IMG/VR virus record: IMGVR_UViG_3300032289_002562
Location: 1 to 31,909 of that record
Origin: a virus
Reading direction: 5' to 3' (one strand)
Length of the DNA stretch: 31,909 nucleotides
Shown here: positions 1-31,909 of the stretch, piece by piece
How the letters are laid out: the number at the start of each line of letters is the position of its first letter
Position numbering within the stretch: the stretch's first letter is position 1
Notes under the pieces: generated by a model
Database searches by the model: none
The model's input: the letters and a program-made list of their open reading frames with translations, nothing else
What the model was told of the DNA's origin: nothing
Made by a program: the position numbers and the translations under genes

Positions 1-107
1 CCTCCCCTAACAAGATACAACAATTGAAATTGATCTCCAAGAGAAGGAAGGTTAAAAGGAGTGCCATCTACAAGATTGTCAAGCCTAACGCGCTTACGAG
101 AGTGCAT
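1..107 (-). CDS. N-terminal fragment of an unknown phage protein
   Basis: This is the first 35 codons of a minus-strand gene that runs off the left edge of the window. It starts MHSRKRVRLDNLVDG and is open to base 1. The start is supported by a strong Shine-Dalgarno, GGAGGA at 115-120, seven bases before ATG. The gene overlaps the 3' end of the RuvB-like gene by 14 bp, so it is probably co-transcribed with it. The basic N-terminus is the only visible feature and I do not recognise the family. The clear SD contrasts with the SD-less starts of the neighbouring genes. Confidence 0.65.
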   Translation of the reverse strand, partial: MHSRKRVRLDNLVDGTPFNLPSLGDQFQLLYLVRG

Positions 108-1092
108 TTGTAAATCCTCCAGTTGTCTTAAATACATACTTATTAAGATAGTCCTTGCCTTTGCTAGTAATCTCTCTCCCACCAGACTTAATCTGCATAA
201 GACCTTTCTTAACCAAATAAGATTCAAACTCTAACATGATTGCTTGTCTTGTGAATCCAGTTTTAGCAGACAAATTATTAAGAGAGCAACCCACAGGAAA
301 ATCATTTAGAGCTTTAAGAACTTGAACCTCGGAACTTTCCAATCCCATAGGCATGATACCCAATACATCGCAAAGAGTATCCCAATGCTTGTGGCACATC
401 TTGGAAACTTTACTGCCCTTCATATACTGAACGATATTATCTTTAGCCATAAGCACAGCATTACGAGCATTGCCACGGCACACAGACGCTACATGATCCA
501 TCACATCATCTGGAATCTCAAGCCCATCGTCAAGATTCTCTCTAACAATTTTGCCAAGGTCTTTGTATTCGTATTCGTCCATGTGGAGGACGCGACACCT
601 ATCCTTGAAAGGCCCTACCAATTTTTGAGGATCAGTTGTTGCAAATACAAAGCTAACCTTCTTGAAGTCGAACATAATCTCGCTATCCTCATAGCGGAAA
701 AGGTTTGAGTTTTTTTTGTTTGGGTTAAGGATTGTAAGCAGAGCAGTCTGAACGCTTTCTGGAAGAGCATGGCATTCATCAAAAAACAAAGTAAGCGTTT
801 GATCGTTGACATACTTCAAAACGATATCCTCTACGAACTGCCGAACATTTTTCACGGTGCTGGAATTGACTGTCAATAAAGGCTTTGGGCGACCGCCCAT
901 AGCTTCCATTCGCAAGTTTCGCGCCAATGATACGGCAAACTCTGTTTTGCCCGAACCCCTTCCACCAACCAAAAGAATAGTAGGCAGAATTTGAGTTTCG
1001 CGGAAAGAGTTAAGATAAAAGCGCAGTTGAGCTTTCAGCTTTTCTTGTCCGATCAAGTGTGAGAAGTGGTCGTTGGTTGTGTCTTGATTCAT
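94..1092 (-). CDS. RuvB-like AAA+ ATPase with C-terminal winged helix
   Basis: This 332-aa protein has the length and layout of the Holliday-junction motor RuvB. Visible AAA+ motifs are Walker A GGRGSGKTE near residues 43-51, Walker B LFFDECHAL near 102-110, sensor 1 FATTDP near 149-154, a likely arginine finger in GPFKDRC, and sensor 2 GNARNA near 209-214. The last ~80 residues have the pattern of a winged-helix DNA-binding domain and end in an ITSKGKDYL-like segment, as in RuvB. In bacteria RuvB hexamers drive branch migration of recombination junctions with RuvA; no RuvA is seen here, so the phage protein may use host RuvA or act alone. The gene has its own promoter (1116-1144) and a ~17-nt leader with three ACTAAT repeats and no Shine-Dalgarno. 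A clamp-loader-type ATPase is the alternative. Confidence 0.85.
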   Translation of the reverse strand: MNQDTTNDHFSHLIGQEKLKAQLRFYLNSFRETQILPTILLVGGRGSGKTEFAVSLARNLRMEAMGGRPKPLLTVNSSTVKNVRQFVEDIVLKYVNDQTLTLFFDECHALPESVQTALLTILNPNKKNSNLFRYEDSEIMFDFKKVSFVFATTDPQKLVGPFKDRCRVLHMDEYEYKDLGKIVRENLDDGLEIPDDVMDHVASVCRGNARNAVLMAKDNIVQYMKGSKVSKMCHKHWDTLCDVLGIMPMGLESSEVQVLKALNDFPVGCSLNNLSAKTGFTRQAIMLEFESYLVKKGLMQIKSGGREITSKGKDYLNKYVFKTTGGFTNALS

Positions 1093-1115
1093 ATTAGTAT
1101 TAGTATTAGTATTGT

Positions 1116-1144
1116 ATTATGGTAGGTTTTTATACAATAGTCAA
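1116..1144 (-). promoter_or_regulatory. Sigma70-like promoter of the RuvB-like gene
   Basis: The minus strand reads TTGACT (1139-1144), a 17-bp spacer, then CATAAT (1116-1121). The spacer carries TATAAAAACC, a block also seen in the rIIA and rIIB promoters. The predicted leader is short and lacks a Shine-Dalgarno. Confidence 0.75.
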
Positions 1145-1150
1145 ATAATT

Positions 1151-1459
1151 TTATTGATTAATTAATGCGTCTAATAGTGACTCATACTTCTTCCATGCCC
1201 TGCCCAATGCAATTGAATTTCCTACCTTCCTATTAAAATTATCTTCATCCGAGCAAATAGATTTAGCGGAAACATTGATCTTTTTATCTGGACTTGTGAG
1301 TTGGATTTCTGTTCGCCCGCCTCTTGCACAAACCTCTGTTGAATTTCCATCAAGTCTATTCCTCAAAAAATAATTGCGTTCATGAAGAACTCGAACCTTC
1401 CATCCTCTTTGACGGAGATTTTTAATTGATAGTTGGGTTGGGATGTTTTGTGTTTGCAT
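1151..1459 (-). CDS. Small phage protein with a GWKVRV...ALGRA pattern
   Basis: About 102 aa if started at the ATG at 1459; an in-frame ATG at 1486 would add nine residues and overlap the upstream gene. The visible pattern is RQRGWKVRVLHER near the N-terminus, then GGRTEIQLTSPDKK, and a C-terminal stretch FNRKVGNSIALGRAWKK. A Gly-Gly-x-Thr strand followed by a C-terminal FNRKxG...ALGRA helix recurs in uncharacterised small phage proteins; this comes from memory and no function is known to me. The gene lies ten bases after the stop of the 111-aa gene and ends just before the RuvB-like promoter, so it is the second gene of a two-gene unit. The start is uncertain because neither candidate has a Shine-Dalgarno. 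Confidence 0.7.
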   Translation of the reverse strand: MQTQNIPTQLSIKNLRQRGWKVRVLHERNYFLRNRLDGNSTEVCARGGRTEIQLTSPDKKINVSAKSICSDEDNFNRKVGNSIALGRAWKKYESLLDALINQ

Positions 1460-1469
1460 TTTTTTAAAT

Positions 1470-1805
1470 TTAAAAAGGGTTTTCATCAAAGGTCTCAAGT
1501 TCTGCTTGTGTTGAAATGTGATCGTCGTCTTTCGGCTCTTCTTTCTTTTTATTAGCAGCCGGAGAAGGAATGTCTTCCTCATCGCCGAAGTCAACCAGTT
1601 CCATTTCAGCCCTGCCACTCGCTACGCAATGCCCCAAGACATCGAGATTGGAACTAACTGGCTTGCCGTTCAAGCCCACAAGCTGGGCATATCTGATTGA
1701 CAGAATTACCTTCGCGTCTGGTTTCAATACTCTATTCAGTTCTGCCAGTTCAACTTGCATAAAGCTGACTGACCCTTTCTTCCTGCCTCTTTGCTTTTTG
1801 TCCAT
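1470..1805 (-). CDS. Small phage protein with basic RGRKKGSVSF N-terminus
   Basis: A 111-aa protein with a basic start (MDKKQRGRKKGSVSF), a compact middle (LAELNRVLKPDAKVILSIRY) and an acidic, lysine-rich low-complexity tail (DFGDEEDIPSP...). The N-terminal RGRxKGS plus 'LN..L..dA.i.vS' pattern resembles small phage proteins of unknown function. Keeping that segment requires the ATG at 1805, which lies only 6 nt after a -10 box TATATT. The transcript is therefore predicted to begin at or next to the start codon. It probably forms a two-gene unit with the 102-aa gene downstream. No enzymatic motif is visible; nucleic-acid binding is a guess from charge alone. Confidence 0.75.
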   Translation of the reverse strand: MDKKQRGRKKGSVSFMQVELAELNRVLKPDAKVILSIRYAQLVGLNGKPVSSNLDVLGHCVASGRAEMELVDFGDEEDIPSPAANKKKEEPKDDDHISTQAELETFDENPF

Positions 1806-1811
1806 GTGCCG

Positions 1812-1840
1812 AATATAATTGAATTTTAATTCGGAAGCAA
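1812..1840 (-). promoter_or_regulatory. Promoter giving a predicted leaderless mRNA
   Basis: Minus strand TTGCTT (1835-1840), 17-bp spacer, TATATT (1812-1817), then six bases and ATG (1803-1805). Initiation at the usual distance from the -10 box would place +1 at or beside the start codon. Confidence 0.65.
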
Positions 1841-1857
1841 GTATAAAAAATCATTTT

Positions 1858-1911
1858 GTAAATCGCTGAATGCCAGGCACTTGCGGGCCCGGGGGCCCCG
1901 TAAGTTGTTGA
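1858..1911. repeat. 54-bp GC-rich stem-loop repeat, copy 1
   Basis: One of three equal-length intergenic copies. On the plus strand the core is CAGGCACTTGCGGGCC, one variable base, then GGGGGCCCCGTAAGT. The arms ACTTGCGGG and CCCGTAAGT form a 9-bp stem with one G.U pair. A GTAARTC-type word stands at both ends of the unit. It lies directly upstream of the promoter at 1812-1840. Confidence 0.85.
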
Positions 1912-1961
1912 TGATGAGTAACTTACAAGGTGTCGCATTTTGCGATACCAAATAAAAATAC

Positions 1962-1990
1962 AAAAAAAAAGAAGGAGGCTTTCGCCTCCC
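1962..1990 (-). terminator. Rho-independent terminator of rIIB
   Basis: On the minus strand GGAGGC-GAAA-GCCTCC (1974-1989) is followed by nine T (plus-strand A run 1962-1970). It lies 28 bases after the rIIB stop. Confidence 0.9.
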
Positions 1991-2017
1991 TCTCTCTTGT
2001 TTTGCTATGAAGATTTA

Positions 2018-2905
2018 TTATTCTTCTTCAACCTGTCCGAGAGCTTCGTAAGCATCGTCGTAGCCTTCGTTGTATGCGTTGTCCAAGTCCTCTTGGGAGT
2101 AGAGTGCCTCGCCATTGGAGGACACAACAGAGTGAGAAAATTCCTCTGCTTCAACCTTGCGGTCTGTGTATTCGCGCAAGACTTCCATCTGGCAAACGCG
2201 CATCTTGGCGTTGTTGTAGTCATTAGGAACCGCAATAACATCAGCAGGATTCACTTTGACAATCACGATTCGGTCTGAATCGCCATTTGACCCAAAGTGA
2301 GGGAGATAGCCCCATCCAGCACAATGCAATCCATTTGAGCAAGTGCGATCCCTGTCTGGATCAACCTCATTGCGTTTCATGCTTGGAGTTGAGCCAACAG
2401 AATAATCAACAGAATTAGAGTGAATATCCTTCCAGTTGTTGCGAATCTTTTTCCATGCGAGGAAGTGACCATCCTCGGTGATTGGAATTTGATTTGCCTC
2501 AAGAAACAAATAGAGTTCTTGAACAGCAGTATAGGACGGGTTTTGCATAAGGTTCTCAAGGAACTTTACGAGTCCAGTTGCGTCAAGACCCTCGCGCATA
2601 ATATCGAGGATGCGTTCGCACATAACATTGTGGAGAGGCTTGCCGTCATAAATAACCTCGCCACCTACAACGCGAATATCTCCGTCGAAGGTTTGATTGA
2701 TTTGATCCTTGATCGTTGCGAGTGCCGCCGCTTCTGCATACTTGCCGTCTTTGCAGAGTTGGAGGATTTCGGTGAACTTGGGATTGGAGTTGTCGATGAC
2801 CGCAGTATCCTCGGAGAAGATAAGCGTGATTTGCTCTTTGGACACGAAGCGTCCGATGAGAGTTTGGTTAGCGTATTGGTTGGTTTGGTTGTTAGTTGTA
2901 TTCAT
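2018..2905 (-). CDS. rIIB: rIIB-like protein
   Basis: A 295-aa protein that I recognise as a phage rIIB homologue. It has an N-terminal ligand-like segment (IGRFVSKEQITLIFSED, then NPKFTEI) and the conserved middle with WKKI, RDRTCSNGLHCAGWGYLP and VKVNPADVIAVPNDYNNAKMR. It is immediately downstream of rIIA in the transcription direction, as in T4-type phages. RIIA and RIIB act at the host membrane during infection; in T4 they counter exclusion by lambda Rex and affect lysis inhibition, but their biochemistry is unresolved. The C-terminus is acidic (ALGQVEEE). I chose the ATG at 2905: a GTG at 2917 overlaps the -10 box CATAGT and would lie upstream of the transcript start. The predicted leader is only about three bases and has no Shine-Dalgarno. 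Confidence 0.88.
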   Translation of the reverse strand: MNTTNNQTNQYANQTLIGRFVSKEQITLIFSEDTAVIDNSNPKFTEILQLCKDGKYAEAAALATIKDQINQTFDGDIRVVGGEVIYDGKPLHNVMCERILDIMREGLDATGLVKFLENLMQNPSYTAVQELYLFLEANQIPITEDGHFLAWKKIRNNWKDIHSNSVDYSVGSTPSMKRNEVDPDRDRTCSNGLHCAGWGYLPHFGSNGDSDRIVIVKVNPADVIAVPNDYNNAKMRVCQMEVLREYTDRKVEAEEFSHSVVSSNGEALYSQEDLDNAYNEGYDDAYEALGQVEEE

Positions 2906-2915
2906 AACAGATACC

Positions 2916-2944
2916 ACTATGGGCTTTTTTTATAGCGGTGTCAA
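2916..2944 (-). promoter_or_regulatory. Promoter of rIIB
   Basis: Minus strand TTGACA (2939-2944), 17-bp spacer containing TATAAAAAAAGCC, then CATAGT (2916-2921). It lies ten bases before the rIIB ATG, so the leader is almost absent. Confidence 0.75.
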
Positions 2945-2969
2945 ATTTTTTTTTAAGTTTTTTCAATGC

Positions 2970-3023
2970 GTAAGTCTTTGATCTACAGGCACTTGCGGGC
3001 CGGGGGGCCCCGTAAGTCGTTGA
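2970..3023. repeat. 54-bp GC-rich stem-loop repeat, copy 2
   Basis: Same length and spacing as copy 1. It starts GTAAGTCTTTG, carries the GC-rich core at 2986-3016 and ends GTAAGTCGTTGA. It lies between the rIIA terminator and the rIIB promoter. Confidence 0.88.
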
Positions 3024-3063
3024 GTTTCAATGCTTTGCATAGAGGAATATACACGGAAAAGGT

Positions 3064-3093
3064 GAGGGGCGCGGCAACCACTCCGCGCCCCTC
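3064..3093 (-). terminator. Strong GC stem-loop after rIIA
   Basis: GAGGGGCGCGG (3064-3074) and CCGCGCCCCTC (3083-3093) form a perfect 11-bp stem with an 8-nt loop, 21 bases after the rIIA stop. On the minus strand it is followed by ACCTTTTCC, so the U tract is weak; the stem alone may stop transcription or protect the 3' end. Confidence 0.75.
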
Positions 3094-3114
3094 GCTCGAC
3101 CACCACAATTTTAT

Positions 3115-5250
3115 TTATTTTTTATTGGCATCTTTCGAGTCGATAAAGCCAATGTATTCAATAAGAGCTTTGCTGAATTTCTTATGGTTGTAATCATCTG
3201 CGGTAGGCATAATTAGAGAATACTTTTCGTCGATCTTTTTTACCATTGCACCGAACTCCGCGATTTGTTTCTTGATAGTCTTCTCTCCATCAATGATTAG
3301 GGAACTATCTGCGAGTTTAATCAGACCAAGGACTTTAGGGGAAAAGCACTTGTCGTCGTCTTGAATGATTGGCTTAATCAAATCGTATGCGCGAACGATA
3401 AGGTGAGATTGGTCAAGAACTTTTGACAATTCTTGAATTGTCTCTGGCATTCCACGGAAAGACCAGTTGCTTGTATCGCGGAACTTGGACTTGAAATCTG
3501 ACCAAGAGATAGCGTTTGCACCTTTGTTGGCAATATCCTTAAAGTTCTTCGTTTTAATAAGATCGCAAAACTTAACAAGAGGTTTCCCGTCAAAGGACGA
3601 ATCATTGAAAGAATCATACTCGGACTTGGCAAGAAACAAAGCGGCAAACTTCTTTTTGTATTCCGACCCAAGCAGGTTAATGATTGGATCAACATAAGTA
3701 GCAGTAGCTTCACCATATACTTTATTAGAAGAAGTAGGGAACAAGATAAACTCTTGTGCATCTTTAATGTGCTTATCTGTATTGTCATACAGGGAAACAG
3801 AATCATGGACTCCATAGCTACGACCAGAACGCATACGGAATGATCCCTTTGCTGTTGATCCGTTAGATGTAGTGGTCTTGCCCTTGGTAGGAACTTTAGC
3901 TAAAGAACTTGTGAAAACAAAGTCACCGATCCATCCAGTTTCTTTAATAAATTTAGACTTCTGATCAGCTTTGAAAATGTAGAATGCGTAGCCATTATAG
4001 GAATCATTCTTTTTCTTTTCCAAGATGAATTGTTTGGCGCGACCAATTCCACCAACTTTAAGATCATCAACGAATAAAAATGCTCTTTTGTTAGCTTCAA
4101 TGTTCTTGATTGTATCGTCAACGGAAATCTTTTTATTCCATGAGGATGTAGTGTATAGGGTGACTTTTGTATCCTTCACAACTAAAGCCGTGGCAGTAAG
4201 AGGGTTGCCCTTCCATTCCAGCTTGAGAGTGTTAGGCAGGAAAGAAAACGCCTCGCGCAATTCTTTTAATTTAAGTTTAGCATCCCAAGTATTGCCTTGG
4301 AAATTATCCATATCCGCTTGCATTTTAGGAACAAACGATTCGACAATTTGATCAAACTTATTGAATAGGCGAGTTAATGTAAGATCATCCAACTGAATAG
4401 CTTCACGCGAAGGAGTGATGCTGTATTCACCAATCGGCACATGGATGGACATATTGCAACCTAAAAGCGAGCGGAACTTCTCAAACTTTTTGTTTTCGAG
4501 AATAGTTTCAACTGGCAAGCGGTAGCCAACGCCTCCCATGACTACGATAGGAGAGCCATGCCCATTGTAGATGGAAAAATTATTGCTTCCACCATCAAAC
4601 ATGATTGAGTCAGAATTAAAATTGATTTTTTTCTCTACGCTATCACAGAAAACTTTTGGCTTGACCGAGAAGAAGCGATAAGCCTTTTCGACTTTAGAAT
4701 TAAAATCGCCGACATAACGATCAGGACAGAGGAACTTTACCTCAAATCCATTGCGTTCTGATGTTGGTTCGCTCTTAATAAGTTTAATGTCCGGCAAGCC
4801 GTTGGATTGCAAGGAAATAAAGTATTGCGACTTGGTTCCATTGAAGCGGGAGATAGCTTGGAAGTTATTGACCAGAGAGCAAAGCGACCACTTGCCAACG
4901 CCGAACCCGCCAATGAGGTCATTGTTGCCCCGCTTGCTGGATGCACCAATGATAGAATAAATCCGAATCATTTGATCGTGAGAGATACCGACTCCGTTAT
5001 CAACGAAGCGAACATTTGCATCAAGGCGAGTAGGAAGATGCAATTCCCATCCGAGCTTTTGTGAACCTGCTTCGATAATAGCGTCAACGCAATTTGCGCC
5101 GACTTCACGAAGGACTGCCATAGTAGGGTCTTGATACAGGTTGGCAATCATGCGGAAGAAGTGAGCGATATTCTTCTGGTCGATGCCTACCTCGATAGTT
5201 TCAAAATTTCCCTCGAAGTGAACTTTATTGGTTTTGTCTGTGATGATCAT
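3115..5250 (-). CDS. rIIA: rIIA-like protein with GHKL ATPase domain
   Basis: This 711-aa protein has the size and domain order of phage rIIA. The N-terminal ~200 residues contain the Bergerat (GHKL) ATP site: EVGANCVDAI (N-box), FVDNGVGIS (G1 box) and GGFGVGKWSLCS (G2 box), as in HSP90/MutL/gyrase-type ATPases. The remaining ~500 residues have no motif I can name. RIIA works with RIIB, whose gene follows directly, in the membrane-linked early response to infection. The gene has its own promoter (5279-5307), a Shine-Dalgarno-less leader with a tandem CAACCAACCAACC just before ATG, and a strong stem-loop after the stop. Its first Ile codons are all ATC, unlike the ATA-rich genes beyond 13 kb. 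Confidence 0.9.
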   Translation of the reverse strand: MIITDKTNKVHFEGNFETIEVGIDQKNIAHFFRMIANLYQDPTMAVLREVGANCVDAIIEAGSQKLGWELHLPTRLDANVRFVDNGVGISHDQMIRIYSIIGASSKRGNNDLIGGFGVGKWSLCSLVNNFQAISRFNGTKSQYFISLQSNGLPDIKLIKSEPTSERNGFEVKFLCPDRYVGDFNSKVEKAYRFFSVKPKVFCDSVEKKINFNSDSIMFDGGSNNFSIYNGHGSPIVVMGGVGYRLPVETILENKKFEKFRSLLGCNMSIHVPIGEYSITPSREAIQLDDLTLTRLFNKFDQIVESFVPKMQADMDNFQGNTWDAKLKLKELREAFSFLPNTLKLEWKGNPLTATALVVKDTKVTLYTTSSWNKKISVDDTIKNIEANKRAFLFVDDLKVGGIGRAKQFILEKKKNDSYNGYAFYIFKADQKSKFIKETGWIGDFVFTSSLAKVPTKGKTTTSNGSTAKGSFRMRSGRSYGVHDSVSLYDNTDKHIKDAQEFILFPTSSNKVYGEATATYVDPIINLLGSEYKKKFAALFLAKSEYDSFNDSSFDGKPLVKFCDLIKTKNFKDIANKGANAISWSDFKSKFRDTSNWSFRGMPETIQELSKVLDQSHLIVRAYDLIKPIIQDDDKCFSPKVLGLIKLADSSLIIDGEKTIKKQIAEFGAMVKKIDEKYSLIMPTADDYNHKKFSKALIEYIGFIDSKDANKK

Positions 5251-5278
5251 GGTTGTTTGGTTGGTTGATTGAGTCTCT

Positions 5279-5307
5279 AATATCGGAGTTTTTTATCTTT
5301 GCGTCAA
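5279..5307 (-). promoter_or_regulatory. Promoter of rIIA
   Basis: Minus strand TTGACG (5302-5307), 17-bp spacer with GATAAAAAACTCC, then GATATT (5279-5284). It shares the internal ATAAAAA..CC block with the rIIB and RuvB-like promoters. Confidence 0.7.
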
Positions 5308-5334
5308 GGAATTTTATTCAAAATGTTTCGTCAT

Positions 5335-5388
5335 GTAAGTCATTGTGTTCCAGGCACTTGCGGGCCGGGGGGCCCCGTAAGTCATTGA
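5335..5388. repeat. 54-bp GC-rich stem-loop repeat, copy 3
   Basis: Starts GTAAGTCATTG, with the GC core at 5351-5381 and end GTAAGTCATTGA. The core is identical to copy 2. It sits 27 bp upstream of the rIIA -35 box. Confidence 0.88.
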
Positions 5389-5674
5389 AAATCAACAACT
5401 TAAATTTTATACATCAATACATTACATCATTTTTTTTAATCCATTTAATTTACACCATACCATTTCTTTTTCTACCTACTCTTATTCTTATTCTATTGTG
5501 GTGGGGGTCAGGTGTTTGTGCTTGTGACGCGCACCGTAATTAAACTAATTGAATTTGTGTAAGTGAGTGATGTATACTATACGTATGGTATGCGTATAGC
5601 ATGGGCGTAGCGTGCGGATGGTAGGCGGAGGAACTGCGGACGTCATCGGCGTAGTATGCCTATAATACGTTATT
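5389..5674. other. Intergenic stretch without a convincing gene
   Basis: The left half is T-rich and low in complexity. The right half (about 5575-5665) becomes G-rich, with degenerate repeats around GTATGCG, GGCGTAG and CGGATGG, and then passes into the 25-bp repeat family. I see no gene with coding character on either strand. Confidence 0.5.
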
Positions 5675-5699
5675 ATTTGGCGACTTCGCGTTCGCAAAT
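5675..5699. repeat. 25-bp ATTTGG-N10-TTCGCAAAT repeat, copy A
   Basis: The variable middle is CGACTTCGCG. The ends ATTTG/CAAAT and CGA/TTCG can pair as an 8-bp stem with one bulged G. Confidence 0.8.
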
Positions 5700-5707
5700 A
5701 CGTAATT

Positions 5708-5732
5708 ATTTGGGGCCAAATCATTCGCAAAT
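5708..5732. repeat. 25-bp repeat, copy B
   Basis: ATTTGG, middle GGCCAAATCA, TTCGCAAAT. The first 14 bases, ATTTGGGGCCAAAT, are themselves an inverted repeat. It lies eight bases after copy A. Confidence 0.8.
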
Positions 5733-5739
5733 ACGTATT

Positions 5740-5764
5740 ATTTGGCGACTTCGCGTTCGCAAAT
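5740..5764. repeat. 25-bp repeat, copy C
   Basis: Identical to copy A over all 25 bases and again preceded by ACGTATT. It ends 15 bases before the stop of the 199-aa gene. Confidence 0.82.
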
Positions 5765-5778
5765 CCGATAACTCAAGC

Positions 5779-6378
5779 TTATCTTAAAATACTTTTTACC
5801 GAAGTGAATCCACCGGACCACGTTGCTTGCCATGGGTATGGCGCATTTCCGGTTCCAGTTGATAGAGTACCGAATCCTGAATTACTGTATATCCAATTCG
5901 AGCCGTCCCAGTATAAGGTTTCATCTCCATATGTGTAAGCTGGTCTTCCATTCACAAGAGACGTTGGATTCAAAATCCTCCAAGATTGTCCGCCAACAGG
6001 CTGTCCATCAATATACCATCCGTCTATTTTTACAGCTGCTTCGTCATCTTCGAGAGAATTTAGTGGGTCGGCTGGATTATAATCTGGTAAATCTGTAATC
6101 AAACTCCAACAATGATAATAGTCTGAGCTATATGGTGAAGATCCAGGTGCGCAAGTTGCATTTATATATAAATACAGAGCGCGGGAATTCATATTTGTTT
6201 CAAAAGATCTACCAAGCGTTACAACCGCATCTCCAAGGCTATATGACCGCCCATCGAAATCGCCTTTGAAATTATAGTTTACAACTTGTTCCGACGCGCC
6301 GTTGCTGGTTTCGCCAATAACAACCTTTGCCGAACCAAGAATTTTAACTACAGTATTAGGGATTACTTTTAATAGCAT
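5779..6378 (-). CDS. Unrecognised 199-aa protein, possibly structural or exported
   Basis: I do not recognise this protein. It is rich in Ser, Gly, Asn, Tyr and Trp and looks beta-stranded: a short hydrophobic N-terminus (MLLKVIPNTVVKILG), then NFKGDFDGRSYSLGDAVVTLG, a two-cysteine segment CAPGSSPYSSDYYHCW near residues 98-113, and a C-terminal half with WYIDGQPVGG, YWDGSNW and PYPWQATWSGG. Such composition is common in virion decoration or tail-associated proteins, which is an inference only. No classical signal peptide is obvious. The region just upstream holds TATAAT nine bases 5' of GTGTAATAG without a clear -35 box. It is flanked downstream by the 25-bp repeat cluster and upstream by the 86-aa secreted-protein gene. 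Confidence 0.65.
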   Translation of the reverse strand: MLLKVIPNTVVKILGSAKVVIGETSNGASEQVVNYNFKGDFDGRSYSLGDAVVTLGRSFETNMNSRALYLYINATCAPGSSPYSSDYYHCWSLITDLPDYNPADPLNSLEDDEAAVKIDGWYIDGQPVGGQSWRILNPTSLVNGRPAYTYGDETLYWDGSNWIYSNSGFGTLSTGTGNAPYPWQATWSGGFTSVKSILR

Positions 6379-6445
6379 AATAACTATTACACAATTATAT
6401 TCATTTGCGCTATTAGTTATCTCTACTCTGGTAAAGTATAACTAT

Positions 6446-6570
6446 AAAAAAGATGATCAGGTGGGGTCGGCTACCACCCCGCCCCACGTAGCGAGCAACC
6501 ATATACAACAGCTACCACACTGCTGTGCCAACCAAACTCGCCACCGCCGCAGATTAAGGCGCTGATCACA
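6446..6570 (-). ncRNA. Candidate structured RNA or 3' UTR ending in a terminator
   Basis: This GC-rich ~110-nt island lies in an AT-rich setting, just after the 86-aa gene. Read on the minus strand, TGATCAG (6562-6568) and CTGATCA (6454-6460) are complementary and would close the fold. Inside are CAGC...GCTG and a terminal GTGGGG...CCCCAC stem, followed by ATCTTTTTT. It may be only an elaborate terminator for the upstream gene, or a small RNA in its own right. No coding signal is evident. Confidence 0.5.
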
Positions 6571-6573
6571 AAT

Positions 6574-6834
6574 TTACTTACTATAAATAATATTAGCAGT
6601 ATAGCTTCCTCTTACTTGAACATACCCCGCACCCTTAACAAATTTGTATGTTGAAATACCATTTACTCCAACCCCTTTGATATTTGACCCATAGGGAAGT
6701 TTCATAAAAGCAGAAGCAATAGCATCACCCTTTGTGTATCCGGCGCCAGCTTGAGAAGCTGTATACCCGTACTCTCTAGCAAGAGATGTAAAACTAAACA
6801 GAGCGGACAAAGTAATAGTAGTAAGAATTTTCAT
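6574..6834 (-). CDS. Small secreted protein with signal peptide
   Basis: An 86-aa protein with a clear N-terminal signal: MK, a hydrophobic core ILTTITLSALFSFTS, and a likely cleavage after LA before REYGY. The mature ~67 residues are Gly/Tyr-rich (YTASQAGAGYTKGDAIASAF) and end in a beta-like segment (VQVRGSYTANIIY). It would be exported to the periplasm or outside the infected cell; function unknown. It has its own promoter (6858-6886), no Shine-Dalgarno, and a downstream GC-rich structured region ending in a T run. A host-derived origin is possible. Confidence 0.75.
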   Translation of the reverse strand: MKILTTITLSALFSFTSLAREYGYTASQAGAGYTKGDAIASAFMKLPYGSNIKGVGVNGISTYKFVKGAGYVQVRGSYTANIIYSK

Positions 6835-6857
6835 AGTTGTTTTATAGTTACATTATT

Positions 6858-6886
6858 ATAATAGCTTCTTTTGTTTTTATTGTCAA
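6858..6886 (-). promoter_or_regulatory. Promoter of the secreted 86-aa protein
   Basis: Minus strand TTGACA (6881-6886), 17-bp spacer rich in A, then TATTAT (6858-6863), with TATAAT overlapping three bases further on. The predicted leader is about 16 nt with no Shine-Dalgarno. Confidence 0.75.
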
Positions 6887-6994
6887 GTATACTTTATCAG
6901 CCGGCGTTTCGAGATTATATTAAATTAATTAAAATATTTATAGATCTATATAGATAGATTGTTATTGATTTAAATTAATTAAAATTGTTTATTA

Positions 6995-7174
6995 TTATTC
7001 TACTTCTTTCCAAATATTATTGCCGCTTATATCATCATATTTGATAGACTCCCTCATTGCAATTTGATAGATGTAGCATGACCACTCTATGGGAACCCTG
7101 GATGCTATGTCTCCAATGTAATAGAAAAAATAAGATAATGCTCTATACATATAGACAAGAAGAATAGATGACAT
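6995..7174 (-). CDS. 59-aa small phage protein with IGD...WSCYIYQ...WKEVE pattern
   Basis: This short gene starts MSSILLVYMYRALSYFFYYI and ends GNNIWKEVE, then tandem stop codons. A hydrophobic/aromatic N-terminus is followed by IGDIASRVP, then W..YIYQIAMRES and an acidic end with a terminal Trp-Lys. I recall small proteins with the same order of features (IGD..S, LYN..M..S, ..D..G..WK) in large myoviruses, where their role is unknown. The N-terminal third could be membrane-associated. It lies between tRNA-Glu and the secreted-protein gene on the same strand. No Shine-Dalgarno is seen. Confidence 0.7.
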   Translation of the reverse strand: MSSILLVYMYRALSYFFYYIGDIASRVPIEWSCYIYQIAMRESIKYDDISGNNIWKEVE

Positions 7175-7209
7175 ATTAATTTTAATTTAATTATTTTTTA
7201 TTACACGTT

Positions 7210-7234
7210 ATTTGGCAGTTTCGCGTTCGCAAAT
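7210..7234. repeat. 25-bp repeat, copy D, abutting tRNA-Glu
   Basis: ATTTGG, middle CAGTTTCGCG, TTCGCAAAT. It ends exactly at the base next to the encoded CCA of tRNA-Glu, so on the tRNA transcript the repeat begins directly after CCA. Confidence 0.82.
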
Positions 7235-7309
7235 TGGCATCTCCAAGGGGATTTGAACCCCTGCTCCCACCGTGAAAGGGTAGTGTGCTAACCGCTACAC
7301 TATGGAGAC
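7235..7309 (-). tRNA. tRNA-Glu(UUC)
   Basis: A full cloverleaf with encoded CCA. The acceptor GTCTCCA pairs with TGGAGAT (one G.U), the D arm is GTG...CAC, the anticodon stem CTACC/GGTGG encloses loop CTTTCAC with anticodon TTC, and the T arm is AGGGG-TTCAAAT-CCCCT. The discriminator is G. It would read GAA/GAG. It is flanked by 25-bp repeats on both sides (copies D and E). Confidence 0.95.
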
Positions 7310-7337
7310 TTAAATTTTTATGCCCGCCCATAATATT

Positions 7338-7362
7338 ATTTGGCACTTTTTGATTCGCAAAT
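7338..7362. repeat. 25-bp repeat, copy E
   Basis: ATTTGG, middle CACTTTTTGA, TTCGCAAAT. It is the most diverged copy and lies upstream of tRNA-Glu on the minus strand. Confidence 0.72.
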
Positions 7363-7454
7363 CAAGTAAAATATATATTTAATTAATTTTAATTTAAAAA
7401 ATACAATTTTAATTCAATTTATTTAATTTTAATTCATTTTTATTGTGATTTGGT

Positions 7455-7510
7455 GGCGCCGGCCGTATCGGCCCTAGTGAAAAAGTTCATTTTCCGCGCC
7501 GGGTTTTTAA
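7455..7510 (+). ncRNA. Candidate three-way-junction RNA or terminator
   Basis: A GC-rich island in a very AT-rich spacer. On the plus strand GGCGC (7455-7459) pairs with GCGCC (7496-7500). Inside are GGCCG-TAT-CGGCC and GAAAA...TTTTC hairpins, and GGGTTTTTAATTTT follows. The mirror structure also forms on the minus strand, where tRNA transcription runs, so a bidirectional terminator is possible. Confidence 0.4.
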
Positions 7511-8093
7511 TTTTAATTAATTTTTATTCGTATTTATTGGGCTATGACAGCCCGCCCACATTACTTTATCACGTTTTTACTATAGTAGAAAGAAGAAAAT
7601 AGGTAGTATATGAAGAAAAAAGTATTGTATAAAATTATTTTTTGCTTGACTATTGTATAAAATTATATAAATCGAAATATTATTAATCAATTTTTATTAT
7701 TCACATCAATACATTATTCTATATCCTTTATTTCCTTTATTCCTTATACTCTTTCTTCTTTATTTTAGTGTTGTTTATAGATGTTATTTCCTCTTATTTA
7801 TTAAATATTCATTTTTTGTTGTTTCCCCTACGTACAGGGGTATATTTTATCTATTCAAAAAGTAATTAAAAGGTCATTAAAAAGCCATTAGAATACAGGG
7901 TAAAAAGAAGGTACTTGAATTGGTTAATTAAGGTACGTCAAAATGTAAAAAATTTTTAAAAAACTTAAAGCCGCGCTGGATTTTTCTTATTTATACAAAT
8001 AAAACTAATTATGTATATAGAAATGAGGCTTTGTATATATAAAAGAAAGAGATATTGTATATAGAAATATAGCTTAGTGTGGTGTAATAAAAA
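7511..8093. other. AT-rich noncoding spacer
   Basis: No gene seen. It holds short hairpins at 7539-7553 (GGGCT...AGCCC) and 7825-7840 (CCCCT...AGGGG), and a 16-bp direct repeat TATTGTATAAAATTAT at 7623-7638 and 7651-7666. The second copy is preceded by CTTGAC, so TTGACTATTGTATAAAA here matches 17 bases of the RuvB-like promoter. TGTATATA/GAAAT motifs recur near 8020-8075. Confidence 0.5.
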
Positions 8094-8171
<78 letters not shown>

Positions 8172-8183
8172 TTATATAAAATC

Positions 8184-8258
8184 TGCCTGTCGAGGGATGT
8201 GCGCCCACTATCTTCGGTTTATGAAACCGACGCTTATAACTCCTTAAGCTTCACAGGC
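8184..8258 (-). tRNA. CAU-anticodon tRNA, probably tRNA-Ile2 (or tRNA-Met)
   Basis: The acceptor is GCCTGTG/GACAGGC, with six pairs and a mismatch at the inner end. The D arm is GCTT...AAGC with GG in its loop. The anticodon stem TCGGT/ACCGA encloses TTCATAA, giving anticodon CAT. The T arm GTGGG/CCCTC has one T-T mismatch, and the loop CGCACAT lacks the usual TTCRA core. CCA is not encoded; the discriminator is A. By anticodon alone this is tRNA-Met or a tRNA-Ile whose C34 becomes lysidine to read AUA. The next gene upstream on the same strand is tilS-like, which favours Ile2. The odd T loop may lower automated scores. Confidence 0.75.
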
Positions 8259-8271
8259 TTATAAAATTGTT

Positions 8272-8313
8272 TCAAAAATCTATTCTATTTATTTTACAAG
8301 GCTAGATAACCTT
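8272..8313 (-). repeat. Shared tRNA leader, copy 1 (before the CAU tRNA)
   Basis: On the plus strand this reads TCAAAAATCT, then ATTTATTTT, then AAGGCTAGATAACCTT. It aligns over ~42 bases with 9974-10017 upstream of tRNA-Leu. AAGG/CCTT closes a small hairpin in both. Confidence 0.65.
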
Positions 8314-8333
8314 CATCCGCTCTGTATACTATA

Positions 8334-8993
8334 CTACTCTTTTACCATTTCATCAAGATGTTTCTTCATTTTTTTGAAGACTACCTTGTGAAGACCCTTG
8401 TATTTCTGTTCGATCATTGGCAATACAACCTTCCTGCTCCAGTTGCGCATCAAAGAAAGATCGGAATTAAGTTCGTCTTCCAAAATATAAGGCGCGAGAC
8501 CGTTCTTTTCTGCGTATTCCGCGAAATCTGATTTTTTATTCAATAAAAAGGGGCGAAAAATCGCAACCTCTGGATATTTGCAGAAGTATTGGATTGGAAC
8601 ATATTCCGGATGCCCTTTTAGAAAGTTCAAAAAATAAGACTCCACACAGTCATCTAAGTGATGAGCAGTGCAAATATAATTGTAATTATTATTTTTAGCA
8701 AAGCTCCGTAGCATATTGTATCTTACATTTCTACAAAAATCCTCCTTGCTGCCCTTCTTGTATTTTTCTTTTGAAGTTAGAATGCTGTGTTGAATAAAAT
8801 GCTTTTTACAAAAATTCTCTACATTTTCAGCTGTCTCAGCATCTTGCTCAATAAATTTATTATTAATATGAACAGCGTGGAAGTTAAATTTTTTCTTGGA
8901 TAAGAAACTGCAAGCCGCGATGCTATCAATTCCACCAGAAAGAGCAAGAATAAATTTTGAATTTGGAAAGTATTTTTTATTGAATGTTAGCAT
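8334..8993 (-). CDS. tilS: TilS-like tRNA(Ile)-lysidine synthetase, catalytic domain
   Basis: A 219-aa N-type ATP pyrophosphatase. The PP-loop SGGIDS is at residues 19-24. TilS-type signatures follow: EDFCRNVRYNML near 83-94, CTAHHLDDCVESYFLNFLKG near 108-127, FRPFLL near 145-150, and the C-terminal pattern EDELNSDLSLMRNWSRKVVLP. TilS uses ATP and lysine to turn C34 of tRNA-Ile2(CAU) into lysidine, switching recognition from AUG to AUA. The protein lacks the extra C-terminal domains of E. coli TilS (about 430 aa) and corresponds to the minimal catalytic form. A CAU tRNA lies just downstream on the same strand. The start is divergent from the homing endonuclease gene. A TtcA-like thiolase is the alternative but lacks the RN..R..vlP pattern. 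Confidence 0.88.
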   Translation of the reverse strand: MLTFNKKYFPNSKFILALSGGIDSIAACSFLSKKKFNFHAVHINNKFIEQDAETAENVENFCKKHFIQHSILTSKEKYKKGSKEDFCRNVRYNMLRSFAKNNNYNYICTAHHLDDCVESYFLNFLKGHPEYVPIQYFCKYPEVAIFRPFLLNKKSDFAEYAEKNGLAPYILEDELNSDLSLMRNWSRKVVLPMIEQKYKGLHKVVFKKMKKHLDEMVKE

Positions 8994-9052
8994 TTACTTC
9001 TTATACTATCGAAGAAAGGGTTCGAAAATTGATTTTTAGTGTAATTTATTTT

Positions 9053-9748
9053 ATGACCAATTATGAATTAGATTGCTGTTTCTGTAAAAAGAAATATAAA
9101 CCAAGTAAAATGAGGTATTATGCCGCAAAATATCAATTGAAAAAATTAAATCAAAAACATTATTGTAGCAAAAAATGTAGATATTCGGGAACCGGAAGAG
9201 AAGAACCTTTAAATGTGAATTGTTTGAATTGTAATAAAGAGTTTAAAAAAACTGTAAAAGAATTAAAGAAGCATCCAAATAGTTTTTGTTCTAGATCATG
9301 CGCAGCTACTTATAATAATAAAAATAAAACTCATGGAACAAGAAGATCAAAACTAGAAATATATTTAGAAGACCAATTGAAATCTAAATATAAAAATTTA
9401 GAGATTCATTTCAATCGAAAAGATGCTATTAATTCCGAATTAGATATTTATATTCCATCTATGAAACTGGCATTTGAATTAAATGGAATCTTTCATTATG
9501 AGCCTATCTATGGTGACAAGAAACTAAATCAGATTCAGAATAACGATACAAGGAAATTTCAAGCTTGTTTGGAGCAAGGAATTGAAATGTGCATTATTGA
9601 TGTTTCTTCTTTATCGTATTTTAAGCCAGCAAATGCTAAGAAATTCTTAGATATCGTTTGCGGTTTGATTGATAAAAAAAATGGTCCCATCGGCCGGGTT
9701 CGAACCGGCACTCTCCTTTCGGAAAATCAGATTTTCTTACCACTATAG
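9053..9748 (+). CDS. Free-standing homing endonuclease, Vsr-like/EDxHD type
   Basis: About 231 aa from MTNYELDCCF; an in-frame ATG at 8984 would overlap the tilS start and adds a segment with no domain character. The N-terminal half has two zinc-ribbon-like cysteine sets (CFC...CSKKC and CLNC...CSRSC). The C-terminal half has the Vsr-like nuclease pattern ELDIYIPSMKLAFELNG followed by FHYEP, K..QIQNNDTRKFQ and GIEMCIIDV, typical of phage EDxHD-type mobile endonucleases. It is one of only two plus-strand genes and faces the tRNA-Leu gene. Its final ~22 codons are the antisense of the tRNA-Leu 3' exon, and the stop (9746-9748) lies inside the intron, so the natural C-terminus was probably replaced on insertion. 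Target site unknown. Confidence 0.8.
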   Translation: MTNYELDCCFCKKKYKPSKMRYYAAKYQLKKLNQKHYCSKKCRYSGTGREEPLNVNCLNCNKEFKKTVKELKKHPNSFCSRSCAATYNNKNKTHGTRRSKLEIYLEDQLKSKYKNLEIHFNRKDAINSELDIYIPSMKLAFELNGIFHYEPIYGDKKLNQIQNNDTRKFQACLEQGIEMCIIDVSSLSYFKPANAKKFLDIVCGLIDKKNGPIGRVRTGTLLSENQIFLPL

Positions 9749-9968
9749 TTTTCACTACCATTTCTGTTTGTGGCCTGGACTATGCCTTTACCTTAGCTTT
9801 TGCTTTAGGTAGGTGATTATAGTCTCTACACGTCTCTCTTTTGGAGATTTCGCTCGGCGTTGGGAGATTAAACCGTTCACCGAATTTACACCATTCATTT
9901 GGAAGATTTCTCTACCAAAGCTCAAATTTATATAAGTCTGATGCGTATGCCTATTTCGCCACGATGGG
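9682..9968 (-). tRNA. tRNA-Leu(UAA) interrupted by a group I intron
   Basis: Exon 1 is 9934-9968 and exon 2 is 9682-9735. Joined they give an 89-nt leucine tRNA with encoded CCA: acceptor CCCATCG/CGATGGG, D stem GCG/CGC, anticodon stem TCAGA/TCTGA with loop CTT+AAAA (anticodon TAA), long variable arm with TCC-GAAA-GGA, T arm GCCGG-TTCGAAC-CCGGC, discriminator A. The intron splits the anticodon between U34 and A35, the same site as the well-known cyanobacterial and plastid tRNA-Leu(UAA) intron. It reads UUA. Confidence 0.93.
9736..9933 (-). ncRNA. Group I intron (198 nt) within tRNA-Leu(UAA)
   Basis: Hallmarks on the minus strand: P1 can form between exon CUU and intron GAG (9921-9923) in the context UUUGAGC, placing a U.G wobble at the 5' splice site. 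P7 strands GACTAT (9819-9824) and ATAGTC (9778-9783) sit in contexts close to GUGCAGAGACU.../AAGGUAAAG..AGUCC of cyanobacterial introns. P8-like CCTA...TAGG-type pairing with an AGC-AAAA-GCT tip lies between them. The last base is G (omega-G, 9736), followed by exon AAAATCTGA. No open reading frame fits inside; the nearest endonuclease gene overlaps its 3' edge in antisense. Confidence 0.9.
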
Positions 9969-9973
9969 TTCTA

Positions 9974-10017
9974 TCAAAAATCTTTTCCATTTATTTTTAT
10001 AAGGTTTGGATGACCTT
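9974..10017 (-). repeat. Shared tRNA leader, copy 2 (before tRNA-Leu)
   Basis: Plus strand TCAAAAATCT, then ATTTATTTTT, then AAGGTTTGGATGACCTT (hairpin AAGGT/ACCTT). It aligns with 8272-8313 in front of the CAU tRNA. It begins five bases upstream of the tRNA-Leu 5' end. Confidence 0.65.
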
Positions 10018-10028
10018 GTCTTACCTTT

Positions 10029-10043
10029 AGGGATACTATCCCT
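10029..10043 (-). terminator. Small palindrome after the 83-aa gene
   Basis: AGGGA-TACTA-TCCCT forms a 5-bp stem 14 bases after the stop of the gene at 10058. There is no following T run on the minus strand, so it may be a weak terminator or a processing hairpin of a joint transcript with tRNA-Leu. Confidence 0.35.
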
Positions 10044-10057
10044 TATTTAGCGCTTTG

Positions 10058-10309
10058 TCAAATCTTTGTTTCGCTTGTTTGCTTTTCAAGGAAAAAACCA
10101 GCGGCGTACAATGCGTGTTCAAGGGCTTGAATATAGTCCTTTGCTTCGATAGTCGTAGAAGCACCGACTTGTGCCTTTGTATTATTGATATAGGTGAGAC
10201 TCCATTGCTTAATGGGGGTAGAGCTTAGGCGGCGAGATGCTTTCGTGATAAGTTGCGCGTCTGCTTTTTTTTGGAGTTGCTTTACTTGGTATTGGCTTTT
10301 GGTTGGCAT
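10058..10309 (-). CDS. Unrecognised 83-aa protein
   Basis: A basic small protein (MPTKSQYQVKQLQKKADAQ...) with KQWSLTYINN in the middle and a C-terminal helix-like EAKDYIQALEHALYAAGFFLE. I do not recognise it, although the arrangement of a beta strand followed by an A/L-rich helix resembles small phage proteins of unknown role. The ATG at 10309 is the only methionine in the frame, so the start is firm. That ATG lies six bases after CATTAT, predicting a leaderless mRNA. It is the first gene upstream of tRNA-Leu and may be co-transcribed with it. Confidence 0.65.
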   Translation of the reverse strand: MPTKSQYQVKQLQKKADAQLITKASRRLSSTPIKQWSLTYINNTKAQVGASTTIEAKDYIQALEHALYAAGFFLEKQTSETKI

Positions 10310-10315
10310 GAAACC

Positions 10316-10344
10316 ATAATGCCAAAATTTTATTTATATGTCAA
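10316..10344 (-). promoter_or_regulatory. Promoter of the 83-aa gene, predicted leaderless
   Basis: Minus strand TTGACA (10339-10344), 17-bp spacer TATAAATAAAATTTTGG, CATTAT (10316-10321), then six bases and ATG. A divergent promoter for the plus-strand glycosyltransferase must lie in the same 83-bp gap, but I cannot identify it with confidence. Confidence 0.72.
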
Positions 10345-10392
10345 GTCAATTTTTTTTTTATAAAATATATATATACAATATCATTTATAAAC

Positions 10393-11445
10393 ATGCAAAA
10401 TTATATACTAGTTCCTCATTTTTATAGGTTGAATTGGGCTAGGGAAATGAGTCAATTTTTGAGTCGCTCTAATGGGTTTGAATTTATTGGGAGCAATCTT
10501 ATTTTTGGAAATTACTCTAAAGCAGAAAAATTAAGAAATGAATATTTAAATTATTTACTTGAAAAAAAATCTATCCTTAAAGGTCGGACGCTTTTCTTTG
10601 TAAATTTAAATGATTATATATTCTACAACAGAAGAAGGGAATTAAGAGATGTTTTTAATATTTATGGTTTTATGCGCGGTAGTAGGTTTTTTGATGGCGA
10701 GCCTGGTAACAATATGTTCTCCAAAGACTCTCTTTCAAATATTCAGCAAATTGAAGCTAATGGGCTTACAGAAACGGACAAAGTTTTCGTTGGTAGCAAG
10801 GCATTCGGCAGCTTCCTGTCTCTCAAAATACCAAGTTTGTATGGAAAAAAGATTGAAATAGTTGGTATTCCTATTTTTATAGAACCAAAATTGGATAATC
10901 AAAAAGCAGGGGGCTCTATTCTTTGGAATCATAGGTTGCAAAAACAAAAAAATCCTTGGATTTTATTTAAGTTGCAGGACTTTGTAAAAAGAAAAATTTC
11001 AGTTTGCGCTCCAGAAGCCCTGTCTGCCGCTTATTCAAAAGAAATGAAGGAACATGAAAATATTTTTCGTAAAATTATAAGAGACAACGGGAAGAAAAGG
11101 GATAGATATTTGGAAGAATTAAAAACCGCGCGGGTTGTTTTTAGCACTTCTCAACATGAAACCTGGGGAAATTCAATGATAGAGGGAGTAATGAATGGGG
11201 CTGTTCCATTTGCTCCGGATGGAGAACTGTGCTCTTATAGAGAGCTATACCCAAAAGAATTTTTGTACCCTCAAGGATTAATAATTAAGGAAAAAGATGA
11301 AGCGACTATTGACGATAATATCGTCCAATTATCGTATTTATTAGATCAATTCTCTAGAGAAGACTATTCTGATTTATTAAAAGATTTGCAAATAGACCTA
11401 TGGGATAAGTTTAATTGCAAAAAATGGATTAAAAAATTATATTAA
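10393..11445 (+). CDS. GT-B glycosyltransferase (GT4-like)
   Basis: A 350-aa protein on the plus strand. The N-terminal half is less clear. The second half begins with GGSILWNHRLQKQKNPW near residues 173-189, similar to the LWNHR...DK.P segment of GT4 enzymes such as the queuosine-tRNA mannosyltransferase family. It continues to FSTSQHETWGNSMIEGVMNG and AVPFAPDGELCSYRELYP, the acidic/EGVMNG motif that binds the nucleotide-sugar donor. Acceptor and sugar are unknown; phage GT4-like enzymes modify DNA, tRNA or glycans. It is convergent with the minus-strand gene at 11442, overlapping by four bases, and stands alone as a transcription unit. It shares the [L]xNHR segment with the minus-strand glycosyltransferase at 13882. 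Confidence 0.78.
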   Translation: MQNYILVPHFYRLNWAREMSQFLSRSNGFEFIGSNLIFGNYSKAEKLRNEYLNYLLEKKSILKGRTLFFVNLNDYIFYNRRRELRDVFNIYGFMRGSRFFDGEPGNNMFSKDSLSNIQQIEANGLTETDKVFVGSKAFGSFLSLKIPSLYGKKIEIVGIPIFIEPKLDNQKAGGSILWNHRLQKQKNPWILFKLQDFVKRKISVCAPEALSAAYSKEMKEHENIFRKIIRDNGKKRDRYLEELKTARVVFSTSQHETWGNSMIEGVMNGAVPFAPDGELCSYRELYPKEFLYPQGLIIKEKDEATIDDNIVQLSYLLDQFSREDYSDLLKDLQIDLWDKFNCKKWIKKLY

Positions 11446-11756
11446 TTTTCTGGCAATTTAAAACCAGCATGATAAAAAGTTTCATTTAGGCTATCAGCGA
11501 AATGGTTTTCTATATCTCCGTCTTTAATCCAAAAGCTATATAATGTTTTTGCTAAAATATCGCCAGAGAAGTGAAGGATATCTTCATTATTCTTAAATAA
11601 GGTATTTCTAATATCGAAATTATTATAAGTCATTTGTTTTAACTCATTAGAAAAGTTTACAAAATTCGTAGATCTCGTAACGATTCTTTTCGTAAGATCT
11701 AGTTTTACATTTTCGGGAATAGAGTTATTTATATTTTCCAAGATTGTTTTAATCAT
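11442..11756 (-). CDS. Unrecognised 104-aa protein
   Basis: I do not recognise this protein. It starts MIKTILENINNSIPENVKLD and ends DSLNETFYHAGFKLPEN, with a mostly helical, charged composition and no obvious motif. I chose the ATG at 11756 because it overlaps the stop of the upstream microprotein gene in an ATGA junction; an in-frame ATG at 11777 would run inside that gene. It ends the operon that includes the FGE-like protein and converges with the plus-strand glycosyltransferase. Confidence 0.65.
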   Translation of the reverse strand: MIKTILENINNSIPENVKLDLTKRIVTRSTNFVNFSNELKQMTYNNFDIRNTLFKNNEDILHFSGDILAKTLYSFWIKDGDIENHFADSLNETFYHAGFKLPEN

Positions 11757-11839
11757 TTTTTGAGCCTTTTTAAACAATATGAAACAAGAAAAAAAACATA
11801 AATTAATATGAATAAAAATTGTAAAATAAATTCGATCAT
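11753..11839 (-). CDS. 28-aa single-pass membrane microprotein
   Basis: A 28-residue reading frame beginning MIEFILQFLFILIYVFFLV and ending in a basic tail (KRLKK). One continuous hydrophobic helix with a positive C-terminus suggests a small membrane protein with the N-terminus outside. It starts two bases after the stop of the FGE-like gene and its stop overlaps the next ATG (ATGA), so it fits exactly between two genes. That packing is the main evidence it is real. Function unknown; lysis accessory or membrane regulator are only possibilities. Confidence 0.55.
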   Translation of the reverse strand: MIEFILQFLFILIYVFFLVSYCLKRLKK

Positions 11840-11841
11840 AA

Positions 11842-13017
11842 TTAAATATTACGAGCTAAGCGCAATCCTGTTCCAAAAAAATCCCCTTCTTCTTTATATT
11901 GAACCGGCTTTAACATATCTTTAAACTTAAATGTAAAATATGGAATTGTTTTATAATTATGTCTAAATGGTTTTTTGGTATTGCTTTGAGATGATGGATA
12001 CGTTAAAGATCCAAAACCTCCTCCTCGCGCTGCTCCTTCCCCGCAATATTCTGCAACATTACCAGTCATGTCATGTAACCCTAATTCATTTGGTTTTTTA
12101 TGTGCTACCGGCATAGTTCCGCAAGGCCAAGATAAATTAATCTCTTTAAGTGAAAGACGACTATCTGGTGGTGGAGGGTTTTTTATGGGAACTGGGCAAG
12201 TATATCTAATTGGCTTGATTGTATCTTGTGAATTCCATATGTGCCAGGCGACCTCGCTGAGCTTATTTCCGCCACTAAAAAGATATCCTTTACTTTTTAT
12301 GCCTCCTATCGCAGCCCATTCCCACTCAATTTCTGTTGGAAGCCTGTATCCATTGGCTCTTTCGTCAATATCCGGAAAGCGAATAGTTTTTTTAGTTGAA
12401 ATATATTCTTTATCTTTCCTTCCATAACTGTGTTTCACAGAATGTTCTTCATCTGGACCATCTTTATAAACTCGACCATTTATTTTGTAGACAGGTTCAA
12501 GTCCTTCCATTTCGCTTTTTGCATTGCACCAAATCATAGCATTGATTGCTGAATTTATCATTACTGGATGATCATCAGCGCTTCCAAAGCCAGTATCATC
12601 TATATTTGTATATCCATTATTTCTTGCCCAATTTATAACCTCTTTCCATTCACCCCAAGTTGTTTCAATATTCGAAATCATAAAAGATTTTACTTTCTCG
12701 CCCTGAAATATAGATTTTGAGGTTTCGTTTATAATTTTTTTACTCTCACTTTTAGCATACGAATACCAATATTCTAATACTGGATCCTTTTTAAGCTCAG
12801 AGATATTTTTTTCAACAGCTTGGGCTGACCATCTTGGAATAGTTCCACCCTCTACTGTTATCATAGCAAACTGAATGGTATACTCGCTATCCTGCCAGTC
12901 AGTTACGTCAGCAACGTTTTCGTTTATATTCCGATATTCCAGAACATCTGTTTGCCCGTAGCCTAACGAAGCTACAAAGATAAGTATTGAATAAAGGTAT
13001 TTTTTATACGCCGTCAT
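11842..13017 (-). CDS. Secreted FGE/SUMF1-fold (formylglycine-generating-like) protein
   Basis: A 391-aa protein with a signal peptide (MTAYKKYLYSILIFVASLGYG, likely cut before QTD). The rest follows the FGE-sulfatase pattern: FMISNIETTWGEWKEVINWA, HPVMINSAINAMIWCNAKSE, GYRLPTEIEWEWAA, LSEVAWHIWNS, NELGLHDMTGNVAEYCGEG, then RGGGFGS and a C-terminal GTGLRLARNI. True formylglycine-generating enzymes need two active-site cysteines near the C-terminus; I see no such pair, so catalysis is doubtful. In phages and bacteria this C-type-lectin-like fold is also used for ligand binding. Export suggests action outside the cytoplasm, perhaps at the cell surface. It overlaps the previous gene by 14 bp. 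Confidence 0.83.
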   Translation of the reverse strand: MTAYKKYLYSILIFVASLGYGQTDVLEYRNINENVADVTDWQDSEYTIQFAMITVEGGTIPRWSAQAVEKNISELKKDPVLEYWYSYAKSESKKIINETSKSIFQGEKVKSFMISNIETTWGEWKEVINWARNNGYTNIDDTGFGSADDHPVMINSAINAMIWCNAKSEMEGLEPVYKINGRVYKDGPDEEHSVKHSYGRKDKEYISTKKTIRFPDIDERANGYRLPTEIEWEWAAIGGIKSKGYLFSGGNKLSEVAWHIWNSQDTIKPIRYTCPVPIKNPPPPDSRLSLKEINLSWPCGTMPVAHKKPNELGLHDMTGNVAEYCGEGAARGGGFGSLTYPSSQSNTKKPFRHNYKTIPYFTFKFKDMLKPVQYKEEGDFFGTGLRLARNI

Positions 13018-13294
13018 TTACAGTTTCCTCTTTTTCTTTGTATTCTTTAGTTGCTTCAACCATAACTGACAATTGAGAAAAATTTACATCTTTATTGACC
13101 GCCAAAATTCTTAAATCTTTTTGTTGAATAATAGCTTTAAGTTCTTCTCTCATATTTAGTATTCCTTGTTTTTCTTCTCCTTTTTTGCATCTTAAGATAA
13201 GAATATCTTTCTCTTTTATGCGAGAATACGGAATAACCTCAACCAGAGGTTCTTCTTTTAGTTCTTGTCTTGGTTTTGGATTTTTCATTGTCAT
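13004..13294 (-). CDS. Unrecognised 96-aa charged protein
   Basis: Rich in Lys and Glu. The N-terminal PKPRQELKEEP tail is followed by strand-like IPYSRIKEKDILILRCKKGEE, then helices (REELKAIIQQKD, SVMVEATKEYKEKEE). The family is unknown to me. It overlaps the upstream gene by 56 bp in another frame and the FGE-like gene by 14 bp; a second ATG two codons in (MKNPKP) is an equally good start. The 'KEKDILIL' strand and following helix could form a small alpha/beta fold. Confidence 0.55.
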   Translation of the reverse strand: MTMKNPKPRQELKEEPLVEVIPYSRIKEKDILILRCKKGEEKQGILNMREELKAIIQQKDLRILAVNKDVNFSQLSVMVEATKEYKEKEETVNDGV

Positions 13295-13889
13295 TTTTAT
13301 TGGGTTTTATTTTTTTTACTCTTTTTTTGTTTTTTTGTGAAGCTAAAATTTTTTTTTCGCTTTCTATGATTTTTACTAAAGAAATTAAAACTTCAGTATC
13401 TAAAAAATAAGACTTATTAAAATCAATCAGTTTTAAGTCCGTCCATTTTTGTAATTCGGAAATTATATAATTAGCCGTTGAAAAAACATCTTCCGCGAAA
13501 GAATCAAGAATTACCTTATCATGATTTTTTGGGTTAAACATTTCATTAATCTCTTGAATCATGTAAGGTATTTTGTCTCTATCAAAAAAACCATAAAAGG
13601 GGTCTTCTGATTTAAGATTTCCAGCAATTTTAGAGAAAGCTTGAAAATAAAAATAATCTTGATTTTTAAATTGAATATCATCCACTCTTAGACTATAGCA
13701 TATATAAAAATATCTAAGAACAGACAACAAGTCATTTTTATCTTGATTGGGAAATTCAAGAATTAAACCTTTAACCTGTTCATTTTGAGTTTCGCTGCTA
13801 GAAGCAACAACAGGCTGGGAAGGGCAAAATGCAAAATTTAATCTGCAATTAAAATCAGAAAGATCTACATTTTCTTCTTTTTTATTCAT
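13239..13889 (-). CDS. Unrecognised 216-aa protein with basic tail
   Basis: I do not recognise this protein. From the ATG at 13889 it reads MNKKEENVDLSDFNCRLNF..., with helical segments such as NDLLSVLRYFYICYSLRVDD and YMIQEINEMFNPKNHDKVI, and a strongly basic C-terminal ~35 residues (KKRVKKIKPNKND...TKRRT) that could bind nucleic acid or the virion. The chosen start overlaps the stop of the glycosyltransferase by eight bases; an in-frame ATG at 13922 is deeper inside that gene. It lies between two genes of the glycosyltransferase operon. Confidence 0.6.
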   Translation of the reverse strand: MNKKEENVDLSDFNCRLNFAFCPSQPVVASSSETQNEQVKGLILEFPNQDKNDLLSVLRYFYICYSLRVDDIQFKNQDYFYFQAFSKIAGNLKSEDPFYGFFDRDKIPYMIQEINEMFNPKNHDKVILDSFAEDVFSTANYIISELQKWTDLKLIDFNKSYFLDTEVLISLVKIIESEKKILASQKNKKRVKKIKPNKNDNEKSKTKTRTKRRTSG

Positions 13890-15246
13890 TTTTATAAATA
13901 GTTTCTTTTGATTTGATTTCATCTAAAACTCCATCTTCGAACAAGAGTTTCCACCTCATTTTTTGAAAATTACTATTACAATGAAAGCTCCACAATGAAT
14001 TTATTAAATCTTTTTTACTGATTTTACCAGAACTTTTAATAAGACTTAATGCTTTATCGTATTTGGCAAGGGTTTTGGGTATTCTGGAATTTATTGCTTC
14101 TTTAAGTTTTATGTCAAAAATTGAATCGTTAGGCACAAATAGCTCTTTTAATGATTCTGAATTAATAATTTTATCTGTTTTGATTTTATCTTTCCCTAAA
14201 AGATCAATTATTTTGTTTTTTAATTCTTTAGAATTTTCATGAAAAAATGAATCTGATTCACTGTATTTTTCAAACATATTAAGATAAACCTCTCTTTTTG
14301 GAATTAGAGTGAAGCTCCCATTATAAATAGAATCTAGAGCAGCCATATTCCAAGTAGAGTAGCCTTTATGATTACAAATAGAAAAATGGCTTTTTTCGAT
14401 TAAAAATCCATAGTTTTTGTATTCTAATTGCTCTATATGAACAAATGGATATTCCTTAACGAGTCTTGAGCTTTCCTTATTAGCAGCATCAGTAATCCAT
14501 AAAACAAAATCTTGTCTATCTTTATAAATCTCTGAAAGTATTTTTATTACTTCTTTCCATTGAGTCGTTTGGTTTAATCTATGGTTAAAAAGAATTATTT
14601 TCTTATCAGCGAATTTAGAAAGATCTATTTCTTCTTTACCAAAAAGCGTAGCCGCTGGTCTAAAATGCAAAACTTTTTCGTCTACTATTTCAGATATGTC
14701 TGAGCCGCTAACTCCAAATCTGCTTTTAAATTCATTTTTAAATAAAGAAAAAGCATAGTCGTTATGAAAACATGAATAATCTGCATCAATAAAGCCTTCT
14801 ACTTCTCTATAAAAATAGCCTCCAAGGTCTTCCCCGAAGATTCTAGATTCTGCGCAATCTATCCAGTGAAAAAAATTAAATATGATTGGTCTTTCTCTTT
14901 TGGCTGTGTCAAAAAGGGTTCTTAACGATCCTGCCACTTCTGGCTGATTGTTAATGATAAAGTCAATATCAGTACTGTAAGGTAAAGCATCCAGAATAGA
15001 TCTGCCATAGAAATCGTATCTATTTCTGTGAATGCTAGTAGGATAGGGATAGTAAATGAAATCAATATTCGGATGAGCATCTAAAAACCAATCTTGTTCA
15101 TTTTTTTTAAAAACTTGATCTGGAACTACCCAAGTAAACCTATAATCTTTTGGAAAGCTTTTTAGTAATTGTTTCGTATATAAAAAGCCGCTATCTTTAT
15201 AGTAATAAAACTTTTTGCTGATTTTATCAATAACCAGCGGATTCAT
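13882..15246 (-). CDS. GT-B-like glycosyltransferase, 454 aa
   Basis: The N-terminal half contains Rossmann-like pieces (YRFTWVVPDQVF, DIDFIINNQPEVA). The C-terminal half begins KKIILFNHRLNQTTQWKEV and carries FSICNHKGYSTWNMAALDSIYNGSFTLIPKREVYLNMF, in the place where GT-B enzymes bind the donor sugar. The last ~60 residues (KISKKDLINSLWSFHCN..., LLFEDGVLDEI) look like a separate small helical domain. It shares the 'xFNHR' start of its second domain with the plus-strand enzyme at 10393. Substrate unknown. The ATG at 15246 is preferred over 15267 because AGAGGA lies nine bases before it. It is the start of a run of overlapping genes down to 11442. Confidence 0.65.
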   Translation of the reverse strand: MNPLVIDKISKKFYYYKDSGFLYTKQLLKSFPKDYRFTWVVPDQVFKKNEQDWFLDAHPNIDFIYYPYPTSIHRNRYDFYGRSILDALPYSTDIDFIINNQPEVAGSLRTLFDTAKRERPIIFNFFHWIDCAESRIFGEDLGGYFYREVEGFIDADYSCFHNDYAFSLFKNEFKSRFGVSGSDISEIVDEKVLHFRPAATLFGKEEIDLSKFADKKIILFNHRLNQTTQWKEVIKILSEIYKDRQDFVLWITDAANKESSRLVKEYPFVHIEQLEYKNYGFLIEKSHFSICNHKGYSTWNMAALDSIYNGSFTLIPKREVYLNMFEKYSESDSFFHENSKELKNKIIDLLGKDKIKTDKIINSESLKELFVPNDSIFDIKLKEAINSRIPKTLAKYDKALSLIKSSGKISKKDLINSLWSFHCNSNFQKMRWKLLFEDGVLDEIKSKETIYKNE

Positions 15247-15300
15247 GAATATTAATCCTCTTAGCATTTAGTATTATATAAAAAACTAATAAAGATTAAA

Positions 15301-15732
15301 TCAGAAAGTGTATTTTGGTATCAAATTATAAATATCAATTTCCTGTAACTCGACTCCAAACTTTCCAGCAATATCAATCGAGGATGGATCTCTATCATAG
15401 ATTTTAGAATAAACAATCTTTTTTATTCCATATGAAGCCAAAGATTTTAAGCAATCGTTGCAGGGAAGTAAGGTTACTGCGGCCAAATAACATTCGCCAG
15501 GCTTGACAAATCTTAAAGCGTTTGCTTCTGCGTGGTTAACAAATTTTCTTCTTTCTTCTCTATTCGACCAATCCTCTTCCATTCCGGCTGGAAATCCATT
15601 AAACCCAAGCGAAGCAATGGTATTATCATGCCTAAGCAAAGTACATCCAACTTTAACATAAGGATCCTTAGATTTTAAGGAGGCTACTTTAGCCAAAGCT
15701 AATGCGTACTCTTCCCAATTAAGTAAATTCAT
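15301..15732 (-). CDS. dCMP deaminase
   Basis: A 143-aa zinc deaminase. The N-terminal WEEYALALAKVASLKSKDP and VGCTLLRHDNTIASLGFNG segments are typical of deoxycytidylate deaminases. The zinc site is HAEANAL (His and catalytic Glu) near residues 67-73 plus PCNDC near 90-94. The enzyme converts dCMP to dUMP, feeding thymidylate synthesis; T4 and many large phages encode it. Length is slightly short of T4 Cd (193 aa), which has an extra allosteric insert. It follows the metallophosphoesterase with a TAATG stop-start overlap, so the two are translationally coupled. Confidence 0.92.
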   Translation of the reverse strand: MNLLNWEEYALALAKVASLKSKDPYVKVGCTLLRHDNTIASLGFNGFPAGMEEDWSNREERRKFVNHAEANALRFVKPGECYLAAVTLLPCNDCLKSLASYGIKKIVYSKIYDRDPSSIDIAGKFGVELQEIDIYNLIPKYTF

Positions 15733-16817
15733 TAAAGATTAAAATAAATTCTATTTACAAGACCCATTTCCTTATCAAATAAGGAAGAAACTACCCCTCT
15801 GGTATTATTAATGTACCCCCTCTTGCTATGCCAAGCATCGCTTGCACTCAAAGAGGGAAGCCATTCTACTTTAACTCCTTGAAACTCTCTTGATTGCATC
15901 ATATGCATGTGACCAAGGTGCCAAAGTCTATGGGTCGAATCGCCCCATTCTTTTGGCTTTTCCGTAGCCATTATACCAACAAGATCAGTTACTTTTTCCT
16001 GATCTCCATGAGTGTAACCAATTAGATTTTTACCAAAAGTATAATACTTTCTAGACGTAGGAGAATTATCTACGTTAACAAATTTATCATTTTCATACTT
16101 AACCTCAAGCAAATCTCCAAGCATAAATTCAGAAAGTCCTCCGTGATTACCGCTTACAATAATTACATCAACGGGAGCAACTGTTTTTAACTTGTCGATA
16201 GTATTAATAATAAGCTTTCTACCTTCCCTTAGAATTTTTTTGAATCTTGAATCAGTGTCCTGCCTAGTTCCGGCAGTAGTCGTATTTTGTTCGTTATCAA
16301 TTTGAAAAAAATCATTACCGAATGGAAATACAATTTTGCTAATATCGAACTTTGAAGCCGTCTGTAACGTATAATCAATTGACTTATTCAAAGCTGACAT
16401 AGCTTCTTTCATATCGTAATCTTGACCAGTCTCTTCCGCCCAAGCTAATTTTCCCCAATGCAAATCAAATGGCGCGAATTCTAAAAGTAATCCAGATTGT
16501 TTTATTTTATGTTTTAATGCGAAAGTATTTTTAGCAGTACAATATTCGGAAAGCTCTTTTTTAAGCTCTTGAAGAGATTGTCCCAAATAATCTTTCCTTT
16601 TAAGATAAACTTTAAAATTATATCCTCTAGTATTCTCTTCGATTGTATAATGGTCAACAAGCCACTTTGATTCATCTACTCCACAAGATTTCAATGTTTG
16701 CTCTAGGCTTTTTCCAGAACAAGGAAGAGAAATTGATCCGTCTTCGTTGATTTCTGAAGCGATGCAGTTTGGTTTTTTAGCCGCTGCTTTATTTGTTTTT
16801 TTTGTTTTTGTTGCCAT
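15732..16817 (-). CDS. Calcineurin-like metallophosphoesterase, 361 aa
   Basis: The C-terminal ~250 residues hold the five metal-binding blocks of the superfamily: DLHWGKLAW near 118-126, FPFGNDFF near 164-171, VSGNHGG near 220-226, GYTHGD near 267-272 and LGHMHM near 302-307. The N-terminal ~110 residues are a Lys-rich tail plus a small domain (SLPCSGKSLEQTLKSCGVD) that looks like a helix-turn-helix-type module. Phage members of this family are often annotated as DNA repair exonucleases or winged-helix phosphoesterases; the substrate is unknown. It lies between a 65-aa gene and dCMP deaminase on one transcript. Confidence 0.85.
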   Translation of the reverse strand: MATKTKKTNKAAAKKPNCIASEINEDGSISLPCSGKSLEQTLKSCGVDESKWLVDHYTIEENTRGYNFKVYLKRKDYLGQSLQELKKELSEYCTAKNTFALKHKIKQSGLLLEFAPFDLHWGKLAWAEETGQDYDMKEAMSALNKSIDYTLQTASKFDISKIVFPFGNDFFQIDNEQNTTTAGTRQDTDSRFKKILREGRKLIINTIDKLKTVAPVDVIIVSGNHGGLSEFMLGDLLEVKYENDKFVNVDNSPTSRKYYTFGKNLIGYTHGDQEKVTDLVGIMATEKPKEWGDSTHRLWHLGHMHMMQSREFQGVKVEWLPSLSASDAWHSKRGYINNTRGVVSSLFDKEMGLVNRIYFNL

Positions 16818-16825
16818 GTTTATTT

Positions 16826-17023
16826 TTATTTTTCAAGAAGATTTTTTATTTTATTTTTAGTTCGCTTTCCGCCATGATGTTCGGACCACGAAAAGGGAGA
16901 CATTGAATCGAAGTCAGTATTAATTGTATGTATAAATTTAACTAGATCTTTTGGATCTTTTAACTTCATTTGCTCACTTGCTTCCTGCAAGATACCGATA
17001 AGGATTTTTTCTTTTTTAGTCAT
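16826..17023 (-). CDS. Unrecognised 65-aa protein
   Basis: A small helical protein: MTKKEKILIGILQEASEQM, then DLVKFIHTINTDFDSM, then SEHHGGKRTKNKIKNLLEK with a basic end. The gene fits between the MoxR-like ATPase and the metallophosphoesterase with short gaps on both sides. I do not recognise it. HHGG could bind a metal, but nothing else supports that. Confidence 0.6.
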   Translation of the reverse strand: MTKKEKILIGILQEASEQMKLKDPKDLVKFIHTINTDFDSMSPFSWSEHHGGKRTKNKIKNLLEK

Positions 17024-17053
17024 TAACCTGTATAAAATAAAAATAACGAATAT

Positions 17054-18118
17054 TTAATTATTTGTCAATTCTAGATTTTCTATATTTTTTAATGATTTGA
17101 TTATATTTGATTTTATATAGTTTTCACAAGAATCTGCATCTTTTATTTCTACTAAAGCTTGTTTAAAGTAAAGAGGATTTTTAATTACAAATTGCTGAAC
17201 TTCTTGGTTTTTAAAGAAAAGAGAAATTATTCTTTCCTGACTAAGCATAGGCAAGAAAAATTTTCGATAATCTTTATTTTTTGTAAAAAAGGGAATTGCG
17301 CTTTGATAAGAGTTTTCTGCATTCAAAAGATCTTTAGCACCTTTGTAGTCGTTTTTTGCGAATACTTCCGCAAGCTTATCTTCAATGCTTCCAATAGTAA
17401 TTGAAGTAATTAGCTTTGAAGGATTAGACTCAAGAGGCAAAACATCAAATAAGTCGCCGCCGGCTTTATGTATTTCAAGCGCATAATCAAGTCTTCTTGG
17501 AGAAACTTGTAATTGAGTTTGCTTTGGAAGATTATCCCACCATTCAATAGCTGCTCTTGCAATATCAGTGCCAAATTTATCAACGAAATATTGTTGGTTA
17601 GCTTGATAAGGTAATTTAATTTGGACTTGAAATCTGTCAATTTGAGCAGGATCTAGTTGTTCTACATCATATGACTGATCAAGTTCATCATCGGTGAATG
17701 GATTGATGCCTACCCAAACAGCTTTAAGGTTAGGAAATTTTTTACCATTGATACTTTTAAACTGTATTAGTTCCATACAACCGTTGCGGACTTTTTTATG
17801 AGCGCGATTGTATTCGTCAATAAAAATTGCTTTTATTTTTTTAAGAACAAAATGCTTTGGAAGCACAAAGTCAAGATATGCGTTTCCATCTTTATCAGAA
17901 GATTCTTTTGGAACGCCAACAAAGTCTACAAAGGGATCAAGTGTAGATCCAGAAAGATAAAGCCAGTTTCCTTCTCCGAATTCTTCATTAAATACTTCAG
18001 AGATTATGGTAGTTTTACCGGTTCCAGCTCTACCTTCTAGAAGGACATTTTGATCAATTTTGAGATAGAATTTTAATTTAGATTTTAACTTTTGGTAGTC
18101 GAAGGTTTGTTTTGACAT
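17054..18118 (-). CDS. MoxR-type AAA+ ATPase
   Basis: A 354-aa ATPase with Walker A LLEGRAGTGKTTI near residues 26-38, Walker B AIFIDEYNRAH near 97-107, sensor 1 AVWVGINPF near 133-141, an arginine-finger region PAQIDRF near 157-163, and sensor 2 SPRRLDYALEI near 207-217. This order is typical of MoxR/CbbQ ATPases, which pair with von Willebrand factor A proteins to remodel or insert cofactors into partner complexes. The VWA partner is the gene directly upstream in the operon (18160-19512). The C-terminal ~130 residues are specific to the phage protein. The client is unknown. Confidence 0.88.
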   Translation of the reverse strand: MSKQTFDYQKLKSKLKFYLKIDQNVLLEGRAGTGKTTIISEVFNEEFGEGNWLYLSGSTLDPFVDFVGVPKESSDKDGNAYLDFVLPKHFVLKKIKAIFIDEYNRAHKKVRNGCMELIQFKSINGKKFPNLKAVWVGINPFTDDELDQSYDVEQLDPAQIDRFQVQIKLPYQANQQYFVDKFGTDIARAAIEWWDNLPKQTQLQVSPRRLDYALEIHKAGGDLFDVLPLESNPSKLITSITIGSIEDKLAEVFAKNDYKGAKDLLNAENSYQSAIPFFTKNKDYRKFFLPMLSQERIISLFFKNQEVQQFVIKNPLYFKQALVEIKDADSCENYIKSNIIKSLKNIENLELTNN

Positions 18119-18159
18119 AACGGTATAATAAAAACTTTTTGAAAAAAAATCAATATTTT

Positions 18160-19512
18160 TTATTCGAAATCTTTTAATAGAAAAGTGTGAGAATTTTTAG
18201 GAATACAATGAGTATAGCTTTCAGACAAAAACCAATACCATTTTTTAGGATTTTCAGGCTTGATATAATCCCCTGCTCCATCAGTAATAACAAATACCGC
18301 TCCAATGTTTGAGTATTTCTTTCCTTCTTTTTTAATTGTTTTTTGAATAAAGCTTTCCAAAGCAATAAAAGATGTTCCACCAAAACCATAAAGCTGACCT
18401 GTTTCTATATCTTTTTGATTAAGTTTAAAAACCTGAGTATCAAAACAATGATAAAATACATTGAATTTGTCTTGTGGTAAAGATCTTGCGGCTTTCCAGA
18501 ATCTAGGAGCAAGATTTTGACAGCTGCCGGATGTATCTAAAAACATCCAAACGTCTATTTTTTCGTTATTATTTTTTTTAATTTCCTGCTCTGTATCAGA
18601 GGCTATAAAGAAATTTGTATTAATCAATGAATGACGGCGAGCCTTTACAAGCCAATGCAAGTCTTCTTTTTCTGCTTTGGAGAATTTTTGACTCCATTTT
18701 TTAATTATTGTTTCCCATTTCTTTTTCTTTTTTGGTTTGATTTTACCAATTACTTTAATCAAGGAGCCTGACACGTTTCCAGCAATTTTAGATTGATTCT
18801 TATCATCGTTTTTTTGAGAGCTTCTTTGCATTCTTTCGGCAATATCTTTTAAACTTTCTTTTTCTTCGTCAGAAAGAGAATTGATAAGTTCTTCTATTTT
18901 TGATTCTGCATTTTGATCATTAAATGAATCTAAATTGTCATGATTATTAGTTTCAAGTTGTCCATCTTCTCCTTCTCCACTCCCCATTCCAGATATGGAA
19001 ATCTGAGAAATATCTGCGTCTTCTTTGAATTTATTAAAATAAAATTCATAGCTTTGATCTTCTGGAAGTTTTTCTTTAGGAAAAACAGTATTTGTCCAGC
19101 AGTATTTATTTTTTGGATCTATTTTTTTCCTATTAAAATCAAAGAACCTAACAAGCATTTCATTAATTGGAATATCAAGGCAGGCGTTTACCATTTCCGG
19201 ATTAAGCTTTGCCGTAGAAGAAGATGCTCTTTTTCCGTGTTCTAAAAGAACGTGCAAGCATTCATGACAAATTATGAAATTTTTTTGATCTTGAGAAAGC
19301 TTTGCCCAAAATTTTTTATTAATAATGAAATCAACGCAGTCGTTATCCTTATTAAAGACTACGCAAGCTGTTGGGTATTTTTTTGAATTTGTATAAGAAG
19401 GGCGAACTAAATCCCAAAATTTATAAAAAATTCCATGATACTTGATTATATCAATGGCTATCTCTCTTGAGTCTTCGTAGGAGAGCTGTTCGAATTCTTC
19501 TGTTTTTTTCAT
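18160..19512 (-). CDS. Metallopeptidase-like plus VWA domain protein (MoxR partner)
   Basis: A 450-aa protein of the VWA-like/putative metallopeptidase class. The N-terminal third has FIICHECLHVLLEHGKR near residues 81-97, an HExxH zinc motif. A Glu/Ser/Asp-rich linker spans about 180-250. The C-terminal domain has the MIDAS signature VWMFLDTSGSCQN near 319-331, a glycine-rich GFGGTSF and VFVITDGAGDY, typical of VWA domains. With the adjacent MoxR ATPase it forms a chaperone-like pair, as known from MoxR-VWA systems. Whether the HExxH site is proteolytic here is unknown. Its ATG overlaps the stop of a 19-codon leader ORF, so translation is probably coupled. Confidence 0.87.
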   Translation of the reverse strand: MKKTEEFEQLSYEDSREIAIDIIKYHGIFYKFWDLVRPSYTNSKKYPTACVVFNKDNDCVDFIINKKFWAKLSQDQKNFIICHECLHVLLEHGKRASSSTAKLNPEMVNACLDIPINEMLVRFFDFNRKKIDPKNKYCWTNTVFPKEKLPEDQSYEFYFNKFKEDADISQISISGMGSGEGEDGQLETNNHDNLDSFNDQNAESKIEELINSLSDEEKESLKDIAERMQRSSQKNDDKNQSKIAGNVSGSLIKVIGKIKPKKKKKWETIIKKWSQKFSKAEKEDLHWLVKARRHSLINTNFFIASDTEQEIKKNNNEKIDVWMFLDTSGSCQNLAPRFWKAARSLPQDKFNVFYHCFDTQVFKLNQKDIETGQLYGFGGTSFIALESFIQKTIKKEGKKYSNIGAVFVITDGAGDYIKPENPKKWYWFLSESYTHCIPKNSHTFLLKDFE

Positions 19513-19568
19513 AATAGATGAAAAACGATCCAGACACCTAATCCGATATAGAAATGGTATGGTTCCAT
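19509..19568 (-). CDS. 19-aa hydrophobic leader or microprotein before the VWA gene
   Basis: The frame reads MEPYHFYIGLGVWIVFHLL and its TGA overlaps the ATG of the VWA gene. The ATG lies exactly six bases after the -10 box CATATT, so the transcript would begin at or beside it. It could be a regulatory leader peptide or a small membrane peptide. The exact match to the leaderless geometry and to the ATGA coupling is the evidence. Confidence 0.5.
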   Translation of the reverse strand: MEPYHFYIGLGVWIVFHLL

Positions 19569-19574
19569 AGTTTT

Positions 19575-19603
19575 AATATGGATTTTTTTTAAGCTGGGGT
19601 CAA
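19575..19603 (-). promoter_or_regulatory. Promoter of the VWA-MoxR operon, predicted leaderless
   Basis: Minus strand TTGACC (19598-19603), 17-bp spacer with an eight-A run, CATATT (19575-19580), six bases, then ATG of the 19-codon frame. Same architecture as the promoters at 1812 and 10316. Confidence 0.68.
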
Positions 19604-19611
19604 TCTTTTTT

Positions 19612-20157
19612 TTACTCTTCGCATGAGTAAACTTCTGTCTGCAGTTTTAATTCATGAAAAACTTCTTCTTCTGTAAAACTTTTATCTATAAAAAGAACTT
19701 TATTCGTAGGTTGAATAGTTATTCTTCCGTTATCTAATTTAATAAATTTAAATTCTTTAGACTGACTTGGCTCATTTGAGAAACCATCTTCTATTGGAGC
19801 TACAGTAAAAAGATACTGACCATACAAGTGAATATCATTCATTCGGCACAGGCATTTTAAACCTCTCAAATAGGTATACTCAGTCGCCGACCAGTTATAG
19901 CCATAGCAATCCCATAATTGTGAGCATTTTATATCCCAATCTTTCTCTGGATTTTCTGAAAACCCTATAGCATGAGCAGGAACGTTTCTATAAACTGCCC
20001 CGTTTTCAAACATTACATTAAAGCCCCAAGCTCTTCCAGGGAAACTAGTTAAGCCAAACCAAACGGCAGGAATAAACCCTGCGGGCTTATTGTGGGTAAA
20101 TTTACTATCTACCCATACATATTGGTGCTTTGGAAGTGATCCAATAAAGCTATTCAT
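19612..20157 (-). CDS. Unrecognised 181-aa phage protein
   Basis: An aromatic, probably globular beta-rich protein. Its N-terminus YVWVDSKFTHNKPAGFIPA is followed by VWFGLTSFPGRAWGFNVMFE and NVPAHAIGF, and the cysteine-containing middle CSQLWDCYGYNWSATEYTYL leads to GLKCLCRMNDIHLYGQYLFT. I believe similar proteins occur in large myoviruses without assigned function. Its start overlaps the stop of the 86-aa upstream gene by eight bases. The last gene before the VWA promoter, it probably belongs to the hsp20-AbrB unit. Confidence 0.7.
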   Translation of the reverse strand: MNSFIGSLPKHQYVWVDSKFTHNKPAGFIPAVWFGLTSFPGRAWGFNVMFENGAVYRNVPAHAIGFSENPEKDWDIKCSQLWDCYGYNWSATEYTYLRGLKCLCRMNDIHLYGQYLFTVAPIEDGFSNEPSQSKEFKFIKLDNGRITIQPTNKVLFIDKSFTEEEVFHELKLQTEVYSCEE

Positions 20158-20410
20158 GCGGCTGAAACTTTACGGTAGAAACATATTCATGTCTTGCATC
20201 AATCATGTAGTTGAAAAGCTTCGCGGTTTCTTCTTCGAATTCTATCTGGCTTTCATCTGGAAGTTTTGAAATAACAGATTCAAGAATTGAAATACACATT
20301 CCCGCTAGGATAGCGGGATCTATTTGCGCTGTATTAATCTGCCTACAAGCCGGCATATCTTCATTAGCAAGCCCGACTTCAAAAATAGGCGTAAATGATG
20401 TTTTATTCAC
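20150..20410 (-). CDS. Unrecognised 86-aa protein with GTG start
   Basis: Starts at GTG (20408-20410) inside the sequence GTGAATAA, which overlaps the stop of the AbrB-like gene; a TTG further upstream is less likely. The protein reads NKTSFTPIFEVGLANEDMPA, then ILAGMCISILESVISKLPDE and an acidic helix EFEEETAKLFNYMIDARHEY. Family unknown. The tight overlaps on both sides place it in the AbrB/181-aa operon. Confidence 0.6.
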   Translation of the reverse strand: MNKTSFTPIFEVGLANEDMPACRQINTAQIDPAILAGMCISILESVISKLPDESQIEFEEETAKLFNYMIDARHEYVSTVKFQPHE

Positions 20411-20681
20411 TATCTTCTTTGGCAAATTGTTCTTCAAGAATCCTACAGATTACATCGTTTACGGAAATGTCTTGCTCTACCGATTCAGAGATTAGCATTT
20501 CGAGAACTTCTCTGCTCCATTCGCTAATATTAATGTCTATTTTTTCGTATTTTTTAAGAATAAGTCCATCTTTTGCTTCTTCCCAAGAAAGCTTGTCTCC
20601 CTGTTTTAACCCTAGCTTTGACAATTCTTCTTCAGTGAATTTGATACAAACATCGCCAGTTGGTTCAATAATTTTTTTCAT
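20403..20681 (-). CDS. AbrB/MazE-like small DNA-binding protein
   Basis: A 92-aa protein. The first ~45 residues (EPTGDVCIKFTEEELSKLGL, then KQGDKLSWEEAKDGLILKKY) have the swapped-hairpin pattern of SpoVT/AbrB-MazE domains: a strand, 'lGlkxGDkl', and a final strand. The second half (SEWSREVLEMLISESVEQD, then ISVNDVICRILEEQF) resembles a short helix-turn-helix dimerisation tail. Such proteins are transcription regulators or antitoxins. No toxin partner with a recognisable fold is adjacent, so I favour a regulator. It sits directly downstream of hsp20. Confidence 0.65.
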   Translation of the reverse strand: MKKIIEPTGDVCIKFTEEELSKLGLKQGDKLSWEEAKDGLILKKYEKIDINISEWSREVLEMLISESVEQDISVNDVICRILEEQFAKEDSE

Positions 20682-20691
20682 TTTAAAAAGG

Positions 20692-20707
20692 TTTGACTTC
20701 TAGTGCC
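20692..20707. repeat. Inverted repeat arm downstream of hsp20
   Basis: Plus strand TTTGACTTCTAGTGCC. Its exact reverse complement is at 21266-21281, on the other side of hsp20. As DNA each arm starts with a -35-like TTGACT pointing into hsp20. Confidence 0.8.
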
Positions 20708-20742
20708 TTTTAGCAGATTAATTTAATTTATTTATTTTTTTA

Positions 20743-21213
20743 TTACATTACCTTAACGTCGATGTCGAGGGTTTCTGGTTGAGCCAGTGGCACAACTACC
20801 TTCAATAATCCATCGATATAAGATGATGAGATTTTCTTTTTTTGCACTTTTTCGCCAAGTGAGAAGGAAAGCTTTCCTTTTCTCTTGCTGATTCCTTTTC
20901 TCAAGTAAGAGTTTTCTTCGTTGTCGGATGCGACATGCTTGATCTCTATATTAAGAAGCGAGTCTTTTACTTTAATATCAATGTTGTTTTTGCCAACTCC
21001 AGCTAAAGCAACCTCGATTTCGTATTGGTTTCCTTCTCCTTCGTTGCTTTTAACAAGTTTGATATTGTATGGATAAACTGCATTTGGAACATCCAAAGCC
21101 TTATCCCAGCTATCAATTGCATTTGTTAGCCAATTATCATTAAACAGATCGGGTAATCGGCTAAGAACCCTTTCTGTGGACGAATAATGTCCAGGTACTA
21201 ATGTTGTTGTCAT
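20743..21213 (-). CDS. hsp20: Small heat-shock protein Hsp20 (alpha-crystallin family)
   Basis: A 156-aa protein from ATG at 21213, preceded by AAGGAG eleven bases upstream. The N-terminal arm (MTTTLVPGHYSSTERVLSRL, then LFNDNW) is followed by an alpha-crystallin domain: PYNIKLVKSNEGEG, YEIEVALAGVGKNNIDIKVKD, LNIEIKH, SFSLGEKV and the signature YIDGLLKVVVPL near the C-terminus. Hsp20 proteins are ATP-independent holdases; T4-type phages, notably cyanophages, commonly encode one, likely for virion or replication protein folding. It is flanked by 16-bp inverted repeats and lies upstream of the AbrB-like gene. TATAAATA, identical to the T4 late-promoter core, overlaps the start region, but its distance to ATG is too small to be a normal promoter. 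Confidence 0.92.
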   Translation of the reverse strand: MTTTLVPGHYSSTERVLSRLPDLFNDNWLTNAIDSWDKALDVPNAVYPYNIKLVKSNEGEGNQYEIEVALAGVGKNNIDIKVKDSLLNIEIKHVASDNEENSYLRKGISKRKGKLSFSLGEKVQKKKISSSYIDGLLKVVVPLAQPETLDIDVKVM

Positions 21214-21265
21214 ATTTATATTCTCCTTTTTAAGCAAGTTATGTTTAATTTTCTAATCCCTTTAG

Positions 21266-21281
21266 GGCACTAGAAGTCAAA
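21266..21281. repeat. Inverted repeat arm upstream of hsp20
   Basis: Plus strand GGCACTAGAAGTCAAA, the exact reverse complement of 20692-20707. On the minus strand it gives TTGACT with ATTAGA 17 bp later, a possible but poor promoter for hsp20. Confidence 0.8.
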
Positions 21282-21306
21282 TTATTATACATCTATTTAA
21301 GAAAAA

Positions 21307-21393
21307 TTAAATAAAAAAATATCCAATGATTAAGTAAATAGCGATTATTAGTAAAGATATAGATACTGTCTTAATTTTTTGTTCTATTTCCAT
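21307..21393 (-). CDS. 28-aa single-pass membrane microprotein
   Basis: A frame of 28 codons starting MEIEQKIKTVSISLLIIAIY and ending in IGYFFI. A short charged head followed by one transmembrane helix. It overlaps the 3' end of the 53-aa gene by 23 bases in another frame. No clear Shine-Dalgarno, so this is tentative. Confidence 0.4.
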   Translation of the reverse strand: MEIEQKIKTVSISLLIIAIYLIIGYFFI

Positions 21394-21532
21394 TTTGCTT
21401 ATTAGCGTTTTGTTTTTTAGACCAATCTATTTGGTCATAATTATTCCAGTATTGTCTGCTGATATTTCTAGGCTTATCTCCTTTGCCAGCATCGCTTTTT
21501 GGTTTAAAAATCGAGTCTTTCTTTTCTGACAT
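21371..21532 (-). CDS. 53-aa small phage protein with SDAGKGDKPRN motif
   Basis: The gene reads MSEKKDSIFKPKSDAGKGDK, then PRNISRQYWNNYDQIDW and an Asn/Lys-rich tail. The 'GKGDxPR...NYDxIxW' pattern occurs in short proteins of many unrelated phages and has no assigned function. It starts inside the 3' end of the 65-aa gene (29-bp overlap), as expected for this packed operon. Confidence 0.72.
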   Translation of the reverse strand: MSEKKDSIFKPKSDAGKGDKPRNISRQYWNNYDQIDWSKKQNANKQNGNRTKN

Positions 21533-21701
21533 TTTTTATATCCTTAAGTAGTCTTTCAAAACCTTTACGACAGGCTATTTCTCCGATAACCCAATCGTCT
21601 CTGTCTGTTTGCTTCTTTACCCAATTTTCAATAAGCTTTACGGCATTTATAATTTCTTCTGGAGGCTTGAAGCTTTCTCCGGCGTTTTTTATTTTTTTCA
21701 T
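21504..21701 (-). CDS. Unrecognised 65-aa protein
   Basis: Starts at ATG 21701, which overlaps the upstream stop as TGATG. The sequence MKKIKNAGESFKPPEEIINA, VKLIENWVKKQTDRDDW, then IGEIACRKGFERLLKDIKN is helical and basic. It resembles small phage proteins of unknown function. Confidence 0.65.
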   Translation of the reverse strand: MKKIKNAGESFKPPEEIINAVKLIENWVKKQTDRDDWVIGEIACRKGFERLLKDIKNVRKERLDF

Positions 21702-21949
21702 CAAGGCTTTGTCCAAATAACTTTACCGCTATCAAATTTTTGAACCAAACCGTTCTTAACGCATTTGAGCGTTTCATTTTTTTCTAAAAGAAAAATCGTT
21801 AGAAGCGCAAAGATAGCCGTAATTGAAATAATTGTAATATAGAACGGAATAGCTGATTGCTTGCAGCAAGACGAGCGAGAATTCTTATTGTTTTCAGTAC
21901 CTGCTAGGTTTTTAACTTTCATCTGTTGGTTTGTATTTTTAGTTTTCAT
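21701..21949 (-). CDS. 82-aa membrane-anchored protein
   Basis: A polar N-terminal ~35 residues (MKTKNTNQQMKVKNLAGTEN...SRSSCCKQS) is followed by a hydrophobic helix AIPFYITIISITAIFALLTI and a charged C-terminal domain (KNETLKCVKNGLVQKFDSGK). One transmembrane segment. The start at 21949 is favoured because it overlaps the upstream small gene's stop; a more upstream ATG at 22027 would read through that gene. Function unknown. Confidence 0.6.
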   Translation of the reverse strand: MKTKNTNQQMKVKNLAGTENNKNSRSSCCKQSAIPFYITIISITAIFALLTIFLLEKNETLKCVKNGLVQKFDSGKVIWTKP

Positions 21950-22073
21950 TTGAAGAAGATTCGTCTTTTTTTTGCGTTTCGTCAAGAGTTTTTTCATTAA
22001 AGCCAAAAACTGCTTTAAGTTTATCACTGCTTGATAAAATATTTTCTATATGTTTCTTTTCTTCTAGGGGCAC
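21939..22073 (-). CDS. 44-aa frame, separate gene or -1 frameshift extension
   Basis: From GTG at 22073 it reads VPLEEKKHIENILSSSDKLK, then AVFGFNEKTLDETQKKDESS and a stop at 21939, overlapping the next ATG. No ATG start exists, and the frame is open back to the A9 run at the end of the 326-aa glycosyltransferase, in its -1 frame. It may be an independent GTG-started protein or the extension made by ribosomal slippage. Composition is charged, like the glycosyltransferase tail. Confidence 0.45.
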   Translation of the reverse strand: MPLEEKKHIENILSSSDKLKAVFGFNEKTLDETQKKDESSSNEN

Positions 22074-22090
22074 AACTTGATTTTCTTTAT

Positions 22091-23071
22091 TTACTTTTTT
22101 TTTAGATTATCATTTAGAGTCTTTTTTAGAGAAGCTATTTCCAATTTTAAATCCTCAAATTCTTTATTGGCTATTTCTAGTACTTTCAATATCTCGGATA
22201 TACTTGAAGATATTTGTTTATCTTTTTTTTGCTCTTGTGCTTTTCTCTCGTTTTCAATATTTAATAGATAAGAAAATATTTCTTGTCTAATTTCTGATGA
22301 TGTTTGCATATCTTCTCCTTTTTCTTTTTTTTCTTTTTTTCTTTTTAAGAAATTATCAACAAATGCTAAATTTTGCAAAGTTACCTTGTTTAATTCGAAT
22401 TCTTTATACTTATCCTTCCAGTAGTTATGAGCTGTTAAATAAATTTCGAGACCTGCCTCGAATTTATTTTTATCTGATAATCCGCCAGGTTTATTACTGC
22501 CTATTAAATGACTAAATGTAAGAATATTAGGATGTTTTAGGTAGTATCTACATATCAAATCATAATCTGCCACATACTTATATTTTTTATTATTAAAACC
22601 TCCTAAAGAAAGTACATTTTTAGTTTTAAGTATCATCCCTTGATGACTGCAAGGCATTCTATAATGAATACCATCGAGCATTACTGGAAAAATATAATCC
22701 TCATAATCTACCGGAAACATTAGTCCATCTGTATCTGGATTGTTTAATAATTTTTCATTTATAAAATTGACAGCACCGCTAAGAAGTACGTCACCAGCTC
22801 CTAAAACTAGGAAAAAGTCAGTCTGTATAAATTCTAAACCTCTATTTAAGCCTTCATAAAGCGAGTTATCTTTTTCAGCGATAAAGAGGATACTATTTTC
22901 AAATCCTTTAAAAGTCGCCAATTGTTCTTCGCTAGCTGGTTTCGAAGACTTTATAATCCATTTTAATCTATTAGAAGATAAAGAACCTTTTAGGCAATTA
23001 AGGGTTTTTACTACATCTTCATTAAATTCTAATAGAGCTGTTAAAATTGTTAATTTCGGCATCTTATCCAT
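22091..23071 (-). CDS. GT2-family (GT-A) glycosyltransferase with coiled-coil tail
   Basis: A 326-aa protein. The N-terminal ~220 residues follow the GT-A pattern: KLTILTALLEFNEDVVKTL, LKWIIKSSKP, AEKDNSLYEGLNRGLEFI and FFLVLGAGDVLL, where GAGD replaces the usual DxD-type donor site. Later comes HQGMILKTKNVLSLGGFNN with YVADYDLICRYYLKH, the acceptor and catalytic region of WcaE-like enzymes. The last ~80 residues (from about KRKKEKKEKGED) form a long charged coiled coil. The gene ends in CTA-AAA-AAA-AAG-TAA, containing the classic slippery heptamer A-AAA-AAG (22094-22100). Donor and acceptor unknown. Confidence 0.82.
   Translation of the reverse strand: MDKMPKLTILTALLEFNEDVVKTLNCLKGSLSSNRLKWIIKSSKPASEEQLATFKGFENSILFIAEKDNSLYEGLNRGLEFIQTDFFLVLGAGDVLLSGAVNFINEKLLNNPDTDGLMFPVDYEDYIFPVMLDGIHYRMPCSHQGMILKTKNVLSLGGFNNKKYKYVADYDLICRYYLKHPNILTFSHLIGSNKPGGLSDKNKFEAGLEIYLTAHNYWKDKYKEFELNKVTLQNLAFVDNFLKRKKEKKEKGEDMQTSSEIRQEIFSYLLNIENERKAQEQKKDKQISSSISEILKVLEIANKEFEDLKLEIASLKKTLNDNLKKK
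22094..22100 (-). promoter_or_regulatory. Candidate -1 frameshift slippery site A-AAA-AAG
   Basis: The heptamer is in phase with the glycosyltransferase frame and immediately precedes its TAA. It is the same heptamer as in E. coli dnaX and lies in a run of nine A. Slipping by -1 would continue into an open frame to 21939. Confidence 0.4.
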
Positions 23072-23135
23072 ATTAATCTATATAATATAAAAGAAAATAT
23101 AGTGAAATATAAAAATAAAATAGTTTAGATGAAAA

Positions 23136-23546
23136 TTACAAATTGTTAAATTTTGATTCTTGAATTCCTAGAGAAATAGGCTCCTTTTCATTAAAGGGCG
23201 TTGAAAGAGGCGTTTCTAAATCGGGCTCATAGGAACTCATGTGAAGTATTGGACTAAATTCTCCAAAATCAGTTGATAAAAATGTTTCTGCTGTATCAAT
23301 ATACATTTCATCTTTTTTTATCATATCTTCGTATTTTTTATTAAAACCATTTAAATAATGCTGAAAATCATCAAATTCATTTTCGCTAGAGTTATGAATA
23401 TAGTCAAATAACCAATCCTCTCCCTCTTTTGATAGGTCTAGATTTTCAACAAGCCTAGTAAAATACTCTTCTTGAACTTTTTCAAGCTCGTTAATAAAAG
23501 TTTTTGCCTTATGAATTTGGTCTTCTGGATGTGGTTTATTTGACAT
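23136..23546 (-). CDS. Unrecognised 136-aa acidic protein
   Basis: A helical N-terminal half (DQIHKAKTFINELEKVQEEY, LDLSKEGEDWLFDYI, FDDFQHYLNGFNKKYEDMI) is followed by a more extended C-terminus (FSPILHMSSYEPDLETPLST). I do not recognise it. The gap to the glycosyltransferase (about 65 bp, very AT-rich) may contain a promoter for that gene, but I cannot define one. Confidence 0.6.
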   Translation of the reverse strand: MSNKPHPEDQIHKAKTFINELEKVQEEYFTRLVENLDLSKEGEDWLFDYIHNSSENEFDDFQHYLNGFNKKYEDMIKKDEMYIDTAETFLSTDFGEFSPILHMSSYEPDLETPLSTPFNEKEPISLGIQESKFNNL

Positions 23547-23556
23547 ATTGTATATT

Positions 23557-23754
23557 TTATTTTTTTGAATTTAAAAATCCTTGTATGTATTCGGCAGATA
23601 AATCTTTTTCTATAGAAGGCTGAATTAAATCAAATTTGCGCTTCGTGGACAAATAGGATAGATACTCGGCAATAGTCATGGATGCAAAAATAACAATAAT
23701 AATCGCAATAAATCCAATAATAATTACCCTATCTGTATTTTGTGAATTAGTCAT
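23557..23754 (-). CDS. 65-aa single-pass membrane protein
   Basis: A short polar start (MTNSQNTDRV), one hydrophobic helix IIIGFIAIIIVIFASMTIAE, then a polar tail (STKRKFDLIQPSIEKDLSAE...GFLNSKK). It overlaps the next membrane-protein gene by eight bases. The pairing of two adjacent small membrane proteins recalls lysis-module or host-membrane factors, but nothing identifies the role. Confidence 0.65.
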   Translation of the reverse strand: MTNSQNTDRVIIIGFIAIIIVIFASMTIAEYLSYLSTKRKFDLIQPSIEKDLSAEYIQGFLNSKK

Positions 23755-23929
23755 TTTTATTTTCTATATAATTTTTATATTCTTTACTAACTAAGGCAGC
23801 TTTTTTATATGCTCCATGAATCGCAGTAAAGATAGCAATTAAAATTAAAAATAGTATGGCTTTATTATCGTAATTTATGATAAAGTTATATAATTTATTT
23901 ATTTTTGCTTTCCAAGAGAATTCTTCCAT
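23747..23929 (-). CDS. 60-aa single-pass membrane protein
   Basis: A basic amphipathic start (MEEFSWKAKINKLYNFIINY), a transmembrane helix ILFLILIAIFTAIHGAY and a charged tail (KKAALVSKEYKNYIENKND). It overlaps the 3' end of the 54-aa gene by 35 bases and the 65-aa membrane protein by eight. Role unknown. Confidence 0.62.
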   Translation of the reverse strand: MEEFSWKAKINKLYNFIINYDNKAILFLILIAIFTAIHGAYKKAALVSKEYKNYIENKND

Positions 23930-24059
23930 ATTTTTTAATAGCTTCCCTAGCGTAGGAATCTAACTTTTCTAAACAGCCATCGGCAGAAAGACCGCTTTCA
24001 TAAAAAGCGTATTCTTCTAATTTTTTAAGCTGCTCTAATTCCTCAAGTTCTTGATTCAT
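23895..24059 (-). CDS. Unrecognised 54-aa protein
   Basis: Starts MNQELEELEQLKKLEEYAFY, continues SGLSADGCLEKLDSYAREAI and ends in LLESKNK. An acidic helical start is followed by a basic helix. The ATG is six bases after the stop of the 160-aa gene. Its presence fills what otherwise would be a 135-bp gap. Function unknown. Confidence 0.6.
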   Translation of the reverse strand: MNQELEELEQLKKLEEYAFYESGLSADGCLEKLDSYAREAIKKYGRILLESKNK

Positions 24060-24064
24060 TTTAT

Positions 24065-24547
24065 TTAAATGCTAGATCCCTTTGCGTCTTTTTCTTTCCA
24101 ATAAGCTTCTGTCGATTCATTGCAAGCTACATAACCATCTTTTCTAGCTTGTTCATAAGATAGAGTTCTATACCAGCCGCCTCGTTTACAAGCTTCTCCG
24201 TGCTCGCCAGTTACTTCGCAAGTATATGCAGACTTTCTCTCTGCTTCTGAAATAATATCATCTATAATATCCCTTTCAATATTATTTGCACCGTATGTGC
24301 TTGTATAGAATGAAAGAGTGCCATACTTTTCTTTAATCTGATTTGCTACAACCTGCACTTCTTCTCCATTTTTTGAACATAGATCGCAAAAATATTGAAG
24401 TTTCTCCATACATTTATCGAGAAGTTTATACCAACCATCGTCGTGTTCCATTCCCCACGCCATGCAAGTCTGCATCATATCCCCTTTGTAGTCTCTAAGG
24501 ATTTTTGGGTACTTTTTTACAAGTTTTTGTTCGAGTTCGCTTGTCAT
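24065..24547 (-). CDS. Phage protein with AWGMEHDDGWY and YGTLSFY motifs
   Basis: A 160-aa protein from MTSELEQKLVKKYPKI; the frame is open further upstream but that part lies over the 92-aa gene. It has QTCMAWGMEHDDGWYKLLDK, IKEKYGTLSFYTS, and a cysteine-bearing C-terminal half (YTCEVTGEHGEACKRGGW, YVACNES). Proteins with this order (C..WG.E.GDGW..., K.K.G.LRFY, then C..C..G) are widespread in phage genomes but have no experimentally assigned function that I know of. The cysteines could bind zinc. Confidence 0.72.
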   Translation of the reverse strand: MTSELEQKLVKKYPKILRDYKGDMMQTCMAWGMEHDDGWYKLLDKCMEKLQYFCDLCSKNGEEVQVVANQIKEKYGTLSFYTSTYGANNIERDIIDDIISEAERKSAYTCEVTGEHGEACKRGGWYRTLSYEQARKDGYVACNESTEAYWKEKDAKGSSI

Positions 24548-24578
24548 TTTTTTAATGTATTTTTTTTTTATTAAAAAG

Positions 24579-24857
24579 TCAATAGTTTTCTTGCCACCTG
24601 TTTTTAGCGTAATCCCAATGGCGCACGTCATAAAATTGAAAATAAATTTCTTTGCCTAGTAAGCTGAAAGAGAATCTAATTCCCGCGTGGTCTTCTTTAT
24701 ATCCTATTTTAAACTCTATACTAAGAAAATTCCAAGTATCACTAACGAATTCTATTTCAATATGTTTATATTTAGATAAACTTTTATGAAATAAAAAATA
24801 GCTTTTAAGCTTAGATTTTTTTTGCCATAAGTTTCGGATTGAGAAATTAAAATACAT
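24579..24857 (-). CDS. Unrecognised 92-aa protein
   Basis: A beta-rich, aromatic protein: HIEIEFVSDTWNFLSIEFKI, GYKEDHAGIRFSFSLLGKEI and FQFYDVRHWDYAKNRW. Its ATG directly follows the UDP-galactopyranose mutase stop (TAAATG). I recognise no family, although the 'HaGi.f...l.g....ql.D.RHWd' pattern appears in other small phage proteins. Confidence 0.65.
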   Translation of the reverse strand: MYFNFSIRNLWQKKSKLKSYFLFHKSLSKYKHIEIEFVSDTWNFLSIEFKIGYKEDHAGIRFSFSLLGKEIYFQFYDVRHWDYAKNRWQENY

Positions 24858-25844
24858 TTATATTTTATTAATTTTATTCATTACGTGTCTGATAGCCATC
24901 CACATATCTAAATATTTGTACATGGCTAATCTTCCGAGGAAGATAACATTTTCTTCTTTGTCTGCCAATTCTTTGTATTTGTTATAAATATCTATACCTT
25001 CCCCAAAAGGTATTGGATAGAATGGTATATCTTCATCATTGCATTCTTTAGGAAATTCTTCTGTTATAATGGTTTTTCCTTTATGGTCATAATTAAAATA
25101 GCTATGGTCATAAATTCTTGTTGATTTTGTATTCTTTGTATTTTGATTTATTGCGACTGCTGGTAGCTTTTCATTGCTAGTTTTAAATGTAAAATCTAAA
25201 GATCTATATGGAAGTTTTCCAAAACAAAAATTAAAATATTCGTCTATTTTTCCTGTATAAACTATAAGATCTGCATTTATTTTTTTCCACTCATCTTTTG
25301 AGCATGAGGTATTAACTTTGATACCCTCTAGCATATTTTCCATCATTTTTGTATAACCATGCTTTGGAATACATTGATATTTTTCATTTCTATACCAAGT
25401 TGGATCTTCGTCGTCTTTTGTTTTTGGTATTCTGTTTATTATTGATTTGGGTATTTGATCAAAATTAACACCCCATTGTTTTTCGGAATAATCCTTGAAA
25501 ATTATATCTATAATTTCTTCTTGGGATAATTCTCTACCAATTTCTTTTATTGTTTTTTTGCTGTATGGAAGTGATATTTTTCCGATTTTTGTATCTCCAA
25601 TTGGTTGGTATTTAAAATCAAACCATTCGGTATATCTACTTAAAAAAGAAAAAACTTCCTCGTCGTCTGTATGAAATATGTGAGGGCCATAATTGTGAAC
25701 TAATGTTCCAGCCAGATTGCTATCAAAACAATTCCCACCTATATGGTTTCTTGATTCAAATATTTCAACATCATATCCCTTTTCCTTCAAAAGTATTGCC
25801 GCAGTTATTCCGGAAAGTCCACATCCTATTATTTTAACTTTCAT
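24858..25844 (-). CDS. glf: UDP-galactopyranose mutase
   Basis: A 328-aa FAD enzyme that interconverts UDP-galactopyranose and UDP-galactofuranose. The N-terminal dinucleotide-binding motif is IIGCGLSGITAAILL (residues 5-19), followed by FESRNHIGGNCFDS, the family hallmark YGPHIFHTDD, the YTGKIDEYF segment and LPYRSLDF. The C-terminal signature is NVIFLGRLAMYKYLDMWMAI. It is 40-60 residues shorter than most bacterial enzymes (370-390 aa), mainly in the middle, but the visible motifs are intact. The first six Ile codons are all ATA. It sits in an operon with small hypothetical genes, RNA ligase and a sulfotransferase-like gene. The product would be a galactofuranose donor for one of the glycosyltransferases. 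Confidence 0.94.
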   Translation of the reverse strand: MKVKIIGCGLSGITAAILLKEKGYDVEIFESRNHIGGNCFDSNLAGTLVHNYGPHIFHTDDEEVFSFLSRYTEWFDFKYQPIGDTKIGKISLPYSKKTIKEIGRELSQEEIIDIIFKDYSEKQWGVNFDQIPKSIINRIPKTKDDEDPTWYRNEKYQCIPKHGYTKMMENMLEGIKVNTSCSKDEWKKINADLIVYTGKIDEYFNFCFGKLPYRSLDFTFKTSNEKLPAVAINQNTKNTKSTRIYDHSYFNYDHKGKTIITEEFPKECNDEDIPFYPIPFGEGIDIYNKYKELADKEENVIFLGRLAMYKYLDMWMAIRHVMNKINKI

Positions 25845-26089
25845 TTGAACTTGCAGTTTCTAGGAAAATATATCGCAAAATCATCTGGAAAATTTGGATC
25901 TGGAATACATTCTTCATAATCACCATAATACCATAATGTTTCTGGGTCTTTTTCCTTATCTGGATTAAGATTTATACAAATACGCTGGATGGATTTAAGC
26001 TCATTAAATCCTCCTTCATACCCGTCTACTATTACCATTTTTTCCTGATTTTCTGCTTCTAAAAGCTTAATTAATTCTTTTACTTTCAT
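25841..26089 (-). CDS. Small phage protein, MKVKELIKLL...DGYEGG type
   Basis: An 82-aa protein: MKVKELIKLLEAENQEKMVI, VDGYEGGFNELKSI, and a C-terminal ECIPDPNFPDDFAIYFPRN. The pattern of an N-terminal helix (kvkELi..L) and a 'vvxDGYEGG' turn is common in short phage and plasmid proteins of unknown function. It overlaps the glf start in an ATGA-type junction. Confidence 0.68.
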   Translation of the reverse strand: MKVKELIKLLEAENQEKMVIVDGYEGGFNELKSIQRICINLNPDKEKDPETLWYYGDYEECIPDPNFPDDFAIYFPRNCKFK

Positions 26090-26091
26090 TT

Positions 26092-26454
26092 TTATTTAAT
26101 ATCTTTGTCAATATCGACTAAGTTTCTAAGAAAACATAAATTATTTAAAGCATTATCGCACGCATCCCAGTCTCTCATTTGCATGCTAGATTCATAATCG
26201 TTATCGTATTTGTCAATTTTTTTCGTTATTGACTTTTTGAAGTCTTTGGAAATATTACTTTTAAGGTAAGTAATTATCTTTTCTAAGTCTTCGTCATGTA
26301 AATGAAAAGTTATATCCATTCCGTCGTATTTGGACTCATATCCACAAGAAATTTTTAATTCTACAGGAACCGCAAACTTGCCCAAGTTTTTTCCAGAAAA
26401 GTCAGAGTAATAAACAGCTTCTTCTCTTTCAGCTGGCTTGATTATTTTTTTCAT
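26092..26454 (-). CDS. Unrecognised 120-aa protein
   Basis: A strand-rich first half (EEAVYYSDFSGKNLGKFAVP, VELKISCGYESKYDGMDITF) is followed by helices (DEDLEKIITYLKSNISKDF, MRDWDACDNALNNLCFLRN). I do not recognise it. Its ATG overlaps the RNA ligase stop (ATGA), so it is translated after the ligase. Confidence 0.62.
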   Translation of the reverse strand: MKKIIKPAEREEAVYYSDFSGKNLGKFAVPVELKISCGYESKYDGMDITFHLHDEDLEKIITYLKSNISKDFKKSITKKIDKYDNDYESSMQMRDWDACDNALNNLCFLRNLVDIDKDIK

Positions 26455-27530
26455 AATAGATTATTAATTATTTTTATCCATTGAGTTTTAGATATGGGCT
26501 TATTATCAAGTATAGAAAAAGCATAAGCGGAATATTCTTTGTATTGTGTTTTTATCATTTTAGCTTGTTCTTTTCTAGATTCTGATTTTCTAATATCATG
26601 AACCATTTCAAGAATGTTATCTATATATTTTTTTGCTTTTTCGCCGGAATTGCAAATTTTTTCTATTTCGTCTTTTAATTGTAAAGCTATTTCAAAATCA
26701 AATTCTGTTTCGATTTTTTTATAGAAATCTTCGAAATTAGGCATTTCGGAATCAACAAAGTATTCAATTAAATTATTTTGTGAGCTTAATTGCGACTTGA
26801 CTCTATGACAAAACAAATACCAGTCTGACTTTAATTTAATCCTATTCTGTCCATTATTATAGGATATAACAATTCCTTCTTTGCCCTTCCAGTTTTTAAT
26901 AGTCTCTGCTATTTTAGAAAGATTTTTAGTATCTAGAAAGTTATATGATTGTGGAGTTGGCATCGGACCAATCTTTCTCCATATATCTGTTAAGTCTTTT
27001 GGGGAAACAACAACCATACCGTTTTTATTTATTGCTCCAATCAAATGAAACTCTATTTGTTGGGGTCTAACAACAATAACATTGTTTGGAGTTGTGATTT
27101 CAAATAAAAGACTAAGATGCGAGTTTTCTTTTAAGAACTCGACTATTTTTGGGTATTTTTCTGGCAGTAATTCGAAATCTTTAGAATTTTCTTGAAAAGT
27201 ATAAGAAACTGTACCTCTTGTTCTCATTGAGAACTGATTATTGACATAGTCTGCTATAAGAAGAGAGCCGTCTATCTTGTTTTCTAGTTTCCAGTCCTTG
27301 TAATCATCTGGATTTGGATAGCATTCCGTTTTTTCGCCATAGTTAAAAAACTTTGGGAAGCCGGAAGATAAAACATTACCTTCTTTATCTATAATTAGAG
27401 AACGATAAAATAAATTATTTTTATTCCATTTTACGTCGGCTTTCGGAGTTATCAAATAACAATCTAATCCGCAAAACTTATTTTGAAGAAAATTAAAACA
27501 CTTTTTATCTGAAAAAAAAACGGCTTTCAT
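26451..27530 (-). CDS. T4 Rnl1-type RNA ligase
   Basis: A 359-aa nucleotidyltransferase. Motif I is LENKIDGSLLIA near residues 82-93, with Lys as the adenylation site. Before it stand the Rnl1-like YRSLIIDKEGNVLSSGFPKF and FNYGE. Motif III-like LLFEITTPNNVIVVRP lies near 141-156, motif IV KGKEGIVISY near 217-226 and motif V RIKLKSDWY near 231-239. The C-terminal ~110 residues are helical, as in T4 Rnl1 (374 aa). T4 Rnl1 joins tRNA halves cut in the anticodon loop by host nucleases such as PrrC. No polynucleotide kinase is visible in the window. The context of phage tRNA genes fits a tRNA-repair role. Confidence 0.9.
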   Translation of the reverse strand: MKAVFFSDKKCFNFLQNKFCGLDCYLITPKADVKWNKNNLFYRSLIIDKEGNVLSSGFPKFFNYGEKTECYPNPDDYKDWKLENKIDGSLLIADYVNNQFSMRTRGTVSYTFQENSKDFELLPEKYPKIVEFLKENSHLSLLFEITTPNNVIVVRPQQIEFHLIGAINKNGMVVVSPKDLTDIWRKIGPMPTPQSYNFLDTKNLSKIAETIKNWKGKEGIVISYNNGQNRIKLKSDWYLFCHRVKSQLSSQNNLIEYFVDSEMPNFEDFYKKIETEFDFEIALQLKDEIEKICNSGEKAKKYIDNILEMVHDIRKSESRKEQAKMIKTQYKEYSAYAFSILDNKPISKTQWIKIINNLL

Positions 27531-27544
27531 ATTACTTTTTCAAT

Positions 27545-28417
27545 TTATTTAATGAAAAATTCGTACAACCGATTATCAAATTTTGTTCTTTCTAAAAAGA
27601 ATTGTTTCAGTTCATCATTTAAATTATCAAATGACTGACAGATAACCTTTTGCGTAGAGTTTTTATTAATAGTTGTGGTGTTTTTAATTATGTCTTTCGT
27701 AACACCATAACATTCCATAAATACTTCGTCTATTAAATCATCAGTTTTTGTAATGTCCGCTATTTTAAAATTTTCTAAAATATTGCAAGCTGTTTTAAAG
27801 TCTTCTTCTGATATTAAAACCTCGTCCCTTACGCAAGCTAAAGTTCTAGTTGTCCAACTTTCTTCCAGTTGATTAGATCTTAAATATTCTTCAAATGTAT
27901 CAGCTTGTATACTGTCGTGCGTGGACTCATGTATAGATTTTTCACTTTTAATATAAGAAAATAATGATAAAGCCCTTTCGTAGGGCTTTCTAAATATAGT
28001 ATAATATAAGGGGATTCTATTTGCCTTTTTGCAAATGTTTTGAAAAAAGGAATCTTTTATTATTTTTGCCCCAAGCGGCTCGATAATAATGGCGAACAAG
28101 TAAAATTTTTTGCTTTGAAAATCTTCTAGAACAATATCTAAATCGTCAATATGAATAATATCAAGATAAGGGCTTTGACTATGGGATTTTATTTTATTAT
28201 TAATATTTCTATTGCTATCAGGATCATAAACAAACAGCGTAGCATATTGGTTTTGATTACTATCTAATACGCAAAACTTACGTAAACTTAAATTCCAATA
28301 CGTTTTTTTGTTTAAGCCTTTTTCAATACAGTAAAAACGAAATATATTTTCCGTAACAGAAAAAACATAAGTTCCTGCATTTTTTGGAATATGTAAAAAA
28401 ATAGGAAGTTTTTCCAT
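27545..28417 (-). CDS. Sulfotransferase-like protein (PAPS-dependent family)
   Basis: A 290-aa protein with the two sulfate-donor binding elements of the carbohydrate-type sulfotransferase family. The N-terminal PIFLHIPKNAGTYVF (residues 5-19) corresponds to the 5'-phosphosulfate loop (HIPKxGGT-type). The segment YYTIFRKPYERALSLFSY near 138-155 corresponds to the 3'-phosphate loop (FRxPxxRaxS). The remainder is divergent and fits acceptor recognition. The family transfers sulfate from PAPS to sugar hydroxyls or other acceptors. No PAPS synthesis genes are here, so it would use the host pool. Being four genes from glf and on the same strand as two glycosyltransferases, it may sulfate a phage-modified glycan. 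Confidence 0.75.
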   Translation of the reverse strand: MEKLPIFLHIPKNAGTYVFSVTENIFRFYCIEKGLNKKTYWNLSLRKFCVLDSNQNQYATLFVYDPDSNRNINNKIKSHSQSPYLDIIHIDDLDIVLEDFQSKKFYLFAIIIEPLGAKIIKDSFFQNICKKANRIPLYYTIFRKPYERALSLFSYIKSEKSIHESTHDSIQADTFEEYLRSNQLEESWTTRTLACVRDEVLISEEDFKTACNILENFKIADITKTDDLIDEVFMECYGVTKDIIKNTTTINKNSTQKVICQSFDNLNDELKQFFLERTKFDNRLYEFFIK

Positions 28418-28421
28418 AAAG

Positions 28422-29126
28422 TTATATTAATTCGTAGATTTCGTTTATAGCAAGAAGTCTGGACGTACATCCGTTTATTTTTTCTACCCAACTTGAATGG
28501 AAGTGCCCATAAAAATGCTGTTTTGGATTGCATGTTTTAAATATTGCATCCATCACATGTCGTTCATCTGTAAGATCTTCTAACAAATACGCGTCCTCTC
28601 TAGCCCATCCATAAACCATTTCGTTGAATTGCTGTGGGAAGCACCAGGATGGAGCAGTATGAGTTACAAGTATATCAACTTTTTGACACGCTTCTTTATT
28701 AAAGAAAACACATTCGTTTTCCCAGTAAGAAACGCCTTGCTTTCTTCCGCTTCTATCAATAGAAATTGCGCCACCAATAAATTGAATAAGCTTAGATTTG
28801 TATTCAAAAACCGAGTAATCTGCGATTAATTCAAAATTTTCTAAACATATTCTGTCTTTTCCTTTGAAAAAGACGGGATTATCATGATTTCCACGAATAC
28901 CAAAAAAATTTATGTTTTTTTCTTTAAAAAAGTCACTAAGTTTCTCTGATTGAGAATATTCATATTCTTTTTTATATTTGAAGCCAATGCCTAAATCTCC
29001 TACAGAAATAATATAGCAGTCTGCTATATTCTTTGAATTGATAATATCAAAGAGCACATTCCATGAGCCATGATTGTCTCCTAGAAATAAAATTGGTTTA
29101 TCGCCATTTAGTTTTTTAGTCGTCAT
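28422..29126 (-). CDS. Calcineurin-like metallophosphoesterase, 234 aa
   Basis: Compact metallophosphoesterase with all five metal-binding blocks: FLGDNHGSW near residues 14-22, VGDLGIGF near 42-49, IRGNHDNP near 77-84, VTHTAPSW near 153-160 and YGHFHSSW near 206-213. Unlike the 361-aa enzyme at 15732 it has no extra N-terminal domain. Relatives include protein phosphatases, dinucleoside tetraphosphatases and the central phosphatase of bacterial Pnkp RNA-repair enzymes. Its place two genes from the RNA ligase leaves a 2',3'-phosphate end-healing role open, but this is inference. It overlaps its upstream neighbour by 11 bp. Confidence 0.85.
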   Translation of the reverse strand: MTTKKLNGDKPILFLGDNHGSWNVLFDIINSKNIADCYIISVGDLGIGFKYKKEYEYSQSEKLSDFFKEKNINFFGIRGNHDNPVFFKGKDRICLENFELIADYSVFEYKSKLIQFIGGAISIDRSGRKQGVSYWENECVFFNKEACQKVDILVTHTAPSWCFPQQFNEMVYGWAREDAYLLEDLTDERHVMDAIFKTCNPKQHFYGHFHSSWVEKINGCTSRLLAINEIYELI

Positions 29127-29388
29127 CGATTTGGTAAAATCTATATTGTTTTATCTCTTCTGTCAAGATGTCTTTTAGTTTTATTAGAGCCAACTCATAA
29201 GAGTTACATTCTTCTTCAATTGTATCTATAATATATCCATAATGACAAACAATATATTTCGGTGCTAATCCATAGCTCCATTTAGTTTCAATATACCAAT
29301 GGCAGTCTCGATCTTTATGATGATCTTTACCTATCAAGCGATACCATTCATCTGTCAACTTAGTAATTTGTTCTATAGTACTACTCAT
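29116..29388 (-). CDS. Unrecognised 90-aa protein
   Basis: A small protein with many His, Tyr and Trp: IEQITKLTDEWYRLIGKDHH, KDRDCHWYIETKWSYG, YIVCHYGYIIDTIEEECNSY and a helical end ALIKLKDILTEEIKQYRF. The pattern of a strand pair followed by a helix suggests a compact alpha/beta fold. The ATG overlaps the phosphatase stop (ATGA). Family unknown. Confidence 0.65.
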   Translation of the reverse strand: MSSTIEQITKLTDEWYRLIGKDHHKDRDCHWYIETKWSYGLAPKYIVCHYGYIIDTIEEECNSYELALIKLKDILTEEIKQYRFYQIDDD

Positions 29389-29942
29389 TGTTGCCTATCC
29401 GTAGGAATAAAAATTTCTTCTGAATTATAAAGCTGATCTTTCCATTTTTTAACGTGGGTATGGATGTCAATACTTAAAATTTCTGATGCAATCTTAAGTA
29501 TTCTAAGATTTGGCCAGGCTACAGTTCTTGCTATTAATACCTCCGCAAGAGCTTCTTCTGTTGTTCTATTAGCCATGACGAGAGCAATGATTCCAATTGC
29601 GGTAGATCTAGAAATGCCGGCAAAACAATTTATTCCAAGATTATGAGGATTATCATCTTCTGCGAACGGTTTTAGAAATGTAATAATATTTTGAATATGT
29701 CTCTTTTGTGGGGCTTCTGCTTCTAAATGCACCCATTGAATCCCATCTTCGTCTGACCAATCTGCAAAAAACTGATGAAAGTATTTTACGCCCTTTTCGT
29801 CAAAGTTTTTGCGCATTCTGTTTGTCTGTTTTCTATCTTCCTGACCGACGGTCGATACCCATACATTATAATCTTTATTATTTTTATTAAAGCTGTAGCT
29901 TTCTGCGTCGGCTAAATTTGTAATTTTAATTTTATTGATCAT
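29385..29942 (-). CDS. Dual-specificity/tyrosine phosphatase-like protein
   Basis: A 185-aa protein with a Cys-based phosphatase loop: INCFAGISRSTAIGI near residues 103-117, where C-x5-R (CFAGISR) and the following Ser are intact. The residue before the Cys is Asn rather than the usual His. Upstream, FHQFFADWSDEDGIQWVHLE supplies a candidate general-acid Asp, and HIQNIITFLKPFAED gives the helix before the loop. The family removes phosphate from Tyr/Ser/Thr, or from RNA 5' ends in some members. Substrate unknown. It lies in an operon with a metallophosphoesterase and RNA ligase. Confidence 0.8.
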   Translation of the reverse strand: MINKIKITNLADAESYSFNKNNKDYNVWVSTVGQEDRKQTNRMRKNFDEKGVKYFHQFFADWSDEDGIQWVHLEAEAPQKRHIQNIITFLKPFAEDDNPHNLGINCFAGISRSTAIGIIALVMANRTTEEALAEVLIARTVAWPNLRILKIASEILSIDIHTHVKKWKDQLYNSEEIFIPTDRQQ

Positions 29943-30579
29943 TAGGTTGATATGGTTCTTCTACAATTACATAGTATGTTCCAGAAACTTCTTCTATTCT
30001 AGTTTTGTTTCCTGTAGGCAAAGGTTTCTTTTTAAAAGAAGAATGTACTATATTCCATGCCTTTTCGTAATCTTTATTTTCCATTGCCTTCTTCATAGAT
30101 TCTTGCTTACCTTGAGGGATTCTAAATTCTTTCTGTGGCTTCCAGTATCCATGAATAGGGTCGAGAACTTTCGGTGCAGATATTCCTGAAATTTCCAAAG
30201 GACCATCACCAGAGACATCACATATACGTCTCATCCCGCCATTTCTTTGATAGTGTAGATATTGTTCTATCGCTTTCTTAATCTCCCATGCGACTGTACC
30301 ATCCTTCATATGGAGGCAACCAACGCCATAATATGAATTTCTATTGTTTGTTATTTCATCATCTTTACGGAAGACGAGAGTTCTTACAATACTTTCTATA
30401 ACTTCACCATCATTATAAGTGAATTCTTTGTCCCAAAATGCCGTGTCCATTGCAAATTTAATTTGCCCAGAACGAAGACGACTATAAACTTCCAATGCCG
30501 TCGTGAGGGTTGGTAGATGTCTTTCGTCAAACTCGATTGATACTTTTTCGCAATCTATTTTTTTATTTTTGTTTTTCAT
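29932..30579 (-). CDS. Unrecognised 215-aa phage protein
   Basis: Starts at ATG 30579, overlapping the upstream stop as ATGA; a TTG three codons earlier is less likely. Visible segments are EFDERHLPTLTTALEVYSRL, RSGQIKFAMDTAF, NRNSYYGVGCLHMKDGTVAW, EIKKAIEQYLHYQRNGGMRR and a C-terminal VSGTYYVIVEEPYQP. The pattern of an N-terminal helix pair with 'LRSGQ' and a later GVGC/AWEI.K.IE.YL segment recalls uncharacterised proteins of large phages. No catalytic motif is apparent. Confidence 0.68.
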   Translation of the reverse strand: MKNKNKKIDCEKVSIEFDERHLPTLTTALEVYSRLRSGQIKFAMDTAFWDKEFTYNDGEVIESIVRTLVFRKDDEITNNRNSYYGVGCLHMKDGTVAWEIKKAIEQYLHYQRNGGMRRICDVSGDGPLEISGISAPKVLDPIHGYWKPQKEFRIPQGKQESMKKAMENKDYEKAWNIVHSSFKKKPLPTGNKTRIEEVSGTYYVIVEEPYQPNDQ

Positions 30580-30842
30580 ATATTCCAAGTTGTAGTTGAT
30601 ACGCTATCTCCGCATTGCTCGCAAATATGATCGTCGTGCTCGTAATCGTCATACTGGAATAAGCTGACAACGTTTTCCAAAAGTATCCCTTGTTCGCTAA
30701 CGCTTTCTTTAATTTTTAAAAGAAGGTAATTCAATATCTCATCTAGTTCCTCTTTAGTGAGTTCAGAAAATGATTTATCATTAGCAGTAAAATTAAATGA
30801 GGTACACCCACTTGTTTCTACGAATTTATATTTAGTCTTCAT
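30576..30842 (-). CDS. Unrecognised 88-aa protein with CxxC end
   Basis: The N-terminal half (YKFVETSGCTSFNFTANDKS) is strand-rich, the middle a helix (LTKEELDEILNYLLLKIKES), and the C-terminus acidic and His-rich with DDYEHDDHICEQCGDS. A CxxC with neighbouring His residues could bind a metal. It overlaps the upstream gene by 11 bp. Family unknown. Confidence 0.65.
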   Translation of the reverse strand: MKTKYKFVETSGCTSFNFTANDKSFSELTKEELDEILNYLLLKIKESVSEQGILLENVVSLFQYDDYEHDDHICEQCGDSVSTTTWNI

Positions 30843-31107
30843 TAAGTTTTAGAAAGTCTTTGATTCTACTAATTATGGTAGCTCTAAACTTTTTAAGCTT
30901 GCTTCTAAGCTGGCTTCTAAGCTGGCTTCTAAGCTGGCTTCTAAGCTGGCTTCTAAGCTTGGAAATCCTGCTTATTAGGTCAGCATTTTTATCTTTTAAA
31001 GTTTTATTTTTACTTTCTAAGTTTTTAATCTTATCAGATAAAATAACGGAAACATTAGTATGATCTGTTGCGGAATCTTCTTCGCTCCATTGGGTTGGTT
31101 CTTTCAT
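30832..31107 (-). CDS. Coiled-coil protein with tandem RSQL repeats
   Basis: From ATG 31107 (overlapping the previous stop as ATGA) the protein is 91 aa. An acidic N-terminus (MKEPTQWSEEDSATDHTNVS) is followed by a long charged helix (KIKNLESKNKTLKDKNADLI) and then five LRSQ/LRSK units encoded by a 12-bp tandem repeat at 30901-30960. The end is again helical and basic. It is likely an elongated or oligomeric helix; the four-residue period is not a standard heptad. Repeat number may vary between isolates without changing frame. Function unknown. Confidence 0.7.
   Translation of the reverse strand: MKEPTQWSEEDSATDHTNVSVILSDKIKNLESKNKTLKDKNADLISRISKLRSQLRSQLRSQLRSQLRSKLKKFRATIISRIKDFLKLNED
30901..30960 (-). 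repeat. 12-bp x 5 coding tandem repeat
   Basis: Four perfect plus-strand units GCTTCTAAGCTG followed by one unit ending in T. On the coding strand each unit encodes four residues of the LRSQ type. It is in frame, so copy-number change alters length only. Confidence 0.95.
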
Positions 31108-31721
31108 GTCCAAAAATAATATCTGCGTTTAATAAGTTCGGTTAAAACTTCTGTATCTCGTTTTTCGATCTCTTCTTCGATTCTATTGACATCCTTATAT
31201 TTTACTTCATAAGGAATACCGTCATCTACCATTTGAAATAATTTTCTTCCGTTTTCGTCTGTTTTAGGTTCAAACATTTCATCAAAACTTCTGTGTGGAG
31301 GATATGCATGTTGTAGATCAATTTCCAGTTGAGGTCTAATTTTAGTTACATATTCATAAGCTCCTTCCAACCATTTTGCAAATTCACTATGCTTTTCTGT
31401 TGCTTCCCAATCAACTATGTCTGCTTTAAATTCTTCTTCGTAGAATGCTTTAATAAATTCAAAATTAACAGTCACTACCATTTCTGTAACATCAACCCAA
31501 GTACGAGGAATTGCTTTTCTAATCCTTTGGTTTTGTGGTTTGAAGATTGGTTTAATCTTATCGTAATACGTCATTCTCCAGCTATAGGGAAACAAATCCC
31601 AAGCATCCCAAAAGCCATATTTTTCAAATATATAACTCCTTACTTTCCCGAATAGGGTTTTATCCTTTTCGGGAAAGTCTTTCAAGCAATGATTTTTAGC
31701 TATAAATGTTTCTTCGTTCAT
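31104..31721 (-). CDS. Unrecognised 205-aa protein
   Basis: Starts MNEETFIAKNHCLKDFPEKD at 31721, three bases after the upstream stop; the open frame extends upstream but overlaps that gene. Segments such as FGFWDAWDLFPYSWRMTYYD-like aromatic stretches, AIPRTWVDVTEMVVTVNFEF and WLEGAYEYVTKIRPQLEIDL suggest a globular helical protein. The C-terminus (NRIEEEIEKRDTEVLTELI) is a charged helix. I recognise no family and see no catalytic motif. Confidence 0.65.
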   Translation of the reverse strand: MNEETFIAKNHCLKDFPEKDKTLFGKVRSYIFEKYGFWDAWDLFPYSWRMTYYDKIKPIFKPQNQRIRKAIPRTWVDVTEMVVTVNFEFIKAFYEEEFKADIVDWEATEKHSEFAKWLEGAYEYVTKIRPQLEIDLQHAYPPHRSFDEMFEPKTDENGRKLFQMVDDGIPYEVKYKDVNRIEEEIEKRDTEVLTELIKRRYYFWT

Positions 31722-31723
31722 TA

Positions 31724-31909
31724 TTATTTTAGGTTCAATAAATAGTCTATATACTTTTGAAGATCTGTCAAGTCTTCTTCCAAAATCCCGCAAACTTCTA
31801 ATTTCGCCGTTGGTCCCGAATAATCTTCTCTGTCATGCAATTTTACTTCTGGATAGAATCTTAAATCAAATGTAAAATAATCCTCAAAAACTGGCATGAG
31901 TGCTTCAAG
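31724..31909 (-). CDS. Small acidic protein, possibly truncated by the window edge
   Basis: If started at the ATG at 31897 it is 57 aa: MPVFEDYFTFDLRFYPEVKL, then DYSGPTAKLEVCGILEEDLT and a final helix DLQKYIDYLLNLK. The frame stays open to the window edge, so a longer N-terminus is possible. No Shine-Dalgarno precedes the internal ATG. The strand-strand-helix pattern is typical of small phage proteins without known function. Confidence 0.6.
   Translation of the reverse strand, partial: LEALMPVFEDYFTFDLRFYPEVKLHDREDYSGPTAKLEVCGILEEDLTDLQKYIDYLLNLK

Follow-up and report, generated by a model that had tools for sequence, protein, structure and literature searches.

A phage lysidine synthetase gene that avoids ATA beside a CAU-anticodon tRNA: a probable AUA-decoding module

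The tilS gene and the adjoining CAU-anticodon tRNA of this virus probably constitute a phage AUA-decoding module, in which tilS appears to have been purged of AUA codons through dependence on its own product. In the mechanism proposed, TilS would convert C34 of the adjoining tRNA to lysidine, and the tRNA bearing lysidine would be charged with isoleucine and read AUA, supplying the many AUA codons of the AT-rich phage genes. If decoding of AUA by the host is limiting, tilS would have lost its AUA codons because these are poorly readable until both TilS and the tRNA have been made.

The window, which is the whole stretch of DNA analysed here, is a 31,909-base IMG/VR virus record with T4-like gene content, including rIIA, rIIB, a clamp loader, a dCMP deaminase, and a T4-type RNA ligase. 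On the minus strand, tilS is followed by a 75-nt gap (8259–8333), the CAU tRNA, tRNA-Arg(UCU), and tRNA-Glu(UUC) (Table 1). The spacing and shared strand of tilS and the CAU tRNA reported in the first-pass annotation are confirmed by these coordinates.

Table 1. Features of the tilS–tRNA locus and ATA usage of genes in the window
Feature	Position	Strand	Evidence or remark
tilS, 219-aa lysidine synthetase, catalytic (PP-loop) domain only	8334–8993	−	TIGR02432, Foldseek, motifs; zero ATA codons
CAU-anticodon tRNA, probable tRNA-Ile2 substrate, non-canonical	8184–8258	−	Rfam RF00005, 38.4 bits
Anticodon CAU, C34 the proposed lysidine site	8221–8223	−	Sequence; arm TCGGT-TTCATAA-ACCGA
tRNA-Arg(UCU), reads AGA, same tRNA run	8094–8171	−	ARAGORN; Rfam 60 bits
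tRNA-Glu(UUC), reads GAA	7235–7309	−	ARAGORN; Rfam 62.3 bits
tRNA-Leu(UAA) split by group I intron; upstream neighbour of tilS	9682–9968	−	ARAGORN intron mode; Rfam
Intron_gpI (RF00028) inside tRNA-Leu(UAA)	9754–9943		50.1 bits, gathering score 50
HNH/homing-endonuclease-like ORF between tRNA-Leu and tilS	8984–9748	+	phrog_559, phrog_3339, others
Clamp loader, ATA-free block	94–1092	−	ATA 0/13 Ile codons
rIIB, ATA-free block	2018–2917	−	ATA 0/18 Ile codons
rIIA, ATA-free block	3115–5250	−	ATA 0/58 Ile codons
ATA-rich genes	10393–31793		ATA 166/448 Ile codons
glf	24858–25844		ATA 24/37 Ile codons
T4-type RNA ligase 1 gene	26451–27530		

The enzyme is firmly identified as a TilS by its sequence and predicted fold. 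It scores 121.7 bits against TIGR02432 (cut-off 93.6), covering positions 1–189 of 189, and its matches among PDB sequences (1wy5/2e21, 3a2k, 1ni5) are chiefly TilS. The AlphaFold model (pLDDT 89.5) has 2e21, the TilS of A. aeolicus, as its top Foldseek match (TMq 0.81). The SGGIDS, AHHLDD, and MRNWSRKVVLP motifs noted at first pass are all found, and in alignments of 24–27 phage TilS sequences SGGxDS, HHLDD/E (LDD), D..N, and RN..R are invariant or nearly so. A TtcA-type thiolase, named at first pass as the grouping that would speak against TilS, is excluded: the score against the TtcA model (44.7 bits) is far under the cut-off of 272, and the search for TtcA/TtuA iron-sulfur cysteines found no invariant Cys across the phage TilS alignments.

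The PP-loop domain, the motifs, and the TIGR02432 equivalog are common to the phage enzyme and to bacterial TilS of type I (E. coli, Geobacillus) and type II (A. aeolicus); the phage form differs in having neither CTD1 nor CTD2 and in ending at ~200–220 aa. Since the window TilS has no C-terminal domain, its 219-aa chain stopping once the catalytic domain is complete, it is classed as a catalytic-domain-only variant, neither type I nor type II. In known TilS, tRNA contact is made by the C-terminal domain(s), one in type II and CTD1 plus CTD2 in type I, and the acceptor pairs read by the E. coli enzyme are C4:G69 and C5:G68 (PMC12514573).

The window CAU tRNA is recognized by Rfam (cut-off 29, E = 8e-5) and is not called by ARAGORN. 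In place of the canonical U8 and TTCRA T-loop it has A8 and the T-loop CGCACAT, together with a G7·G66 mismatch and no encoded CCA. Using the tRNA-Ile2(CAU) identity set of PMC9976931 as reference, it has CAU, A37, A38, the discriminator A73, and U12-A23. Its acceptor stem has U4-A69 and G5-C68, not the determinants C4-G69, preferred by E. coli TilS and IleRS, and C5-G68, preferred by TilS. Among elongator tRNA-Met features, U4-A69 is present and G2-C71 and A5-U68 are not. Initiator tRNA-fMet is excluded, as the anticodon stem is TCGGT/ACCGA rather than GGG/CCC and G1-C72 is paired, with no 1-72 mismatch. By its bases, therefore, the tRNA fits neither Ile2 nor Met cleanly and, because it fails both the acceptor rules and the canonical T-loop, its Ile2 identity rests on its position and its kin. 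It is probably the tRNA-Ile2 substrate of TilS, an assignment that is strong for the family as a whole. The first-pass claim of a tRNA-Ile2 substrate holds for the family, through linkage and Ile2-type acceptor pairs, and is weakened for the window tRNA itself; the Ile2-versus-Met comparison that it called for removes initiator Met and leaves U4-A69 and G5-C68 against the TilS and IleRS rules.

To place the locus among others, 80 phage loci from IMG/VR and the window were grouped into 45 clusters below 90 % identity. Unannotated GenBank phage matches (L005–L007) were left out, since they may stem from bacterial DNA that was present in phage preparations. Five loci are close kin of the window TilS (L008, L009, L010, L011, and L012; 68–75 % identity); a clade-specific TilS scan found the same five and nothing further, and a single-sequence TilS scan gave no matches. 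The order tRNA-Leu, tilS, CAU tRNA is shared by L009, L010, L011, and L012, and these genes occur in another arrangement in L008. In a tree with 35 bacterial TilS, for which bootstrap values were not settled and both the phage and the bacterial samples were drawn by peptide patterns, the phage TilS form one group (98/98) that includes only three MAG contigs, which may themselves be viral.

A CAU tRNA adjoins tilS in 22 of the 45 clusters, usually 13–105 nt downstream (typically about 40 nt) on the same strand, and is often the sole tRNA within 12 kb; the other 23 clusters have no adjacent CAU tRNA. The nearest tRNA lies within 250 nt of tilS in 28 of 45 clusters, and its anticodon is CAU in 18 of these 28, versus 10 of 104 other tRNAs (binomial p = 2.5e-12). 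The pairing of tilS with a CAU tRNA exceeds chance. In L014, L036, L046, and L066 a tRNA-Leu(UAA) takes the place of the CAU tRNA, 27–63 nt downstream of tilS.

On our reading of the acceptor rules, bacterial CAU references separate into Ile2 (mainly GGGCCY acceptor), Met (GGCTAY/GGCGGY), and fMet. The commonest tilS-linked phage tRNA has the acceptor GGGCCY, as in bacterial Ile2 and unlike bacterial Met. C4-G69 is present in L008, L009, L011, L012, and most linked phage tRNAs, and most linked tRNAs outside the window are canonical. The body of the tRNA turns over while its anticodon does not: at least four body types occupy the same site in close relatives (window/L010, L008, L009/L012, and L011), with CAU constant. 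Likewise, within one 90 % TilS cluster, L018 and L022 have a long variable arm whereas L019, L021, L026, and L027 have a normal one, again with CAU constant. In the TilS tree the window groups with L008, and L010 with L009, while the odd tRNA is shared by the window and L010; the tRNA body therefore departs from the enzyme tree. A catalytic-domain-only TilS probably reads the anticodon arm, not the acceptor stem, and would in that case leave the tRNA body free to vary, as observed; without acceptor-reading domains the enzyme would tolerate swaps of tRNA bodies.

CAU tRNAs with a long variable arm, resembling Leu/Ser tRNAs, are found beside or near tilS in L018 (6729–6810), L022 (6729–6810), L065 (5899–5984), and L041 (4867–4949). 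That of L018 scores under the Rfam cut-off and may be an Ile-reading tRNA on a class II body or a degenerate copy. Decoding of AUA as Leu in L018 and L022 was considered owing to a local hint (12 of 26 Leu) and rejected, as across the whole contigs ATA aligns with Ile as ATT does; in the tested genomes, AUA codons, like AUU codons, fall opposite Ile, Val, and Leu.

Over the 45 clusters, ATA makes up 0.129 of Ile codons in tilS versus 0.344 in the flanking genes (p about 2e-10), and in 35 of 45 the ATA share of tilS falls in the bottom fifth for its locus. With clustering at 60 %, tilS is lower than its flanks in 16 of 16 (p = 3e-5). No common codon is comparably depleted; the tilS/flank ratios are 0.99 for AGA, 0.95 for GTA, 0.95 for AAA, and 0.83 for TTA, and that of the rare codon CGG is 0.65 (p = 0.04). 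Drift in AT/GC content is rejected as the cause, since GC3 is nearly equal in tilS (0.347) and flanks (0.325). Nor is ATA avoidance a general tilS trait, being absent from 80 bacterial tilS loci (ratio 1.03). In the close kin, 4 of 81 Ile codons of tilS are ATA versus 2386 of 6567, in phage PA5oct 2 of 15 versus 167 of 285, and in two huge phages 0 of 18 and 1 of 15 versus about 50 %. In a ten-member GGGCC group avoidance is weak (0.34 vs 0.46), and the hosts of these phages may decode AUA well. This pattern of codon use suggests a bootstrap, whereby efficient decoding of AUA would have to await the synthesis of TilS.

Within the window, the ATA count called for at first pass gives 0 of 101 Ile codons in the clamp loader, rIIB, rIIA, and tilS together, versus 166 of 448 from 10393 rightwards. 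As had been reported, the first five Ile codons of rIIA are ATC, and the run of ATA at the start of glf, given as six, extends to seven. From the ATA-free block to the right-hand genes, AGA rises from 0.20 to 0.68 and TTA from 0.10 to 0.35, in parallel with ATA and matching the phage tRNAs; GC3 differs too (0.42 vs 0.25). Products such as the major capsid protein, GroEL, and gp32 are normally abundant. In the kin, the genes for these, together with rIIA/B and DUF932, are nearly ATA-free (9/351), so the contrast in ATA is not purely temporal and the view of the ATA-free block as strictly early genes is weakened; expression level and base composition contribute to the ATA-poor gene set. The earlier statement that the later genes need AUA decoding holds as far as the right-hand genes are ATA-rich, but the ATA-poor genes are not simply the early ones. 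One such gene, on the contig of L009 (L216, 545–2176), encodes a GroEL-like chaperonin (Pfam Cpn60, E 1e-78) and is nearly without ATA, AGA, and TTA.

As highly expressed genes (capsid, GroEL, gp32, rIIA/B) avoid ATA, expression may explain part of the avoidance in tilS. That it explains the whole, with tilS avoiding ATA as an early or highly expressed, host-adapted gene and not through dependence on its own product, is unlikely, since AGA (0.09) and TTA (0.04) are just as scarce as ATA in the nearly ATA-free kin genes, whereas the avoidance in tilS is mainly of ATA (kin tilS values: ATA 0.05, AGA 0.42, TTA 0.22), and across the 45 clusters its AGA and GTA stay close to those of the flanks. 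Somewhat less likely still is that the chief role of the pair is to make up for host tRNA destroyed by degradation or by anticodon nucleases, the odd body helping to evade cleavage. The T4-type RNA ligase 1 gene, the several tRNAs of the window, and the remodelled elbow of the CAU tRNA would suit this, and replacement by phage tRNAs is discussed in the literature (PMC13191261); against it, linked tRNAs elsewhere are mostly canonical, and replacement alone leaves the ATA avoidance of tilS unexplained. Replacement is compatible with an AUA-decoding module and does not exclude it.

It is improbable that the window tRNA is decayed or inactive, with TilS acting on host tRNA-Ile2 or on a tRNA encoded at another phage locus. 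The aberrant T-loop, A8, the 7-66 mismatch, the missing CCA, and the ARAGORN result would fit decay, as would the 23 clusters in which no CAU tRNA adjoins tilS. However, the odd tRNA recurs in L010, where it is 64/75 identical, with T-loop AGCATGC, a perfect T-stem, and the CCA kept, while the fourfold (synonymous) sites of the two tilS genes are identical at 10 of 39, which is chance level. The tRNA is therefore under selection and maintained. In addition, the 27-43 pair is compensated (U-A in one, C-G in the other), and both tRNAs fold better than shuffles (fold z of the CAU tRNA −2.4 to −2.6). An IMG/VR pattern scan for further copies of the odd tRNA returned the contig of L010 only. Very improbable is a TilS that has lost discrimination, modifying host tRNA-Met and so poisoning host translation; it would be in keeping with the missing C-terminal domains, which contact the acceptor stem in known TilS (PMC12514573), but phage translation would be poisoned too, and the CAU tRNA linkage and AUA avoidance of tilS favour AUA decoding. 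With an AUA-decoding module as the preferred reading, the earlier proposal that the pair is kept to secure AUA reading, putatively without help from the host, gains from linkage in 22 of 45 clusters, Ile2-type acceptors, and the AUA avoidance of tilS, and loses from the failure of the window tRNA under the acceptor rules. An extension of it, possible although we would lean against it, is that AUA is a gated codon, barely readable before TilS acts: tilS and the first-expressed genes would be purged of AUA, AUA-rich genes would be held back, and a catalytic-domain-only TilS would permit unusual tRNA bodies (no canonical T-loop, a long variable arm) with AUA decoding kept.

The reason why phages carry tRNAs is still debated. 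In many lineages here, a tRNA is accompanied in the phage genome by the single enzyme on which its meaning depends, and the codon usage of phage tilS bears a mark of dependence not seen in cellular tilS genes. Through this mark, the question of whether translation is truly limited by the phage tRNA set can be tested cleanly in one gene, and the compact TilS gives a handle on how an enzyme lacking acceptor-reading domains distinguishes AUA from AUG tRNAs. This kind of TilS is also carried by two cultured Pseudomonas phages, PA5oct and MIJ3, the first of which shows the ATA mark.

Phage TilS and phage tRNA-Ile2 are each already known separately; no account of a linked tilS–CAU tRNA module or of AUA avoidance by tilS was found in the open-access literature searched. 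Phage TilS is on record in the Pseudomonas jumbo phages MIJ3 and PA5oct (PMC6892783) and in pelagimyophages PMP-A (PMC7029224), and the accessible parts of these papers make neither a TilS–tRNA link nor one to codon avoidance. PA5oct TilS belongs to the same phage clade and its gene is likewise ATA-avoiding, but its CAU tRNAs lie about 10 kb from tilS, unlike the 75 nt in the window. These tRNAs (NC_071039.1, 267558–267631 and 268039–268112) are labelled tRNA-Met and have arms like those of bacterial tRNA-Ile2, so are possibly misannotated. Chloroviruses have TilS with AUA-rich genomes, and it has been proposed to supply AUA decoding (PMC7589089); these are eukaryotic algal viruses, the argument is from whole-genome codon usage, and the available text describes no adjacent CAU tRNA or self-avoidance by tilS. 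T4-like phages encode tRNA-Ile2(CAU) (PMC1524935), and a vibriophage tRNA(CAU) has been shown to carry lysidine (reviewed in PMC13191261). Such tRNAs read AUA after lysidine formation, as proposed for the window tRNA; they are described with Ile signatures, unlike that of the window, and no phage TilS is mentioned in the accessible parts of these two sources.

Other features of the locus were also observed. The group I intron interrupts the window tRNA-Leu(UAA) at the anticodon; an intron is present at this site in the window, L011 (67.1 bits), and L012 and absent in L009 and L010, and is a presence/absence polymorphism at one tRNA site. The HNH-like ORF overlaps both the tilS start and the 3′ end of the tRNA-Leu that carries the intron, and may mobilize the adjacent intron. 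Between 7180 and 8080 the window is AT-rich with few genes, and many repeats of TTTAATTTTAATT flank a short G+C-rich, palindrome-like patch at about 7455–7510.
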